NCBI GenBank assembly: GCA_949299755.1
Contig: CASGBA010000004.1
Span: forward strand, 1-64,000
Source: an uncultured Treponema sp.
GTDB taxonomy: Bacteria; Spirochaetota; Spirochaetia; Treponematales; Treponemataceae
Direction: 5' to 3'
Length of the DNA stretch: 64,000 bases
The notes beneath the pieces are model-generated. The model was not told the origin of the DNA. It did no database searches and saw only the letters and a list, made by a program, of their open reading frames with translations. A program made the translations under genes and the position numbers. Each line of letters begins with the position of its first letter. Position 1 is the stretch's first letter. Of the stretch, positions 1 through 64,000 are shown piece after piece.

Positions 1-2
1 AA

Positions 3-221
3 AACAAGGCGGAAGCCGTCCAACGGTTAAAGAGGTATCTTAAAAGGCAGTGGTTTATGTCATTAACCGAAGGTGTTATAACCAACCGAGATCTGAAAAT
101 AGGGTGGTACCGGGGGTATTGGTGCGTCGCCGCCGCCGCTTTGGTAAAAGCCCTCAAACTTGACGATACGGAATTGAAAGACTGTAAATACTATCCCTAC
201 GATATGGCTCATTTCTGTTAG
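3..221 (+). pseudogene. C-terminal fragment of PoNi-like (DUF1911) immunity protein
   Basis: The reading frame is open from base 3 to a TAG at 219-221 and has no start inside the window, so the gene is cut by the window edge or truncated. The 72 residues include QWFMSL, then WYRGYWCVAAAALVKALKLD and finish KYYPYDMAHF. This resembles the C-terminal signature of the PoNi/DUF1911 immunity family: a GYW-(x)-AAA helix, an LDD turn and YYP(Y/K)D close to the end. Family members neutralise PoNe-type DNase toxins, usually delivered by type VI or VII secretion or contact-dependent systems. No toxin partner is visible to the right; it would have to lie left of base 1. The assignment rests on motif memory from a short fragment, and whether the upstream part is intact cannot be seen. 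Confidence 0.55.
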
Positions 222-824
222 GGAATAACTTAAGAAATTAGACAACAATGAGATACGGATTAATAAAATCCATTTTATACAGGAAAATTGTAAGGATGGA
301 ATGCAGGATGGTTATTTTTTATTTCATATTCACATAATGGGGTTCTGTTATTTCTGTTGTTAACGAAGACGGTTCAACAAGATCAGTCCTTTTAGATGGC
401 CTATTTAATATTGACCCTTATGAAATTCCAAAAACATTTTAAATCAAAGTTATATTTCATCATGGACATATCATATTATAAACTCAAACGAAAAAGAAAA
501 GTTGTTTACTTTTGAATCCTTTTGAAAAAATCAGTGGAAAACAAGTGCAGGCAAAAAACAGAAAGATATTATTTATCCAACATATTAGAAAATATAAAAT
601 CGACAGAGGCTCAAAACTGTAAATTGAGAGAATAAAAACTGGGAGTGTTTTCTATTAATTCAGAAAGCTGTGGTAAGAATGTTGAGTGCGTGGTCAGCCC
701 GATTTGAAACAAGAATCCTATAAACAGCCTGGCTACGGATTGAAAATACAACTTTACAAAGCCAAAATACTCCTTGGCAAAGCGAAATTCAAAACCTGGA
801 AATATGAGACCCTGATATAAAATA
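222..824. other. AT-rich region with short ORF remnants, no supported gene
   Basis: No intact gene is visible. On the plus strand a frame opening at ATG 248 runs to a TAA at 335-337 and continues in the same frame for 31 codons (SVISVVNEDGST...PYEIPKTF) to a TAA after base 438. This looks like a small gene interrupted by one stop codon. The remaining frames are short and low-complexity. Together with the immunity-protein tail on its left, the stretch looks like a decaying accessory island. Confidence 0.4.
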
Positions 825-854
825 TTGACTTTTTGCATTCAATAAACTTATACT
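825..854 (+). promoter_or_regulatory. sigma70-type promoter of the 873 lipoprotein gene
   Basis: The -35 box TTGACT (825-830) and -10 box TATACT (849-854) are separated by 18 bp. The predicted start is near 861, giving a leader of about 12 nt that still contains the AAGAGG ribosome site at 863-868. Confidence 0.6.
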
Positions 855-872
855 TAACCGCAAGAGGTTAAA

Positions 873-2111
873 ATGAAACTTAAAATGAAAGCCATCAATA
901 TACGGTATTTTATTTATATATCCGTTACATCCATTATTTTACTTTTTTTTTCTTCCTGCAAAACATCTCCACAATTCACTGATCCTGTGGCAACTCAAAT
1001 CCTGGCGGACGGGGTATACGTATTCAATACTGAAAGGGTTTTGCGGGACATTGACTTTGAGGCCATGTATGCAGCCTACGGGATAAGCGCAAACCAGACC
1101 GTGACAAAAAAAAGCGAAGGGAATGCGGTTTTGATGCAAGGGGATTCCTTTGCTGACCCGGAGTCCGGCATAAAGCTTTCGATAAATATTGACGGTTCAA
1201 TCACCAGCCCCGACAACAGCACAATTCAGGGAAGACTGGACATGAACGGCTCCGTGATGTTTTCCGGTTTATACGAAGAAAACGGCCATACGATATTAAT
1301 ATCCTTAAAAGGTGTTTTAATATATCAGAGCAGGGACAGCTTGGCAGGAAATGAATTCAACGGTATTTACAAGGCGGTTGACAGCGGTACCGGAAGGAAC
1401 CAGGTTATAATGGTTAACAACGGCTTGTACATGTGGGAATACGAAACTCCCGAAGAAGGGGATTTCCTGCCCTGGCCGATAGTGGTGGAAGCGGACGGGA
1501 CTTTCAATACAGGTTTTGAATTTACAGCCAGATCTGTGATGCCGGGCCTCGGGGAAACCTTTTTTAGCACGGTTCATTCTTCGGAAGGAAAGCTGGGAAC
1601 AGGAGGGAACATCCTGATTCAAAACCTTACGGTGACAAACGGCACCAGCATGGTGGAAAACCAAGTTCCCTTCACTCTTGAGGGAGTGAGAGTTTCAACT
1701 GAGGACAGAAAAATTTTTTCTGAAAACGGGATTCCCGAATTTTCTTCCGGGGAAAAACAGTCTGCCTACAGCATGAAGTCTCCCAAGAATGTTCCGGGTT
1801 GGTACAATGAACAGCTCGTTTCAGAAAACGGTTTTTATATTTCCTGCGGAAGCAAATCATACGATGACAGGGACACCGCACTTAGGATTGCGGAAAGTAT
1901 TGCCGCGGGGAAAATCATTTCCCGCATCGGGCTTGAACTCAGCTCCAGCACGGAAACCGGCTCCATTTCTTCCGGGGACGGGGTTGACGGGGACAGGCTT
2001 TACGAAACGATTTCAACCCTTGCAGCGAAGGGAATTCCGTATACAGTCACAGAGAGCTTTTACGATGAGGGGACAGGAACTGCCTTTGTGAGGGTTGAGT
2101 CCGCATTGTAG
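873..2111 (+). CDS. Lipoprotein with C-terminal LPP20-like domain
   Basis: The 412-residue product begins with a basic n-region, a hydrophobic core (residues 12-26) and the lipobox FFSSC with Cys29, so it should be a lipoprotein exported to the periplasm or outer membrane. The central part is Gly/Ser-rich with beta-type turns and is not recognised. From about residue 318 the sequence (NGFYISCGSKSYDDRDTA, followed by a helical stretch) resembles LPP20/LppC-like domains, in which a G-x-G/S-S strand precedes a helix of repeated alanines. AAGAGG lies 5 bp before the ATG at 873; an in-frame ATG at 885 is an alternative. It is a single transcription unit with its own promoter. The function is unknown; the LPP20-like call is tentative. 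Confidence 0.75.
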   Translation: MKLKMKAINIRYFIYISVTSIILLFFSSCKTSPQFTDPVATQILADGVYVFNTERVLRDIDFEAMYAAYGISANQTVTKKSEGNAVLMQGDSFADPESGIKLSINIDGSITSPDNSTIQGRLDMNGSVMFSGLYEENGHTILISLKGVLIYQSRDSLAGNEFNGIYKAVDSGTGRNQVIMVNNGLYMWEYETPEEGDFLPWPIVVEADGTFNTGFEFTARSVMPGLGETFFSTVHSSEGKLGTGGNILIQNLTVTNGTSMVENQVPFTLEGVRVSTEDRKIFSENGIPEFSSGEKQSAYSMKSPKNVPGWYNEQLVSENGFYISCGSKSYDDRDTALRIAESIAAGKIISRIGLELSSSTETGSISSGDGVDGDRLYETISTLAAKGIPYTVTESFYDEGTGTAFVRVESAL

Positions 2112-2184
2112 TATTTCTTTTTGTTCAATTAAAGTCATTCTTCCAGTGTAAATTCACTAAAATGAATGAAATATAATTTAAATT

Positions 2185-3087
2185 TTACAGGCCGATGTTT
2201 TTCACAAAAACAATATGCGACACATCATACTGTTCCGATTCAAAAAGGACTGAACAGGGGACTTCCACGCAATAGCAGTTTCCGTAGTCGTATACCGGCA
2301 ATTTGTAATCCTCGCCATACCAGGAATTATCCCGGGCCGCAAAGTATGCGCCTTCCGCATGAGGGATAATATTTTTCCCCACCATGACACGGAACTTGGC
2401 GAAAAGAAGCATCATTTGAGCCATTTCCCGTTCCCCGAGTTCCCAGATGTTTCCGGTGCTTTTATGCCAGGTGTCCAGCAGAAAATCGCCGGTTTTGCCG
2501 TCAATCAGGTAGGTTGCGGCGTCCTTCCTGCCCAGGGTTCCGGACATCGTCTGCGCCAGCTCATTCAACCGGATCACGCCGTACAGCATGGCGGTTGTCT
2601 TTCCGTTCCGGATAACCGGCACATAATGGCGGATAACGTAGTCTTCGGTTCCGGTGACCGACGCTTCCCGGTTTGAGATATGCGCGCCGCGGGCAGCTTC
2701 CTCTTCAAACGAAATCCTTCCTTCAACGTTGATTTTCTGCCGGCTTCCCGTTATGATGGTGTTATCCGGAAGGAGCAGGGCAACGTCGTGCATGGTACCG
2801 ATGGTTTCGTAAGAGCTTAAAAGCCGCCAGAGCTCCGGGGACGCCGGATTGTCGTATGCGGCAACGAGGACAGCGAGCATTTCCAGCTGATCCCGGTCGC
2901 TTTGCGCGTACAGCTGTACATCCCGCGCTGCCCGTGCGGCTTCTCCGTGCAGTTGTTCAAAACTGAAATCTTCTTCTATATAATTGATCCACCGGACGAC
3001 GGAAATGGAAAGGGTGAGCATCAGGAGGATGAGAATCACTGTGAAGATAAGCGATTTCCGCCAGTGTATTCCGATGTCTTTTTTCAT
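2185..3087 (-). CDS. Membrane-anchored extracellular sensor (Cache-like), no output domain
   Basis: The start is placed at ATG 3087 (MKKDIGIHWRKSLIF), which has GAAGGAG upstream; the frame is open further but without a better ribosome site. The 300-residue product has one N-terminal transmembrane helix (about residues 13-32) and a periplasmic region resembling the Cache/PAS-like sensors of spirochaete diguanylate cyclases: a ligand-pocket segment HDVALLLPDNTIITGS, then DAATYLIDGKTGDFLLDTWHKS. Such receptors normally continue through a second membrane helix into GGDEF or MCP domains. Here the frame stops right after the expected end of the sensor (VEVPCSVLFESEQYD...), so the output module is missing. 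It may be a relic of a cyclase or a stand-alone sensor. No partner gene is adjacent. Confidence 0.6.
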   Translation of the reverse strand: MKKDIGIHWRKSLIFTVILILLMLTLSISVVRWINYIEEDFSFEQLHGEAARAARDVQLYAQSDRDQLEMLAVLVAAYDNPASPELWRLLSSYETIGTMHDVALLLPDNTIITGSRQKINVEGRISFEEEAARGAHISNREASVTGTEDYVIRHYVPVIRNGKTTAMLYGVIRLNELAQTMSGTLGRKDAATYLIDGKTGDFLLDTWHKSTGNIWELGEREMAQMMLLFAKFRVMVGKNIIPHAEGAYFAARDNSWYGEDYKLPVYDYGNCYCVEVPCSVLFESEQYDVSHIVFVKNIGL

Positions 3088-3197
3088 GAAATCAATCCGG
3101 CTCCTTCTTCCTTCTATTTTAGCCGGTTTTTGCGATAAATACAACTGCATTTATTTTTATCTGACCGCTTCTCCCCTGCGCTTCAGCCGCCCTCAGA

Positions 3198-3217
3198 CCT
3201 GCCTGCCGGCAGGCAGG
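3198..3217. repeat. 20-bp perfect palindrome CCTGCCTGCCGGCAGGCAGG
   Basis: CCTGCCTGCCGGCAGGCAGG is its own reverse complement. It lies between the Nudix gene stop (3234) and the sensor gene. There is no T-tract, so a classical terminator is unlikely. A related core (CTGCCGGCAGGCA) occurs inside nifJ near 51,947, which suggests an iterated palindrome family. Confidence 0.7.
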
Positions 3218-3233
3218 CGGTGCGGAAAAAGAA

Positions 3234-3641
3234 TCAGAGCATGGCGGAAATTTTGTCCAGAATGATTAAGTCGGCGGGGAGCCACTTTACGGTTTTTAAT
3301 GTTTCCGCGTTAAGCCAGGCTGCGTTTTCGTGTTCCAGAAGGGAAGGGGCTTTTTGTCCCGGAACCAGAGTGCAGGAAAAACACTGCATGGAAAGGTGGA
3401 AAGCCGGATAATCGTATTCAACTGTGCCAATGCGTTCTCCTGCAGAGATTTCTGCATCCAGCTCTTCTTTGATTTCCCGTGCAAGCGCTTGCTGCGGCGT
3501 TTCCCCCGTTTCGATTTTCCCGCCGGGAAATTCCCACCAGTCCTTGAATTCCCCGTATCCCCTCTGCACTGCAAAAACTTCCTTTGCACCGGAATCTGAA
3601 ATACGGAAAATAACCGCTGCGGCAACATTTATTGTTTTCAT
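3234..3641 (-). CDS. mutT: Nudix hydrolase, MutT/8-oxo-dGTP diphosphatase type
   Basis: The 135-residue protein contains a Nudix box GGKIETGETPQQALAREIKEEL, matching G-x5-E-x7-R-E-x2-E-E for binding Mg2+ and the diphosphate. WWEFPGGK and the whole-protein length fit the MutT branch, which sanitises oxidised purine nucleotides. The usual C-terminal acidic or aromatic residues (WLNAETLKTVKWLPAD) fit members that recognise 8-oxo-G. It is the last gene of the minus-strand run methyltransferase-endonuclease-vsr-mutT, 14 bp downstream of vsr. It may be a passenger or may protect the nucleotide pool. Substrate specificity is inferred from family. Confidence 0.85.
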   Translation of the reverse strand: MKTINVAAAVIFRISDSGAKEVFAVQRGYGEFKDWWEFPGGKIETGETPQQALAREIKEELDAEISAGERIGTVEYDYPAFHLSMQCFSCTLVPGQKAPSLLEHENAAWLNAETLKTVKWLPADLIILDKISAML

Positions 3642-3655
3642 GACAGGTCCGCTTT

Positions 3656-4108
3656 TTAAAATTCCTTAAACCTTACGCCGTGGTCTTCTTCCAGCCACAG
3701 GGCAATTTCTTCCGCAACGCTCAGGATTTTCTGCGCGCGGTTTTTTCCGGTAACCGAGCATTCCCATACAACGCCGACCCGCCAGCCGTCAGACAGAAGC
3801 TGTTCCGTTTCTTCCTTATCCCGTTGCCGGTTCCGGAGAAGCTTGTTTTTCCAGAATTCCGTATTTGTCCGGGGAAGATGCGCCTTGGGGCAGTGTTCGT
3901 GGAAATGCCAGAAACAGCCGTTTATAAAAATGACGGCGTGGTATTTTGGCAGAACGATGTCGGGCTTTCCCGGCAGTTTCCGGTAATTTTTCCTGAACCT
4001 GAACCCTGCCCGGTGCAGCTGGCTCCGGACAAGCTTTTCCGGTTTGGTATCGCTGCCCTTTATGCGGGACATATTGTAATGCCGCTGCTGCGGGGTAAGG
4101 GTGTCCAT
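3656..4108 (-). CDS. vsr: Very short patch repair endonuclease Vsr
   Basis: The start is placed at ATG 4108 (MDTLTPQQRHYNMSRIKGSD), 19 bp past the endonuclease stop; the frame continues upstream within that gene but without homology. The product (150 aa) has the Vsr signature: N-terminal TPEQR-x-x-NMS-x-IKG-x-DT-x-PE, then KLPGKPDIVLPKYHAVIFINGCFWHFH, in which Asp, His and Trp residues form the endonuclease site, and NTEFWKNKL. Vsr nicks 5' of the T in T:G mismatches created when 5-methylcytosine deaminates, so it belongs with the C5-methyltransferase two genes upstream. The ribosome site is weak, so translation may be coupled to the preceding gene. Confidence 0.92.
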   Translation of the reverse strand: MDTLTPQQRHYNMSRIKGSDTKPEKLVRSQLHRAGFRFRKNYRKLPGKPDIVLPKYHAVIFINGCFWHFHEHCPKAHLPRTNTEFWKNKLLRNRQRDKEETEQLLSDGWRVGVVWECSVTGKNRAQKILSVAEEIALWLEEDHGVRFKEF

Positions 4109-4127
4109 AAATAAAAAGTCTTGTTTT

Positions 4128-4940
4128 TTATTTGGAAAAACCTGTATAACTCTCAAATCCAAGCATATACACAGCCATTGCAACCGCCAAATCTTCGGAT
4201 TCAATATCCTGTTTTGCGGCCAATTCTCTCAATTCATCTATAACCGTATCATGCGGAACGATACTGCCATTCAGATCCTTTACTACTTTTTCTATAACCG
4301 CAGGAAGAACCATACACATTTTGTAAAAGGCGTCATCTTCCCCGGTTACCAAACCATAGAACTGATCAAGACTTACTCTGCGGATAAGTTTATGTCCAAC
4401 CCTTTTCTTATCAACGGTTGTTTCCCATTTAATATTTTGAGAATGCTGTGCAATCGCTTCTACCAAGAAACAGGCACAGTCGTCATCGTTCAACAACTGA
4501 TTCTGCATTTTAATAAAGGTTTTACCCGCCGAAGCAGAGTTCATTGTATTATGTTTGTTTTTCATTTCAACATAAACGGTGTGTACATTTCCTGCTTCAG
4601 GAATAGGGATGCCGTCAGGATTTTTATAAATTACATCCCAGCCGCCTTCTTCTCCGTTTGGCGGAACGTGGCAATTTTTAATATACTGGAAAATACGCTG
4701 GTGGAAATATCCAATATCGTTGTTATTGGACTTATCTCTTTGGCGGAAGATTTCGTTACTGACAATTTCTTCCCAAGAAGATTGATATACTGTTTTGTCA
4801 AAGATCAACTTAACCGGATCGATGATATTTTTATTGAAGCGCTTTAAATCAAATGATTCCAGTTTTTCCCCGTACTTTTCAATTGTCGCCTTGACATGGT
4901 TTGTAAAATCTTCCTCTGAAATAAAAGTTAAATTCCACAT
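4128..4940 (-). CDS. Type II restriction endonuclease, Eco47II family
   Basis: The 270-residue protein matches the Eco47II/SinI endonuclease family (GGNCC or GGWCC recognition in characterised members). A PD-(D/E)xK catalytic centre is visible: Asp102 in GGWDVIYK, then Glu125-Met-Lys127 in VYVEMKNKH. The segment MNSASAGKTFIKMQNQLL that follows is also characteristic. The ATG at 4940 is only 1 base from the methyltransferase stop (TAAAATG), with GGAG about 11 bp upstream inside that gene, so translation is probably coupled and methylase is made first. Base composition is more AT-rich than the flanking genes, suggesting transfer of the unit. The exact recognition sequence cannot be read from sequence alone. 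Confidence 0.88.
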   Translation of the reverse strand: MWNLTFISEEDFTNHVKATIEKYGEKLESFDLKRFNKNIIDPVKLIFDKTVYQSSWEEIVSNEIFRQRDKSNNNDIGYFHQRIFQYIKNCHVPPNGEEGGWDVIYKNPDGIPIPEAGNVHTVYVEMKNKHNTMNSASAGKTFIKMQNQLLNDDDCACFLVEAIAQHSQNIKWETTVDKKRVGHKLIRRVSLDQFYGLVTGEDDAFYKMCMVLPAVIEKVVKDLNGSIVPHDTVIDELRELAAKQDIESEDLAVAMAVYMLGFESYTGFSK

Positions 4941-4941
4941 T

Positions 4942-6171
4942 TTATAGTTTCTCCAAGGCTTCTTTTATTTTTACCGCAATATCATATGCCAAATTTACAG
5001 GAACAGCATTTCCGACCTGCTTGTACTGTTGTCCGGTACTCCCGCAAAACTGCCAGTCATCAGGAAAGCTCTGGCATCTTGCGTTTTCCCGGATTGTAAA
5101 CGGGCGTGCTTCCAATGGATGGCACCGGTCAGTCTGCTTTTGGCTTGGAGAGGTCAGTACGGCGAGCGAAGGCTCGTCTAAACTCAGCCTTCTTAAAATC
5201 CCAGTCCGTCCTCCTTCCATATACCAGCAGCTTTTCATATATTCCTTTGCAATGTCTTCGGGAATATCCCGCCAATATCCTCCGGGAGGAACCAATTCAA
5301 ATATTTTCCGTTTATATTCAGAGTAAGAAGCGCCTTCGCTTTTCGGACACTCAGGCAAAACATCCCGGAGGACGGGTTTATACTTATGAGGGGCAGGAAA
5401 TTCAAAAACTACTTTGTCTTTCAAATCATTGCGGATGCCTATTGTAATAAGCCGTTCCCGTTTTTGTGCCACGCCATAGTCCCAGGCATTCAATACCTTT
5501 TTTTGAATGGTATATCCTGTACTTTCAAAAATATCTGTAATCGTTTTATAGGTGCGCCCTTTGTCATGCGTAAGCAACCCCCTTACATTTTCAAATAGGA
5601 ACATTTTGGGCTGCAATTGTTCCAAAAATTTAGCGTAATGATAAAAAAGAGTTCCGCGGGCGTCCTCTAGGCCCAGCCGTTTTCCTGCATAAGAAAAACT
5701 TTGGCAGGGGGCGCCGCCGGAAAGCAAATCGAGTTCGCCCACGGCAAGATTAAAATATTCCTTCAAATCAAGACAGGAAATATTTGCTATGTCATCGTTG
5801 ATCACGCGCCAATTCGGGCGGTTGCATTTCAGCGTGTCAGAAGCGTCTTTATCAAATTCGATAAGTCCTAATGTCTCAAATCCGGCTTTTTCAATGCCCA
5901 GTGCCAGTCCGCCTGCACCGGCAAACAACTCTATTGTTGTAAAAGTTTTAGGAACAGTCTCCCTGTTCTTGTCTTGGGTAACCTCAATAATATCTCCAAT
6001 ATTGCATTGCAATGCAGCGCATATTTTTTCAATGCTTTCAAATGAAACTGTCTCATTCTTGCCCATCCGGGCCATTACATTGAAACTAATGCCCGCTGCT
6101 TCTTTAAGCTCTGTTTTATTCATATTTCTGTCTATAAGCAGTTTCCATAAGTTGTTATAGCAAACAGCCAC
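4942..6171 (-). CDS. DNA (cytosine-5) methyltransferase with N-terminal XRE-type HTH
   Basis: The start is placed at GTG 6171 because GGAGG lies 7 bp upstream and the helix-turn-helix begins immediately; an in-frame GTG at 6204 lacks a site. Residues about 1-65 form a Cro/CI-like HTH (LWKLLIDRNMNKTELKEAAG... IEKICAALQCNIGDII). Residues about 80-409 are a C5-methyltransferase: motif I ELFAGAGGLALG, motif IV GGAPCQSF with catalytic Cys156, motif VI FLFENVRG, motif VIII QKRERL and motif X KQVGNAVPVNLA. It protects the host from the Eco47II-like enzyme downstream. The HTH fusion suggests it represses its own operon, as shown for some other C5 methyltransferases; that role is inferred. Confidence 0.93.
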   Translation of the reverse strand: MAVCYNNLWKLLIDRNMNKTELKEAAGISFNVMARMGKNETVSFESIEKICAALQCNIGDIIEVTQDKNRETVPKTFTTIELFAGAGGLALGIEKAGFETLGLIEFDKDASDTLKCNRPNWRVINDDIANISCLDLKEYFNLAVGELDLLSGGAPCQSFSYAGKRLGLEDARGTLFYHYAKFLEQLQPKMFLFENVRGLLTHDKGRTYKTITDIFESTGYTIQKKVLNAWDYGVAQKRERLITIGIRNDLKDKVVFEFPAPHKYKPVLRDVLPECPKSEGASYSEYKRKIFELVPPGGYWRDIPEDIAKEYMKSCWYMEGGRTGILRRLSLDEPSLAVLTSPSQKQTDRCHPLEARPFTIRENARCQSFPDDWQFCGSTGQQYKQVGNAVPVNLAYDIAVKIKEALEKL

Positions 6172-6447
6172 AATATGCCCTCCGCCCTGCACAATCAAAA
6201 ACACAAAATCGGGTTATTTATATCATAGCATGTTTTTACCGTAAAAGGGAAGGTTCTCATGAATCCGTTAGAAATTCTCCCGCCCCTGCTTCCCGCATTT
6301 CCGGCGGAGGGGCAGGCTGGAAACCTGTTTCATGATGAAGGCAGCGGATGCTGTCGGACGCAGATACCGGGCAGGCAATGGGCGGGGAAGGGCGTGCGTC
6401 TGGCAGGCAGACGGGAAGGGCGGCTGCCGGAAGCCGCCGGCGCGGGC
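6172..6447. other. Intergenic region, unusually GC-rich, no supported gene
   Basis: This lies between the divergent ends of the restriction operon and the GH5 gene. A plus-strand frame from ATG 6259 to 6516 has a good ribosome site (GGGAAGG, 6 bp before the ATG). However, its predicted product is Gly/Arg/Pro-rich, resembles no family I know and runs through the GH5 terminator, so it is not called. Direct blocks of GGCAGGC-type sequence occur at 6312-6320 and 6400-6410. Confidence 0.4.
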
Positions 6448-6480
6448 AAAAAAAATCCGGCTGCGTTGAACCGCAGCCGG
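6448..6480 (-). terminator. Rho-independent terminator of the GH16-GH5 operon
   Basis: Read on the minus strand, CCGGCTGCGG (6480-6471) pairs with CGCAGCCGG (6465-6457) and is followed by a run of eight T (6455-6448). It lies 28 bp after the GH5 stop. Confidence 0.85.
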
Positions 6481-6507
6481 AGCAGGATGTGTTTTAATGC
6501 CGGAGGA

Positions 6508-7539
6508 TTACAATAATTTCACAAGCCGTTCCGCAATAGAATTGTAGTGCTTTCCGCTTATGCCGAAATCTTTTTCCTTGTACGTCCACACAGCCCGGGC
6601 AATATCATACTCTTCAAACGCGGCGTGGATATCGGCAAACCAGCGCAGCGTACTTTCCGGATCGGCTTTGTCGATTACGCCGTACTCCCCGCAGTACAGG
6701 GGAACGTTGTACTTCTCGCTGACAGCAACGGCTTCGGCGAACAGGCGTCCGAAAAATGCGCTGTCAATGGGGGCGTCCCCGTTTCCGAACTCCCGGTCAA
6801 AATCACTGCCGAAAACGTCCTGCGATTTCCGGCGCAGCGTCTGCAAGTTTTCCGGATAGGCAACAGACAAATCCGCGGGCATGTTTTCAACCCAATATGC
6901 AGACTGGTGGGTAAAAATCATCGGACTGTAGCAATGGAACGTAAAGACAATATTCCCGTCATACGGTTTGTCCAGCAGACGGAGGCCGTAAATACTGCTG
7001 TTATAAATTCCGCCCAGAATAATCCGGACGTCCTGATTCATCCTGCGGATTGCCTTCACCGTTCTTTCTGCAATCCGGTTCCAGATTTGCGCGGTTTCTT
7101 TCGCCGTGATTTCATTGAGAAGTTCAAAGGCCACCCGTTCGGAATACTTGCCGTAGCGCCGCGTGAATTCCTCCCACACCCTGACGAAATTATCCTGCAG
7201 AGATTCATCCGTAAAAAAGCGGCAGTAATTTTTGTCGTCAAAAATATACCCGATTGTTTTGTGCAGATCGAGGACGGTATTCAAATTGTACTTGCCGCAC
7301 CATTCGATACATCGGTCGATATACCCGAATCCGCTTTCAATAAAGCTTCCGTCTTCGTTCTGGAACAAATGAAAATCCACCGGCAGCCTGACATGGTCGG
7401 TTCCCCATCCGGCGATTTTTTCAATGTCCTTTTCGGTGATGAACGTATCAAACCGCTCCTTTGTGTAATTTCCTTCGCCGCATTGCGACAGCCATCCGCC
7501 GAGATTCACGCCTTTCTTAAAGCCTTTGAATTCCCTCAT
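6508..7539 (-). CDS. Glycoside hydrolase family 5, cytoplasmic or non-secreted
   Basis: The start is at ATG 7539 (MREFKGFKKGVNLGGW), with GGAGG 10 bp upstream. The 343-residue (beta/alpha)8 enzyme has the GH5 landmarks: GVNLGGW near the N-terminus, HVRLPVD, VLDLHKT, the acid/base glutamate in AFELLNE (Glu143) and the nucleophile in YCGEYG (Glu285), with FHCYSP and VWTYKEKDFG typical of endo- or exo-beta-glucanases of the GH5 cellulase/exo-1,3-glucanase type. No signal peptide is present, so it probably acts on oligosaccharides inside the cell. It starts 25 bp after the GH16 gene, in the same operon. Substrate is inferred from the GH16 partner: beta-1,3- or mixed-linkage glucan. Confidence 0.88.
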   Translation of the reverse strand: MREFKGFKKGVNLGGWLSQCGEGNYTKERFDTFITEKDIEKIAGWGTDHVRLPVDFHLFQNEDGSFIESGFGYIDRCIEWCGKYNLNTVLDLHKTIGYIFDDKNYCRFFTDESLQDNFVRVWEEFTRRYGKYSERVAFELLNEITAKETAQIWNRIAERTVKAIRRMNQDVRIILGGIYNSSIYGLRLLDKPYDGNIVFTFHCYSPMIFTHQSAYWVENMPADLSVAYPENLQTLRRKSQDVFGSDFDREFGNGDAPIDSAFFGRLFAEAVAVSEKYNVPLYCGEYGVIDKADPESTLRWFADIHAAFEEYDIARAVWTYKEKDFGISGKHYNSIAERLVKLL

Positions 7540-7564
7540 CGAATAATTCCTCCGTTGTATGCTG

Positions 7565-9427
7565 TTATAAACCGGAACCGGTTTTTTCAAGAATAATATT
7601 ATCGATACAGATTCTATGTTGTTTTGAAATACGTTTACCGTCAACAGCTCCCATGGACAAACTGAAAACACTTTGATCATCAGTATCATGATTCATGGTG
7701 AAATCAAGGGAGAAAGTCTCATACTTATCTGTCAGTGCCACGATTTTCTCTCCGGAGTACGGTGTCCAGTCATCATTATGCTTGCTGCCGTCACGTTGTA
7801 TTGCGAACATGATTTTTCTGTCAACGCTGGACTTCGCATCGAAGGAAAGCCGGTAGCGCTGACCTTTTTCAAGATGGATTCCGTTCTGCTTCAACTGAAT
7901 GTGCCATGACTGGTTGCCGGTGTCTATAATAGTGAAATCAGCTGCATTGTCCTCTGACAGGCTGTCCACAACCCAGCTCACATTATCCGGCGCATATGCG
8001 TAAGGTTCAAAACCGGTGAATCCGGCGTTGAAACTGCCGTTCCTGATCAAGCTATCTTCCGTCAACGCTACATTATCGATGAGGTAAACACCGGGAGATG
8101 AAAAGGTCAAAGACACATTCTTGTCGCCCGGGTCGTCAATAGAAAATTTGATGCTGTAATTTTTCCGTCCTTTCTCAAGAACAACCGGAAAACTTGTGCC
8201 ACCGGCTTTCACCATAATCGTGTCACCGGCTTTGCCTTCGATATCCGCAGTAAACACATAGGTGCCTTCCGCAAGTGCAAGTCCGCTTTGCCGGAGCACA
8301 AGCGCATTTGCCGGGTTTATCTTCATGCCGTCAATCGAAAGTCTTCTGCCGTCTGCGAAGTCTGTTACAGAAATGATTGCCGCCCCATTGTTCTCTATTT
8401 CCCAAAAACCAAGCCGTCCGTTACCTTCCTGGAATTTCCCGTTGTAAATATAATTGCCGTCTGCAAGCACCTGTTTGGATTTTTCATCTGGAGCACGCAG
8501 AACAACTTCCTTTTCAGGCTTTGTTACGTTTTCATCATAGTTTTCTTTTTGCCAAACCTTTACATAATCAACTTCATAGCGGGCATTCTTAAAGTCAGTG
8601 GTTCTGTCAGGGTAACCTACCCAACTTCCGCCGACAGCAAGATTCAGGATGATGTAGAAAGGCTGGTCAAAGGGCGCCGGATAGGTGATTTCGCCCTGTC
8701 CTTCCGTGACAGAGTACCAGTCGTTTTCCCGGTGGATTAAAAACCCGTCCACATACCAGCTGATTTCCCCCGGCTCCCATTTTACGGCAAACGTATGGAA
8801 GCTGTCCGCAAATGTCCCGTTGCGCAGCGTCCTGGTTGCCTGGCTCTGTCTGTGCGGGTTGCCGTAATGAATGGTTCCGTATGTCGTCCTTGTGTCGCTT
8901 CCGTGAACCTCCATGATGTCGATTTCCCCGCACCGCGGCCACTGTCCGTAGACGTTTTCATCGGTAGCCATGAGCCAGAATGCCGGAAGGAAGCCATTGC
9001 CTTCCGGGACTTTCAGGCGCGCTTCAAAAACACCGTAGGTAAAATCCCGTTTGTTTTGCGTACTGATCCGTCCCGACGTGTAATGGATTTTGCCGTTTAC
9101 CGTGCTTTTAACCGGCCGGATAACAAGATTCCCGTTTTCAATAAAAATATTTTTTTCAGAATCAACATATTCCTGAAGCTCTTCATTCACCCATCCCGGT
9201 TCATGCAGCTCTACATTCCAGTCGTTCCGGTTTAAGCCCGGGCCGTCAAAATTGTCCTCCCAGACCAGGGAATACCCGTCAAGGTTGAGGTCATTGCCCA
9301 TTGTGACAGACTCTCCGGACGGTTCACCGGAGGAATCAATTCTTTCCGCACTGCCGGTTGTTGCCGTGCACGCAGCGACCGTCAAAACAGATATTGCAGC
9401 AATAATCATGTAAAAATTTTTATTCAT
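7565..9427 (-). CDS. GH16 endo-beta-glucanase (laminarinase-type) lipoprotein with two C-terminal carbohydrate-binding modules
   Basis: The 620-residue product has a signal peptide and lipobox TVAAC (Cys20), so it should be anchored in the envelope. Residues about 50-295 are a GH16 domain containing GEIDIMEVHG: Glu168 nucleophile, Asp170 and Glu173 acid/base. The extra Met between Asp and Glu (E-I-D-I-M-E) is the form seen in laminarinases (endo-1,3-beta-glucanases). The aromatic and charged WPRCGE and FHTFAVKWEPGEISWYVDG strands are conserved. Residues about 320-455 and 460-615 are two related beta-sandwiches (NGKFQEGN..., NGSFNAGF...) of the CBM4/9 type. GGTGG precedes the ATG. It lies between the lipoprotein gene upstream and GH5 downstream, so it should provide the extracellular first cut. 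Confidence 0.93.
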   Translation of the reverse strand: MNKNFYMIIAAISVLTVAACTATTGSAERIDSSGEPSGESVTMGNDLNLDGYSLVWEDNFDGPGLNRNDWNVELHEPGWVNEELQEYVDSEKNIFIENGNLVIRPVKSTVNGKIHYTSGRISTQNKRDFTYGVFEARLKVPEGNGFLPAFWLMATDENVYGQWPRCGEIDIMEVHGSDTRTTYGTIHYGNPHRQSQATRTLRNGTFADSFHTFAVKWEPGEISWYVDGFLIHRENDWYSVTEGQGEITYPAPFDQPFYIILNLAVGGSWVGYPDRTTDFKNARYEVDYVKVWQKENYDENVTKPEKEVVLRAPDEKSKQVLADGNYIYNGKFQEGNGRLGFWEIENNGAAIISVTDFADGRRLSIDGMKINPANALVLRQSGLALAEGTYVFTADIEGKAGDTIMVKAGGTSFPVVLEKGRKNYSIKFSIDDPGDKNVSLTFSSPGVYLIDNVALTEDSLIRNGSFNAGFTGFEPYAYAPDNVSWVVDSLSEDNAADFTIIDTGNQSWHIQLKQNGIHLEKGQRYRLSFDAKSSVDRKIMFAIQRDGSKHNDDWTPYSGEKIVALTDKYETFSLDFTMNHDTDDQSVFSLSMGAVDGKRISKQHRICIDNIILEKTGSGL

Positions 9428-9455
9428 AATAATAATCCACCTTTTTTATAAAATT

Positions 9456-9477
9456 CCGGCACATAAAAATGCGCCGG
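9456..9477 (-). terminator. Stem-loop between lipoprotein and GH16 genes
   Basis: CCGGCGCA (minus, 9477-9470) pairs with TGTGCCGG (9463-9456) through one G-U pair, followed by AATTTTAT. It could be a partial terminator or an mRNA-stabilising hairpin that sets the ratio of lipoprotein to glucanase. Confidence 0.45.
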
Positions 9478-9492
9478 ACAATCCACCCGTGA

Positions 9493-9999
9493 TTATGGTT
9501 TAACCACAATTATGTTTATTTCTGAAAGCTCAACGCTTTCATATTTATCTTCTTCAATAGGAAACTGAAAAACAACCTGCCAATTTACCGAGTCAAAATT
9601 CCGGGCCACATTTTCAATCCTGCAAGAATACTCCGTCCCTTCAGGAAATCCTTCTTCCTGCCACTCTGCTTCATGCCAGACATAATCGTCTAAATCAGAC
9701 AGAAATCCCATCTGCTTAAAATTGTCTGCCCCGGAAATAACAAATGAAAATTCCACCGTATCTCCGCAGGACACCTGCAAATTGCTGGCGACCTGTCCGA
9801 CCAATTGCAATGCATCTCCACTGGCTTCAGTTTTAGCAGGAATTCCTTCCAGCTTAAAGGTACCGTCAATACACTCTACTGAAACCGGCAAGGCATTTGC
9901 CTCTGTCAACGATCCACCTCCACCTGTATCACAGGAAGAGAACAAAACCGCCGTTAAAACGGCACACGCAAGCGCAAAGAATACTTTTTCATGTTGCAC
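9493..9999 (-). pseudogene. Small lipoprotein upstream of glucanase genes, start region frameshifted
   Basis: The frame encodes a signal peptide and lipobox (FFALACAVLTAVLFSSC) and about 130 further residues of unknown family with beta-type character, ending EINIIVVKP. An ideal start exists: AAGGTGG, 6 bp, ATG at 9992-9990. But ATG-AAAAAGTATTC reads MKKYS and stops after 12 codons; one more A would give MKKVFFALA, joining the lipoprotein frame. As written, translation would need GTG at 9999, which abuts the ribosome site. So this is either a frameshift in an A5 run (mutation, sequencing error or phase variation) or a poor GTG start. It probably binds glucan or assists the GH16 enzyme, because it leads that operon; no family is recognised. 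Confidence 0.6.
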
Positions 10000-10010
10000 C
10001 ACCTTAAAAA

Positions 10011-10040
10011 ATATTAGACATTTTGTCTTTAAAAAAAGAC
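10011..10040 (-). promoter_or_regulatory. Overlapping AGAC/GTCT dyads at the glucanase-operon promoter
   Basis: A perfect 13-bp inverted repeat AGACATTTTGTCT (10016-10028) overlaps a second one, GTCTTTAAAAAAAGAC (10025-10040). On the minus strand a -10-like TAATAT (10016-10011) adjoins them, with no convincing -35. This arrangement fits an activator site, and the divergent AraC regulator gene begins about 185 bp away. Confidence 0.5.
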
Positions 10041-10224
10041 TAACACCGCTCCGGGCAGCCATATATCACGATATTATCTTTTTTTGTACGGGATTTTCCT
10101 GAAATGCTTTTTTTATTGTTGCAATTTGAATTCAAAAATAAAGAAAACCGTTTGTTTTCTCGAAAAAAAATCACACAAACGCCGGATGGATGTTATAATA
10201 TCCCACAGGACGGGGGAAACGTTC

Positions 10225-10980
10225 ATGCCGGCAGAAAAACAGACGACTGACAAAAAGTTATCCAAAGACATATTCCGCAACCGGGAAAACGGCATCACCC
10301 ATTTGCCCTACGACAGGGAGCTCGCTTTTTACGATGCGGTGAAAAGCGGCGACGAGGAAGCCGTCAGGGCGCTTATGCTGCCGCTCAAGGACAGCAATCT
10401 GGGCGTCCTTTCCGACAATCCGGTCAGGAATTTGAAGTACCATCTGATTATCACGGTCGCCATGATTACGCGGTTTTGCATCGAAGCCGGGATGCCGGCG
10501 GAGAGCGCCTATACGCTGAGCGATATTTACATCAAGCAGGCGGACAGGCTTCAGTCCGAGGATGAAATCAGCGGGCTGCACAGGACGCTGGTGTTGGATT
10601 ATACCGGAAGGATGAAAGCGCTGTCCCGGGGGAGCGCCTGTTCCAGGCCGGTGATTCTGGCGGTAAACTACATCGAAAAGCATTTGCACGACAGGATTTC
10701 TTCCGCTGATTTGGCCGCCTGTGTGGCAGTGAACAAAACTTATCTGTGCAGGCTTTTCAAAAAAGAGACCCGCCAGACAATAGGCAGCTACATAAAAAAG
10801 GCGAAAGTAAAGGCGGCGGTCAATATGCTGCTGTACAGTGAAATGTCCCCGCTGGACATTGCCCTTGCCCTGTCTTTTTCCTCACAAAGCCATTTCATAA
10901 AAGTATTTAAGGAAGAAACAGGTTATACACCGGCGGAATACCGGAAGCGTTTTTTCTCAACGCATTTTAACAACCCGTAA
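10225..10980 (+). CDS. AraC-family transcriptional regulator
   Basis: The start is placed at ATG 10225 (MPAEKQTTDKKLSKD), 8 bp after GGGGGAAA; upstream in-frame ATGs at 10084 and 10186 lack good sites. The 251-residue protein has an all-helical N-terminal region (about 1-140) seen in firmicute-like AraC proteins (DREL-AFYDAVKSGD, later VRNLKYHLIITVAMITRFCIEAG), then two helix-turn-helix units (about 148-245) with SADLAACVAVNKTYLCRLFKKE and the AraC signature PLDIALALSFSSQSHFIKVFKEETGYTPAEYRK. It is divergent from the lipoprotein-GH16-GH5 operon and probably activates it in response to a glucan oligosaccharide. Targets are inferred from position. Confidence 0.9.
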   Translation: MPAEKQTTDKKLSKDIFRNRENGITHLPYDRELAFYDAVKSGDEEAVRALMLPLKDSNLGVLSDNPVRNLKYHLIITVAMITRFCIEAGMPAESAYTLSDIYIKQADRLQSEDEISGLHRTLVLDYTGRMKALSRGSACSRPVILAVNYIEKHLHDRISSADLAACVAVNKTYLCRLFKKETRQTIGSYIKKAKVKAAVNMLLYSEMSPLDIALALSFSSQSHFIKVFKEETGYTPAEYRKRFFSTHFNNP

Positions 10981-10999
10981 CAGCTTCCTGCCCCGGCGG

Positions 11000-11024
11000 A
11001 AAAAACGGCGGGGAGGCCCGCCGT
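11000..11024 (-). terminator. Terminator of the poly-G-controlled lipoprotein gene
   Basis: Perfect 8-bp stem ACGGCGGG/CCCGCCGT (11005-11024) with a 4-nt loop. Read on the minus strand it is followed by T5-6 (11004-10999). It lies 50 bp after the stop at 11075. The plus-strand AraC transcript would meet the hairpin but no U-run. Confidence 0.7.
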
Positions 11025-11074
11025 AATTATCACATAAGAAAACAAAAAAAAGATATTCTCAGAAAATATGTGGA

Positions 11075-11925
11075 TCAGAATAAATTCTCAATAAGAAATT
11101 CAATGGCTCCTATAGCAGTTCTGTCAAATTCATCATGACTTCCAGAAGTATAATCTCTGTGCTCTTGTTTGCTTCCATTGGCCATTGTAGAACAATTTAT
11201 AATTTTCCCCTTGTCCGATATTCGCCCTACAATATTTCCTTTCCACTCTACAAACTCTCCATTTGAATACCAGTCCGTATTATTTCCTGTGTTCAACACA
11301 CAATTCATGACAAGGGAATAATCTTGAAGGTGACCTGCAAGACCACCTAATGCCACAACATCCTTTGACCCAGCATTTATAGACATTTTTGAAGTACAAT
11401 CAATCAAAGAGCCTTTGTCCATATGCCCTGCGATTCCTCCTGCCCAACCCAAATCTTCGGTCACAGTAATTGTGCCTTCTAAAGTGAGATTTCTGATTAT
11501 TGAATTTTTACCGCATATTCCGAAAAAACCTGCGGCAATACTTTTTGAATAACCAGCATCTATTTGTATTCCGCTAATGGTATGTCCGTTGCCGTTAAAG
11601 CTCCCCACCAATATAAACCGTTATCCCAATCAACTTCATCAAAGCTAAAAAACGGATTGCCTTCTTTCATCCGAATCCAACCGATTGGATCCCACTTTTT
11701 CCCTGCAGGTATCTCAATATCCGCAAGCAATTCAGCATTAAGCCCTGGCTCACCGGCATTCACTCTGTCCGCAAAGGTCACCAAGTCCTCATAAGTTTCT
11801 ATAGAGACAACTTCTCCGGTTACTCCCCCATTTAACAGTCCGTCTTCTCCAACAGCACAAGACACAACAAAAAACACCATAAAGACCGACAGTGATGCCA
11901 ATACAAAAATCAAACTCTTTTTCAC
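11075..11925 (-). pseudogene. GLUG-type repeat lipoprotein, frameshifted at a G4 run
   Basis: Two frames form one gene. The 5' part (GTG 11925, AGGAGA 6 bp upstream) encodes MKKSLIFVLASLSVFMVFFVVSC, a lipobox with Cys23, then TYEDLVTFADRVNAGEPGLNAELLADIEIPAGKKWDPIG and GNPF-type residues. The 3' part continues SFNGNGHTISGI, then GFFG..N..I.NL.LEG and AGGIAGH.. repeats, the hallmark of GLUG/pectate-lyase-like parallel beta-helix surface proteins. The switch lies at GGGG (minus 11606-11603): one extra base joins ...YWWG to SFNGNG. The gene would give a beta-helix lipoprotein of about 280 residues. Its promoter also carries a G10 tract, so contingency control is plausible; sequencing error is the other possibility. 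Adhesin or surface role is inferred. Confidence 0.75.
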
Positions 11926-11954
11926 GGCTTCTCTCCTGACGAATAATTTTACTT

Positions 11955-11985
11955 ATTTTACCCCCCCCCCTCCGGTAAGTGTCAA
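11955..11985 (-). promoter_or_regulatory. Promoter with poly-G (G10) spacer, probable phase-variable switch
   Basis: On the minus strand: -35 TTGACA (11985-11980), a 19-bp spacer that ends in ten consecutive G (11970-11961), then -10 TAAAAT (11960-11955). Loss of two G would give the optimal 17-bp spacing. The predicted transcript starts near 11948, about 20 nt upstream of the GTG at 11925. Slipped-strand changes in such tracts alter spacing and thus promoter strength. Confidence 0.8.
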
Positions 11986-12139
11986 GATTTTCCTGCTTCC
12001 TTTCGAATAAAGCATAATAGCGTGCTGCATCACTATACTTTGTCAATTTTCGGAAAGAAGAAGGATAAACACAGCGAAAAGTTTCGTGCAATCCTTGAAT
12101 CAAAAGAGGGTTTTTTACCGGAAAGACATTCGTCATCAT

Positions 12140-12307
12140 GTTTCTATTTTAACCTGCTTCAAATTAAACCGAAATGTGACTAACTAAAATCACAGTTACA
12201 ATTATTGTAAGGGAAATTTCTATCCCATTGCATTAAAATAATTACAAATTTGGCACCCCATTTTCCGAAATAAGACTTAAGTAATAACAAGGAGTCGGCG
12301 ACACTCC
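12140..12307 (+). promoter_or_regulatory. AT-rich region before the first CRISPR repeat (possible leader)
   Basis: No gene is visible. A 15-bp perfect dyad TTACAAT-T-ATTGTAA lies at 12196-12210. It ends in GGAGTCGGCGACACTCC directly before repeat 1. It is called a candidate leader only because it lies upstream of the array in the transcription direction; no repeat degeneracy reveals the polarity of spacer acquisition. Confidence 0.35.
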
Positions 12308-14651
12308 GTTGCAGGTTGACCAGAAAAATTAATCAGTTATAATTCGTCCTCATAAGAAAGGTTACTTATGGACGTTGCAGGTTGACCAGAAAAATTAATC
12401 AGTTATAATTCCGACATAGTACGGACGATGATGACGAGAGTTGCAGGTTGACCAGAAAAATTAATCAGTTATAATCGTTAAATTTGTCAACAACGTTTGA
12501 TATTCGTTGCAGGTTGACCAGAAAAATTAATCAGTTATAATGGCTTGTTTCGCGTCAGCGACAGCACGTTGGTTGCAGGTTGACCAGAAAAATTAATCAG
12601 TTATAATCAAAGAGCCTCGCTGAAACAATTTGTTGTCGTTGCAGGTTGACCAGAAAAATTAATCAGTTATAATTATAGGGAAAAAACCTAAAGAAGAAGG
12701 TACGTTGCAGGTTGACCAGAAAAATTAATCAGTTATAATCGGCGGCACTTCTTCTGTCCCTCAACTTGAGTTGCAGGTTGACCAGAAAAATTAATCAGTT
12801 ATAATGGGAACAAGTGGCGGGTTGATACAACGCAAGTTGCAGGTTGACCAGAAAAATTAATCAGTTATAATCATACACAAAGTCTAATAAAGCTACATGA
12901 AGTTGCAGGTTGACCAGAAAAATTAATCAGTTATAATCGGACCAGAAGAGGATGAAGCGTGACGTCCGTTGCAGGTTGACCAGAAAAATTAATCAGTTAT
13001 AATTCCGGAAGAGTAAAGGTTCTGATTCATGTAGTTGCAGGTTGACCAGAAAAATTAATCAGTTATAATAAAGGGTGGGTTTAGGCCACGAGAAAGATAG
13101 TTGCAGGTTGACCAGAAAAATTAATCAGTTATAATTCAAAATAACGCAATATAGTCATGGGAAAAGTTGCAGGTTGACCAGAAAAATTAATCAGTTATAA
13201 TAAAAATGAAAAAAATAATACCTCAAATTGAGTTGCAGGTTGACCAGAAAAATTAATCAGTTATAATTCCGCAATAAGTAGCGTGAAAGTTCGCGAAGTT
13301 GCAGGTTGACCAGAAAAATTAATCAGTTATAATCAGCGTGATCTTCATCAACTTTCTTTGGATGTTGCAGGTTGACCAGAAAAATTAATCAGTTATAATC
13401 TGAGGTGTCGCAGGCCTTTAAAGAGTTGGTTGCAGGTTGACCAGAAAAATTAATCAGTTATAATCATGGCATACATGAAGGACCTGACTTCTGAGTTGCA
13501 GGTTGACCAGAAAAATTAATCAGTTATAATCGCAACAAACAAAGCCTTCACCATGTCTTTGTTGCAGGTTGACCAGAAAAATTAATCAGTTATAATAATA
13601 CCAGCAAATATTGTACGATGTGGCGAGTTGCAGGTTGACCAGAAAAATTAATCAGTTATAATAACATCAGTTTGCTGAAGAGTATAACGCATGTTGCAGG
13701 TTGACCAGAAAAATTAATCAGTTATAATATTTCGACGCATATAAACGAGCCTGCTGCTGTTGCAGGTTGACCAGAAAAATTAATCAGTTATAATGGAAAA
13801 GAAGTAATTTCAACAGATGGGTATGTTGCAGGTTGACCAGAAAAATTAATCAGTTATAATGACGTTGACGATATTAAAGGTAAAATATTAGTTGCAGGTT
13901 GACCAGAAAAATTAATCAGTTATAATTCATCTTCAGATGAATTGGAACCAAATTTAGTTGCAGGTTGACCAGAAAAATTAATCAGTTATAATTCTGAAGG
14001 ATAATCCAGGCACGGAAGCCACGTTGCAGGTTGACCAGAAAAATTAATCAGTTATAATGTGCTCACTGGCGCCATAGATTGGACTAGAGTTGCAGGTTGA
14101 CCAGAAAAATTAATCAGTTATAATAGGTCCGTGTCAAAGCCGTCAATATTTACGGTTGCAGGTTGACCAGAAAAATTAATCAGTTATAATAATTGAGGGA
14201 ATTACTTGAACCAATTATGAGTTGCAGGTTGACCAGAAAAATTAATCAGTTATAATATTTCAATATTTAAATGATGATGTTCTTATGTTGCAGGTTGACC
14301 AGAAAAATTAATCAGTTATAATAAAAGTTGGCGGTTGGAATCCGGTAAAGCAGTTGCAGGTTGACCAGAAAAATTAATCAGTTATAATTTTAGCAAAAAC
14401 CGGAGCACATTTTTCATAGTTGCAGGTTGACCAGAAAAATTAATCAGTTATAATGTACGAGAACACAATGATCCCGGCGGCGGAGTTGCAGGTTGACCAG
14501 AAAAATTAATCAGTTATAATTGAATTCGGAAGAAATTGGGTTCAGCATGAGTTGCAGGTTGACCAGAAAAATTAATCAGTTATAATGAAACCTGTACGGA
14601 GCAGAAAACTGTCGAGTTGCAGGTTGACCAGAAAAATTAATCAGTTATAAT
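12308..14651 (+). CRISPR. Type II-C CRISPR array: 36 identical 36-bp repeats, 35 spacers
   Basis: The repeat begins GTTGCAGGTTGACCAGAAAA and ends ATTAATCAGTTATAAT. I traced 36 copies from 12308-12343 to 14616-14651 and saw no base differences, including the terminal copies. Spacers are 30 nt except two of 29 nt (13400-13428 and 14587-14615). Plus is the crRNA strand: the tracrRNA anti-repeat near 19,425 is complementary to this strand. Each repeat holds a promoter: TTGACC at repeat nt 9-14, 16 bp, TATAAT at nt 31-36. Transcription would begin about 7 nt into each spacer and yield about 24-nt guides, as known for Neisseria meningitidis II-C arrays. The array is convergent with cas9-cas1-cas2 and is followed at once by a terminator. 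Several spacers look like coding DNA, but no source could be searched. Confidence 0.98.
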
Positions 14652-14710
14652 AGGTGCAATCTATTTCCTTACCACACATGGAAATAAGGGAGGTTGCACC
14701 TGTTTTTTTT
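14652..14710 (+). terminator. Rho-independent terminator abutting the last CRISPR repeat
   Basis: AGGTGCAA (14652-14659) pairs with TTGCACCT (14694-14701), and inside it TATTTCC pairs with GGAAATA; a run of eight T follows (14703-14710). It should stop all repeat-initiated transcripts before they run antisense into cas2. Confidence 0.85.
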
Positions 14711-14719
14711 ACCTTTTTT

Positions 14720-15058
14720 TCAAAATAAAAGGTACTGTTCAGGTGATTTTTTTTGTATTTTTGTGCCTGCATTATAGCTGATAATATTTCCATACTGTTT
14801 GTCCGTGACTGTAAGGATATCAACTTTTCCCTTGGAAGGCAAGTTGTCTTTTATAAGCCGGTAATACTTTTCACAGGCATCTTTTCCTGAAAAAAGCTTT
14901 ATATATATAGAATATTGAACCATTGAAAAGCCGTTATTTAACAGGAAATTCCTAAAATCCGTAGCTTCTTTCCGTTCCCTGTCTTCAACAACCGGCAAAT
15001 CAAAAAAAACAAGCATCCACATCAGTTCATACCTATTTAATACGGGCAAAGTCCTCAT
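14720..15058 (-). CDS. cas2: CRISPR-associated Cas2
   Basis: Cas2 forms the adaptation complex with Cas1 that inserts spacers. The product (112 residues from ATG 15058) has the beta1 strand WMLVFFDLPV with the conserved Asp of DLP, then DRERKEATDFRNFLLNNGFSMVQYSIYIK, the ferredoxin-like fold seen in type II Cas2. The C-terminus ends KSPEQYLLF. The start is uncertain: ATG 15058 overlaps cas1 by 26 bp, whereas ATG 15022 lies after the cas1 stop with AGGT 8 bp upstream and begins MWMLVFFDLP. It is the last gene of the cas9-cas1-cas2 operon; the array terminator lies right behind it. Confidence 0.95.
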   Translation of the reverse strand: MRTLPVLNRYELMWMLVFFDLPVVEDRERKEATDFRNFLLNNGFSMVQYSIYIKLFSGKDACEKYYRLIKDNLPSKGKVDILTVTDKQYGNIISYNAGTKIQKKSPEQYLLF

Positions 15059-15953
15059 TTTCCAATCCAATTTCAGGAAGTTTTATATCGGTTTTCTTGG
15101 TTTCAAGGCAATCTATGTATGACGAAACCATATAAAGCATACTTTGTGAAACAGGAGAACAACCTTGACAAGTATCCATTTTTATCCATAACGAAGAAAT
15201 CATATATTTCTTCGTCTCAGGCGTAACTTCATTTTTCCCTGCTTCCACCAGTCTGTAAACATGATAGTCTATTATAGGTCTATAAATTTCAAAAAAATCG
15301 TCCGCCAGGCAAAACTGATTTAAATTATTATCATGGTGGACGCCAAGAGAAGCTAAAAGTCCTCTTGCACAAATAGCCCTTGCCATCGAAGCCCGCATAA
15401 CCGCATAACCATAATTTAAAAGGGCATTTATACCTTCTCCGTTTTTATCACGGACAAAATCCTGTCCAAAAAGTTCTTTCCAATATATTTTAGCTCCACA
15501 AGCCTCCCTGTTATCGGAATCACCTGATTTTACAAGGGAAGCAGTCCTGAGTAATTCATTGCTCCCAGATGTTTTTCCAAATATCTTCAAAACCAAGGCT
15601 TGATTCAACAGCTTTTTAATGACAATTTGTTGCCAGATTCTTTTTTTTAAAGGCAAGGAAGCTTCAATCTGAAGTTTTAATATTTTGGCAAAAAGGTAAT
15701 TAGAATAAAGAGGAACAACCATACTCGAAGGAGTATAATTTTTACCGCATAAAACAGTAACGCAACCCTGCTCTGCCAAAGCATTGAGAATATTTTTTGA
15801 CAGACAGGTGCTTTGGGCTGATATTAAAAGCAATCCCACATCTGAAAGAGGAACCGCAGCCAATACAGAGTCAGAATCCTTTATGAGGATAAAACCCCTT
15901 GAAAGAGAAAGAAACCTGTTTTCCTCAAATATTTCCAAAACTCTGTTGAGCAT
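15033..15953 (-). CDS. cas1: CRISPR-associated Cas1 integrase, type II-C
   Basis: The 306-residue protein matches type II Cas1: N-terminal beta domain RGFILIKDSDSVLAAVPLSDVGLLLISAQ, then the helical domain with EACGAKIYWKELFG (conserved metal-binding Glu), INALLNYGYAVMRASMARAICARGLLASLGVHHDNNLNQFCLADDFFEIYRP with the conserved His and Asp residues. It acts with Cas2 to integrate protospacers next to the repeat. AAGG lies 4 bp before the ATG; the gene starts 30 bp after the cas9 stop. No csn2 or cas4 is present, which defines the locus as II-C by gene content. Confidence 0.97.
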   Translation of the reverse strand: MLNRVLEIFEENRFLSLSRGFILIKDSDSVLAAVPLSDVGLLLISAQSTCLSKNILNALAEQGCVTVLCGKNYTPSSMVVPLYSNYLFAKILKLQIEASLPLKKRIWQQIVIKKLLNQALVLKIFGKTSGSNELLRTASLVKSGDSDNREACGAKIYWKELFGQDFVRDKNGEGINALLNYGYAVMRASMARAICARGLLASLGVHHDNNLNQFCLADDFFEIYRPIIDYHVYRLVEAGKNEVTPETKKYMISSLWIKMDTCQGCSPVSQSMLYMVSSYIDCLETKKTDIKLPEIGLENEDFARIK

Positions 15954-15983
15954 ACCTTAGTATCGGCAGCATCAAAAGAGTTA

Positions 15984-18900
15984 TTAGGTCGTTTTTCTAA
16001 AAACCCTTCCTATGGGATTAACCGTTATGAATCTGGCTGACTTTTCACCAAAAAGAACATTTACGGAAATAAAATTCTGTCCCTTGTGTCTCTTCCAGCA
16101 CGGCTCCGTCATATTGTCATTTGTAGCCACAAGCCAATCAGCGCAGTCCGTCACGCTAAAAACAGGTCTGATATCTAAACGTCCATCAGAACCCTTCAAA
16201 CCCGCAATCCTGCACATGTACCAAATCCCTTTGTCAGAAAATTCCAAATAATCCCCTTTATGGATAGTGCAAATCTTTTTTGCAGCAGGATGCGGTTTGA
16301 TTTCTATAATTTTCTTATCTATCCCTATTTCATCCCTGCGCACATATTGGGCTTTATAGGTATATTTTCCATCTTTTTTTTCTGGAGGTATCTCCCAAAC
16401 AACCGCAGCAAAATAGTCTTCTGGAGCTAAATACCGTGGATTTGAGTCCTGGCAAAAAACAATAGGAGTTTGAACCGTATTGAAACACCGGACTTTCTTT
16501 ATTTTATATTTTTTCCCGGATTCTTTCGAAGCTTTGCCAACCCAGACCTTTTCTGAAAAGCGCTGCATAACATCTTCAAATTTTTCACCGGAATGTTCAC
16601 TTATAAATTCCTTGATTTTTCGACGTATTGCATCATCAACAACAGAATTTATATCTTTTTCTTGTAACGATATAACGGGAACCCTTGTGACATATTTAGC
16701 TTTGTAAATTTTTACTTGCGGATATATATCCTTAAAATAAGTCTGGGTATCTTTTATATTCCCAGTTTCATTAAATTTAGCAAGGAAATCATCCCGAACT
16801 TTATCATTTTTTATTTGCAAGATATTTTCTTTGTTCTTAATTTCAGCCAAAGGAACCATTTCTTCCCTTTTTATTTTACCAAGATAAGTTTCCTTTGACA
16901 GCTTCCCTTCTATTCCATGGTCAGGTTTGAAACTCACGACTATATTTTTGATTTTCTTTTGCAACTCAGAGTAATCAAAGGGGAAAGGGGGAAATTCAAT
17001 ACGGTTCTTGGTTTTTTGGGCATTCATCGTTGCAATCTGCTGCACCATTGAACGGTCAGTCAATCCTATAACAATGGCATCCAAGGCATGATGCCGATGA
17101 TCATACCTGTTTTTCTTATAAGCACCGATATCCGAATCTTTTAAATTAAAATGAGCGATTTCTTCTGCCCCTATTTTTCTTTTAAGAACAGCATCGATAT
17201 TCCATTTATCGCGCATCATTTTTGTCATACCGCCGTTCACAGACCAGATATTGGAATCGGAACAAATAGCAGACAGATACTTCCTTGCACTCTTTGAAAG
17301 ATATGCGTTGTCCGTAAGCTGACGGGCAATAAAGTTGCTGTTTTCCTCAAAATCTTTCATGGCGGTTTCGGAAAAACGTCTCTTTTTTTCCGTATTTTTC
17401 AGTTTACTTACCCGCTCTAAAATCTCATCCCATTTGTATCCGCGAGGACTGGAACCAAACGCTTCAAAAGGACTGCGCTCGCCCTTGGCGGCGTTACAAG
17501 CTGCATGGGCGACAGTTAAATTACTTTCACTATCTAAAAGAGTTTTTCCATACGGAAGTATATGCTCCACTTCTATGTTTTTTGAAAATAATTCATTTGC
17601 ACCAATTTCTTTCCCACAATACAAACATTTAGCGGGCATACTGTTTTCCCCACGAAGCTCTTCCCAGAGTAAATATTTTAATCTATCATTTCTGGAAGGA
17701 TATTTAATTGCAGATGCCATACCTGTTATTATTTTATTGACGATTTCATTCCGTTTTCTGTTCTCATTCTGGATTTTTTGAATCCTTGCTTTATCTTCCC
17801 TGCTTGATTTTAAATCCCGGGACAATTCAATTACAATCTGGGAAGGTTTCCCGTATTGCTTTATCAATGCATTGACTACGGTTCTTGTTTGGTTAAGCGC
17901 GACATGCACGGTGGGATTTGAAATTTTGCCGTATTTCTTTTCCGGTTCTGATTCAGGCTTTGACATATCAGCTCCCATTGTGGAACCGGTTAAAACTTTT
18001 CCGTAGTACGGAAGAATATCCTGCGGTTCTACAGAACTATCTGCATATTTATAACCCAATTTTTCCACAGCAACATGAAATTGAACTTGAACTTGATGCT
18101 CTTCCATTATATGGACAATTTTTTCTGTCACCTCTTTACACAGCATGCTCGTTCCAGAAGGAAACACAATTGCGGCAATATTTTTCTTTTGTTCCTCTGA
18201 AAGTTCATAGTCTTTCAGCAAATCATATATTTCGGAATCTTCTTGTGCTGTAATAAGTTTTTCTACAATTTTGTCCTGTTCCTCCAAGGACAATTCATCC
18301 CAGGAAGAACCAAAATTTTTCTTATTCCGGAGGATTACCGCTGTTTCATTTCCTTTCAGCTCAGATCTGCCTTTTTCAAGATTGAAAGAACAGCTTTCAT
18401 TTAAATCCAATGCCTTACGTATGGAATCAAATTTAACCGTTTTTTTTGTATCAAGCAAGGCTATTATTGTCCGCTGCTGACCCTCCGAAAGAGGCATAAT
18501 TTGCATGAGCTCATTCTGGTAATTTAAATTATACACTTCCTGCAAAATGCGGTGTTTTTGCGCACAGGGCATCGCCTTAAATGTCCGCTCTTTTTCCGGC
18601 ATATACTGGCATTTTCCCCGTTCCTGTGTACGCAAAGGCCTCTGCCGGAACAGGGCGTCATATATCCCGTCCCAGTCTATCTGGCTGTAATAAGGAAGCT
18701 GGGCGTTTTTTACAGCAGTAAATTCATCTATATACATCTGCCTCAATGGATAATACGGCATCCGTCCGGGCACAAAACGAATTCCCCCGTGTTTTTCCCT
18801 GTTTTTCCACAAAAACTCTCCCAATGTCCTGCATCCTGATTTTTTTATTTCATTTTCAAGATTTGCGCACATTTCATTCTGAGACAAAGAGGCTTTTGCC

Positions 18901-19331
18901 GCCTCCGGATTCATCTCTGTATTTCCGTCTTTTCTGTTGCTTTTAAATCCCCTGTGGACAGAAAAATTAAAAAGAACCCTGCCCAATTCATAGGGCTCCA
19001 GTTTTGAATCCAATGCTTTTACTCTAAGCTCATAAGGATTCAATATTTTAAGTTTTAGTGCTTCAGTTTTATCAGAAGGAAACAAACCTTGTTTTTGCAA
19101 TAACCGGAAAGCAGCATTTCTCCGTTGCTTTCTACGGTATAGTTGACGGCGCTGCCCTCTGGCGATTCTTCGTGCAACAGCCAGCGGCTCATTTGTTTTG
19201 GGATCCCGCCCGTCAGAAAAAATGCGTACGCCCGCATCAATCAGATTTTCCGGCTCTTTATTTTCACTTAATGATAAGACACACCATCCAATAGAATTCG
19301 TTCCCAAATCAAGACCTAAACGCCACAACAT
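15984..19331 (-). CDS. cas9: Cas9 RNA-guided endonuclease, type II-C
   Basis: The start is at ATG 19331 (MLWRLGLDLGTNSIGW) because GGAGG lies 6 bp upstream; the frame is open to 19379 but this would run past the -10 box. The protein has 1115 residues. RuvC-I is LGLDLGTNSIGW (Asp8), followed by the Arg-rich bridge helix (ARRIARGQRRQLYRRKQRR), RuvC-II IVIELSRD (Glu502), an HNH domain with CLYC, EHILP (His590) and an HAACNAAKG motif, and RuvC-III HHALDAIVIG (Asp751). All four key catalytic residues are present. The length is at the long side of II-C. It makes double-strand breaks in DNA guided by crRNA:tracrRNA. PAM cannot be read here. It heads the operon with cas1 and cas2; its promoter diverges from tracrRNA. 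Confidence 0.98.
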   Translation of the reverse strand: MLWRLGLDLGTNSIGWCVLSLSENKEPENLIDAGVRIFSDGRDPKTNEPLAVARRIARGQRRQLYRRKQRRNAAFRLLQKQGLFPSDKTEALKLKILNPYELRVKALDSKLEPYELGRVLFNFSVHRGFKSNRKDGNTEMNPEAAKASLSQNEMCANLENEIKKSGCRTLGEFLWKNREKHGGIRFVPGRMPYYPLRQMYIDEFTAVKNAQLPYYSQIDWDGIYDALFRQRPLRTQERGKCQYMPEKERTFKAMPCAQKHRILQEVYNLNYQNELMQIMPLSEGQQRTIIALLDTKKTVKFDSIRKALDLNESCSFNLEKGRSELKGNETAVILRNKKNFGSSWDELSLEEQDKIVEKLITAQEDSEIYDLLKDYELSEEQKKNIAAIVFPSGTSMLCKEVTEKIVHIMEEHQVQVQFHVAVEKLGYKYADSSVEPQDILPYYGKVLTGSTMGADMSKPESEPEKKYGKISNPTVHVALNQTRTVVNALIKQYGKPSQIVIELSRDLKSSREDKARIQKIQNENRKRNEIVNKIITGMASAIKYPSRNDRLKYLLWEELRGENSMPAKCLYCGKEIGANELFSKNIEVEHILPYGKTLLDSESNLTVAHAACNAAKGERSPFEAFGSSPRGYKWDEILERVSKLKNTEKKRRFSETAMKDFEENSNFIARQLTDNAYLSKSARKYLSAICSDSNIWSVNGGMTKMMRDKWNIDAVLKRKIGAEEIAHFNLKDSDIGAYKKNRYDHRHHALDAIVIGLTDRSMVQQIATMNAQKTKNRIEFPPFPFDYSELQKKIKNIVVSFKPDHGIEGKLSKETYLGKIKREEMVPLAEIKNKENILQIKNDKVRDDFLAKFNETGNIKDTQTYFKDIYPQVKIYKAKYVTRVPVISLQEKDINSVVDDAIRRKIKEFISEHSGEKFEDVMQRFSEKVWVGKASKESGKKYKIKKVRCFNTVQTPIVFCQDSNPRYLAPEDYFAAVVWEIPPEKKDGKYTYKAQYVRRDEIGIDKKIIEIKPHPAAKKICTIHKGDYLEFSDKGIWYMCRIAGLKGSDGRLDIRPVFSVTDCADWLVATNDNMTEPCWKRHKGQNFISVNVLFGEKSARFITVNPIGRVFRKTT

Positions 19332-19352
19332 TTTTTCCTCCGTACAATAGCC

Positions 19353-19379
19353 ATTATAGCACAGATATATGAAAATCAA
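19353..19379 (-). promoter_or_regulatory. cas9 operon promoter
   Basis: On the minus strand a consensus -10 TATAAT (19358-19353) is preceded by TGTGC and a -35-like TTGATT (19379-19374) at 15-bp spacing. The transcript would start near 19346, giving a leader of about 15 nt with GGAGG. Confidence 0.65.
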
Positions 19380-19388
19380 ATAAAATAT

Positions 19389-19417
19389 TTGACAACCATT
19401 TTATATCAGTGTATACT
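19389..19417 (+). promoter_or_regulatory. tracrRNA promoter
   Basis: -35 TTGACA (19389-19394), 17-bp spacer, -10 TATACT (19412-19417). The predicted start is about 19424. An inverted repeat CAGTGT (19407-19412)/ACACTG (19422-19427) flanks the -10 and start site and could be an operator. Confidence 0.85.
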
Positions 19418-19423
19418 GAACAC

Positions 19424-19544
19424 ACTGATTAATTTTTTTGGTCATCCTGCTAACAAGGGGTCTTTGACCCCGCAAAATGCTTTTACATTGCCTTCAATGT
19501 AAATAGTTTCAAATGTAAAAGGAAGCTACGGCTTCCTTTTTTTT
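19424..19544 (+). ncRNA. tracrRNA
   Basis: The predicted RNA of about 120 nt begins with the anti-repeat. ACTGATTAATTTTTTTGGTC (19424-19443) pairs with the 3' two thirds of the repeat, and CCTGC-TAAC (19446-19454) with its 5' GTTGCAGG through a bulged U. Next come a GGGGTC-TTT-GACCCC hairpin (19457-19471) and TTTACATTG/CAATGTAAA (19482-19503). A terminator stem AAAAGGAAGC-TACG-GCTTCCTTTT with T8 ends it (19517-19544). The TACG loop closed by C-G is a UNCG tetraloop. It lies upstream of cas9 in the opposite direction. Anti-repeat, promoter and terminator all agree, so it is near certain, though exact ends are predicted. Confidence 0.92.
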
Positions 19545-19580
19545 CGCTCCGCCTTTCTCCTATAATTATAATACCATGTC

Positions 19581-19605
19581 GGGTGTAGCAAAGAACGCTA
19601 CACCC
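19581..19605 (-). repeat. Perfect 9-bp inverted repeat downstream of psiE
   Basis: GGGTGTAGC (19581-19589) and GCTACACCC (19597-19605) form a hairpin between the tracrRNA terminator and the psiE stop at 19657. No T-run follows on either strand, so it is a weak terminator candidate or an mRNA end-stabiliser. Confidence 0.5.
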
Positions 19606-19656
19606 CCGGAAAATCAAGCCGTTTGTCTGAAAAATATGTCTACGCCGGATTTATTG

Positions 19657-20103
19657 TCAGGGCTTGCCGCCGGATTCATCCTTTTCCAGCTTTTCAGTTT
19701 TTTCCTGTTCTCCCTGGCCGTTGTACTTCACATCAAACTTGGAAACGTAAAAATATTTTCTGGCGATAAAAAGAATCGTGATTGAAACAACACAAAGAAG
19801 GTTCTCAAAAGGGGTAGAATGTTCCACAATCATCTGGCGGGCAATGGCAAACAAAAGCACTTCCATAACAGAACCACTTGTCTGACGCACAAGCATCTTC
19901 AAAAACTCAAGTCCGATGACAATGGAAAAAACATAAACGAGAAAGGTTGAAAGCCATGCGGCGTCCATGGAATGGTGCATAAGAGTATTATAAAGCCATA
20001 TACTCAAACGGATGAGAGAAGCAAAAAGAGCTATAATAAGCATCCCCGCTATCACATATTCAAAATAATGGATAAACTTAATGATTTTGTTGGAAAACCG
20101 CAT
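19657..20103 (-). CDS. PsiE-family inner-membrane protein
   Basis: The start is placed at ATG 20103 (MRFSNKIIKFIHYFEY) with GGAGG 10-14 bp upstream. The 148-residue protein has four hydrophobic segments (about 18-40, 50-72, 82-98 and 105-125) and the PsiE signature EFLKMLVRQTSGSVMEVLLFAIARQMIVEH. PsiE is a phosphate-starvation-inducible membrane protein of unknown biochemical role in Escherichia coli. The C-terminal tail is charged. A -10 TATAAT lies at 20141-20136 on the minus strand. No neighbour suggests a function. Confidence 0.85.
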   Translation of the reverse strand: MRFSNKIIKFIHYFEYVIAGMLIIALFASLIRLSIWLYNTLMHHSMDAAWLSTFLVYVFSIVIGLEFLKMLVRQTSGSVMEVLLFAIARQMIVEHSTPFENLLCVVSITILFIARKYFYVSKFDVKYNGQGEQEKTEKLEKDESGGKP

Positions 20104-20195
20104 AATCCCTGTTCCTCCGTCGAAATTAGTCAATGATTATAGTACCACAGTTTTCTCGTTATAAGGAAAAAAGATTTATTGCGGAGAGATTTTTT

Positions 20196-21365
20196 TCAAA
20201 AAAGATTCTTTTTTATTTCACCGCCAATTATTGACAGAAGAATATTAAAAGACCGGTCAAACACAATCACATCACCGTCACATCCAGGAACAAGGCGGCC
20301 CTTGGAAGTATAATTCATAATCTGCGCCGGATTTATTGTGGCACACCGCACCGCATCCGCGATTGGGAAACCGAATTCAACAAGATTCTCCACACCATGG
20401 AGCATCGTCAAAGCGGAACCGGCGATGACACCATCGGTGCTGCGGTGGAAACAGCCGCCTTCCAGCAAAACCTTTTCGCCGTTGGCAAGAAGCTCGCCTT
20501 CGCCCTGCTCGGTTGGTTTCAAGGCATCCGTTACAAGGACAATTTTGTCAATGGGCTTATCCCGCAGCAAAAGCTTAATCAAATCAGGATGCACATGAAC
20601 CCCGTCCGCAATAATTTCGCATGACATTTCAGGATGAATCAAAACAGCCCCCACCGCTCCCGGGTTCCGGTGGTGCATCTGGCTCATGGCATTGAATAAA
20701 TGGGTTGAATGCAGAATCCCCACCTGCATACCTTCAACCATATTTTCGTACATGGCATTTGTGTGTCCGGCTTGAAGAACAATACCCTTCTTTATGCAGA
20801 AAAGGGCCAGCTCTCTCATTCCCTTTAACTCCGGAGCCACAGTCATGTTGACAATCTTTCCTTCCGAAACATCCCAAAGCCGTTGCATCATTTCCAAATC
20901 AACAGCACGGATTGTCTCCATGCGTTGTACGCCCGCTTTCTCCGGGGAAACGAAAGGCCCTTCCAAATGGATGCCCATTATCCTTGCTCCGGATTCCTTT
21001 CCCATTGCTTTAGTGATTGCCTTTATTTCATTGATAAACGCATTTTCTTCAGAAGAATAAAGAGTGGGATTAAAAGCTGTCACACCGTATCCGGCCAAAT
21101 CCTCCGACATGGCCAGAATCGATTCCATGGAAGCGTCTTCCGTACCGTGACCATTGAATCCGTGGATGTGGGTATCAATAAAACCAGGCGATATGAATGA
21201 ACCGTTTACATCTATAAGTGTTGTGGAAGAATCAAAATGTTTCTTTACAAATCTTTTTTCACTGAAGACATCCGAAACTTTTCCGTCCTCTATTAAAACC
21301 GCACAGTTTTCCATTACAGAAAAACCGTTCAAAATCGTTCCGTTATGCAAACAAATCGACATCAT
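20196..21365 (-). CDS. nagA: N-acetylglucosamine-6-phosphate deacetylase
   Basis: The 389-residue amidohydrolase deacetylates GlcNAc-6-phosphate to glucosamine-6-phosphate. Visible landmarks are GFIDTHIHGFNGHGTEDAS, the metal-binding Glu in GIHLEGPF, AGHTNA, a His in STHLFNAM, MHHRNPG, and the catalytic Asp in LVTDAL. Two adjacent ATGs (21365, 21362) follow GGAG; either is possible. It lies downstream of an ABC sugar transporter on the same strand, so that transporter probably imports GlcNAc or chitobiose. However, a strong terminator (21387-21442) separates them, so nagA may be transcribed partly by read-through or from a separate start. No nagB is present in the window. Confidence 0.95.
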   Translation of the reverse strand: MMSICLHNGTILNGFSVMENCAVLIEDGKVSDVFSEKRFVKKHFDSSTTLIDVNGSFISPGFIDTHIHGFNGHGTEDASMESILAMSEDLAGYGVTAFNPTLYSSEENAFINEIKAITKAMGKESGARIMGIHLEGPFVSPEKAGVQRMETIRAVDLEMMQRLWDVSEGKIVNMTVAPELKGMRELALFCIKKGIVLQAGHTNAMYENMVEGMQVGILHSTHLFNAMSQMHHRNPGAVGAVLIHPEMSCEIIADGVHVHPDLIKLLLRDKPIDKIVLVTDALKPTEQGEGELLANGEKVLLEGGCFHRSTDGVIAGSALTMLHGVENLVEFGFPIADAVRCATINPAQIMNYTSKGRLVPGCDGDVIVFDRSFNILLSIIGGEIKKNLF

Positions 21366-21386
21366 TGCTCCGGCTCTTCTCTTTGT

Positions 21387-21442
21387 AAAAAAATAAACGG
21401 AGAGGGGAGGGAGAGGAGAGACGCAAGGACCCGCCCCTCTCC
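21387..21442 (-). terminator. Intra-cluster terminator between transporter and nagA
   Basis: On the minus strand GGAGAGGGG (21442-21434) pairs perfectly with CCCCTCTCC (21407-21399), followed by GTTTATTTTTTT (21398-21387). It lies 15 bp after the permease stop and about 25 bp before nagA. Confidence 0.8.
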
Positions 21443-21456
21443 TTAATTAAATACCA

Positions 21457-22299
21457 TCAGCCTTTTACTGCGCCTGCGGTAAGACCCCGGATAAACTGCC
21501 TGGACATTGAGAGGTACAACACAATGACAGGGATGGCAGACAGTGTAAGAACGGCGAGAACCTTTGACCAGTCAGTCTGATACTGTCCGAAAAGCCGTGT
21601 TACACCCAGCAGTAACGTCTTTGATTTTTCTTCATTTATGAAAATCAAAGGAAACCACAAATCGTTCCAGAAAGGAACAAGATTATAAATCCCGACAGTC
21701 GCCAGTGCGGGTCTCAACAAGGGAACAATTATCATGGTGAAAATGCGGAACCGTCCGGCACCGTCAATAATACCCGCTTCCGTAAGTTCCCCGGGAATCT
21801 GCCTGATGAATTCCGTCAGAACGAAAATTGAAATCGGAATACCCATGGCCACATAAATCGGAACCAGCGACCAGATTGTATTCAGAAGTCCAAGCCCTCT
21901 GACCATTTCCAGCAGCTTGATGGATGCGATTTTTATCGGAAGCATCATACCTGCAATCATGAACAGGAAAAGCCCCCGGGAAATCTTGCTGCGCCAATTG
22001 GCGAAAGCATAGCTTGCCAAAGCCCCGAACAGCAGGACAAGTATAATTGAAAGAACAACCACAATGAAACTGTTCTTAAAATAATTCAAAAAATCCCCAT
22101 CCTGAAAAACCATCGCATAGTTTGAAAAGTTCCAGTTTCTCGGAAGCCAGAAGGCGTTTTCATAAATGGACAGCCTGTCTTTAAAGGAATTTATCACCAT
22201 GACCCATAAGGGGAAAATAACCAACATTGACCACAAAATCAAAACTACATGAGCGCCCAAATGCCGGTTTTGTTTTGATAAAGAATTCTTTTTTCCCAT
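21457..22299 (-). CDS. Carbohydrate ABC transporter permease, MalG/CUT1 family
   Basis: The 280-residue integral membrane protein has six predicted helices and the permease EAA loop ELTEAGIIDGAGRFRIFTMIIVPLLRPALATVG, with the conserved G at the usual position for contact with the ATPase. The N-terminus matches CUT1 MalG-type proteins (LWSMLVIFPLWVMVINSFKDR). It starts 29 bp after the MalF-like gene, with GAGGGG upstream. It imports a sugar with the adjacent binding protein. No ATPase is encoded in the cluster, so it must use a shared MsmX-like ATPase from elsewhere. The proposed substrate (N-acetylglucosamine type) is inferred from nagA. Confidence 0.92.
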   Translation of the reverse strand: MGKKNSLSKQNRHLGAHVVLILWSMLVIFPLWVMVINSFKDRLSIYENAFWLPRNWNFSNYAMVFQDGDFLNYFKNSFIVVVLSIILVLLFGALASYAFANWRSKISRGLFLFMIAGMMLPIKIASIKLLEMVRGLGLLNTIWSLVPIYVAMGIPISIFVLTEFIRQIPGELTEAGIIDGAGRFRIFTMIIVPLLRPALATVGIYNLVPFWNDLWFPLIFINEEKSKTLLLGVTRLFGQYQTDWSKVLAVLTLSAIPVIVLYLSMSRQFIRGLTAGAVKG

Positions 22300-22328
22300 A
22301 TTTCAACCCCTCACCTATGCAACAATTA

Positions 22329-23246
22329 TTAAGAGTCTTTTGTCTGCGTGGCGCGCAGGACAGGAAGAACACCGACAATCAAAACGAAGAACGTTATTGT
22401 TGCTATCGCCGCACCCATTCCGGTATCAGGAATACCGACAGGATGTTGTCCGGCTATACCGACACGGTAGAATAACGTTCCTATCAAATCCGTTGAATAT
22501 CCGGGAGCTCCGTTCACCGTTTCCATGGCATACACAACGTCAAAGGCGTTAAAGTTATTTACAAATGTCAAAATGGCGACCATACCCACCACGGGTATAA
22601 TCATCGGAAGTTTGATTTTCCAGAAAATTGTCCATGCGCCGGCACCTTCCACATGCCCGGCTTCAATCAAGTCATCAGGGATGTTCTGAAGTCCGGCGGT
22701 GAACATCATTGCCGGAATGCCGACCCACTGCCAGCAGGACACCAGGGACACAAACAAAAGAGCCGTGCTTTCCTGCCCGAGCCAGGGTCGGGATAAAAAC
22801 TCAAGACCGATTTTGGAAAGCAGGGTTTCAGACCAAATGGGATTGAGTATAAGCTTCCACAAATATCCGGTAATAAGAACGGCCAGCGTTGCCGGTATAA
22901 AAATTATGGTACGGTAAGTACCGCTGAATTTCATGGTTTTATTTGTCAGAAGGACGGCAAAAAAAATGCCGAAACAATTCTGGACAAGCATATGAATCGC
23001 AAAGAATATCCAGGTGTTTTTAAATGCGCCCCAATACCTTGTGGCATTTGCGGGATCGGTAAAAAGCTTGATAAAATTCTCAAATCCCACGAATGTTTTC
23101 GGTCCGGTAGGGTTTCCGCTGAAAAAACTCAAACGGAGGGAATCAATCAAAGGGAATGCCATAAAAACAACATATATAAGAACCGCAGGGAAAAGATAGG
23201 GAATCCAATATATGGTACCAGGTACTAAATTTTTATTTTGTTTCAT
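22329..23246 (-). CDS. Carbohydrate ABC transporter permease, MalF/CUT1 family
   Basis: The 305-residue protein has six predicted transmembrane segments and an EAA loop IPDDLIEAGHVEGAGAWTIFWKIKLPMIIPVVGMV. The N-terminus (YWIPYLFPAVLIYVVFMAFPLIDSLRLSFF) is typical of MalF-like permeases without the large periplasmic P2 loop. AAGGGG lies 6 bp before the ATG. It pairs with the MalG-like permease downstream, separated by 29 bp, and with the binding protein upstream. Confidence 0.92.
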   Translation of the reverse strand: MKQNKNLVPGTIYWIPYLFPAVLIYVVFMAFPLIDSLRLSFFSGNPTGPKTFVGFENFIKLFTDPANATRYWGAFKNTWIFFAIHMLVQNCFGIFFAVLLTNKTMKFSGTYRTIIFIPATLAVLITGYLWKLILNPIWSETLLSKIGLEFLSRPWLGQESTALLFVSLVSCWQWVGIPAMMFTAGLQNIPDDLIEAGHVEGAGAWTIFWKIKLPMIIPVVGMVAILTFVNNFNAFDVVYAMETVNGAPGYSTDLIGTLFYRVGIAGQHPVGIPDTGMGAAIATITFFVLIVGVLPVLRATQTKDS

Positions 23247-23280
23247 ATTAAACCCCTTTGATTTTGAAAAGGAAACTTTG

Positions 23281-23313
23281 CCCGGAACATCCGCTAAAAA
23301 CGGGCGTTCCGGG
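23281..23313 (-). other. Stem-loop between binding-protein and permease genes
   Basis: CCCGGAAC (23281-23288) pairs with GTTCCGGG (23306-23313) across an 17-nt loop, in the 104-bp gap after the binding-protein stop. There is no T-tract. Such hairpins commonly raise binding-protein mRNA relative to permease mRNA. Confidence 0.6.
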
Positions 23314-23350
23314 ACAAAACAGATTGATGTGTATCAGATCCTGCTACACA

Positions 23351-24577
23351 TTACTTTTTGGCGGCAGCAACCATGTCCGCAGCCTGCTGGGCTGTAATCT
23401 GTCCTTTCATTACAGAGATAACAGCCTGATTCATTGGAGCATACAGATCCATCAGGGCAGGCCAGACAAAGCGTGCGTCAGTTTCTTTACCCTGGTTGAG
23501 GGCAAGGAATTCGTTGGCATGGGGATCCGCAAGCTCAATCTGGAAATCAATCATCGGGAAATATCCGACAGGCAGATTCTGGGAAGCTGTGGTCGCCCCT
23601 TCTTTGGTGCAAAGCCAAGCGAGGAAGGCACGGGCTTCTTCAGGATATTTTGTGGCTGCATTCATTGTTATAGCCATATCAGGATGGAAACATACAGCTG
23701 TTTTCTTTCCGGCGGGAGCGGGAATAGCGAAAACGCCCCAGTCGAAAGAAACGCCGTCATAAACACCGGCTGTCCAGGAACCGTCAACAAACATTACGGC
23801 TTTCTGGGTGTTGAAGAGAATCTGGCTGTCATTGTAGGTCACAGCTTCAAATCCTTCGGGGCAGTATTTAGCCACATCAGCCATGGCCTGGTAAGCGGCG
23901 ACAAAAGCCTCATCGTTGAGCTTCTTTTCACCTGTTTCATATTTTACGCGTTCAGAAGATCCGCCCACATAGTTGGGAACAAGACCGAGGAAGAAGCATT
24001 CCAGGATATCCCATTCGTCCGCAAGACCGTTGGCAAGAACGGTGTATCCCTTTGATTTAAGGGTTTCGCACACAGAGAGGAATTCTTCCCATGTGTTGGG
24101 CACGGAAAGGCCTTCTTTCTTAAACACGTCTTTATTGTAATAAACAGCGTGGGAAACAGCGGCAAAAGGAACAGCAAACATACGGCCATCGGGCATCTGC
24201 CAAGGGGCCAGGTTGGAAGCGCTGAAATTATCCATCAAACCGGGAATCTCTGTGCAATCCGCAAAGAAGCCGGCGTTGAAAAGCTCACGTCCGGTCTCAT
24301 AGGAGCGGGCATACATTAAATCCGGGCCTGTACCGCTGTCGAGCTGAAGACGCAGTGTGGCGTTATAGTCGGCAGGGTTTGTCGGCTTGAACTGAATTTC
24401 GACATCAGGCGCAATCTTCTTGTATTCCGCCAAAAGTTTGTTCATCTGCGCCACATCGTCGGCACGCCATGAACCCATGGTCAGAACCTTCTTTGCTGAA
24501 TCAGGTTTCCCACCTGCAAAAACAGGCAGAAGGGAAAGAACCAGCAGAACGCAGATAACGGCTGTAATTTTTTTCAT
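23351..24577 (-). CDS. Extracellular sugar-binding protein, CUT1 family
   Basis: The 408-residue product carries a signal peptide (hydrophobic residues 4-20, cleavage near VFAGG) but no lipobox Cys, so it appears to be a soluble periplasmic protein, unlike the lipoprotein binding proteins of this organism elsewhere. It matches family 1 solute-binding proteins: LTMGSWRADDVAQMNKLLAEYKKIAPDVEIQFKP, TGPDLMYAR, VPFAAVSHAVYYNKDVFKKEGL and NTWEEF, and FLAWLCTKEGATTAS near the end. AGAGGAGG precedes the ATG. It heads the transporter operon. GlcNAc or chitooligosaccharide is inferred from the nagA link. Confidence 0.92.
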   Translation of the reverse strand: MKKITAVICVLLVLSLLPVFAGGKPDSAKKVLTMGSWRADDVAQMNKLLAEYKKIAPDVEIQFKPTNPADYNATLRLQLDSGTGPDLMYARSYETGRELFNAGFFADCTEIPGLMDNFSASNLAPWQMPDGRMFAVPFAAVSHAVYYNKDVFKKEGLSVPNTWEEFLSVCETLKSKGYTVLANGLADEWDILECFFLGLVPNYVGGSSERVKYETGEKKLNDEAFVAAYQAMADVAKYCPEGFEAVTYNDSQILFNTQKAVMFVDGSWTAGVYDGVSFDWGVFAIPAPAGKKTAVCFHPDMAITMNAATKYPEEARAFLAWLCTKEGATTASQNLPVGYFPMIDFQIELADPHANEFLALNQGKETDARFVWPALMDLYAPMNQAVISVMKGQITAQQAADMVAAAKK

Positions 24578-24600
24578 AAAAATCCTCCTCTAAAGATTCC

Positions 24601-24640
24601 GTGTTTCCTGCGGTTCTGCCGGAGCATAGCGCAGGAACAC
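24601..24640 (-). promoter_or_regulatory. Hairpin in the 5' region of the sugar-binding-protein gene
   Basis: On the minus strand GTGTTCCTGCG (24640-24630) pairs with CGCAGGAAACAC (24612-24601) with one bulged base and a 17-nt loop. It ends 23 bp before the ATG, just 5' of the ribosome site. No T-run follows, so it could regulate translation or stabilise the leader. Confidence 0.5.
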
Positions 24641-24707
24641 AGGACGGAAAAGTTTTTTACAAACTTCCTCATTCTTAATTTTGAGGCCGGATTTCAAATT
24701 CCACAAG

Positions 24708-24749
24708 TTACAAATGTAACCCTTTTTGTACTAAATAAGTACTTATTTC
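24708..24749 (-). other. Two palindromes between metE stop and the sugar operon
   Basis: AAATAAGTACTTATTT (about 24733-24748) is a perfect 16-bp palindrome containing the metE TAA stop. GTTACAAATGTAAC (near 24708-24721) is a 14-bp near-palindrome. They could be operators or a weak metE end signal; no T-run follows. Confidence 0.45.
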
Positions 24750-27037
24750 AGCTCTCCGCGTACAAGACGGGCGGCGGCAACAAGATTTTTCAGGCTTGCC
24801 TCCGTTTCCGGGGTGCCACGGGTTTTAAGGCCACAGTCCGGATTTACCCAAAGTTTTCCTTCGGGGATTTTTTCAAGCATTTTCCGGAGAGCCGCCGCAA
24901 TCTCTTCGACAGAGGGCACCCTCGGTGAATGGATATCATATACACCGGGACCCACTTCCGTTTTAAAATTGTTGGCTTTCAGGGCATCCAGAATCTGAAG
25001 GTCGGAACGGGAAGCTTCAAAGGTGATAACATCCGCATCCATATCGTCAATCGCCGGGATAATGTCCGTGAATTCGCTGTAGCACATGTGGGTATGAATC
25101 TGGGTTTCAGGTTTCACCCCGCTGTGAACAAGCCTGAATGCGGGAATAGCCCAGGAAAGATAATCCTCCTGCCAGTCGGATTTTCTCAAAGGAAGTTTTT
25201 CCCTAAGTGCCGCCTCATCAATCTGGATTACGGAAATTCCAGCCGCCTCCAAATCCAAGACTTCATCCCGGATTGCCAGGGCAATCTGCATAACGCAGTC
25301 TTTCAGGGCTATATCTTCACGGGGGAATGACCAATTCAAAATAGTTACAGGCCCGGTAAGCATCCCTTTTACCGGTTTTGCAGTCAATGATTTCGCATAC
25401 TGTGACCAGACAACCGTCATCGGTTTTGCCCTGGACACATCACCCCACACCACCGGCGGTTTGACGCATCTCGTTCCGTAAGACTGAACCCAGGCTCTTT
25501 CAGTGAAAATGTACCCGTCCAGGCATTCCCCGAAATACTCCACCATGTCATTCCGTTCGTATTCGCCGTGAACCAGGACATCAAGACCCGTTTTCTCCTG
25601 GAAAGCGATACAATCAGCGATTTTCTTCCTGTTAAAAGAAACATACTGGTTTTCGCTTATCTCTCCTTTCCTGAAAGCAGCCCGGTTCGCCTTCACGTCA
25701 GGGGTTTGAGGGAAGGATCCGATTGTGGTTGTGGGAAGCAAAGGCAGGTTAAGCCTCTGTTTCTGGATTTTTTCCCTCACCGCGAATTCCGGCAGGCGGG
25801 TAAAATCCTCCTTCTTTATGGAGGCGCACCGGTTCCGGACAGCTTCGTCCAAACCGGGTCTGGGGGAATCAAAAAGACTTTTATTAGCCGTGTAAAATTC
25901 CTGAAGCCGGGGATTATCACTCTGGCATATACTCCGGAGTTCCGAAAGTTCCTTTAATTTTTCCGAAGCGAAGGCGAAATATTTCCTGTAGCCGTCTTCC
26001 ATTTTCTTCTCGTTTTCCAACGTGTAAGGTACATGAAGGAGGGAGCAGGATGTTCCGATGACTATGTTTTCAGCTTTTTTGCAAAGTTTTTCTATTATAT
26101 CTATTGTTTTGCTGTAATCATTGCGCCAAATATTCTTTCCATTTACAAGACCCGCAAAAAGGACGGTTTCCGGGGGAAAGTTCTCCCCTCCTGAAACAAG
26201 CTCAAGACTTTTTTTACCTTCCACAAAATCAAGACCGATGCCGTCAAAACCAAGGGAGCGGATTTCCCCGTAGCAGTCCCGGACATCCCCGAAATAAGTC
26301 TGAAGAAGGATTTTTGAACCGCCTTTTGCGCCGAGAATCTTCCTGTAAATGGAGCAGAAAAGTTCCTTGTCCCCGGCGGTTAAATCCATAACAAGGGCCG
26401 GTTCGTCAAATTGAATCCAGAGGGCACCGTCTTTTTCCAGCCTGGATACAACCTGGATAAAAACCGAGGTCACATCGTCCGCAAAGTCAGAAATATTTTT
26501 TCCGCCTGTGAATCGGGCCAGCTTCAAAAAAGTGAATGGTCCGGTCAAAACCGGTTTTGCACAACCCTTGCCGCCGTTTTTTTCCAAAAGGCTTTTTGCC
26601 TCCGCAAATTCCTCAAAGGGTTTTGTGGCTGCCAGCTTTATTTCAGTGTCATCCTCAATTTCGGGAACAATGTAATGATAGTTTGTATTAAACCATTTCT
26701 TCATGGCCAAAGCCTTGACATCGCCGGCCTCACCCTGATAACCACGGGCCATGGCAAAATATATGTCCAGGGGCGGAAGATTCAAATCCCGGTAACGGGC
26801 AGGAACGGCATTTAGGAGAACAGCCGTGTCCAGAACACCATCGTAAAAAGAAAAATCATTGCAGGGGATAAAATCAATCCCTGCCGCACTTTGCTCGTTT
26901 ATGTGGCGGGCACGCAAATCCGCTCCACAGGCTTCAAGTTCCTGCAAAGAAATTTCTTTCCTGAAATATTTCTCGGAGGCAAATTTAAGTTCACGCAAGG
27001 CTCCTATCCTGGGAAAACCGACGACAGATGTTTTCAT
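24743..27037 (-). CDS. metE: Cobalamin-independent methionine synthase
   Basis: The 764-residue enzyme transfers a methyl group from 5-methyltetrahydropteroyl-triglutamate to homocysteine. The N-terminal domain starts [21 protein letters not shown]; the C-terminal catalytic barrel begins about residue 430 with [15 protein letters not shown]. Zinc ligands are visible in [10 protein letters not shown] (His and Cys), [10 protein letters not shown] (Glu) and NPDCGLKTR (Cys). [15 protein letters not shown] is also conserved. GGAGAG lies 5 bp before the ATG. It is a single-gene unit divergent from pyk, with its own promoter. No S-box or other methionine riboswitch is visible in its short leader. 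Confidence 0.97.
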
Positions 27038-27079
27038 TTCTCTCTCCTGCTTTTAAAAGCTTTCATTTTTCAGGTATTA

Positions 27080-27108
27080 AGTATATCAAAACCAAATAAC
27101 ATTGACAA
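27080..27108 (-). promoter_or_regulatory. metE promoter
   Basis: On the minus strand -35 TTGTCA (27108-27103) and -10 TATACT (27085-27080) are 17 bp apart. The transcript would start near 27073, a leader of about 36 nt. Confidence 0.7.
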
Positions 27109-27167
27109 ATACTATTTGTTTATGCAATGATATAGTAAAAATCTATGGCATATTTCCAATCAAAATC

Positions 27168-27198
27168 TTGACAGATTTCAACCGTCATATGATATTAT
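27168..27198 (+). promoter_or_regulatory. pyk promoter
   Basis: -35 TTGACA (27168-27173) with -10 candidates GATATT (27191-27196, 17-bp spacing) or TATTAT (27193-27198, 19-bp). Either puts the transcript start within a few bases of the ATG at 27205. Confidence 0.6.
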
Positions 27199-27204
27199 TT
27201 TTCT

Positions 27205-29004
27205 ATGTTCTCACGAAAAACCAAGATAGTCTGTTCAATGGGACCATCCGTTAACAATGACGAAATTATCGAAAAACTTATCCTTGCCGGAATGAATGTG
27301 GCCCGTTTTAATTTTTCCCATGGTGACCACGAAGAACACAAAGCCAGGATGGATAGAGTACGCCGGTGCGCCGGCAAACTGAAACGCCATGTGGCGCTTC
27401 TTCTGGACACAAAGGGACCGGAAATCCGCACAGGACTTACAGCCAACGGTTCCACAGTGGCATTCCACCCGGGAGACAAAGTTTTAGTGACTGTGGACGG
27501 ATGCCGGACAGAGGCGGCCGAGGGAGGGAAGCCCGGCAAAATATCCCTTACCTGGAAAGATTTGCCGCGGAAGGTTTCGCCAGGAATAAAAATCCTCATT
27601 GCGGACGGACTTCTGGAGCTGGAGGTTGAATCCCTTTCAGGAGACACCGTCATGTGCAGGGCGAAAAATGCGGCTGAAATCGGCAGCAGGAAAAATGTCA
27701 ACCTTATAGGAATCCATGCGGGTTTGCCGATTCTTTCCGAACAGGATAAAAGAGATTTGGAATTTGGAGCCGCACAGGAAGTCGATTTTGTCGCCGCCAG
27801 CTTTGTCAGTTTTGCCTCTGAGGTCAGAGAGGTCAGGAAATTCCTGGATTCCCTGGGAAGCAGGGCAAAAATAATCGCTAAAATCGAAAACGAAGAAGGC
27901 GTCAACAACATAGCGGAAATAGCGGAAGCCGCTGACGGTATTATGGTCGCCCGGGGCGATTTGGGCGTGCAAATGCCCACAGAAAGGATACCTATCGTAC
28001 AAAAACACATAATAAGCGTGTGCCGGGGGGCCGGGAAATTCGTCATAACAGCAACCCAAATGCTGGATTCCATGATTATAAATCCCAGGCCCACAAGGGC
28101 GGAATTAACCGATGTGGCGAATGCGATTTTTGACGGTACCGATGCCGTCATGCTTTCCGGAGAAACTGCCAACGGATCCTATCCGGTGGAAGCTGTTGAA
28201 ATGATGGCAAAAATCGCAGTTACTGTGGAAGATTCCATTGAATTCTGTGACAAAATGAAAAACGAATTCCTTCGGTGTTCAGTCCCAGAAGGGGACATCG
28301 GCCAATTCATGGCCCGAAACGCTTACACAACAGCCCGGGATGCCAGGGCGATGGCCATAATCAGCCCCACCCGCTCCGGGCATACCGCCCAAATGATAAG
28401 CAAATACAGACCGGAACAATCCGTTGTGGCGGTAACCCCGGATCCTGTCGTAGCAAGACAACTTCTCCTGTACTGGGGTGTCACTCCCCTTCTGTCCAAA
28501 ATGGCGGGCACATCCGATGAAATGTTGCGGAATGCCGTAAAAGTGTCCCTGGACGCAGGTGCCATAAATATGTCCGACAGGATTGTGCTGGCAGCAGGAA
28601 TCCCCCTTTCCAATCCTATAATGCTGAATACAATCCAGGTTATGCTGGTGGGAAGCGTTCTGGCAAAGGCTTCCAAAGGCGGTTTTTCAAAACCTGGCAG
28701 CTACAAGGCTTTCGGAGAAATTGTATGCGTGGAAAAACCGGAGGAAATCAGCGGCATAAATGTACGCCGGAAAAATATTATCCTTGTTTGCAAAGATTTA
28801 ACAGAAGAATTCATCCCTGTACTGCGGGTGGTAAATGGTGTTATAGCTGAAAGGGAATGCACAATCCCGGACTCGGTTCTGACTCTGGTGAATCCGGATT
28901 TCGTCTGGTTGATAAATGCCCCCGGCGCGGTTTCTTCCCTGGAACCAGGGCTGGCAGTAACTTTGGACGGCAAAAGTCTGATGGTTTTTGAAGGATACAT
29001 ATAA
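27205..29004 (+). CDS. pyk: Pyruvate kinase with C-terminal extra domain
   Basis: The 599-residue glycolytic enzyme converts phosphoenolpyruvate and ADP to pyruvate and ATP. The core shows RKTKIVCSMGPS, NVARFNFSHG, LLDTKGPEIRTG, KIENEEGVNNI, MVARGDLGVQMP and the active-site segment ITATQMLDSMI..PRPTRAE. The last about 110 residues after the C-domain form the extra domain found in Bacillus-type pyruvate kinases (about 585 residues), ending INAPGAVSSLEPG..VTLDGKSLMVFEG. No Shine-Dalgarno is visible before the ATG, and the predicted transcript begins almost at it, so the mRNA may be leaderless. It has a strong bidirectional terminator. Confidence 0.96.
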   Translation: MFSRKTKIVCSMGPSVNNDEIIEKLILAGMNVARFNFSHGDHEEHKARMDRVRRCAGKLKRHVALLLDTKGPEIRTGLTANGSTVAFHPGDKVLVTVDGCRTEAAEGGKPGKISLTWKDLPRKVSPGIKILIADGLLELEVESLSGDTVMCRAKNAAEIGSRKNVNLIGIHAGLPILSEQDKRDLEFGAAQEVDFVAASFVSFASEVREVRKFLDSLGSRAKIIAKIENEEGVNNIAEIAEAADGIMVARGDLGVQMPTERIPIVQKHIISVCRGAGKFVITATQMLDSMIINPRPTRAELTDVANAIFDGTDAVMLSGETANGSYPVEAVEMMAKIAVTVEDSIEFCDKMKNEFLRCSVPEGDIGQFMARNAYTTARDARAMAIISPTRSGHTAQMISKYRPEQSVVAVTPDPVVARQLLLYWGVTPLLSKMAGTSDEMLRNAVKVSLDAGAINMSDRIVLAAGIPLSNPIMLNTIQVMLVGSVLAKASKGGFSKPGSYKAFGEIVCVEKPEEISGINVRRKNIILVCKDLTEEFIPVLRVVNGVIAERECTIPDSVLTLVNPDFVWLINAPGAVSSLEPGLAVTLDGKSLMVFEGYI

Positions 29005-29013
29005 AGTTCCATA

Positions 29014-29046
29014 CAAAAAACGGCGGGTTTTCACCGCCGTTTTTTA
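29014..29046. terminator. Bidirectional terminator between pyk and the MCP gene
   Basis: AAAAAACGGCGG...CCGCCGTTTTTT: a 12-bp stem with an 8-9-nt loop, A-run and T-run symmetrical. It serves plus-strand pyk and the minus-strand chemoreceptor. Confidence 0.9.
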
Positions 29047-29066
29047 TCCCATTAAGACCAGAAATC

Positions 29067-31244
29067 CTACAGCTTAAACTTGCCCGTTATTTCAACAAGG
29101 GTATCAATGGATTCCTTATTTATATCCACATTCTGGGAAATTTTCTCCACCGCATCATTGATAGCGTTGGTTGCATTGGCGATAGCCCCGGAACGCTCCT
29201 GAACCTGTTGGGAAACCACCGACAAACGGTTCATTTCTTTCAGAATTACTTCTGTTCCCGTGTTCATCTCAACAGCTCCGTCCCGTATTTGGATGGTCAC
29301 GTTCTGAATGTCTTCCAGAGCTTCCAGAACCTGCTTGCTTCCTTCATTTTGTTCGCTCATGGAAAGATTGATTTCGCTTACAAGACCCGTAATCGCATCA
29401 ATTTTGGCAGCCACGGAATCAAAGGAATTATCCGCTATAACCGTCGCATCCACTATATTCCGTATAGAGGCAACAGCTTCTTTCAAGCCGCTGGCAATTG
29501 TTTTGGATTGGGCGGCGGAATCTTCCGCAAGCTTACGGATTTCCTCCGCAACCACGGAAAAACCCTTCCCCGCTTCGCCGGCATGGGCGGCTTCAATGGC
29601 GGCATTCATTGCCAGCAGGTTTGTCTGACTTGCGATGGACTCAATTACACCGTTTGCCTCAAGCAAAGACTCGGACTGGGAGGACAGTTTATTAACAAGC
29701 TCCTGCACATTGTTTATGCTGGATTTTCCGTCAACTGAATCCCGGCGCAATTCCTCGAAACTGCCGGATGCTTTACCAAGGTTTGTGGAAATAGAATTGA
29801 TGTTGGAAACCATCTCCTGAATTGCCGCGGAAGACTCCGTAACGGCGGAAGACTGGTTTTCAATCTGGTTTGTCAGACTTTCAATGTTATGGGTTATCTG
29901 GGTTATTGTGGCGGAAGTTTCAGTTACGCTGGCACTTTGTTCTTCAACCGCAAAATTCATGTCCTCAATGCTGGTAACAATAGCGGAAACATCCGAAGAA
30001 ATTTCTTTTGAATTATTCTTAAGGTTTTCCCCGACCTCAGACATGGAAGAAGCACTGTTCCTGATACGCCGTATCATATTGTTGAGGGTTCCGATAAACT
30101 TATTGAATGACTTTGCCGCATTGGCAATCTCATCATTTCCATGTACATCAATACGGGCAGTCAAATCTCCCGCTCCCTCGGAAATATCATTAAGGGTTTT
30201 TTCCGTCAACTCAATGGAAGAGACAATTATTTTGCTGATAACAAAAAGGGAAATGAAAAGAATGAAAGCCACACATACAATGGTTATAACTGATATATAC
30301 AAAATCCTGTTGGCGGCGGAAAGCATATAATTGGAAGGAACTGAAAGGTACAGGGAAAAAGGCGTCCCCCACAGTTTTTTACAAGTGAACATATAATCTT
30401 CCCCGTTCACTTTATTGTGGATTACGGAACCCTCTGCCTGGGCACTGGACTGGAAACCCTGCAAAATTTCCTTTCCCAAGGATAATTCCGACATTGTTTC
30501 ATTTGAACCAAGGACAATGTCATTATAAGCCTGGAGCCTGTTATCGTATTCCAATTTGCTGACAACCTGCTTCGCATCCGAAATAATGTAAAGGGTTGCC
30601 CCCGTTCCGAACACGGAACGGAAATCCCCTATCATCGTACTGTATACATTACTCATTTCAGTGGCGGTTTGGGTTACATTTACAACCCCGATAGGCCTGC
30701 CGTTTTTAATGACCGAAGCGGAAGTCAGGATGCTTTTTCCGGTTCCCCCTCTAATGGTATAAGCATCGCTAACCATTACTTCGGATTTACTGCTGGTACT
30801 TGCGGCAACAAGGGTTCTGAAATAATCCCTGTCGGACACCGATATAGGCGCCGCATTGGGATCCGAATCGTCCTCGGTGCGCCGTCCGCCTTGAGCCGGG
30901 TTACCCATATTGTTGGATTCATACACATAGCCCATGGGATCAACCAGCGATATCATATGGATTGTGTTATTCGCAGCGACAAATCCCTGAAAATTGCTTT
31001 TTGTCCGTCCCCATTCCATATCCTGAACCCCTTTAAGGGATGCGGCGGAAAGGGCAACGCTTCTTGCGGTTCCAAAAAAAGATTCAAAACCGGAATAAAC
31101 ACTGTCCACATATTTGGTCATTATTGTTTCAGCCTGGCGTTCACCATTCGACCTGGCAATCAAGGTTATAATCAACATACCTATAATAAACGGGGTGAGA
31201 CCCGAAATCAGTGACGCAGCGGTTATTTTCCATCTGATTTTCAT
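29067..31244 (-). CDS. Methyl-accepting chemotaxis protein
   Basis: The 725-residue chemoreceptor has an N-terminal transmembrane helix (about 10-28), a periplasmic double-Cache-like sensor (about 40-305; [26 protein letters not shown]), a second helix (about 313-340), HAMP (about 340-390; [29 protein letters not shown]) and a long cytoplasmic coiled coil with the signalling tip [39 protein letters not shown]. Sequence of the tip is characteristic of MCPs that contact CheA/CheW. It relays an unknown small-molecule signal to the flagellar motor. GGAGG lies 11 bp upstream of the ATG. No chemotaxis genes adjoin it. Confidence 0.96.
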
Positions 31245-31500
31245 GTATATTTATTCCTCCATAGCATATAAGAGCCGCAAAGCAATATGTATTTTACACC
31301 CAGAATAAATAAAAGTAAAGAAAAAGCTGCCCGCTTCCGTTGCTATCTATAAGAAAACAAACAGTAAGTTTCTTCCAGAAACCATGTAAAGACAGGAAAA
31401 ATCTTGAAAACTACTGTTTTTTTTGCATTTTCATACAAAATTCTTGAAAAATATCCGAAAATTCCCTTGGTTATGTATACCCCTTTGTTCGAATAAAATA

Positions 31501-31506
31501 TATAAT
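31501..31506 (+). promoter_or_regulatory. -10 box of the barrel/lipoprotein operon
   Basis: A consensus TATAAT in an A/T-rich stretch 33 bp before ATG 31539. No clear -35 lies at 16-18 bp; the region 31245-31500 holds no gene. Confidence 0.45.
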
Positions 31507-31538
31507 ACAGCCAGCATATGAACAGGAGGAAAAGGAAA

Positions 31539-32387
31539 ATGCAGCCGGTACAAAACAACATAAAAAAACTTTGCGCTCTCTCTTTATTGGTTTTTGCCTG
31601 CTGTATACCGGCAGCGGCCTTCAGCGACGCATGGGTTCTAAACATGAAAGCTGAAGTTGGCGGTTCCTACACAATCCCCACCATTTCCCAAAGTGACCTA
31701 GATCTTATCTGCGCAAAAAGCATGACCGGTATGGTCGGTTTCATTGCCGGCGGTTCCATGGAGGTGGGATACATTTGGGATACATCCCGGATATTCAACC
31801 TGAAAGAAGGCAACCCCTTCAGCGGACTGGGGCTTTTTTTCAATATAGGCGTTTCCCAGGGCTATGCAGGCCAAATTTGCACGGCGGAAAGCAAAGGGGA
31901 AGAAATCAATGTTTACATTAATGTTTACTACACACCGATAATTTCCCTGGGCGTAACCGGAAAATGCTATTTTTTCAATGACCGGTTCGCGGTGGGTCTC
32001 CACCTGGGGACAAAGATAATCTGCGACACAGCCCCGACATACGAGCTTTATTCCTCCGATCCGAATACAATTGAACAGGAAGTGGGGACAATCATCGTGG
32101 ACAGCCAGATGATGAGCACCATGAACCCCTTCATGTTTTCGATTAAACCTTCCCTCGAATACATGGTGCCCCTGGGAAGGACGGTTGAGCTGAATCTGGG
32201 CGGATTCCTCGCCTTCAACGTATACACCCCGAAATACATAACGCTGCCCAGCTCCATTGAAGGGATGCTCTCAGCGGAGCAGGAAGCCCAGGGAATAAAA
32301 TTCAACGCAAAGGAAGACCCCCTGAAGTCCTACTTTATCAATTCATTTGATTTTGGTATCATCATGGGGATGAACTTCAGGTTGTGA
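31539..32387 (+). CDS. Outer-membrane beta-barrel protein, spirochaete type
   Basis: The start is placed at ATG 31539 (MQPVQNNIKKLC), with AGGAGG 12 bp upstream; an in-frame ATG at 31518 has none. The 282-residue product has a signal peptide ending near AAAFS-DAW, then alternating amphipathic strands (VGGSYTIPTI, GGSMEVGYIW, GLGLFFNIGVSQG, VYINVYYTPIISLGVTGKCYF, RFAVGLHLGTKII) and ends GMNFRL. These are typical of a small outer-membrane beta-barrel. The family is not one I can name. The gene is 19 bp upstream of the 922-residue repeat lipoprotein in the same operon, suggesting they act together at the cell surface. Confidence 0.75.
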   Translation: MQPVQNNIKKLCALSLLVFACCIPAAAFSDAWVLNMKAEVGGSYTIPTISQSDLDLICAKSMTGMVGFIAGGSMEVGYIWDTSRIFNLKEGNPFSGLGLFFNIGVSQGYAGQICTAESKGEEINVYINVYYTPIISLGVTGKCYFFNDRFAVGLHLGTKIICDTAPTYELYSSDPNTIEQEVGTIIVDSQMMSTMNPFMFSIKPSLEYMVPLGRTVELNLGGFLAFNVYTPKYITLPSSIEGMLSAEQEAQGIKFNAKEDPLKSYFINSFDFGIIMGMNFRL

Positions 32388-32406
32388 TAAATCCGGAGAA
32401 AAAGAC

Positions 32407-35175
32407 ATGATGCGGTTTATAAAGAAATTCCTTCCGGGATTGTACATATTAACAGCATTTTCAATTTTCCTCTTAATGTCCTGCCAACAGGGATTGATAG
32501 GCGATCCCAGGCTTTACAACCCGAAAAGGGATACAGGCAATTCCTCCCCGCCCACTGATGTTGACATCGGGGATACGGATGTCCCCGAAGACCAGGATCC
32601 TTTCATAAACGGTGAATGGAACGACATAGAATACGGCGGATTCAGCGGAGAGCTGTTCAAAACCTGGGTTTTGAACAAGGTGAATTTCAGCAACCAAAAC
32701 ATACCTTCTTACCAATTCTGCACAAGCGGTAAATATTGGCAGCAGGGGGAATCCTCCTGGGAATACATCTATGATGCAAAAAATGAGGGGAACACCGCCC
32801 AGGGTTACAGCATAAACCCCATGTCCATTTACCAGTACCGCTCCAAGAACCCCCTGGTTTCCGCAACAAGCAGTTACAATAAAGACGGCGGCAAAATGGA
32901 GCGCTTCTATTTCCACCGCATAACGGGAAAAAGCGGCGGCGGAGTCGCCGAACTTGACCAGTATTTAATAGCCGTGGACACCCGCTCCAAATTCGTTTTC
33001 GCCTACGCAAAGGTTACCGAAACAAAAAACCTGTTGGGCAACCTGATGCCAATCGGGTTTGCGCCTATAGAAAATTACGGGGAACTCAGGCCCTTCTACC
33101 AATATGACCCCATCGGATACGTGAGCGCCGACGGTACTGTTACCCTATACAAGCAGTACGAAACCGACATGATAAATTCGGCGGCGGTAAACTTTGAGCC
33201 TTCAGTCCACGACACGACGGATTTGACAATGGCCAGCCACACCCCCGACGGAGAGGGGCGCTCGCCTTATTACGGAACACCCAGCGCCGATGACGCAAAG
33301 GAAAGCTTTAAAGGCAATATGCAGGACATTTCCGGCTACACCTACCAGCGCCGGGAAGGCATATACCTTTACACATACACAATAAAAGACACGGAAACCA
33401 TTGTACGGACAGGGGAAAAGTGGAAAAGCACGGATTCGGTTCCGGAAAAAACCTTCAAACTTGACGAGGTTTTCAGCGGCATTACCGCTTACTTTACCGC
33501 GGAAGAAAACGGTGAAACAAAAACTTACACCGTCAACCTGAAAGACAAGGACACCCAGATAACGTTCAAGGAAGAAAACGAAAACGACAATGTCCCGGAA
33601 GAGGAGCAGATTTTGCGGGAAGTCACCGCCTACAGGAATTTCAAGGATACCGGGCCCGGATTTGTATTAAGGGTCGGAGGAAAAATCTTCCAGTACACCA
33701 GCGGCGATGAAGCCGGCAAACTGATGGTTTTCAGCGAAGACGGCATGACCCTTACGGACGAAAGGACGAACGCGACATACACCCTGTCCTCCGAAGGTTC
33801 CCAAACCCAGGCGAAGTACAAGAACGGCTCTTATTATTATCCCCTCGAGCTTTCGGGAAGCGACTCCACTATTAAATGGGGAAAGGAATTTTTGTTTGAA
33901 TCCTGGGTCAGTTACGGTACCTGTAACCACCATCCGGCAACCCTTCTCCAAAACGACATGGGTTCCTTCCACGAGAATGTGGCAGGAAGGATATACCAGA
34001 TGAGGGACGGACTGCTGCTGTACAGCCTGGAATTCACCGACGGAGGAAAGACCGCCACCATAAGGACAGAGGAATGGCGCACAAACAAAACCGCTGTTGT
34101 GGAAACCCTGACCCTGAAAGAGGACGGCTCGGAAACACCGAGAACCGCGGCTTACGGCGGGAAAACCTTTACCCTGTCGGATTTGAATACCATGGCGGAA
34201 ATCTCCGTTTCCGACGGCAAAACCTACAGCCTCCATTTTGAAGATCCCGAGCCGGAATTCCTCCTGCGGGTACAAAATGACGTGACTTTCGCCAACAGCA
34301 ATGATGACCAATACAAATTCACCGACGGCGGAAAAACCCTTGTCATGAACGGAGACACCTACACATTTGTGCGGCAGGATTCCCCCAATAACAGGGCTGT
34401 GTACACAAAGAAAATTCTTGGGACACCCTGGTATTACGGAGTAGAGCTTTCAGAAGGGGATGACGGCACAAAAGACAACAAGGTGAAGATTACTTCCGGC
34501 TGGGGAGAAAACACCATCGGCTGGGGAACCCTTGGATGGGAAGCGGAACGGGGCTTTGAAGTCACGGATTCCTTCGCAGCCAATGTTGCCGGAAAGACCT
34601 ACCTTATGCGGGACGGGCTGGACCTGTACACATACGCCTTCTCCGAAGACGGCAGAAGCGTGGATACAAGCATCACTGTATGGAGGGAAACCACAGCCCG
34701 GGAAGAAGGCACCATCAAATGGCAGAGCCAGACAGACGGGACGAACGCCGTTTTCGCTGTGGAAAATTCCGACGGTTCTGTGGCGGAGGAACAAGCCTTC
34801 GTGATTTCCGACGCAGGAAGATACCTTGATGCCGGCGGCCGGCAGCTTGAGCGCTCTGACACCTTCTCTGATCCAGGCCCTGAATTCCTCCTGAGGGTGG
34901 CAGGGGCTGTATATGACAACGGAAAAACCGGCACAGACCAGGTTCGCTATGAATTTTCCAATGACGGACGGACTCTTTATATGACATACAAAACATTGAA
35001 TCTAAAAACAAGCACATATACATACAATGGGGCAGAATCCGGTGATAATACAAAAGCTACATATAAAGAAATTTTCTCTTATAAAGTCAGGTTAACCAAT
35101 AACGACAGTACCATAGAGATGGTAACAAGTTCAGGTGGTTTAATTTGGGGATACGAAGCCTACCGGGTTGAATAG
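32407..35175 (+). CDS. Large lipoprotein with three diverged about 200-residue repeats
   Basis: The 922-residue product begins with a signal peptide and lipobox LLMSC (Cys26), followed by a Pro/Asp-rich linker (to about 65). After a unique part come three diverged copies of one module, starting near residues 300, 520 and 722. Each opens with a strand-type motif (SGYTYQRREGIYLYTYTI, AGRIYQMRDGLLLYSLEF, AGKTYLMRDGLDLYTYAF) and contains a later GPGFVLRV/EPEFLLRV/GPEFLLRV block. The spacing (220 and 202 residues) differs, so it is not a recent duplication. The sequence is beta-rich and probably extends from the surface. The function is unknown. GGAG sits 8 bp before the ATG; there are two adjacent ATG codons. 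It follows a beta-barrel gene by 19 bp. Confidence 0.8.
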   Translation: MMRFIKKFLPGLYILTAFSIFLLMSCQQGLIGDPRLYNPKRDTGNSSPPTDVDIGDTDVPEDQDPFINGEWNDIEYGGFSGELFKTWVLNKVNFSNQNIPSYQFCTSGKYWQQGESSWEYIYDAKNEGNTAQGYSINPMSIYQYRSKNPLVSATSSYNKDGGKMERFYFHRITGKSGGGVAELDQYLIAVDTRSKFVFAYAKVTETKNLLGNLMPIGFAPIENYGELRPFYQYDPIGYVSADGTVTLYKQYETDMINSAAVNFEPSVHDTTDLTMASHTPDGEGRSPYYGTPSADDAKESFKGNMQDISGYTYQRREGIYLYTYTIKDTETIVRTGEKWKSTDSVPEKTFKLDEVFSGITAYFTAEENGETKTYTVNLKDKDTQITFKEENENDNVPEEEQILREVTAYRNFKDTGPGFVLRVGGKIFQYTSGDEAGKLMVFSEDGMTLTDERTNATYTLSSEGSQTQAKYKNGSYYYPLELSGSDSTIKWGKEFLFESWVSYGTCNHHPATLLQNDMGSFHENVAGRIYQMRDGLLLYSLEFTDGGKTATIRTEEWRTNKTAVVETLTLKEDGSETPRTAAYGGKTFTLSDLNTMAEISVSDGKTYSLHFEDPEPEFLLRVQNDVTFANSNDDQYKFTDGGKTLVMNGDTYTFVRQDSPNNRAVYTKKILGTPWYYGVELSEGDDGTKDNKVKITSGWGENTIGWGTLGWEAERGFEVTDSFAANVAGKTYLMRDGLDLYTYAFSEDGRSVDTSITVWRETTAREEGTIKWQSQTDGTNAVFAVENSDGSVAEEQAFVISDAGRYLDAGGRQLERSDTFSDPGPEFLLRVAGAVYDNGKTGTDQVRYEFSNDGRTLYMTYKTLNLKTSTYTYNGAESGDNTKATYKEIFSYKVRLTNNDSTIEMVTSSGGLIWGYEAYRVE

Positions 35176-35185
35176 GAAACTCCGG

Positions 35186-35905
35186 TCAGCATAATTCCAC
35201 GGGGACAGGTTCTCCGGCGGTAAGGCTGTCCGGGGTAACGTGGCAGCCGATTGCGTAAATCTCCACGCCTGCGTTCCGGGCTGCGGCCAAAGCGTCGGCG
35301 AATTCCGGGTGGGTTTTCCTGTTGGGTTTAAAGACACGGCAGCCCTCCATCTGGATGACAATCAGGACACCGCATTCATATCCGCCGGCGGTGCGGAGGT
35401 GCGCCAGCTCCTCCAAATGCTTCACTCCCCGTTCAGTGGGAGCGTCGGGGAACAGGGCGGTTCCCCTTTCTTCCAGGGTACAGCCCTTCACCTCCAAAAA
35501 CATCTTCCCGGATTTTCCCCGGGTGCCGGAATATTCAATGTAAAAATCAAAGCGGGAGGAACCCTTCTTGCATTCCGGTTTTACAAGGGAAAGGGACGGG
35601 AACCTTTCCCTGTTTGCCAGTATCCACTCCGCCGCAACCCGGTTCGGAGCCTGGCTGTCCATATTCACAAGGAGAACTTGTCCGTCCGGAAGGACCTTTT
35701 CCACGGCGATAAGGTCGTACAAGGTTTTCCGGGAAGGGTTCCCGGACTTCTCAAGGTATACGGTGCAGCCCGGAACCAGAAGCTCACGGCAGCGTCCCGT
35801 GTTTTTGACGTGAACAGTCTCTTCCCGGCCTTCCAGCATAACCCGGGCTATAAAGCGGTTGGGGCGTCCAATAAAAAAAGCTTTGACGACGGCGGAATAA
35901 AACAC
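35186..35905 (-). CDS. sfsA: SfsA family DNA/RNA nuclease (sugar fermentation stimulation)
   Basis: The start is taken as GTG 35905 (reading MFYSAVVKAFFIGRPNRF), 16 bp after the response-regulator stop; the frame stays open to 35962 but homology starts here. The 239-residue product shows FIGRPNRFIARV, VHVKNTGRCRELLVPG, NRVAAEWI, RFDFYIE, KMFLEVKGCTLEERGTALFPDAPTERGVKHLEEL and HTPEF-like KTHPEFADAL. The PD-(D/E)xK-like core (Asp in RFDF, Glu-x-Lys in FLEVKG) is intact. SfsA was named for its effect on maltose genes; its true role is not known. It is the last gene of the HK-RR-sfsA run, possibly only by position. Confidence 0.92.
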   Translation of the reverse strand: MFYSAVVKAFFIGRPNRFIARVMLEGREETVHVKNTGRCRELLVPGCTVYLEKSGNPSRKTLYDLIAVEKVLPDGQVLLVNMDSQAPNRVAAEWILANRERFPSLSLVKPECKKGSSRFDFYIEYSGTRGKSGKMFLEVKGCTLEERGTALFPDAPTERGVKHLEELAHLRTAGGYECGVLIVIQMEGCRVFKPNRKTHPEFADALAAARNAGVEIYAIGCHVTPDSLTAGEPVPVELC

Positions 35906-35921
35906 GGCGGCACCGGGCGGT

Positions 35922-36614
35922 TCAGGAAAAGTACGAGGGGGAAATTTCCCGGGCCTTGGCAATCAACGCCCGGCGGTCGGGAACCTCAAGCTTAGCGTAA
36001 ATGGCGGAAATATAATTGCGCACGGTCTGTTCACCGATATGAATGTCGGCGGCGATTTCCTTGTTGTTTTTCCCCAGGAGAACATGGCGGATGATTTCCC
36101 TTTCCTTGGGACTGAGGAGGAAAAACCACTCGGGAAGCTTTTCCCCGGTCATTTTCTCCAGTTTGCCCTTGTCCGAAAACATAGACTGAAGGAGGGAGCC
36201 TGCGACCTGCGGATCCATCAGCACGGAGCCGTCACAAACAGCCCGGACAGCGGAAACAAGCATTTTCGGGGCAATATTTTTGAGGAGGTAACCGGAAGCC
36301 CCGTTATTCATGGCTTCCCGGACATATTCATCGTCTTCAAAGGTTGTCAGCATGATGATGGAGGTCTGGGGCCACAGGTCATGGATTATCTTCGCCGCCG
36401 TCACCCCGTCCATCACCGGCATACGGACATCGAGGAGAACCGCATCCACAGGGGTTTCAGGCTGTATTTTTTTCAGCCGGGCGACGGCTTCCTCCCCATT
36501 CACGGCAGTGCCTAAAATGGTGATATCCGGCGCAATGCTTTCGATGACGAGTTTGAGGCTTTCCAAAAACAAAACCTGGTCGTCAACAAGGAAAATAGAA
36601 AGACCGTTTTTCAT
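35922..36614 (-). CDS. NarL/LuxR-family response regulator
   Basis: The 230-residue regulator has an N-terminal receiver (FLVDDQ acidic pair, phospho-acceptor Asp62 in LLDVRMP, TTFEDDEYVREAMNNGASGYLLKN with the conserved Thr and Lys) and a C-terminal LuxR helix-turn-helix (LSPKEREIIRHVLLGKNNKEIAADIHIGEQTVRNYISAIYAKLEV). It receives phosphate from the kinase encoded upstream; the ATG overlaps the kinase stop (ATGA), with GGAGG 8 bp upstream. Phosphorylation should promote DNA binding. Targets are unknown; the ABC transporter genes just upstream (37,942-40,909) are possible. Confidence 0.95.
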   Translation of the reverse strand: MKNGLSIFLVDDQVLFLESLKLVIESIAPDITILGTAVNGEEAVARLKKIQPETPVDAVLLDVRMPVMDGVTAAKIIHDLWPQTSIIMLTTFEDDEYVREAMNNGASGYLLKNIAPKMLVSAVRAVCDGSVLMDPQVAGSLLQSMFSDKGKLEKMTGEKLPEWFFLLSPKEREIIRHVLLGKNNKEIAADIHIGEQTVRNYISAIYAKLEVPDRRALIAKAREISPSYFS

Positions 36615-37909
36615 TCATCTTCCTCCGAAGTCAAGGGGAAAACCGCCTGCACAATAAATCCGTCCTCCGCAAACACAGTGGACAAATGTCCCCCCATGTC
36701 GGTTATCCGTTCCCTCATTCCTTTTATCCCGATTCCTTCCCGGACTGTGGAACCCCGGTGTTCTGCGCCGCATCCGTTGTCATGGATGCGCACCGAAAGC
36801 AGGTTGTCCTCGCACCAAAAGGAAACGGTAATCTCATCCGCCTTGCCGTGCTTGAAAGAATTCGTCAAAGCCTCCTGAAGCATCCTCTGGATTGTCCTCT
36901 CCAAGCTGCGGTTGAATTCCCGGGGCGCGTTCCCGAAATCCACACGGGTTTTTATGCCGGTTATCTCCTGGAAGGTTTGCGCCACGTTGAAAAACAAAAC
37001 CGCCCCGTGGATTCCGCTTTCATCCCGTTCCCGCAGGCGGCGCAGGACAAGGCGGGCTTCGTCAACGCTGGAAGTCAAATGGTTCACGGCATTTTCCAGC
37101 AGGGAATCCTTCTTTTCCGCATCCTGGGAATGAATCGCGGCCTGAATCAGCATCAGGACGTTGGTCATTGTATATCCGATTATATCATGAATTTCACGGG
37201 AAATTCTGTTTCTTTCTTTTTCAACGGCTTTCCGCTCCGTCAGCATAGCATAATTCTGGTAAGCCAGGTTTGAATCGGAAAGCCTGTCCATTATTTCCTC
37301 AAAACGTTTCAGATTATCCATTATTTCCTTCATGTTCTTATGGGCTATTTTCACCGTTGCGGAAGAAAAAAATGAAACAGCGGCAACCACACAAAGAAAT
37401 AATCCCTCATAAAAATTTATACCGGAAACATAAGAGGAAAAAGCCACGTGGGGTAAAAGGGTCAGCAGACAGGAACACAATACCGCAAAGACAGCCGCAC
37501 CGGAAAAGGGCAGCGAAAAAAGAAAAGAGGCCTGCACCACAACAGCCGCAAACACATACCGGTAAATCCCGGAAATAACACCGATTGCCTGACAAATAAA
37601 ACAAAGTCCTCCGAGACAACCCAGAAACACAACAACCCGGAGAAATTTGCTTGGAACAAAAAAAAGGATGGAGGCCCATGCCATACATTGCAACAGATAA
37701 TAAACCTGAACTGCCGGATGAATCCGCATTTCCACTTGCAGGGGAAAAAGGGATGTTTTAGATATTTGCGCCGCCGCCATAAAAAGGGAAAAGGAAACTA
37801 TAACACAAAAAACAACAGCCAAAAAAGGAAGCACGGAGAACAAAAAATTGGACTGTAGGACAGGTATTTCCTGGTTCCTTTTTTTTTGCAGCCCGATTCT
37901 TACATTCAT
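36611..37909 (-). CDS. NarX-type sensor histidine kinase (HisKA_3)
   Basis: The 432-residue kinase has six hydrophobic segments in the first 185 residues (7TM-like or MASE-like sensor with short loops), a coiled coil (about 190-230) and a HisKA_3 dimerisation domain with the phospho-acceptor His241 in ISREIHDIIGYTMTNVL. The C-terminal ATPase shows LQEALTNSFKHGKADEI (N-box), RIHDNGCG (G1) and GIGIKGMRERITDMGG (G2). All the catalytic elements are present. Because the sensor lacks a large outer loop, the signal is probably membrane-derived or a hydrophobic molecule. Stop and next start overlap by 4 bp. AGGGGG lies 13 bp before the ATG. Confidence 0.93.
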   Translation of the reverse strand: MNVRIGLQKKRNQEIPVLQSNFLFSVLPFLAVVFCVIVSFSLFMAAAQISKTSLFPLQVEMRIHPAVQVYYLLQCMAWASILFFVPSKFLRVVVFLGCLGGLCFICQAIGVISGIYRYVFAAVVVQASFLFSLPFSGAAVFAVLCSCLLTLLPHVAFSSYVSGINFYEGLFLCVVAAVSFFSSATVKIAHKNMKEIMDNLKRFEEIMDRLSDSNLAYQNYAMLTERKAVEKERNRISREIHDIIGYTMTNVLMLIQAAIHSQDAEKKDSLLENAVNHLTSSVDEARLVLRRLRERDESGIHGAVLFFNVAQTFQEITGIKTRVDFGNAPREFNRSLERTIQRMLQEALTNSFKHGKADEITVSFWCEDNLLSVRIHDNGCGAEHRGSTVREGIGIKGMRERITDMGGHLSTVFAEDGFIVQAVFPLTSEEDE

Positions 37910-37941
37910 TTACGAAAAAAATCCCCCTGTTTTTTTCAGAT

Positions 37942-39081
37942 TTATTCCGCCTTGCCGTATTTTATCCTCGGATCAACCAACGCAAGGAGTATATCCGCCA
38001 GAATCATTCCAAGCAACACAAGGAACGAAATAAACATAATATTCGCAAGAACCAAATTGACATCTTCCTGGATAACAGCCTCATACATCAGCCGTCCTAT
38101 TCCGGGATAAGCGAAAATTATTTCAAGCACCAGGGAGCCGGAAAAAAGGCTTGCCAAAAGGTTCGCGCTTCCTGTTATATAGGGATTCAGCGTATTCCTG
38201 AAGGCGTGGCAAAAATACACCCGCCACTCCTTTATCCCTCTGGAGCGAAGACTTGCAATATAAGGCTGCCCCAGCTGGTCAAGCATTGTTGCCCGTATCA
38301 TGCGCATTGTTCCGCCGACACCGCCCAAAAAGCTTGCGAGAAGCGGCAGAAAAATATGGTGCGCATAACTGAAGGAGAACTTGACCGGATTATCCGAAAA
38401 GGGGAACGGCGGATAGGCGGTTACCGGGAACAAGCCAGTAAGGGCGGCGAACAGCTGGAGCAAAATCAGCATCAGGATTCCGGGAAAGGCGTGGAGGGCA
38501 AGGGCAAAAAATGTCACGGCGAAGTCAACCTTTGTGCCGGTCTTTGAAGAAAAATAAACGCCTAAAAGGAAGGAAAAGCCCGTTATCAACACAAGGGATA
38601 TCAGGTTGAGGACAAGGGAATTCACAATCCGGGAGCTTATCAAATAGCTTACAGGCGCCCGGGAAATCAAGCTTACCCCCAGATTCCTGTCCACAATCAC
38701 CCTTTTCAGCCAGTCAAAATACTGGGAATAAAAAGGCTTGTCCAACCCCAGCTCCGCCCGGTGGGCGGCAATTTGGGCTTCCGTCAAAAAAGAGTCCTCC
38801 GTTCCCGAAGCCGCTCCAGCCGCACCGGAAATACCACGACCCGCTCCGGCTAAAAGCTGCTGGGTCATCAGCTGATCCACAATATCACCGGGCGCCAGTT
38901 CCATCAAACCGAAAACCGCGAACCCCAGGACAAAAAGAATCACCAGCATGGTGACAATGCGTCCGAAAATAAAAAACAGGAGGGGATGTTTTTTCTTCCT
39001 AGCGTAAACAACCCCCGCCGCCGATTTAAACACCCGGGGAAAAAATGAAAATATGCGGCCAAAGAATTCAGAAATTTTCAA
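37942..39081 (-). CDS. Oligopeptide/nickel-type ABC transporter permease (DppB family)
   Basis: The start is placed at TTG 39081 (LKISEFFGRIFS), 7 bp after AAGGAG, overlapping the end of the binding-protein gene by 14 bp, which implies coupling. The 379-residue protein carries six helices and the DppB/OppB loop GGTMRMIRATMLDQLGQPYIASLRSRGI, EAA-type for ATPase contact. An insertion of about 40 residues, rich in Gly/Ala, lies after LAPGDIVDQLM. It is encoded with one binding protein but no DppC, DppD or DppF follows; the next gene downstream is a histidine kinase. The rest of the transporter must be encoded elsewhere. Confidence 0.9.
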   Translation of the reverse strand: MKISEFFGRIFSFFPRVFKSAAGVVYARKKKHPLLFFIFGRIVTMLVILFVLGFAVFGLMELAPGDIVDQLMTQQLLAGAGRGISGAAGAASGTEDSFLTEAQIAAHRAELGLDKPFYSQYFDWLKRVIVDRNLGVSLISRAPVSYLISSRIVNSLVLNLISLVLITGFSFLLGVYFSSKTGTKVDFAVTFFALALHAFPGILMLILLQLFAALTGLFPVTAYPPFPFSDNPVKFSFSYAHHIFLPLLASFLGGVGGTMRMIRATMLDQLGQPYIASLRSRGIKEWRVYFCHAFRNTLNPYITGSANLLASLFSGSLVLEIIFAYPGIGRLMYEAVIQEDVNLVLANIMFISFLVLLGMILADILLALVDPRIKYGKAE

Positions 39082-40909
39082 ACCAGGACTCCTTGAGGAA
39101 AATATTCTCACCCCGCAATCCGCCCACGTTATCGAAATAAACATTGGAAAAATCCCAGCGGTTTCTCAGGGCTAAAAAGCTTTCCGGTCTTACAAGATAA
39201 ATCAAGGGGCATTGCTCCAAAAGGATGGCCTGGTATTCATCCCAGATTTCCTTCGCCTTGTCGTAATCGATGGTGAAACAGCCTTCATTATACAGAAAGT
39301 CGATGCGGGCTTCCCAATCCGTGGCGGGCTTTTTTTGAAGCGGATACCAGACATGAAGGTTCCCGTCCGACGGCCAGACATTGGAGCCCTGGGACGGCCA
39401 GTAATTCGCCCCCAGTCCGATAATTACAGACTGCCAGTCGTATGTGGAAGTAAGCTGCTCTATCATTTTCTGGAAATCCAACGCCCTGATCCGTATTTTG
39501 ATGCCGGCCTTCGCACACTCGTCCATGATAATCGAGGCAATGTCCGTTGAAATTGAATTATCCGCCGTGATTGTCAAATCGAATTCCACAGCCCTTCCCT
39601 TCTCGTCCCGCAGAGTCCCGGAGGAATCCTTGGCCATTCCGCATTCCGCCAGAAGGGCGGCAGCCGCTTCATGGTCGAACCGGTATTTAAGCGTAATGTC
39701 CGGGTTGTAAAACTGGTTCGGTTCCGGGAAAAAGTCGTACTTCGGTTCCGCCAGCCCCCGGAAAGTCTGGGAAATAATCCTGTCCCGGTTGAGCAGGCAG
39801 CTCATCGCCTGCCGGAATTCCTTTTTCACAAACCACTCGTAACAGGGCTTGTCCTTGTTCACAGGATTCTGGTTGAATGTCCAGAAAGTCGCACCCAGGG
39901 AACCCTCCGCATTGAAAACCGTATAATCAGGATTGTCCTGGCTCAACATTTCATCTATATCTTCCGGCCTCAAAGAATAATAATCCTGCCTTCCCTGCTT
40001 GAAAAGGAGGAACTGGGTATTCTGGTCAGGCACAATTTGAACGGTTTTTTCCTCGGGATAAGGGATTGAAACGCCGTTTGCATCGGTGTTCCAGTAAGCA
40101 GGGTTCCGACGGTAAACAAGGCGCTGGCCCGGCGTATATTCCACAAGAAACCACATACCCATAGAGGGTATAAGCTTGGGATCTGTCGCCACGCTGAATA
40201 AATCCAAAACACCTTGGACACCGTTCTTTGCCTTCGCCTCAGCAAAAATAAAGGCTGGCCCGAAGGTCCTGTTTGTGGACAACAGGGCATTTGCATCCAT
40301 CCGGGGAAAATGAAATGCAAAGCGTTTGTCATCTATTTTTTCGATTGTAATTTCCCCAATGGAACCGTCTTCCATGGTGATAAAATGGCTGTTATAAGCA
40401 GAGCTGTGAAAAGCCGGATCGCCCTCAATTTCATTATACCAGAAAACCACATCATCGGAGGTTACAGGAATTTTTTCATCCGAATCAAAAAAAGACCAGT
40501 ACAGATCGTCCCGCAAAGTATACACAACCGAAAGGGTTCCTTTCTCTTCGTTTGTGATTATTTCCGCGGAAGCACAACGGGGGACAAATTCCTTATTCAC
40601 ATAATCATAATCAATTAGGTAATCATGCATGTGGGAAACAACCCCAGCCGTTTCCGCGTCCCGTTCCGCAACGAGAAGATTGAAGCTTTTCGGGTCGGCG
40701 GTCATGCTTTCATACAGTATTCCGCCTGGTACTCCTGGAACGGGTTTTTCCCCGTTCCAAGGCCTGCTGGTTGTTCTGGAAAGTATGTATTCCGAGCCAT
40801 CAGTTTGCATGGCTTCAATTTCCGCCAGGGTGTATTCAACCGGACGGTAACATCCGGAAAACAGGAAAAACACAGTAACGGAAAAAAAAAGGTATGTGCA
40901 GATTTTCAT
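39068..40909 (-). CDS. Peptide-type solute-binding lipoprotein (SBP_bac_5)
   Basis: The 613-residue product carries a signal peptide and lipobox LFSGC (Cys20). It matches family 5 binding proteins: YTLRDDLYWSFFD..PVTSDDVVFWYNEI, DDKRFAFHFP, GMWFLVEYTPGQRLVYRRNPAYWNTDA, VKKEFRQAMSCLLNRDRIISQTFRGLAEP, and YRFDHEAAAALLAECGM. A segment with many Trp (DWQSVIIGLGANYWPSQGSNVWPSDGN) lines the binding cleft in homologues. It delivers a peptide or oligosaccharide to the DppB-type permease encoded next. The ribosome site is weak. Confidence 0.93.
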   Translation of the reverse strand: MKICTYLFFSVTVFFLFSGCYRPVEYTLAEIEAMQTDGSEYILSRTTSRPWNGEKPVPGVPGGILYESMTADPKSFNLLVAERDAETAGVVSHMHDYLIDYDYVNKEFVPRCASAEIITNEEKGTLSVVYTLRDDLYWSFFDSDEKIPVTSDDVVFWYNEIEGDPAFHSSAYNSHFITMEDGSIGEITIEKIDDKRFAFHFPRMDANALLSTNRTFGPAFIFAEAKAKNGVQGVLDLFSVATDPKLIPSMGMWFLVEYTPGQRLVYRRNPAYWNTDANGVSIPYPEEKTVQIVPDQNTQFLLFKQGRQDYYSLRPEDIDEMLSQDNPDYTVFNAEGSLGATFWTFNQNPVNKDKPCYEWFVKKEFRQAMSCLLNRDRIISQTFRGLAEPKYDFFPEPNQFYNPDITLKYRFDHEAAAALLAECGMAKDSSGTLRDEKGRAVEFDLTITADNSISTDIASIIMDECAKAGIKIRIRALDFQKMIEQLTSTYDWQSVIIGLGANYWPSQGSNVWPSDGNLHVWYPLQKKPATDWEARIDFLYNEGCFTIDYDKAKEIWDEYQAILLEQCPLIYLVRPESFLALRNRWDFSNVYFDNVGGLRGENIFLKESWFENF

Positions 40910-40933
40910 ACAAAATCCATTGTACTCCCTTTT

Positions 40934-41929
40934 TTATTTAGTGTCATTCTCCGGAGGAGCGCATTTTTTTCTTTTTAAATAAATGGAATAACCTATGATA
41001 AAACCCACGGAACCTGCAATCATCAAGAGACACAAAACCTGGCCGGTGGAAATATTAAAAACAGACTCCATCAAATACGTATGGGCATCATTTCCACCGG
41101 AAGTGAAACGGAATCCCAAATCCTCATCAGGCTCCCTGAAATACTCGATGACAAAGCGGATAAGCCCGTATCCCAAGGTATACACAGCAGCCAGGAATCC
41201 GTTCCAGGGTTTCCTTTTCCGGAAGACAAACCATATCACTGCCCAAAGAACCAATCCCTCAAAAACAGCCTCGTAAAGCTGGCTGGGATGTCTGGGTAAA
41301 TTCACCGTTATAGCGCCATCAGGAATGGGGATTCCGTTTCGCAACGAAAAATCCCGGACCCAGCTTTCAGAAAGAGGAAAACGTCTTGCTGAAGGAAAAA
41401 ACATTCCCAAAGGACTTTCCGTAACCCGTCCGTAAAGTTCCCCGTTAAGAAAATTTCCCAGCCGCCCAAAGGTGTATCCCAAAGGCACGGACGCCGCCAT
41501 ACAATCGCACCAGGCCCCCAAGGGTTTTTTATAACGGAGAGACCATAAAATCATACCGGCGCATCCGCCTATAAATCCCCCGTGATAAGACATTCCCGCA
41601 AGTCCCGTCCATTGCCCGTTTTGGAATGGCCAAAAAATCAGCCAGGGTTTCCGCAGGTAAATTCCGGTTGTGTCATATACAAGGGTCGCAAAAACACGGG
41701 CGCCGATTAACAGTCCCGCTATTCCCCAAGTAAAAAATTGAAGGATATCTTCAGAAGAAACAGAGGTTCCTGACGCGGCGGCGAGTTCGCCTTTTTTTAC
41801 CTGATAAGAAAAAACCAGATAAGCGGTGGCAAAGGCAACAAGATACATTAACCCGTACCAACGTAAAAATGGAATCCCGTGGATTATTTCAGGTTTTATC
41901 CAGGAAGGATATTTAAGGAATAAAAACAT
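40934..41929 (-). CDS. lgt: Prolipoprotein diacylglyceryl transferase
   Basis: The 331-residue inner-membrane enzyme transfers diacylglyceryl from phosphatidylglycerol to the lipobox Cys of prolipoproteins. It shows seven to eight hydrophobic segments, RWYGLMYLVAF with the conserved His/Tyr region upstream (HGIPFLRWYG), SYHGGFIGG, the Lgt signature GRLGNFLNGELYGRVT and HPSQLYEA. The protein matches the many lipoproteins in this window. GGGGAAAG precedes the ATG. It lies 24 bp upstream of the binding-protein gene in the same orientation and may lead that operon. Confidence 0.97.
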   Translation of the reverse strand: MFLFLKYPSWIKPEIIHGIPFLRWYGLMYLVAFATAYLVFSYQVKKGELAAASGTSVSSEDILQFFTWGIAGLLIGARVFATLVYDTTGIYLRKPWLIFWPFQNGQWTGLAGMSYHGGFIGGCAGMILWSLRYKKPLGAWCDCMAASVPLGYTFGRLGNFLNGELYGRVTESPLGMFFPSARRFPLSESWVRDFSLRNGIPIPDGAITVNLPRHPSQLYEAVFEGLVLWAVIWFVFRKRKPWNGFLAAVYTLGYGLIRFVIEYFREPDEDLGFRFTSGGNDAHTYLMESVFNISTGQVLCLLMIAGSVGFIIGYSIYLKRKKCAPPENDTK

Positions 41930-41978
41930 TCTTTCCCCTTTTTCCTTTGCTTTTACGCAAAAACGGTTCCCGTATATT

Positions 41979-44177
41979 TCATAATGAAAATCCCCCGCTG
42001 TTTTCTATGGGCGAGTAAACAATTTGACCGGAAGATTGATCAAAACTAAAAACAACCCGGGAAAGTTTCTCATGCACTTCAAAATACCTGCCGTGACTTT
42101 CCAAAAGAACCCCAGGCCAAACATTCCCCTCAACTTTAATTTGGGAAGGATAATGCTGCTCAAAAACTTCTTTCAACGTGAAAATTTTAATCGTAAGACG
42201 ATCCCTGTGCTTCAGAAGATTGAATTTCTTTTTCCGTAACTCCTGAAGGGCCGGGCTGTCGGAAGGAACGGCTTTCATCTGGTTATCCACCTCTTCGATG
42301 CCTGACTTTATTTCTTTGAGTTCCCTTTCGGAAACTTCAATCTGATCCGCCACAATGTAATCCTGCCCGAAAGAAACCATTGTCCTCAATCTTTTCGGTG
42401 AACCGAGTTGGGAAACCTCTATTCCAGCCCTGGTATGGAGGGCCCCTCCCAAAAGAATGCCGGGATTACCTTTTATTACCAACCGGGCGTTTGTTTTTAT
42501 TGTACATTGAAAACAATATTTCTCCGCATGAATATCACCTCCCGCAAGAAGGCAGGCGTTTTCAGCAAAGGAAACATCTATCCTGTTTTTAGCCCAAATT
42601 GTACCTAATTTATCTCCCTTTATTCCACCGTTTACAACAACCGAATCGTCTCCTGTTACAATGGCAGCGCCGACGTGGCCGTTCACAGTTAAAAGTCCTG
42701 TGGATTTTACTGTCGCCCCTTTTTTCACATTGCCGTTTACAACCAAAACCCCGGGAAAGTTCTCTATTTTATCATCAGAAGATAAATCCCCGTTTATTTC
42801 CTTTTTATCCGAAACTGAAATATTCGAACCCTTCTTCACCACTTCCCCGGAAAGACGGGCAAAGAAACAAATCCACCCGCCCTGTTCCTTTTCCTCCACG
42901 GAAGCATCGTGTTTGGGGACAGGCTCCGGCGGGATGTTCTGGAAAGGAACAGGCCGTCCCATTATATCAACACCGTCCTGACCTGATTCAGAAATACGGT
43001 ATGAAAGGATTTTTTCCCCTTTGGAAACAATATGCCCGGCTTGCTCCGGCGAAGCCCATTCAATGACAGGAGCTCCGGGAGGTACAGGAGGCTTACCACG
43101 GGCCACAAGGATTTTGGATTCACGTCCTGAGTTTTTTACGGTTTGTACAAAGGAAGCCAGCATGTGCTCATCCACATCAACCCCAATTCCTTTTTTCCGG
43201 AGTTCCCTCATAACAAGGTTAACGGTAAGCGGTTCCCCGCCGCCGGTTTCCGGAGTAGCGGATAAAACCGCTTCCATATTATTCGGAGAGATTTGTACAT
43301 CAACGAAAGCATCACAATAAGGGACAATTCGGGCGTAAACAGAGCCGTTTATTGTTTCCAAAAGAAAAGCCCCGTGCTGATTTGCCCGGATTCCGTCCTT
43401 TTCCTGTGAAAGAGTCTCATCAAGGTGAATCAAAGGATTCCTGCCTGGAAGCCCCGGAATTTTGACTCCGTAAACATCCTTTCCCGGGTTCCCCGTTTTA
43501 GACTGGACGAACTCAAGAACCATATCTTCTTTTACAACAAAGGCTATTTTCACATTCGGGGAAGCGGCTCTCGGCAGCACAGAATGGGATACATCGGCTT
43601 TTGCAGGATTTTTTTCTTCCCAAGCAATAATCCGCCGCTGATACATGAGTCTTTCGTCTCCTTCCAGCCATTTCACCCTGTCTTGTATTTTATTTTCCCC
43701 TCCGCTTCCCGGTGGAATCCCCTTTGCCACAACAAAACCCACAAGCTCCATATTGGGGGAATCCCGGAATTCATAAAGTTTCGCCTTCAGCATATCCGCA
43801 TCGTCAAATTTAATTTTGCTTGTATTCAATACAGTCGAAATTAACTTCAAATCCAGGGAATGGGGAGCATCCTGAGCCTTCCTGATATAAAGTTCCGCCA
43901 TCATCCTGTCATGTGTGATACTCAACCTGACATCAAAGGAAGGATCCCTGGTTATGGGAAAATTGAAAGCTTCTCCCGGAGCGGATTTCGCGGTTTCCAG
44001 TTTCTTTGTCAGGATAGCCGGAGCGGACAGAGATTCTTCCGGTATTTTTTTTGCCGCAGCTTCAGCAAGAATATCCTTCAGGGAAGGGTACCCGTCAAAA
44101 GGAATCCCTTCCTCCACGGAAAGAATCCATGTGGAAGAATTTTGTTTACGGCTGATATTCCAATACTTTTTTTGCAT
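41979..44177 (-). CDS. FapA/DUF342 family protein (flagellar assembly-type)
   Basis: The 732-residue protein is a DUF342/FapA member: a long N-terminal region, then SYRISESGQDGVDIMGRPVP, and a right-handed parallel beta-helix (LSGEVVKKGSNISVSDKKEINGDLSSDD, LVVNGNVKKGATVKSTGLLTVNGHVGAAIVTGDDSVVVNGGI, then CLLAGGDIHAEKYCFQC). A C-terminal coiled coil follows (about 640-690). The beta-helix resembles MinC C-terminal domains and bactofilins. FapA proteins affect polar localisation or flagellar assembly in other bacteria. It follows a MinD-like ATPase by 30 bp, a MinC/MinD-like pairing. No flagellar gene adjoins. The role is inferred from homologues. Confidence 0.88.
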   Translation of the reverse strand: MQKKYWNISRKQNSSTWILSVEEGIPFDGYPSLKDILAEAAAKKIPEESLSAPAILTKKLETAKSAPGEAFNFPITRDPSFDVRLSITHDRMMAELYIRKAQDAPHSLDLKLISTVLNTSKIKFDDADMLKAKLYEFRDSPNMELVGFVVAKGIPPGSGGENKIQDRVKWLEGDERLMYQRRIIAWEEKNPAKADVSHSVLPRAASPNVKIAFVVKEDMVLEFVQSKTGNPGKDVYGVKIPGLPGRNPLIHLDETLSQEKDGIRANQHGAFLLETINGSVYARIVPYCDAFVDVQISPNNMEAVLSATPETGGGEPLTVNLVMRELRKKGIGVDVDEHMLASFVQTVKNSGRESKILVARGKPPVPPGAPVIEWASPEQAGHIVSKGEKILSYRISESGQDGVDIMGRPVPFQNIPPEPVPKHDASVEEKEQGGWICFFARLSGEVVKKGSNISVSDKKEINGDLSSDDKIENFPGVLVVNGNVKKGATVKSTGLLTVNGHVGAAIVTGDDSVVVNGGIKGDKLGTIWAKNRIDVSFAENACLLAGGDIHAEKYCFQCTIKTNARLVIKGNPGILLGGALHTRAGIEVSQLGSPKRLRTMVSFGQDYIVADQIEVSERELKEIKSGIEEVDNQMKAVPSDSPALQELRKKKFNLLKHRDRLTIKIFTLKEVFEQHYPSQIKVEGNVWPGVLLESHGRYFEVHEKLSRVVFSFDQSSGQIVYSPIENSGGFSL

Positions 44178-44207
44178 AAAACAAGCTCCCTGCTGAATTA
44201 AACCATA

Positions 44208-45362
44208 CTAAATTCCGAATCCCTGCCTGGAAGCGTCCAAAAGTTTCGATTTGAGCAGTGTATTTTCTTTTTTTAATACTGAAATTTCATATTGCTGGGA
44301 CTTTATTATTTCCGCCAAGTCTCCCGGAGAAAGTGCGCCGCTGCCGGCCAGTTCCTCCAATGATTCCATCTTAACTTCATAATCCACGGCCGCCTCAGCC
44401 TCAGCCGACTGGAAAGAATCTTCATTCACAACAGCGAAGGAAGCCTCATCGGTTCCGCTGTCATCGTCTTCTGACTGGATAATTTTTTCTGCAATCCGGT
44501 ACACGGCCTGGGCAAGAACAGATCTGGGTTTATACACAATGACCGGCAAACGGGAAGCGAGGGCTATATCTTGGACACTGTCCCGGTAAATAACCCCGAG
44601 ATGCTCAATGTCCATATTCAGGTATTCCCGGCAAGAACGGCGTATTTTCCCGGCCCGCTCTGCATCCTGGGGACCGTCAATCATATTCATGACAAGCCGT
44701 GGATGGAAAGCGGAAATATATTGCCTGAAAATCTCCGTATTTTCCGGATCAACCTGGGCAAGCTGTTCCGTAAGTTTCGGAACATACAACCGTTGGAGGG
44801 AAGCGCTTTCCTTTTTCAGCTTCCCGATATATTCGTGTCCCGGTGTATCCTTCTTAAAGGAATTAAAAAGAAGCCGGAAAACAGCGTTTTTCAGGAAAAG
44901 ATAGGCGTTTAAGGTTGCTGTCACCGTGGGGGCGGTTACAACTATCCCTCTGGGAGAAAGCAGGAAAAAATCGAGGATGGGAAGATGAGTTCCCGCGCCC
45001 AGATCCAGTATAAGGTAATCTGTTTCATTTTCAAGTTTTGAAAAATTACGTAATATTGACGATTTTTGAGGCATTCGAAGGGCGCTTAAACCAGGAATTT
45101 CAGAATCTCCGGGAATAAAGCGCACGTTTTCATAGGAAGTTGTATATATGATTTCCTCAAAAGAAGAGCCCTTCGTCAAAAATGTCCCCAAACCCTTCCT
45201 TACCGCCTGTTCACCAAGCACTAAATGGAGATTTGAAGCTCCCAAATCCATATCCGCAAGGACAACCCGCTTTCCGCCCTGACCAAGCGCAATGGCTAAA
45301 TTTGCCGCCAGAAGACTTTTTCCTACACCGCCTTTACCGCTCGCAATGGGAATTATCCGCAT
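44208..45362 (-). CDS. MinD/FlhG-like P-loop ATPase with C-terminal coiled coil
   Basis: The start is placed at ATG 45362 (MRIIPIASGKGGVGKS) with GGAGG 10 bp upstream. The 384-residue protein has a deviant Walker A (GKGGVGKS), ADMDLGASNLH (Walker A'), DYLILDLGAGTH (switch II) and the ParA/MinD core to about 290. The last about 95 residues are acidic and then a coiled coil ending ENTLLKSKLLDASRQGFGI. MinD-type ATPases place division or flagellar proteins; the FapA partner argues for a polar or flagellar role. The gene overlaps the small membrane-protein gene upstream by 10 bp, so translation is coupled. Confidence 0.9.
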   Translation of the reverse strand: MRIIPIASGKGGVGKSLLAANLAIALGQGGKRVVLADMDLGASNLHLVLGEQAVRKGLGTFLTKGSSFEEIIYTTSYENVRFIPGDSEIPGLSALRMPQKSSILRNFSKLENETDYLILDLGAGTHLPILDFFLLSPRGIVVTAPTVTATLNAYLFLKNAVFRLLFNSFKKDTPGHEYIGKLKKESASLQRLYVPKLTEQLAQVDPENTEIFRQYISAFHPRLVMNMIDGPQDAERAGKIRRSCREYLNMDIEHLGVIYRDSVQDIALASRLPVIVYKPRSVLAQAVYRIAEKIIQSEDDDSGTDEASFAVVNEDSFQSAEAEAAVDYEVKMESLEELAGSGALSPGDLAEIIKSQQYEISVLKKENTLLKSKLLDASRQGFGI

Positions 45363-45865
45363 ATATTCTTCCGCCTCCCAAGACAATAAAAGAATGTAGC
45401 CAAGTCACCCGGAACACACATCAGTATAACATAAAATGCCTTGCTGAAATCAGAAAATTGCGGCGGATATAGAAAAACAACCCGGAGGGAACGGACGGCG
45501 AGAAAACCAAAGCTTAAAACTGACAGTCCTTTTACAATTAAAACAAGGGGCAGACAAAACATGAAAGCTTTTTCATTTCCGGCAAGCATAAAAAACATAA
45601 CGGGCACAAGACACAGGGCAGGAAGGGACATATATCCGAAAAGACCTGGAATATCGGGGATAGCATTCCAATCAGCAAAAATTCCAGAGGAGAGAACTAA
45701 AATTTTCAAAAATTCATATATCACTAAGACAATGTATATAATCCGCGGGAATTGAAAAACTTTCATTTCCTGCACAGGATACGAAACATTTTTCCGGCGG
45801 TCAAGAGGTAAGCCCGAGGAAATCCGGCCCGGAAAAGCCTTTACCCCAAACCGTCTGCTTTCCAT
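45353..45865 (-). CDS. Conserved small membrane protein, unknown function
   Basis: The start is taken at ATG 45865 (MESRRFGVK), after AGGGA, with the upstream ATG (45892) inside the CBS gene. The 170-residue product has about four predicted transmembrane segments (IIYIVLVIYEFLKILVL, YMSLPALCLVPVMFFML, FMFCLPLVLIVKGLSVLSFGF, FYVILMCVPGDLATFFYCL). I do not recognise the family. It lies between a CorC-like gene and a MinD-like gene, with 10-bp gaps or overlaps on both sides, so it is likely part of one operon. The membrane helix arrangement suggests an anchor or sensor for the cytoplasmic partners. Confidence 0.65.
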   Translation of the reverse strand: MESRRFGVKAFPGRISSGLPLDRRKNVSYPVQEMKVFQFPRIIYIVLVIYEFLKILVLSSGIFADWNAIPDIPGLFGYMSLPALCLVPVMFFMLAGNEKAFMFCLPLVLIVKGLSVLSFGFLAVRSLRVVFLYPPQFSDFSKAFYVILMCVPGDLATFFYCLGRRKNICG

Positions 45866-45875
45866 TTTTATTTCC

Positions 45876-47216
45876 CTAATTCTCCGGATCACCGGAGTTG
45901 AGGGGAAAGTCCAACCGGATTACGCTGGTATGAATGATGCACCTGTCTTTTATTTCTGTCACTTTAATGCGCAAATCCGGGGTTTCAACTGTAAAAACAG
46001 AACCGTCATCAGGTATGGAACCGTAAACACCAAGCACATAACCGCCAAAGGTATCGTACTCTTCCACAGGCAGGGTTATCCCGAGTTTCTCCGCCACCTC
46101 ATCCAGGGAAGCGGAACCCTTTATCAGCCAGGTTCCATCCGCCGTCGGCGCAATGTCCATACCGGAATCTTCCCCGTCCGAATCCGCATAAGTAAAATCA
46201 CCCACAAGCTGTTCCAACAGGTCATTTATTGTCACCACGCTTATCATCCCGCCGTATTCATCCAGAACTATGGCGAAATACCTTTTTGTTTCCTTCATTT
46301 TTTTGAAAACAACATCTGCTTTCAACGTTTCGGGGATAAACCAGGGAGGATTAACCGCATTTTCCATAACGTTGTCTTTTGTTTTGTTTTCCAACCTGAA
46401 ATACGCTGAAGCGGAAAGAACACCCACCACAGAATCCGCTGTTTTATCACAAACCGGATAACATTCATGACCCGTTTTAACAATCAGGGAATTCCAATCC
46501 TCAACTGTGTCGTCTAAAAACAGAAAATCCACGTCTTTCCTGTGAGTCGCAAAATCCCCCACCTGTAAATCATCAAATTCAAAAATGTTTTGTATCATTT
46601 CTTTTTCGGTGGCATCAATTACTCCTTTCCTGCTGCCCTCGTCCACCATCAACCGGATTTCTTCTTCGCTGACAGTTTCGTCCGCTTCATCAGGATCGAA
46701 GCCGAATAACCGCAGAACACCGTTGGTGGAAACCGTAAGAAGCCACACCAAAGGAGCAAAAAATTTCGAAATAGCGGTCACCGCCGCAGACATCATCAGG
46801 GCAAGTTGTTCCGCTTTTTTCATTGCAATACGTTTCGGGACAAGTTCTCCGAAAATCAGCGTAATGTAAGAAAGAATCAAGGTGATAAGCACAACGGAAA
46901 TGGTTTTCAGGGTTTTGTAAGGGAGCGGAAGTCCAAAACCGGAAAGCCAGCCTGCAAGGTACTCCGAAAAATTGTCGGCGGCAAAGGCACTGCCCAGAAA
47001 ACCGGACAGGGTTATGGCAACCTGAATTGTCGCAAGGAAACGGGCGGGATCTTTCAACAGCTTTTGAAGACGGGAAGCTTTTTTGCTGCCCTTTTCCGCA
47101 AGCTGTCCTATCTTTGTCTCGTTAACGGAAATTACCGCGATTTCGGCACAAGCGAAAACCGCATTCAACATTATTAAAACAAGCTGAAGAACCAGCGGCC
47201 ATAGAATGTCTTCCAA
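45876..47216 (-). CDS. CNNM/CBS/CorC-family protein (hemolysin-like, TlyC type)
   Basis: The start is placed at TTG 47216 (reading MEDILWPLVLQLVLIML), 6 bp after AAGGAG; the frame is open to 47276 but has no better site. The 446-residue protein has an N-terminal CNNM membrane domain (four helices, NAVFACAEIAVISVNETKI, IFGELVPKRIAMKKAE), two CBS motifs (about 200-325, VVGVLSASAYF and AIVLDEYGGMISVVTINDLLEQLVGDF) and a C-terminal CorC/HlyC domain (TADGTWLIKGSASLDEVAEKLGI, YDTFGGYVLGVYGSIPDDG). Family members extrude or sense Mg2+ or Co2+. It leads the operon with the small membrane protein, MinD-like and FapA genes. Confidence 0.92.
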   Translation of the reverse strand: MEDILWPLVLQLVLIMLNAVFACAEIAVISVNETKIGQLAEKGSKKASRLQKLLKDPARFLATIQVAITLSGFLGSAFAADNFSEYLAGWLSGFGLPLPYKTLKTISVVLITLILSYITLIFGELVPKRIAMKKAEQLALMMSAAVTAISKFFAPLVWLLTVSTNGVLRLFGFDPDEADETVSEEEIRLMVDEGSRKGVIDATEKEMIQNIFEFDDLQVGDFATHRKDVDFLFLDDTVEDWNSLIVKTGHECYPVCDKTADSVVGVLSASAYFRLENKTKDNVMENAVNPPWFIPETLKADVVFKKMKETKRYFAIVLDEYGGMISVVTINDLLEQLVGDFTYADSDGEDSGMDIAPTADGTWLIKGSASLDEVAEKLGITLPVEEYDTFGGYVLGVYGSIPDDGSVFTVETPDLRIKVTEIKDRCIIHTSVIRLDFPLNSGDPEN

Positions 47217-47329
47217 AAAAACTCCTTGAAAAAACGTCCTTTTCAGGATAAGAGAAAAAAGAACAGCTGTCAACAATTACAAAATCTTTCATCGACAAAA
47301 CATTCCTTTTGTGGTAATACAAATTTATC

Positions 47330-48744
47330 ATGAAAAATCCTGCCTTAAATTCAGCGGGCGCAAGCGAAATACAACCTCTTTTTTCAAACAGGGATCTTTT
47401 TGTCCTTATCTGGCCCCTTATCATCGAACAGTTTCTTGCCCTTACAGTAGGAATGGCAGACATAATCATGGTTGGAAAACTGGGAGAAACGGCGGTTTCC
47501 GGTGTCTCTTTGGTGGACAATATCCAGATTTTGATAAACAACATTTTTTCCGCCCTGGCAACCGGTGGAGCGGTTGTTTGTGCCCAATATATCGGGAAAA
47601 CCGGCCTGATCTTTCTTCCAAAACAGCAAAGCAACTTGTATATGCGGTGATTTTATCAGCCCTCGCCCTGTCCTGTTTTGGCATGGCAACACGAAAACAA
47701 AGCCTGCCGCTGATTTTCGGAAAAATAGAAGCCGATGTCATGAAAGAAGCGCAGACCTATTTCTTTGTCATGATGTTTGCCCTGCCTTCAATCGGAATGT
47801 ACAACGCTTGCGCAGCCCTTTTCCGGGCCCAGGGGAATTCCCGCATTTCAATGTACATAGCCGCATTAATCAATGTTCTGAATATAGGCGGCAATTATCT
47901 GGGGATTTTTGTTTTTAATCTGGGTGTATTGGGGGCGGCTGTTTCCACCCTTTGTTCCCGGACGGTGGCGGCGGCGATTTTGTTTATCCTGCTGTATAAA
48001 AACAGGGTTCCGGCTGTTTCCTCCGGAACCAAAACCGGGGGGCCCGTCCAGTCCATCAGTCTCCGGGGCATCATGAAAATCGAGCCGGATCCCCGCCTGA
48101 TCCGGCATATCCTTGGTATAGGCATCCCCAACGGAATAGAAAACAGTATGTTCCAAATAGGCAAAATCGTAGTGATTACATTGATTGCCATTTTTGGAAC
48201 CAGTGCCATAGCCGCTAATGCAGCCGCGAATACAATTGCCGGGTTTGAGGTTTTACCCGGAAGCGCCATTGGTCTTGCAGTCCTCACTGTCATAGGCCGT
48301 TGCGCCGGAGCAGGGCGTCTCCGGGAAGCGGAGTTTTTCACATGGAAACTGATGAAAATAACTTACGCCTGCATGATTCTGCTGAATATACTCATCCTGA
48401 CCTTTGCCCGGCCGATTATCTCCTTTTACGGATTGCAACCGGAAACTGAGGACCTTGCCTGGAAAATGCTTTTATGCCACGGCTTTTGCTGTATTTTTGT
48501 CTGGCCCCTGTCGTTTACCCTTCCCAATTCCCTACGGGCTTTAAATGACGCAAAATTTACAATGATAGTTTCACTTCTTTCAATGTGGTTTATAAGAATC
48601 GGTTGCAGTTACCTTCTCGCTTGGACAACAACCTTGGGGGCCCTTTCAAGCTGGATAGCCATGGTCATTGATTGGATAGTCCGTTCCACTGCCTTCGTAA
48701 TACGCTTTAAACACGGGAAGTGGAAAAAGCGGGCTTCCATTTAA
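47330..48744 (+). pseudogene. MATE-family efflux transporter, frameshifted
   Basis: The frame from ATG 47330 encodes the first helices of a MATE exporter ([40 protein letters not shown]...[12 protein letters not shown]) and then stops at 47648. The next frame (from about 47,600) continues [20 protein letters not shown] through to 48744 with the rest: FVMMFALPSIGMYNACAALFRAQGNSRISMYI, a second repeat IPNGIENSMFQIGKIVVITL. One extra base in the A4 run at 47597-47600 restores IGKNRPDLSS and gives about 471 residues. So the gene is a single frameshift from intact. MATE proteins expel cationic drugs with Na+ or H+. There is no good ribosome site before the ATG. Confidence 0.88.
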
Positions 48745-48759
48745 CATTTTTATAAAAAC

Positions 48760-48795
48760 AAAAGCCGCCCTGTACGGACGGCTTTTGCATTTTTT
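48760..48795. terminator. Terminator between MATE and nifJ genes
   Basis: AAAAGCCG (48760-48767) pairs with CGGCTTTT (48779-48786), then GCATTTTTT to 48795 on plus. On minus the A-run (48753-48758) supplies T's, so it can serve nifJ too. Confidence 0.8.
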
Positions 48796-48812
48796 GGATT
48801 TACAGGAAACCC

Positions 48813-51800
48813 TTATTTGTAAAGCTCTATCAACCTCTGCAGATGCTCGAAGCGGGCCTTGGCAGCCTCTTCGTTCTGCTTAAAGAGCAGGGAAGCCCTT
48901 TCGGGGAATGCCCTGGTAAGCCTTGAATAACGGGTTTCGCTTGTCAGGAAGTCCTGGTAAGTTCCATCTCCGGCTTTAGAAGTAAGGGTGAAGGGGTTCT
49001 TTCCTTCCGCCTTGAGGGCCGGATTGAAGCTGAACAGGTTCCAGTAACCGGAAGCGACAGCCTTCTTCATCTCTGTCTGGCAGTGATTCATTCCGCCTTT
49101 AATACCGTGGAGCTCGCAGGGAGCGTACCCGATAATAAGGGACGGACCGTTATATGCTTCAGCTTCCGCAAGAACCTTGACCGCCTGGGCAGGGTTCGCT
49201 CCAAGGGCAATCTGGGCCACATAAACATAGCCGTAGCTCATGGCGATTTCCGCCAGGGATTTCTTGCCAACCTCTTTACCGGAAGCGGCAAACTGGCAGA
49301 CTTCACCGATATTGGATGCCTTTGAAGCCTGTCCGCCGGTATTTGAGTACATTTCAGTGTCAAACACCATCACGTTGACGTCTTCGCCGGAAGCAAGAAC
49401 ATGGTCAAGACCTCCGAACCCGATATCATAAGCCCAGCCGTCACCACCCATAATCCATACGGATTTCTTGCAAAGATATTCTTTCTTTTCAAGGATTTCC
49501 TTGGATTCGGGGCAGCCACATTTTTCAAGCTCCGCGATGAGAACCTTTGTGGGTTCAGCGTTTTCACGGGTATTGTTCTTTGTCTCAAGGAATTTGGCTA
49601 TCGCATCTTTAAGGGAAGCGGAAGCATTTCCACCGGCCGCAATGGCTTCAAGTTTTTCTATCAGCGTGTCGCGGATATACTTCTGTCCAAGATGAAGACC
49701 GAGACCGTGTTCGGCGTTGTCCTCAAAGAGAGAGTTCGCCCAAGCCGGACCGCGTTTTGAATCCTTGTTGATTGTGTAAGGACAGGTTGCGGCGGGACCA
49801 CCCCAAATTGAAGAACATCCGGTTGCATTTGAAATATACATGTGTTCGCCGAAAAGCTGGGTTATCAGGCGGCCATAGGAAGTTTCCGCACATCCTGCGC
49901 AGGAGCCGGAGAACTCAAGGAGCGGCTGGTTGAACTGGGAACCCTTCGGAGTGATGTCGTTGATTCCTGCATCGGTTTTCTTGCTGATATTTGCCACCAG
50001 ATAATCAAAAACCGGCTGTTTTGCGCTTTCGCTTTCCTGGGGAACCATTTCAATGGCCTGAGTGGGACAAACCGTCACACATTCGCCACAACCCATACAG
50101 TCAAGGGGTGAAACACTCATTATGAATTTGTACTGGGTCGGTTTAGGTTTTGTATCCACAACTTCCATATTGGAAGGTCCGGCTTTAACCTCGCTTTCGG
50201 AAAGAAGGAAGGGCCGGATTGTGGCATGGGAGCAAACGAAGGCACAGGTATTGCACTGGACGCATTTGCTGCCTGTCCACCGGGGAACCATAACGGCAGT
50301 TCCGCGTTTTTCATAGGCGGAGGCACCGATTTCAAACTGTCCGTCCACATAATCCGTAAAGGCGGAAACAGGAAGATTGTCTCCGTCCATGAGACCGATG
50401 GGATTCATCAGGTTTTCAACCATGGCAACGGTTTTCGCTTCACCTTTGGGAGAAGGAACAGGTGCATCCGGAGCCGGATTTTTCCAGGAAGCGGGAACTT
50501 CCACCTTGTGCAGAATATCCACACCGGCGTCAATAGCCGCATAGTTCATCTGCACAACATCATCACCTTTCTTGCCGTAGGATTTCTTCGCTGCCTGTTT
50601 CATAAAGTCAACAGCCTGATCAATCGGAATCACGTTGGCAAGCTTGAAGAAAGCGGACTGGAGGATTGTATTTGTGCGTTTTCCCATTCCGATTTCGATG
50701 GCTTTGTCAATTGCATTAATTGTATAAAGCTGGATGTTGTTGTCCGCAATGTATTTCTTTGAAACAGCGGGCATATGCTTGTCGAGCTCTTCATCAGTCC
50801 ACTGGCAGTTAATCATAAAAATTCCGCCCGGTTTCACGTCCTGGACCATCTTGTAGCCTTTAACCACATAAGAGGGGTTGTGGCAGGCTACAAAGTCAGC
50901 CTGATTGACGTAATAGGGACTCTTTATGGGTTTGTCCCCGAAGCGGAGGTGGGAAATAGTGATACCACCTGTTTTTTTCGAGTCATACTGGAAATAAGCC
51001 TGGATGTATTTATCCGTGTGGTCTCCGATGATTTTTGTGGAGTTCTTGTTGGCACCGACGGTACCATCACCACCGAGACCCCAGAATTTGCATTCCACGG
51101 TTCCAGGGGCGGAAGTAATGGGCGCAGGTTTTACTTCGGGAAGACTCAAATGGGTAACATCGTCCACTATACCGATTGTGAAACGTGCTTTGGGAGAATC
51201 CTTTTCCAATTCCTTGTAAACCGCAAAAACACTTGAAGGCGGTGTATCCTTGGAGCTTAATCCGTACCGTCCGGCAGACAGGATAATATTGTTCAAGCCG
51301 GCTTCGCGGAGGGTCGTAGCCACATCCAGGTACAGGGGATCGCCGAGGGCACCCGGTTCTTTTGTCCTGTCAAGGACAGCGATTTTTTTAACGGTTTTGG
51401 GAAGGGCGGCAAGGAATTTTTCAGCCACCCAGGGGCGGTACAGCCGGACTTTGAGCAATCCGACTTTTTCACCTTTGGCGGACAGATAATCAATAACCTC
51501 TTCGGCCACATCACAAATGGAACCCATGGCAACAATAACACGGTCTGCGTCAGGAGCACCATAGTAATTGAAAAGATTGTAATTTGTTCCAAGTTTGGCA
51601 TTGATTTTTGCCATATATTTTTCCACAACAGCGGGAAGAGCTTCGTAAATACGGTTACAAGCTTCCCTGTGCTGGAAGAAAACGTCTCCGTTTTCATGGG
51701 AACCGCGCATAGCAGGATGCTCAGGATTAAGGGCGTGAGCCCGGAATGCTTTGACAGCATCCATATTGCACATTTCTTTCAAATCATCGTAATTCCAAAT

Positions 51801-52352
51801 CTCAATTTTTTGTACTTCATGGGATGTACGGAATCCATCAAAAAAGTTGAGGAAAGGAACCTTTCCTTCAATCGCCGCAAGATGGGCGACAGGAGCAAGA
51901 TCCATTATTTCCTGCGGGTTCGTTTCCGCAAGCATCGCAAATCCTGTCTGCCGGCAGGCATAAACGTCACTGTGATCACCGAAAATACTCAATGCGTGGG
52001 CCGCTACAGTGCGGGCAGAAACATGGAAAACACCCGGCAGCTGTTCCGCCGCAATTTTATACATATTCGGAATCATCAGGAGAAGCCCCTGTGAAGCAGT
52101 AAAAGTAGTTGTAAGAGCACCCGCAGCGAGAGACCCGTGAACAGTTCCGGCGGCCCCTGCTTCTGACTGCATTTCAACGACTTTTGTTGCTGTGCCGAAA
52201 ATATTTTTCAGCCCGGTGGCAGACCACTGATCAACAAAATCAGCCATAGGTGACGAAGGAGTGATGGGATAAATTCCGGCAACTTCAGTAAATGCATACG
52301 CAACGTGAGCGGCTGCCTGGTTCCCATCCATCGAAAGTTTTTCCCTGGACAT
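48813..52352 (-). CDS. nifJ: Pyruvate:ferredoxin (flavodoxin) oxidoreductase
   Basis: The start is placed at ATG 52352 (MSREKLSMDGNQAAAH), 4 bp after AGGAGGG. The 1179-residue single-chain enzyme oxidises pyruvate and CoA to acetyl-CoA and CO2, reducing ferredoxin or flavodoxin. Domain order: pyruvate-binding (AYPITPSS-like GIYPITPSSPMADF), domain II, gamma domain (GGDGTVGANKNSTKIIG), a 2[4Fe-4S] domain with CVQCNTCAFVC and CMGCGECVTVCP, and the TPP domain (CAGCAETSYGRLITQLFG, GDGWAYDIGFGGLDHVLASGEDVNVMVFDTEMYSNTGGQ). All cluster ligands are visible. It indicates fermentative anaerobic metabolism. It is a single-gene unit with its own promoter. Confidence 0.97.
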   Translation of the reverse strand: MSREKLSMDGNQAAAHVAYAFTEVAGIYPITPSSPMADFVDQWSATGLKNIFGTATKVVEMQSEAGAAGTVHGSLAAGALTTTFTASQGLLLMIPNMYKIAAEQLPGVFHVSARTVAAHALSIFGDHSDVYACRQTGFAMLAETNPQEIMDLAPVAHLAAIEGKVPFLNFFDGFRTSHEVQKIEIWNYDDLKEMCNMDAVKAFRAHALNPEHPAMRGSHENGDVFFQHREACNRIYEALPAVVEKYMAKINAKLGTNYNLFNYYGAPDADRVIVAMGSICDVAEEVIDYLSAKGEKVGLLKVRLYRPWVAEKFLAALPKTVKKIAVLDRTKEPGALGDPLYLDVATTLREAGLNNIILSAGRYGLSSKDTPPSSVFAVYKELEKDSPKARFTIGIVDDVTHLSLPEVKPAPITSAPGTVECKFWGLGGDGTVGANKNSTKIIGDHTDKYIQAYFQYDSKKTGGITISHLRFGDKPIKSPYYVNQADFVACHNPSYVVKGYKMVQDVKPGGIFMINCQWTDEELDKHMPAVSKKYIADNNIQLYTINAIDKAIEIGMGKRTNTILQSAFFKLANVIPIDQAVDFMKQAAKKSYGKKGDDVVQMNYAAIDAGVDILHKVEVPASWKNPAPDAPVPSPKGEAKTVAMVENLMNPIGLMDGDNLPVSAFTDYVDGQFEIGASAYEKRGTAVMVPRWTGSKCVQCNTCAFVCSHATIRPFLLSESEVKAGPSNMEVVDTKPKPTQYKFIMSVSPLDCMGCGECVTVCPTQAIEMVPQESESAKQPVFDYLVANISKKTDAGINDITPKGSQFNQPLLEFSGSCAGCAETSYGRLITQLFGEHMYISNATGCSSIWGGPAATCPYTINKDSKRGPAWANSLFEDNAEHGLGLHLGQKYIRDTLIEKLEAIAAGGNASASLKDAIAKFLETKNNTRENAEPTKVLIAELEKCGCPESKEILEKKEYLCKKSVWIMGGDGWAYDIGFGGLDHVLASGEDVNVMVFDTEMYSNTGGQASKASNIGEVCQFAASGKEVGKKSLAEIAMSYGYVYVAQIALGANPAQAVKVLAEAEAYNGPSLIIGYAPCELHGIKGGMNHCQTEMKKAVASGYWNLFSFNPALKAEGKNPFTLTSKAGDGTYQDFLTSETRYSRLTRAFPERASLLFKQNEEAAKARFEHLQRLIELYK

Positions 52353-52405
52353 AAACCCTCCTAAAAGATTATGGAGCATAAAAATGGATTAGAACTATAA
52401 CATAG

Positions 52406-52434
52406 AGGATACTGTGTTATCAGGCTTTTTGCAA
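52406..52434 (-). promoter_or_regulatory. nifJ promoter (candidate)
   Basis: On the minus strand -35 TTGCAA (52434-52429) and -10 TATCCT (52411-52406) at 17 bp. The transcript would start near 52399, about 47 nt before the ATG. Confidence 0.5.
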
Positions 52435-52455
52435 TATTTTTTCCCGGTAACAGCG

Positions 52456-54030
52456 TTAAAGCTTTTCCGATATATGTAAATTCCTCACTGATTCAATCAA
52501 AAGGGCTGAAGAAAGCCCCCATTCAGTAAGGATATTTCTGGAAGCGGTGGCATGGGCTAAAGTTCCGGTAAGCGCAGCTTCCAAAGGCTTGTATCTTTGA
52601 GCCAATAAAGCGCAAATCAGCCCTGAAAGAATATCCCCGCTGCCGCCTTTCGCCAAAGCCGGGGAACCACCGGAACTAATATACAAAACAGCCCTTTCAC
52701 CTTGCTCGGGACAAAAACCGGTTATAGAAACGGTTCCCTTTGAAAGGAGAACAATTCCGGGAAATTTCTCGCAAAAAGCCCTTACCCGGCTAAACCGGAA
52801 AGAACATCCGTTCCCAACAGAGATTTGAGAGTCTTTAATGCCGCAATTTTCCAGCAAAAAGGCCAGTTCTTTAGGATGAGGAGTCAAAATCAGCCGGTTT
52901 TTACAGGTTCTCAGCAATTCCGGAAGTTCCCGCCAATAAAAAAAATCCGCATCCAAAACCGCCGGAAGTTCCCTCCGGGAAAATAAAATATCCGCAATAC
53001 GGCGGAAAATTTCCTCCCCGCCGGCAAGGCCCATTCCGGCGGCAAGCGCCGTGCTGTTTTCCGGAAATGATTCCGAAACCATCAAATCCGGCGGTATGAG
53101 GAACCGTCCGGAATGGTTTGAATCGCCCGTGCCGGTAAAAACCAGCGTCGTGAGACCGGCTCCGAAAGCGGCGGAAGCAGAGGCGGCCATAATTCCTGCC
53201 CCCGGTTTTCCTCCGCAAAAAACGGCGGCATGACCGAAGGTCCCTTTATGTACGTTCCGTTTCTTCCTGTGGGGCAGAACCATATCCTTTGCTTCAACAA
53301 GGAAAGCGTCCGGAATAATGCCGCCGGATTCATACAGGTGCCGGGGGATGCCCAAATCCGCAGTTATAATTTTACCGGTGAAATCCACAGCTTCATCGGT
53401 AAATAAACAGAGTTTCAATGCGCCCATGCATACTGTAACATCAGCGGAAACACAAACAGCAGGGTTTATTCCGCCAGAGGAATCCCCTGTTTCCCGGCAA
53501 AGCTGGATTCCTGACGGGACATCACAGGCAATTACAAAGGTTTTATCTCCTTCCGGAGTTTTCAGGGAATTCATGCGTTCCATATAAAAAGCGGTGGATT
53601 CATCCGGGAATCCGGAAAACCCGCTGCCAAAAAGGCAGTCCACAAGAATATGGGCAGGCTCCATTTCCTGGCAAATCCGTACCCCGCAAGCCAAAGCTCT
53701 TTCTTTCTGTTTTTTGCATAAAGGGGTTTTTGCCGGCTTTGCTTCAAAAACGGAAACAGTAAAACATATTTTCCGCAAAAGAACATTGGAAAAAAAAACC
53801 GAACCGTTCAAACGTCTGGCAAGTGCATATCCATCCGCACCGTTTCCTCCGCTTCCTGTGACAACCAAAACAGACACGGAATCAAAGCCAGGGCGCAGGT
53901 TTTCCGCCGCATCCCGGACGGAATTCTCCAAACCGGCGGCGGCGTTTTCCATAAGAATTTCTTCCGTAAGGGAGAATTTTTCTTCCGCCAGTTTATCAAG
54001 GCAGCGGGTATCACTGAATAGTTTTTGCAT
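52456..54030 (-). CDS. nnrD: Bifunctional NAD(P)H-hydrate epimerase/dehydratase
   Basis: The 524-residue protein joins two repair activities for hydrated NAD(P)H. The N-terminal epimerase (about 1-225) has MENAAAGLENSV, VTGSGGNGADGYALARRL, DCLFGSGF, IACDVPSGI and VTVCMGALKLCLF. The C-terminal dehydratase (about 240-520) has KRNVHKGTFGHAAVFCGGKPGAGIMAASASAAFGAG, LDADFFYW, LILTPHPKELAFLL, VLLSKGTVSITG and the ribokinase-like anion hole SPALAKGGSGDILSGLICALLAQ. Both modules look complete. GGAGG precedes the ATG. It starts 14 bp after the DUF898 gene stop on the same strand. Confidence 0.95.
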   Translation of the reverse strand: MQKLFSDTRCLDKLAEEKFSLTEEILMENAAAGLENSVRDAAENLRPGFDSVSVLVVTGSGGNGADGYALARRLNGSVFFSNVLLRKICFTVSVFEAKPAKTPLCKKQKERALACGVRICQEMEPAHILVDCLFGSGFSGFPDESTAFYMERMNSLKTPEGDKTFVIACDVPSGIQLCRETGDSSGGINPAVCVSADVTVCMGALKLCLFTDEAVDFTGKIITADLGIPRHLYESGGIIPDAFLVEAKDMVLPHRKKRNVHKGTFGHAAVFCGGKPGAGIMAASASAAFGAGLTTLVFTGTGDSNHSGRFLIPPDLMVSESFPENSTALAAGMGLAGGEEIFRRIADILFSRRELPAVLDADFFYWRELPELLRTCKNRLILTPHPKELAFLLENCGIKDSQISVGNGCSFRFSRVRAFCEKFPGIVLLSKGTVSITGFCPEQGERAVLYISSGGSPALAKGGSGDILSGLICALLAQRYKPLEAALTGTLAHATASRNILTEWGLSSALLIESVRNLHISEKL

Positions 54031-54044
54031 AAGCCTCCGTCCGC

Positions 54045-55109
54045 TTACTGAGAGGGAGCCTCCCCCTTGTTTTCCAATAAAAGCCGGGGACCATCCATGA
54101 TTTTTTTCGTGTCATCATAATCAATCCATGTCTTGGCGGAAAAAAACCGGATAGCCGCTGCATAGGCCCAAGGTAAATATAATCCGAACGTTATAAAAGA
54201 CAAAAACATCAAAAAGTATAAAAAGAGAAAGCCCTCCCCCAAACGGAGATTTGTGCCGAAGGTTCCCATGGATATCTTACTTTCACCCGGATAAAGTTTT
54301 ATTCTGGAGACGAAATACCTGTACATATTCAGGATTAACAGTGGTATCAAAATTCCGCAGGAGATAAATCCCAAAAGAAACTGTCCGAGGAAATAAAAAA
54401 CAGCTTTTAACAAAGAAATCTCAAGAACCGAATTCACATCCGGTTCCCCGTCTTTTCCAGGCCAGGAAAAAAACATTTTCCATTTTAAAATCAAACAAAA
54501 AAAGGGAATGCACACTATATTTATGACAAATATAAAATATATCCAAAAAACCACAAAAAAATACAAATATTGCTCTTCCGACAGACTGATTTCTGTCACA
54601 AAAGAATTAAAAGAAAAGAAAAAGAACAAAAAAACAATGACAAAAGGGAGGATTCCCGCAAAGAAATAATATTTCCACAAACGGGAGACCGTCCCTGTAA
54701 ATTTAATGGGATGCCCTCCGACAGTCGTTCCGGAAGCCCAGTAATCCATCATGCATTTCTTAAACCATGGATAATAAATCCCAAGGGTTATACTTGTTAA
54801 AATTCCGCCTATCAGGATTTTTTTAAGAAATTCCTGAAATTTACCCGTAAAATTTAATTCATATTCGCCTACGGCAAAAGAGCATATAATGGTTTTGATA
54901 AAATAAAAAAAAATATAAACGAAGGCTATCAAAACACAGATAAAGCCAACAAATAAAAAAACATCGAAAATGAATATTATTCCAACCTCTTTTGCCAGTG
55001 AAAAAAAAGACTGCGCTGTAAGTAAAAAGACAAGCCAGAGGGCAACTGCGATATATAAAGGTTTTGCAATGTCCCATCCTTTTAAAGATGAAGTACAAAA
55101 TATTCTCAT
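54045..55109 (-). CDS. DUF898 (YjgN-like) integral membrane protein
   Basis: The 354-residue protein has seven or more hydrophobic segments and two copies of the DUF898 signature: YELNFTGKFQEFLKKILIGGILTSITLGIYYPWFKKCMMDYWASGTTVGGHPIKFTGT in the first half and YPGESKISMGTFGTNLRLGEGFLFLYFLMFLSFITFGLYLPWAYAAAIRFFS near the end. The family is widespread in bacteria and unstudied. The ATG has only a poor ribosome site (TTTAGCC). It is divergent from the ABC ATPase gene, whose start is 67 bp away. The function is unknown. Confidence 0.8.
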   Translation of the reverse strand: MRIFCTSSLKGWDIAKPLYIAVALWLVFLLTAQSFFSLAKEVGIIFIFDVFLFVGFICVLIAFVYIFFYFIKTIICSFAVGEYELNFTGKFQEFLKKILIGGILTSITLGIYYPWFKKCMMDYWASGTTVGGHPIKFTGTVSRLWKYYFFAGILPFVIVFLFFFFSFNSFVTEISLSEEQYLYFFVVFWIYFIFVINIVCIPFFCLILKWKMFFSWPGKDGEPDVNSVLEISLLKAVFYFLGQFLLGFISCGILIPLLILNMYRYFVSRIKLYPGESKISMGTFGTNLRLGEGFLFLYFLMFLSFITFGLYLPWAYAAAIRFFSAKTWIDYDDTKKIMDGPRLLLENKGEAPSQ

Positions 55110-55158
55110 GGCTAAAATATAACATGATGTTTTTTACTTGTAAATCACAAACTATTAC

Positions 55159-55164
55159 TATAAT
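55159..55164 (+). promoter_or_regulatory. -10 box of the LolD-like ATPase gene
   Basis: A consensus TATAAT with a poor -35 (TTGTAA at 55138-55143, 15-bp spacing). The transcript would start at about 55171, only 6 nt before ATG 55177, where no Shine-Dalgarno is visible. Confidence 0.45.
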
Positions 55165-55176
55165 ATAAAACGGTAT

Positions 55177-55923
55177 ATGAGTGACATTATTGTTGAATTC
55201 CATCATGTAAGTAAAATTTATCATATAGAGGAAGTGACTTTACAGGCTGTACACAATGCATCCTTTTCCATAAAAAAAGGGGAATTTGCCGCGGTTTCAG
55301 GGCCTTCCGGTTCAGGTAAATCAACAATCCTAAACCTGATGGGGTTGATAGATTTACCCACTGAAGGAAGAATAATCCTGAATGGATGCGACATTTACTC
55401 CGGCAAAGAATCTGTTTTGGAAAAGGAGAGAATCTCCGGTTCTTTTGAAAGGTTCTTAACCGATATGCGCAGAAGAAATGTAGGTTTTATCTTTCAAACA
55501 TTCAACCTGATACCTGTTTTAAATGTGGAAGAAAACGTCGCCCTCCCCCTGTCCCTGGGAAAAAACGGAAACACGGACAATATGCAGAAAAAAGAATGCG
55601 CCGACTGGGTGGATTTTTTAATTGATAGGGTGGGACTTTCCGAGTGGAAAAAGCACAAACCGGCGGAGTTGTCCGGAGGACAACGCCAGAGGGTTGCCAT
55701 AGCCCGGGCTTTGGTGACAAAGGCCCCTGTAATTCTTGCGGATGAACCTACCGCCAACCTTGATTCAAAAAACGGGGACCAAATATTGGATCTGATGAAA
55801 AATCTTAATCAGGAAACGGGAACAACGTTTGTTTTTTCCACCCATGATGAAAAAATTGTGAATATGTCCGACCACATAATTAAACTTAAAGACGGCCTTA
55901 TCCAAGACCAGATTTATGCCTGA
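55177..55923 (+). CDS. ABC transporter ATPase, LolD/MacB type
   Basis: The 248-residue ATPase has Walker A GPSGSGKST, Q-loop FIFQTFNLIPVL, signature LSGGQRQRVAIARALV, Walker B VILADEPTANLDS and the switch His in STHDEK. The NLIPVLNVEENVALPL stretch and overall size fit LolD/MacB-like ATPases that pair with FtsX-fold permeases. The two FtsX permeases (58,246-61,022) are on the opposite strand of the same cluster, so it should power them although transcribed convergently. There is no clear ribosome site and the predicted transcript begins only about 6 nt before the ATG. Confidence 0.93.
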   Translation: MSDIIVEFHHVSKIYHIEEVTLQAVHNASFSIKKGEFAAVSGPSGSGKSTILNLMGLIDLPTEGRIILNGCDIYSGKESVLEKERISGSFERFLTDMRRRNVGFIFQTFNLIPVLNVEENVALPLSLGKNGNTDNMQKKECADWVDFLIDRVGLSEWKKHKPAELSGGQRQRVAIARALVTKAPVILADEPTANLDSKNGDQILDLMKNLNQETGTTFVFSTHDEKIVNMSDHIIKLKDGLIQDQIYA

Positions 55924-55961
55924 AGGGCAGCCAACTCTCTCCGGATTATCTTTCGGGCAAA

Positions 55962-57368
55962 TCAGTAATCCATCACAAGATAAATAGTTGTTCCTAATTT
56001 TACCTGCGGGCGGGAAATTATGTTGCCGTTTTCATCTTGTCCGTAATAAATTTCCACAGCGTTTTTCCACCGGGCGTGGGGTAATACTCCGCTTACAATA
56101 ATACCAGGGGTTACGTCCCCGCACCTTTCCGTTATATTATGATGCCATTCCACCCCGACAGTTAAATGATCCCCGGGACCGAATTTCGAAACAGCCCCGA
56201 GAAAAGCAAGCTTCTGGTTGAAACTATCATCAAGCGGTATATAAGCATTCTGGTATTCAAGATTCACAAAAATATTTGGTTTTATTGTATCCCAGAATTT
56301 CATAATTCCACAGGTAAAAACAATTGTGTCAAAACCCGTTTTGTCCAAATCACCCAACCGGTAAAAAGAGTCTATCCATCCCTGACCTTGGGCGTAAAGA
56401 TCGACACCGAAAAAGGAGCGCTTTGCTTCCAACCCCAAGATAGGAGGATTGGGATCAGCCAAAGGCAGATTGGTTTCCGAATCCACGGTGGGAAAACTTC
56501 GGCCGAAAAAATTCAAAGAGGTTCGCCCAAGTTTCAACTCTATGGAACCGGCATAGGCCATGGCATCTTTTGAAGGTGTTTCATTTTTACCGCTGTAAAG
56601 CCCCACTGCAGTAAAAGTGGCGAATCCCACGGGAACTATTATTCTGGCGGAAATTCCCCTGTCGCTGTCATACAGAATATTCGGTTGATAACGGCCGGAA
56701 GAATCATCATATTCTTCATCATCATCGAAAAGACGGATATAGCCCCAACGGAACAATCTTTTTCCCCCGCTTATATAAACCCGGTCGAAAAGAAGGTAAT
56801 CAAAATACAATTCGCTTAGATCAAAGGTAAAAGCCGGAAACTCGGTTTTTATATTTCCAGTAATGGAAAGATACTTGCTTGTCCGGGCGGAAAATTTCAA
56901 ATCGTTTTCAAAGTCAAAATAACCGCTCAATGTATTCTCTCTTTCCGACCAAATATAACCGATACCGACTTCAGCTTCCAAATGACCCGAAAAGGAAAGA
57001 GGAGAAGACTGGGAAAGAAGGGAATTCAACCCACCGGAAGAAAAGGTTTTTTCTTTTTCTTCTGATGCCACAGCGGAAGAAACCGCTTCTGCCGGAACAT
57101 CCTCTGCTGTATCAAAAAAACTATCCAAGTCATCGCTTTCCGGGAAACTGCCTTCTGTGTTTCCTTCCCCGGAATCCCCGGAGTCAATATAATCTGTTTC
57201 CTGGGAAATTTCGTAATCTTCCACCCCTTCGAAAAGACCGTCAAGGGATGAATCCTGTCCTGACGCCTGGAAAGATAAAGCCGGCAAAAACAATATCATG
57301 CCGGCACATATTAAAAACAGCCGGAAGAAAGAAAGTGTAAAGCGGAACGGCGGTATCGCTTTCTTCAT
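55962..57368 (-). CDS. Outer-membrane beta-barrel with acidic N-terminal linker
   Basis: The 468-residue product has a signal peptide (hydrophobic residues about 12-35, cleavage near ASGQ). Residues about 38-110 are acidic, Ser/Glu/Asp-rich and predicted disordered. From about 120 the sequence alternates in amphipathic strands (LSFSGHLEAEVGIGYIW, TSKYLSITGNIKTEFPAFTFDLSELYFDYLLF, ARIIVPVGFATFTAVGLYSG, SIELKLGRTSLNFFGRS, GTTIYLVMDY at the end). The C-terminal aromatic residue fits BAM-dependent insertion. The ATG overlaps the LolA-like gene stop (ATGA), so translation is coupled. The family is not one I can name; it recalls the barrel partners of LolA-like chaperones. Confidence 0.72.
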   Translation of the reverse strand: MKKAIPPFRFTLSFFRLFLICAGMILFLPALSFQASGQDSSLDGLFEGVEDYEISQETDYIDSGDSGEGNTEGSFPESDDLDSFFDTAEDVPAEAVSSAVASEEKEKTFSSGGLNSLLSQSSPLSFSGHLEAEVGIGYIWSERENTLSGYFDFENDLKFSARTSKYLSITGNIKTEFPAFTFDLSELYFDYLLFDRVYISGGKRLFRWGYIRLFDDDEEYDDSSGRYQPNILYDSDRGISARIIVPVGFATFTAVGLYSGKNETPSKDAMAYAGSIELKLGRTSLNFFGRSFPTVDSETNLPLADPNPPILGLEAKRSFFGVDLYAQGQGWIDSFYRLGDLDKTGFDTIVFTCGIMKFWDTIKPNIFVNLEYQNAYIPLDDSFNQKLAFLGAVSKFGPGDHLTVGVEWHHNITERCGDVTPGIIVSGVLPHARWKNAVEIYYGQDENGNIISRPQVKLGTTIYLVMDY

Positions 57369-58219
57369 TTATTGCTCATCATTTCCAAATAAGCTTTGGT
57401 ATAAATGGAAGAATCCTGTTTTTCAAAAGAAATATTCGATATGGTAATTTCTGTCCTTTCGTTTTGGAATTTTCCGCTTATTGTTTTTCCCCGCAATTCG
57501 TCAATGATTAGCATTTTTACGGGAACATAGTAAGTGCGGGTTTCTGTTTTCAAATATTGATAAGAGGGGATTGCCATTGTCCTGAGTTTTTTACCGGACA
57601 TACTGTAATCCTCTTTTTTCCGTACAAGACCATCTTCAACAGTGATCCAAAGATGAAGCTCAGGATAATCAACTTTGTCAGTTTTTGCCTTCAAAACAAA
57701 ATAAACGCAGTCCATTTTCCCCAGTTTCGCTTCCTCCGCCGTATCGATTGAATAATCCCTGTAATAATATTGCGGGACAAAATCGGAATTATTGGCATTG
57801 GAATTCTGGAATTTATCCTTTGCGCTTGTAAAGGTAAAACGGCCGTCCACCGGATCATAAAACCAAATGACATCGTTTTCTTGAAGATACCCTTTCCCTC
57901 TTTCTTTGGGAGGATTTGTCACCAGAATAACATATTTACCTTCACTGTCACGGCGGTACATCACCGCCTCTGTCACAGATCTGCCTTCCCCCGGTTTCTC
58001 CTGCACAACAGAATAAGCGGCTCCAAAGTCAGTTTCCGCAAAAGCCGTATTTTCCTGGGCTTGCTGTAAAAGGGCTTCCGCTTCTTCCATGGAAATGGCT
58101 GTCAATGGAAAAAACACAAGAACCATGGCGCAAAAAAGGAAAACCTTTTTTTGTGCTGCAATTATATGGGAAAAGGCTTTCCCCCGTGATTTTCTGCATT
58201 CAATATGTTTTGTTTTCAT
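57365..58219 (-). CDS. LolA-like outer-membrane lipoprotein-sorting protein
   Basis: The 284-residue product has an N-terminal basic region, a hydrophobic segment (about 25-42) and then a LolA-like sandwich: YRRDSEGKYVILVTNPPKERGKGYLQENDVIWFYDPVDGRFTFTSAKDKFQ, HLWITVEDGLVRKKEDYSMSGKKLRTMAIPSYQYL. The ERGKGYLQENDVIWFYDP segment is typical of the COG2834 family, which overlaps with LolA in fold. It probably carries a lipid or lipoprotein across the periplasm between the FtsX permeases and the beta-barrel encoded downstream. The ATG is 26 bp after the permease stop. Confidence 0.82.
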   Translation of the reverse strand: MKTKHIECRKSRGKAFSHIIAAQKKVFLFCAMVLVFFPLTAISMEEAEALLQQAQENTAFAETDFGAAYSVVQEKPGEGRSVTEAVMYRRDSEGKYVILVTNPPKERGKGYLQENDVIWFYDPVDGRFTFTSAKDKFQNSNANNSDFVPQYYYRDYSIDTAEEAKLGKMDCVYFVLKAKTDKVDYPELHLWITVEDGLVRKKEDYSMSGKKLRTMAIPSYQYLKTETRTYYVPVKMLIIDELRGKTISGKFQNERTEITISNISFEKQDSSIYTKAYLEMMSNK

Positions 58220-58245
58220 TTTCTTTGCACATCCTGTTTATAAAA

Positions 58246-59562
58246 TTATTCTGTTATCCGGATTGCTTCCACCGGACTTATAGTCATAGTTTTCCTGATG
58301 GTAAACAAGACGGACAGTCCTGTTGTTACAAAAATCATCAATGAAAAAAGAATCACAGAAATAAAGGCCGGAGAGGGGGAAAGGAACCCCTGTTCCAGAA
58401 ATATATCTATCCCCGGAATGGCGGACAAATTGAACGAACGGGAAACAACACACAAAATTCCGGAAAATGCCAGTCCGCACACGCAACCAGAAAGAAGGAG
58501 AAACATAGCTTCCAAAAAGAAAACCGATGAAATCCGTATGTTGCGCATTCCTATAGACATATAAATCCCTATTTCATTCACCCGTTTTAAAATTATAACC
58601 CGGTAAGTGCTACCCATCCCGGCTATTATTATAAGAGAAAGCATCACCACAACAAGAAAAAAGAGGGCATCCATAGCATTTGTGAGTTCAAGGACATCTT
58701 CCTGGTTTGCCTCAAGGGAAATGAGGGCATAGGTAGGATGATTCTCGAAAAGGCGTTCATGAATTAAATCCCGGTAAAAAACCTGTTTGTCGGTCACAAG
58801 AGGATACATGGAAAAATAATCTGAAAGTTTTTCCTGATAATTCCTGAGATCCTTTTCTGAAAGCGGTTCCCGGAATATAAAGGAAATCCGGTTTGAATAT
58901 TCAGGTGAAAAGCCAAAAGTTTTACGTAGAAAATCAATGTCACAATAGGCGGTATAAAGACCCAGAATGCTCGAATCCAAGAAAACGCCGCCCACCCGGA
59001 ATTCCACGGAATTCATATAACCTTGAATTGTCCTGCAAAAAAAGGTGAGGGTATCCCCCTGTTGGACACCAAGCCTGTCAGCTATCTGGTTTGAAAGTAA
59101 AATGGAATTCGTTCCCTGCAAAGACGGAACAGAAGGGCTTGCAATGTCTCCGGTTCCCGAAGGGGGGACAAAAGTAAAAAAGTTAAACAGACTTTCTTCA
59201 GCCTTAAAATCCACGCCTTTTATAACCCGTAGAACAACTTCCGTCCCCTCATAATACAAGGAATAAGTTCGGGCGTCCAAATCGAGCCGTGAAGTTATCA
59301 CCGTATCAGAGGAAAAAACCGGCCGCAGGGTTTCAATGGTTTTTTCCACATCGGGGAATTCCAATCCGGTACGCCCACCTATGAATTGTAAATCGCCACC
59401 ATAATAAACACGGGCTTTGTTTCTGAAAGCCTCCGTCATTCCGGAAGAAAGAAAAAAAACGAAAAAAGAAAATCCGGCGCAAACGGTACAAACCAGAAAA
59501 AGAGGGAAATATTGGCGGCGGCGACACACCAGAGAGCGCCATGCAAGAGCGGATACTTTCAT
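58246..59562 (-). CDS. FtsX-like ABC transporter permease (second)
   Basis: The start is placed at ATG 59562 (MKVSALAWRSLVCRRRQ), preceded by GGGGGAAAAAGG and overlapping the upstream permease stop (ATGA). The 439-residue protein has an N-terminal transmembrane helix (about 18-40), a periplasmic MacB_PCD-type domain (about 45-270) and three C-terminal helices (ALFFLVVVMLSLIIIAGMGSTYRV, FFLEAMFLLLSGCVCGLAFSGIL, AFISVILFSLMIFVTTGLSVLFTIR). VNEIGIYMSIGMRNIRI is the FtsX motif. It forms a heterodimer with the permease upstream, by analogy to LolC/LolE. Confidence 0.92.
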   Translation of the reverse strand: MKVSALAWRSLVCRRRQYFPLFLVCTVCAGFSFFVFFLSSGMTEAFRNKARVYYGGDLQFIGGRTGLEFPDVEKTIETLRPVFSSDTVITSRLDLDARTYSLYYEGTEVVLRVIKGVDFKAEESLFNFFTFVPPSGTGDIASPSVPSLQGTNSILLSNQIADRLGVQQGDTLTFFCRTIQGYMNSVEFRVGGVFLDSSILGLYTAYCDIDFLRKTFGFSPEYSNRISFIFREPLSEKDLRNYQEKLSDYFSMYPLVTDKQVFYRDLIHERLFENHPTYALISLEANQEDVLELTNAMDALFFLVVVMLSLIIIAGMGSTYRVIILKRVNEIGIYMSIGMRNIRISSVFFLEAMFLLLSGCVCGLAFSGILCVVSRSFNLSAIPGIDIFLEQGFLSPSPAFISVILFSLMIFVTTGLSVLFTIRKTMTISPVEAIRITE

Positions 59563-61022
59563 CCTTTTTCCCCCTGCATTGCGACTGTGGGACTTGTGGA
59601 TAAAGCCGTTCTGACAGGATAAATCCAAGCGATCACTCCAAGAAGAACAACAAGGACAAAAACATCCAGAATGTTCCTATATGAAACAAAGGCTGTCAAA
59701 ACCTCTCCTCCGAAAAGCTGGGCCAACATTTGATTTGAAAAAGAAATTTCTGCGGAAGTTAAACACAACCCCGCTATCCACCCCAGGACAGAGCCCAGAA
59801 TACCGGCGGAAATAGTAAGGATAAAGGTTTCTATCATAAAAAGGCGGGAAATAAATCCGGCGGAAGCTCCGACAGCCCGCATTGTCCCTATCTCCTTTGA
59901 CCGGCTTAAAACATTTATAACCAGAGTATTGTTGACGACTATAAACCCCGCGCCCAAAACCACGAGAATACCCGCATTCAATATAACCCGGAGCCAGTAC
60001 AAGTAAATGGACGAGGCTCCTCCAGCCTGCCTCCAATTTACAGCTTCCACCGGCCAACCATTCTCCTCAAAAAGTTTATTCAGTCTGTTTATAAACGATG
60101 CCGGATTTATACCTTCCCGTAAACTTCCTGTTATAAAATTCCAGGAACTGTTGTCGAAAGCAACCTGTTCCGCAGAAGTTTCAGATTTTCCGGAAAGCAA
60201 ATTTTCCAGATTGTTCCCGGCGGATAAGTTTTCTTCCTGTCCAACCGACACAAATACGTCCTCCGACTCAAAAAAGAGGTCATCAATGTCAAAACTTTCT
60301 GCCCCGCTGTTTTCATAATTTCCAGAAGAAAAACTTTCCTCGGAAGAGGAAGCTGTGGAAAGCTCCATTAAGGAAACAAAGGTTTCCACATCGACAAGGC
60401 AAATACGGTTTAGCACTTCATTGTTATCAGCGTATTGGTAAATTCCAGACACAAAGGCAACCCGGATTCTGAATGTGGATCCATCGGCAACCACAAATTG
60501 GATTTCCCCGCCGACGGATGCTCCCACCTGTTCAGCCATGGAAGAATTTAAAAGGACCGCCCCTTTTCCGCTGAAAGGTTTTCCCGCAAGGAAACGGATA
60601 CCGTCCATAACCTTGAAATAGGTTTCAGGTTGTATAGCAAACAAAAAGGCTGGTATCCGGACACCTGTCACAGGATTTTCCAGAAAAGCCCTGCCGGAAA
60701 ACTGGGGGGAAAAAGCATCAACATCAGGGGATTCTTTCAAAAGTTCCGCTATTTCCCCAAAGGGAACAAGACGGTTAAGGTTTGTCAGTTCCCCTATAAT
60801 AGGGGTTTCATCCCCAAAAAGAGAGCAGGGTCTTTCGGACACAGGCCGTACCGCAAAATCACCGGTAAACCCTGATATAAAAAGATTTTCAACCCCCCGT
60901 TCCGTACTGTCAAAAATAGAATTTGATAAAACAAGCAGGGCGACAGAAAAAGCTATAAATCCTATAATAACAAAAGAACTTTTGCGAGAAATTATATTTT
61001 TTACCGCAAGTTTAAACAACAT
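59559..61022 (-). CDS. FtsX-like ABC transporter permease (first)
   Basis: The start is taken at ATG 61022 (MLFKLAVKNIISRKSSF); the ribosome site is weak. The 487-residue protein has an N-terminal helix (about 18-40), a large periplasmic domain, and three C-terminal helices. RSKEIGTMRAVGASAGFISRLFMIETFILTISAGILGSVLGWI is the FtsX signature. A Ser/Glu-rich insertion (about 225-285, SSSEESFSSGNYENSGAESFDIDDLFFESEDVFV) interrupts the periplasmic domain and is unlike usual LolC/LolE. It heads the run of four minus-strand genes. Confidence 0.92.
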   Translation of the reverse strand: MLFKLAVKNIISRKSSFVIIGFIAFSVALLVLSNSIFDSTERGVENLFISGFTGDFAVRPVSERPCSLFGDETPIIGELTNLNRLVPFGEIAELLKESPDVDAFSPQFSGRAFLENPVTGVRIPAFLFAIQPETYFKVMDGIRFLAGKPFSGKGAVLLNSSMAEQVGASVGGEIQFVVADGSTFRIRVAFVSGIYQYADNNEVLNRICLVDVETFVSLMELSTASSSEESFSSGNYENSGAESFDIDDLFFESEDVFVSVGQEENLSAGNNLENLLSGKSETSAEQVAFDNSSWNFITGSLREGINPASFINRLNKLFEENGWPVEAVNWRQAGGASSIYLYWLRVILNAGILVVLGAGFIVVNNTLVINVLSRSKEIGTMRAVGASAGFISRLFMIETFILTISAGILGSVLGWIAGLCLTSAEISFSNQMLAQLFGGEVLTAFVSYRNILDVFVLVVLLGVIAWIYPVRTALSTSPTVAMQGEKG

Positions 61023-61091
61023 GTTTCCACAGTATACCAGAAAAAGGGGAAACAGGCAAATAAAACGGTTACTAATCACTTTTACTTACAG

Positions 61092-61120
61092 TTGACCGGA
61101 AAGGAAAACTTATGTATCTT
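61092..61120 (+). promoter_or_regulatory. nfu-slyD promoter
   Basis: -35 TTGACC (61092-61097), 17-bp spacer, -10 TATCTT (61115-61120). The transcript would start about 61127, just ahead of AAGGAG. Confidence 0.6.
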
Positions 61121-61140
61121 TGTGCTAAGGAGACTATTTT

Positions 61141-61362
61141 ATGGAAGAAGCTGTAAAAGCCGCCCTTAATGAAATACGTCCAATGCTTCAAGCTGACGGT
61201 GGTGATGTTGAATTCGTTTCAGTTTCAGAGGACGGGAAAGTCTATGTACGTCTGACAGGAGCCTGTGGGGGGTGCCCAATGGCTACAATGACACTGAAAG
61301 TCGGGGTAGAATCCCACCTTAAAAAAAAGGTGCCGGGAGTAACAGAAGTTATTCAAGCATAA
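61141..61362 (+). CDS. NifU C-terminal-domain (Nfu-type) iron-sulfur carrier
   Basis: The 73-residue protein consists only of the NifU/Nfu C-terminal domain, with the CxxC motif (Cys42, Cys45) in GACGGCPMATMTL. A dimer holds one [4Fe-4S] cluster and delivers it to target enzymes. Given nifJ nearby, such enzymes could include pyruvate oxidoreductase, though that is inference. AAGGAG lies 9 bp upstream of the ATG. It is the first gene of a plus-strand run with slyD and the Gx transporter. Confidence 0.93.
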   Translation: MEEAVKAALNEIRPMLQADGGDVEFVSVSEDGKVYVRLTGACGGCPMATMTLKVGVESHLKKKVPGVTEVIQA

Positions 61363-61395
61363 ACCGGAATAAATATTTTAGGATGGAAATTTCTC

Positions 61396-61950
61396 ATGAA
61401 CATTGCAAAAGATTGTGTAGTTACCCTTAATTATGTTTTAAGGGATGATGAAGGGAATGAAATTGACACTACGGAAGGTGTAGAACCCCTTGAATATATC
61501 CACGGACAAAATAATTTGATATCAGGCCTTGAAAGAGAGCTGGAAGGAAAAAAAGCCGGAGACGAATTAACTAATATCCTGATTTTGCCGGCGGACGCTT
61601 ACGGAGAATATATTCCGGAACTGGCGGTTGAAGTTGAACGAAAAAACTTTCCTGATGATGTTGAACTGGAAGAAGGAATGCAGTTTGAAGCCGAAGGTCC
61701 GCATGGCGTGCAGATTGTCACCGTAACAAAGATAGACGGAGATAAAATAACTGTCGATGGAAACCATCCCCTTGCAGGAAAGAACCTTCATTTTGACATA
61801 AAAATACTCTCAGTCCGAGAAGCTACGGACGAAGAAAAAAAGCAGGGATTAAAACACTCCTGTGGCTGCGGTTGCGGATGCGGTTGTGAAGACGATGACT
61901 GTGATGACGGATGCGGCTGCGGCGGTCACGATGGATGTGGATGCCATTGA
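61396..61950 (+). CDS. slyD: SlyD-type FKBP peptidyl-prolyl isomerase with metal-binding tail
   Basis: The 184-residue protein has an FKBP domain (KDCVVTLNYVLRDDEGNEIDTTE...PLEYIHGQNNLISGLERELEGKKAGDE), the inserted-in-flap (IF) domain (about 68-130, FPDDVELEEGMQFEAE..., VDGNHPLAGKNLHFDI) and a Cys/His/Gly-rich tail (from about 154, HSCGCGCGCGC then DDGCGCGGHDGCGCH). In E. coli such a tail binds Ni2+ for hydrogenase maturation. The protein is a prolyl isomerase and chaperone. The 3' end overlaps the next gene by 20 bp. AGGATGG lies before the ATG. Confidence 0.95.
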   Translation: MNIAKDCVVTLNYVLRDDEGNEIDTTEGVEPLEYIHGQNNLISGLERELEGKKAGDELTNILILPADAYGEYIPELAVEVERKNFPDDVELEEGMQFEAEGPHGVQIVTVTKIDGDKITVDGNHPLAGKNLHFDIKILSVREATDEEKKQGLKHSCGCGCGCGCEDDDCDDGCGCGGHDGCGCH

Positions 61951-63034
61951 AAAAGAAAATTTCCTGATTCCCCGTTTCGGGGCGTTGTGTTTTTTTCTTG
62001 CAACGGTTGAATACATAATCCCCAAGCCGCTTCCTTTTTTACGGCTGGGGATTGCAAACTTCCCCCTTGTTATCGCCGCAGGTTTTTTTCCGGCAAGGGC
62101 ATATTTCCTGCTGGCAATTGTGAAAGTCCTCGTCCAGGGAATCACCGGCGGGACTTTTTTTTCCTGGATTTTTTTATTTTCCTGCCTTGGCACTTTTTCC
62201 TCCGCAGCAATAATGTTTTTATTCAAACGGTTATTGGGAAAATCCATATCCGCCGTGGGATTAAGTACCGCAGGTGCCTTTGTTTCCAACGGTATACAGC
62301 TGGCTGTGGCAGGATTTTGGATTTTCGGGGAAAGTATATTGGCGGTTGCACCCATATTACTGACCGCGGGAATTATTTCGGGAATTATTGTCGGAGCTTT
62401 TGCGGAATTTTTTTCCCGGAAATCCACATGGCTGGCAGAAATTCAAGCCCCCGGATTTTTCCTGAAACTTTCCCCAAGCGCACCGCAAAAAAATAAAATT
62501 CCGGAAACACTATGTCAGAATGATAATGGAAACAAAAACTCCCCGCTGATTATTTTCCGTATTGCTTTCGGTTTTTCCGTGGCAATCGCCTCGGGTTTTT
62601 TCACCCAACTATCCGTCAGAGCCATGATTTTTTTACTTTTTTTCACGGGTTTATGTTTCACAAAAAAACGACCACGACCGGTGCCTGTTATAATCACTTT
62701 AGTTTCAATAACTGTTTTTAACCTTTATCCTCCCTGTGGACAGGTTTTATTTCAAAGAGGGCCTTTCTCTATTACAACTACAGCGTTATACACCGGTTTA
62801 TCCAGAGCTATCTTATTTGAAAGTCTGATTTTTATTTCCCGGTGGACTTTCCTGAAAGGGTCTTTTAAATTTCGCCGAAAAAAACCCTGCTGGCGCCTGC
62901 CTTTCCTTATGGAAAAAACCTTTTCTGTTTTTGCGGAATTGAATTCTGCTCTGCCGTCTCTTTCAAAAGAAAAAAAGAAAATCAGGGACTTCCCCGCATA
63001 CATGGATAAACTTTTGAGCTCTCTTGAAGGATGA
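61931..63034 (+). CDS. Gx transporter family membrane protein (Hpre_diP_synt_I-like)
   Basis: The start is placed at ATG 61931 (MDVDAIEKENFLIPRF); the frame opens at 61862 inside slyD, but that stretch only reads the Cys tail in another frame. The 367-residue protein has about six transmembrane segments in the first 200 residues: GALCFFLATVEYIIPKPLPFLRLGIANFPLVIAAGFFPARAYFLLAIVKVLVQGITGGTFFSWIFLFSCLGTFSSA. This matches the family named heptaprenyl diphosphate synthase component I, or Gx transporter. The C-terminal third is hydrophobic, then basic. It overlaps slyD and shares its mRNA. The substrate is unknown; S-components of vitamin transporters resemble it. Confidence 0.82.
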   Translation: MDVDAIEKENFLIPRFGALCFFLATVEYIIPKPLPFLRLGIANFPLVIAAGFFPARAYFLLAIVKVLVQGITGGTFFSWIFLFSCLGTFSSAAIMFLFKRLLGKSISAVGLSTAGAFVSNGIQLAVAGFWIFGESILAVAPILLTAGIISGIIVGAFAEFFSRKSTWLAEIQAPGFFLKLSPSAPQKNKIPETLCQNDNGNKNSPLIIFRIAFGFSVAIASGFFTQLSVRAMIFLLFFTGLCFTKKRPRPVPVIITLVSITVFNLYPPCGQVLFQRGPFSITTTALYTGLSRAILFESLIFISRWTFLKGSFKFRRKKPCWRLPFLMEKTFSVFAELNSALPSLSKEKKKIRDFPAYMDKLLSSLEG

Positions 63035-63037
63035 GGC

Positions 63038-63766
63038 TCAAGCCCTGGACGGCAAAGCAGAAAGAACCGTTTCCTCAACCCGGGAAACAATTTCCTTCTG
63101 TTCATCCTTTGATAAGTTTTCAGTCATTACAGGAGGATGAATTGTCACAAAGACATCGGCCGGTTTAAGCCTGTTACTGCCTTCAAACAATTTCCAGGTA
63201 CCGTCAATTGACACCGGAATAATGGGGGCTCCGGATTTAAAGGCCAATTTAAAGCTTCCCGGCTTAAACGCCCCTGGGGTATCGCCCTTGCTCCTGTGCC
63301 CTTCCGGGAAAATCAACAGGGAATAACCCTTTTTTATCCTTTCAACAGCGCCTTCCATGTCTTTAACGGATTGGTGGGGGCTTTTCCTGTTCAAAAAAAC
63401 GCATTCCATCAATTTCATCCAACCGGACAGAAAAGGCACCTTCAGTATTTCAACCTTTGCGATAAAAGCCATCGGTTTTTTCACATATCCGAGAAGGACA
63501 GGGATATCCATATAACTCTGGTGGTTTGCTATAAACACAACGGCTCTGTCCATGGGCAGGTTCTCCTGTCCGGACACAGAAATTTTCGTTTTCTTGCCGG
63601 TTAAACCGACAACATATCTGGCCCACTCCTGAACCATAGGAGCAATTTGCTTATCACGTTCCTCAATATTGCCGGTTTTTTGCAGACGGAGCATTTTCCG
63701 CTGCTTCCCCTGCCTGATTATAAGATAAAAAAAGAACCTTATTACCGCAAAAATTGTTTTAATCAT
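63038..63766 (-). CDS. plsC: 1-acyl-sn-glycerol-3-phosphate acyltransferase
   Basis: The 242-residue enzyme makes phosphatidic acid from lysophosphatidic acid. It contains the acyltransferase motif I NHQSYMD (His82, Asp87), motif II FLNR (in MECVFLNRKS), motif III FPEGHRS and motif IV APIIPVSIDGTW. An N-terminal hydrophobic segment (about 5-17) may anchor it. The ATG lies in an A/T-rich stretch with no strong ribosome site. It is convergent with the Gx transporter gene with only 3 bp between stops. Confidence 0.93.
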   Translation of the reverse strand: MIKTIFAVIRFFFYLIIRQGKQRKMLRLQKTGNIEERDKQIAPMVQEWARYVVGLTGKKTKISVSGQENLPMDRAVVFIANHQSYMDIPVLLGYVKKPMAFIAKVEILKVPFLSGWMKLMECVFLNRKSPHQSVKDMEGAVERIKKGYSLLIFPEGHRSKGDTPGAFKPGSFKLAFKSGAPIIPVSIDGTWKLFEGSNRLKPADVFVTIHPPVMTENLSKDEQKEIVSRVEETVLSALPSRA

Positions 63767-63791
63767 ATAAATGCAAGCCTAAAATCAGGAA

Positions 63792-64000
63792 TTATGTCCG
63801 CTGGCGGCTTTGAACCCGCCTTAATCCATCCGTTGCTTCCCTATAATCCGGACGTAATTGAATCGCCCTGCGGTAAGCATCCGCGGCACCGGAATTATTT
63901 CCTGTTTCTTCCCGGACTGTGGCAAGCCGGTACCACCACAGAGACAGGGCCGGCTCATAATAAACAGCGGTTGTATAAGCAAATTCAGCCAGATTATAAC
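63792..64000 (-). CDS. C-terminal part of a TPR-repeat protein (truncated by the window)
   Basis: The minus-strand frame is open from 64000 to a TAA at 63794-63792 and reads YNLAEFAYTTAVYYEPALSL, WWYRLATVREETGN, then AADAYRRAIQLRPDYREATDGL. Alternating helix pairs with A-x3-A-x3-A/P spacing (AADAYRRAIQLRPDY) are TPR-type. The start is outside the window. It would encode a protein-interaction scaffold. Confidence 0.75.
   Translation of the reverse strand, partial: YNLAEFAYTTAVYYEPALSLWWYRLATVREETGNNSGAADAYRRAIQLRPDYREATDGLRRVQSRQRT

Follow-up and report, generated by a model that had tools for sequence, protein, structure and literature searches.

The production of crRNAs from promoters lying inside the repeats is a stated property of type II-C CRISPR-Cas systems (PMC12638026, PMC12080349, PMC7038990, PMC8092290), and this central idea was already published in 2013. 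In Campylobacter jejuni, the crRNAs start at spacer position five according to dRNA-seq, a −10 box ends each repeat and the crRNA 3′ end is made by RNase III (Dugar 2013, PMC3656092). The accounts of Zhang 2013 given in PMC5006608 and PMC7038990 describe promoters inside the repeats of Neisseria meningitidis, 5′ ends that are independent of processing and an RNase III that is dispensable. The crRNAs of Clostridium cellulolyticum contain 23–26 nt of spacer (PMC7038990), and the repeats of this organism were reported to resemble an extended −10 element. Flavobacterium II-C repeats carry a putative promoter motif, TTG, located ~33–35 bp upstream of each spacer (Hoikkala 2021, PMC8092290; PMC10309648). 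Feussner 2025 (PMC12080349) places II-C acquisition at the last repeat and describes an oldest repeat in which most mutations fall within the first 15 nt; the authors suggest that the promoter of this extra repeat has to be preserved.

The window (the whole stretch of 64,000 nt that was analysed) carries an ordinary type II-C CRISPR-Cas9 system with the following features:

12291..12307, plus strand: small hairpin GGAGTCGGCGACACTCC, seen in the sequence immediately 5′ of repeat 1
12308..14651, plus strand: CRISPR array of 36 identical 36-nt repeats, transcribed towards cas2 (orientation from the anti-repeat)
12316..12343, plus strand: putative promoter of the first repeat (TTGACC-16-TATAAT), predicted start ~12348–12350
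14652..14709, plus strand: predicted intrinsic terminator, a long imperfect hairpin followed by T8 (−22.4 kcal/mol, z −3.8)
14720..15070, minus strand: cas2 (TIGR01573, E 4.9e-18)
15033..15953, minus strand: cas1, type II (NMENI) (TIGR03639, E 3.1e-76)
15984..19379, minus strand: cas9, 1131 aa (TIGR01865, E 1.6e-175)
19389..19417, plus strand: tracrRNA promoter TTGACA-17-TATACT
19424..19454, plus strand: tracrRNA anti-repeat, complementary to repeat nt 1–30 and not to TATAAT
19517..19545, plus strand: tracrRNA terminator

The gene content is that of II-C: three cas ORFs (cas9, cas1 and cas2) and, within this locus, neither csn2, cas4 nor any additional ORF from the array to cas9. As expected for II-C, the anti-repeat lies near cas9, the tracrRNA being just upstream of this gene and divergent from it, and in the window orientation the array is transcribed opposite to the cas genes. 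The anti-repeat pairing defines the plus strand as the crRNA strand. A TTGACA −35 box was found 5′ of the anti-repeat in 23 of the 23 tracrRNA loci listed. The tracrRNA pairs with repeat nt 1–30 in 23 family loci, with short extra pairing beyond in a few; since the consistent pairing stops at nt 30, nt 31–36 are not fixed by it. An Rfam scan of the locus gave no match, not even to a tracrRNA model, the spacers of the window array matched no phage records, and a scan of viral contigs detected no relatives of Cas9.

The repeat, GTTGCAGGTTGACCAGAAAAATTAATCAGTTATAAT, is present in 36 exact copies separated by 35 spacers (33 of 30 nt and two of 29 nt), and no further copy with two or fewer mismatches was found in the whole genome. 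A previous sequence-only reading had stated that all 36 repeats hold both boxes of a σ70 promoter 16 bp apart, and this is exact in every copy, with TTGACC at repeat nt 9–14 and TATAAT at nt 31–36. The 36 repeats are mutual copies and therefore represent one observation, not 36. An exact TATAAT combined with a 5/6 or better match to TTGACA at a distance of 15–19 bp appeared in 67 of 200,000 shuffled repeats (3e-4), and the same box pair at 15–19 bp was absent from the remainder of the window (123,380 positions over the two strands). Being both rare in shuffled repeats and absent from the rest of the window, the box pair goes beyond chance, and its conservation in relatives makes it more convincing.

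The locus resembles that of C. jejuni in having cas9-cas1-cas2, a tracrRNA and repeats that each end in a −10 box. The C. jejuni promoter is, however, an extended −10 promoter (GGTAAAAT), whereas the window array has TTGACC-16-TATAAT without the TG that would stand one base before the hexamer, repeat nt 28–29 being AG. The terminal repeat nucleotides of Neisseria were reported as an extended −10 as well, so that the absence of TG here also differs from the system of Neisseria as described in the accounts cited. For Flavobacterium only the TTG motif is claimed, in different repeats, whereas both full boxes are present in the window. No description of a full −35/−10 pair in II-C repeats was found in the literature searched, two central papers lying outside the search. 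By analogy, the window array probably works like the Neisseria/Campylobacter class, but not in the extended −10 form. The mechanism of guide production is already known; the window array adds a −35/−10 promoter in place of the extended −10, and the promoter-per-repeat production of crRNAs is extended to a spirochaete family, in an unusually complete form kept across related species. The proposal that both boxes are stronger than those of Neisseria was not supported; without the TG, the repeats appear to represent another class of promoter, not one of greater strength.

We consider it likely, with a probability of roughly 80%, that each repeat of this type II-C array is a σ70 promoter of its downstream spacer. 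RNA polymerase would bind TTGACC and TATAAT within the repeat, with the −35 box presumably contributing, and would start ~5–7 nt into the next spacer; the resulting crRNA would carry a ~24-nt guide and then repeat sequence. The start for the first repeat (~12348–12350) was derived from C. jejuni and σ70 geometry. A purine is found among the predicted starts (spacer nt 6–8) in 33 of the 35 spacers, which makes this geometry usable. The earlier proposal of a promoter directed into the next spacer, with a start near spacer nt 5–7 and a guide of ~24 nt, fits the published II-C systems by analogy, and the −10 box is constrained in relatives. The tracrRNA, transcribed from its own promoter beside cas9, would pair with repeat nt 1–30, and RNase III would cut the crRNA:tracrRNA duplex to generate the 3′ end; as in C. 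jejuni, the 3′ ends probably still depend on RNase III. New repeat-spacer units would join at the cas2-side end, and a leader promoter would be unnecessary because every new spacer would arrive with its own promoter. Read-through would halt at the hairpin terminator abutting the last repeat. The expectation that each spacer is expressed equally appears unlikely: a search of the array strand gave no terminator-like site within the array, and 36 tandem promoters 66 bp apart without an internal terminator should, by read-through, favour the 3′ (newer) spacers, assuming no interference between polymerases. A compact stretch of DNA serving both as promoter and as crRNA handle could be of use in guide arrays. 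The small hairpin immediately before repeat 1 might conceivably be a guide-masking hairpin of an extraneous crRNA, as described for II-C; its folding was no better than that of shuffled sequences.

Relatives were collected as loci from whole genomes of the source organism's order and family. Both boxes are kept in the alignment of homologous family repeats: TTGAC is present at nt 9–13 in 16 of 16 distinct repeats and TATAAT in 15 of 16, with TACAAT in the remaining one, and nt 14–20 are the most variable stretch. This uniformity is partly due to the search pattern, and an unbiased array finder agrees in its eleven family arrays. Three loci from neighbouring families (L048, L050 and L051) have neither box, and the repeat promoter is thus not universal. 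A wider set of II-C loci contributed 24 further non-redundant repeats, and in these the match was highest with TATAAT placed at nt 31 (3.88/6; next 2.58) and TTGACA at nt 9 (3.21/6; next 2.96, at nt 2), which gives the same 16-bp geometry. TTGAC together with a good −10 box occurs in other lineages too (e.g. L070, L092, L186 and L187). Across 28 repeat clusters TTGAC accompanies strong −10 boxes (P = 0.02), a co-occurrence that loses significance once GC content is taken into account by partial correlation (P = 0.11), and no trade-off between an extended −10 (TG) and the −35 match was seen.

The oldest repeat, free of pairing and acquisition, reveals what the repeat DNA is needed for, and its comparison among arrays is an evolutionary test of promoter function independent of RNA data. 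In II-C no spacer precedes the 5′-most repeat, so its 5′ half is used by no useful crRNA (PMC12080349). No spacers in common among the family loci were found that would fix the acquisition end, and the age polarity (oldest 5′, acquisition 3′) was therefore drawn from relatives whose 5′ repeats are eroded and whose 3′ repeats are intact; in the window, where all repeats are identical, the same polarity is assumed. The 5′ end was visible in 56 arrays. In 28 of them the first repeat was eroded, or a relic was found at one repeat-unit distance, and the 3′ side was kept in 28/28 of these, while the last repeats were intact in 75 of 77 cases; of the two exceptions, one was masked sequence. A second set, gathered after the first, contained 13 eroded first repeats, 0 keeping only the 5′ side, and 32 of 34 intact last repeats. 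Wrong-distance relic calls amounted to 1 in 550.

The point changes in the retained part of the first-set repeats numbered 6/268 in nt 1–8, 6/263 in nt 9–14, 21/846 in nt 15–30 and 0/324 in nt 31–36, the difference between the last two regions giving P = 0.001. The second set alone went in the same direction without being significant (1/174 versus 6/461, P = 0.39), and both sets combined gave 1/498 versus 27/1307 (P = 0.0013), in an analysis designed after the pattern had been seen. The sole change in nt 31–36, in L181, keeps TA...T. This retention of the −10 box was examined here at base level, a point absent from the text of Feussner 2025 (PMC12080349) as far as it was available. Because the oldest repeats are free of tracrRNA pairing and acquisition, transcription of the first spacer offers the best explanation for the sparing of this hexamer, and a functional −10 box is well supported by these comparisons.

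The evidence that the −35 box is functional is moderate, the family data being suggestive only. Across all II-C, nt 9–14 of the oldest repeats changed at the rate of nt 15–30 and were thus not specially protected; in the family, nt 9–13 had 0/71 changes against 13/284 in nt 15–30 (P = 0.05; leaving out a sister genome gives 0.07). A uniform-breakpoint test of the oldest repeats, with P = 0.06 in the family and P = 0.72 in the others, was set aside as evidence. It is conceivable, though we favour it less, that the promoter consists of the −10 box by itself, in a minimal or partly extended form with G at −14, and that TTGACC is kept only because nt 1–14 form the Cas9-bound repeat:anti-repeat stem. 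C. jejuni does operate with an extended −10 only, and the oldest repeats of L036, L039, L040, L041, L045 and L049 have TATAAT without TTGAC. Seven other oldest repeats of the family, scrambled within nt 1–8 (L037, L038, L047, L136, L139, L142 and L145), nevertheless hold TTGAC exactly, although no crRNA needs it there, and the association of TTGAC with strong −10 boxes across the 28 clusters speaks, with its GC limitation, in the same sense.

The σ70 promoter reading would lose its main comparative support if the retention of the 3′ side were passive, that is, if erosion entered from outside the array and had not yet reached the inner side, since the 3′ side of the oldest repeat would then be uninformative on promoter function. 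In many cases one unbroken stretch, starting at the 5′ edge, has indeed been replaced, the breakpoints ranging over nt 1–29, and relics shorter than ~7 nt are undetectable. We regard this explanation as rather unlikely, as the scattered point changes in the retained part avoid nt 31–36 (the combined comparison above) and two uncounted relics, in L039 and L049, keep only TATAAT, at the right distance. Still less probable is that the boxes are a by-product of tracrRNA pairing, which would fix nt 1–30, of recognition of the repeat end (nt 31–36) by Cas1-Cas2 and of an AT-rich genome; a leader or an outside source would then drive transcription of the array, and RNase III would cut the RNA as in type II-A. 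Nucleotides 9–13 do lie inside the tracrRNA duplex, and a leader promoter was proposed for the II-C lineage Riemerella (PMC5006608). The oldest repeats, unused for pairing or acquisition, still keep nt 31–36, however, no good promoter was found in the 388 bases preceding the array, and the register peaks recur in other II-C repeats.

The hairpin at 14652..14709 starts at the first base 3′ of the last repeat, and such a hairpin was present in 24 of the 24 family loci inspected. In 11 aligned sequences, 11 of the 16 pairs changed on both sides, and the covariation was 0.555 versus 0.315 in shuffles and 0.10–0.17 in slid controls. The natural reading of this element is a terminator for the array RNA. 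The terminators studied in Feussner 2025 (PMC12080349) lie upstream of the array, whereas the one in the window abuts its downstream end. Since the 5′ arm starts right after the last repeat, RNA from an upstream repeat can fold the whole hairpin, and RNA from the last repeat, starting at ~nt 7, cannot: it is predicted to be minus six bases of the 5′ arm, the removal of which changed the mean hairpin folding energy from −21.9 to −11.0 kcal/mol. It is a speculative and improbable idea that the array is a closed cassette in which the stop signal separates the transcripts, so that the RNA of the last repeat may run antisense into cas2. If true, the antisense transcript would report on the promoter at the acquisition end and could lower the expression of cas1-cas2. 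The bases downstream of the hairpin, around AGAATAAAAG, are also conserved and may be part of an acquisition leader.

Several other observations were made in the relatives. L152, from genome G701 of another family of the class, has a Cas9 score close to that of the family members and a very similar repeat (TTGACC...TATAAT), which suggests that the locus was acquired by horizontal transfer. In L037, a lone repeat-like element at ~5710–5760 (minus strand), ~0.9 kb from the array and on the opposite strand, keeps TTGACC and TATAAT; it is possibly a stray promoter or an array remnant. L048, a relative from another family, has a second, nearly perfect anti-repeat (~11990–12040) upstream of the tracrRNA anti-repeat. 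L139 is rearranged (1489–9103): the array separates cas9 and a DUF3800 gene, which share one strand, from cas2-cas1, which occupy the opposite strand, and its cas9-tracrRNA module is thus oriented opposite to the usual. Elsewhere in the window, a cassette at 3656–6204 (minus strand), ~6 kb from the CRISPR array, encodes an Eco47II-type restriction endonuclease, a Vsr mismatch endonuclease and a C5-cytosine methylase that carries an HTH domain, and a GH5 and a GH16 glycosidase gene lie side by side at 6508–9427 (minus strand), the GH16 gene including a carbohydrate-binding domain.
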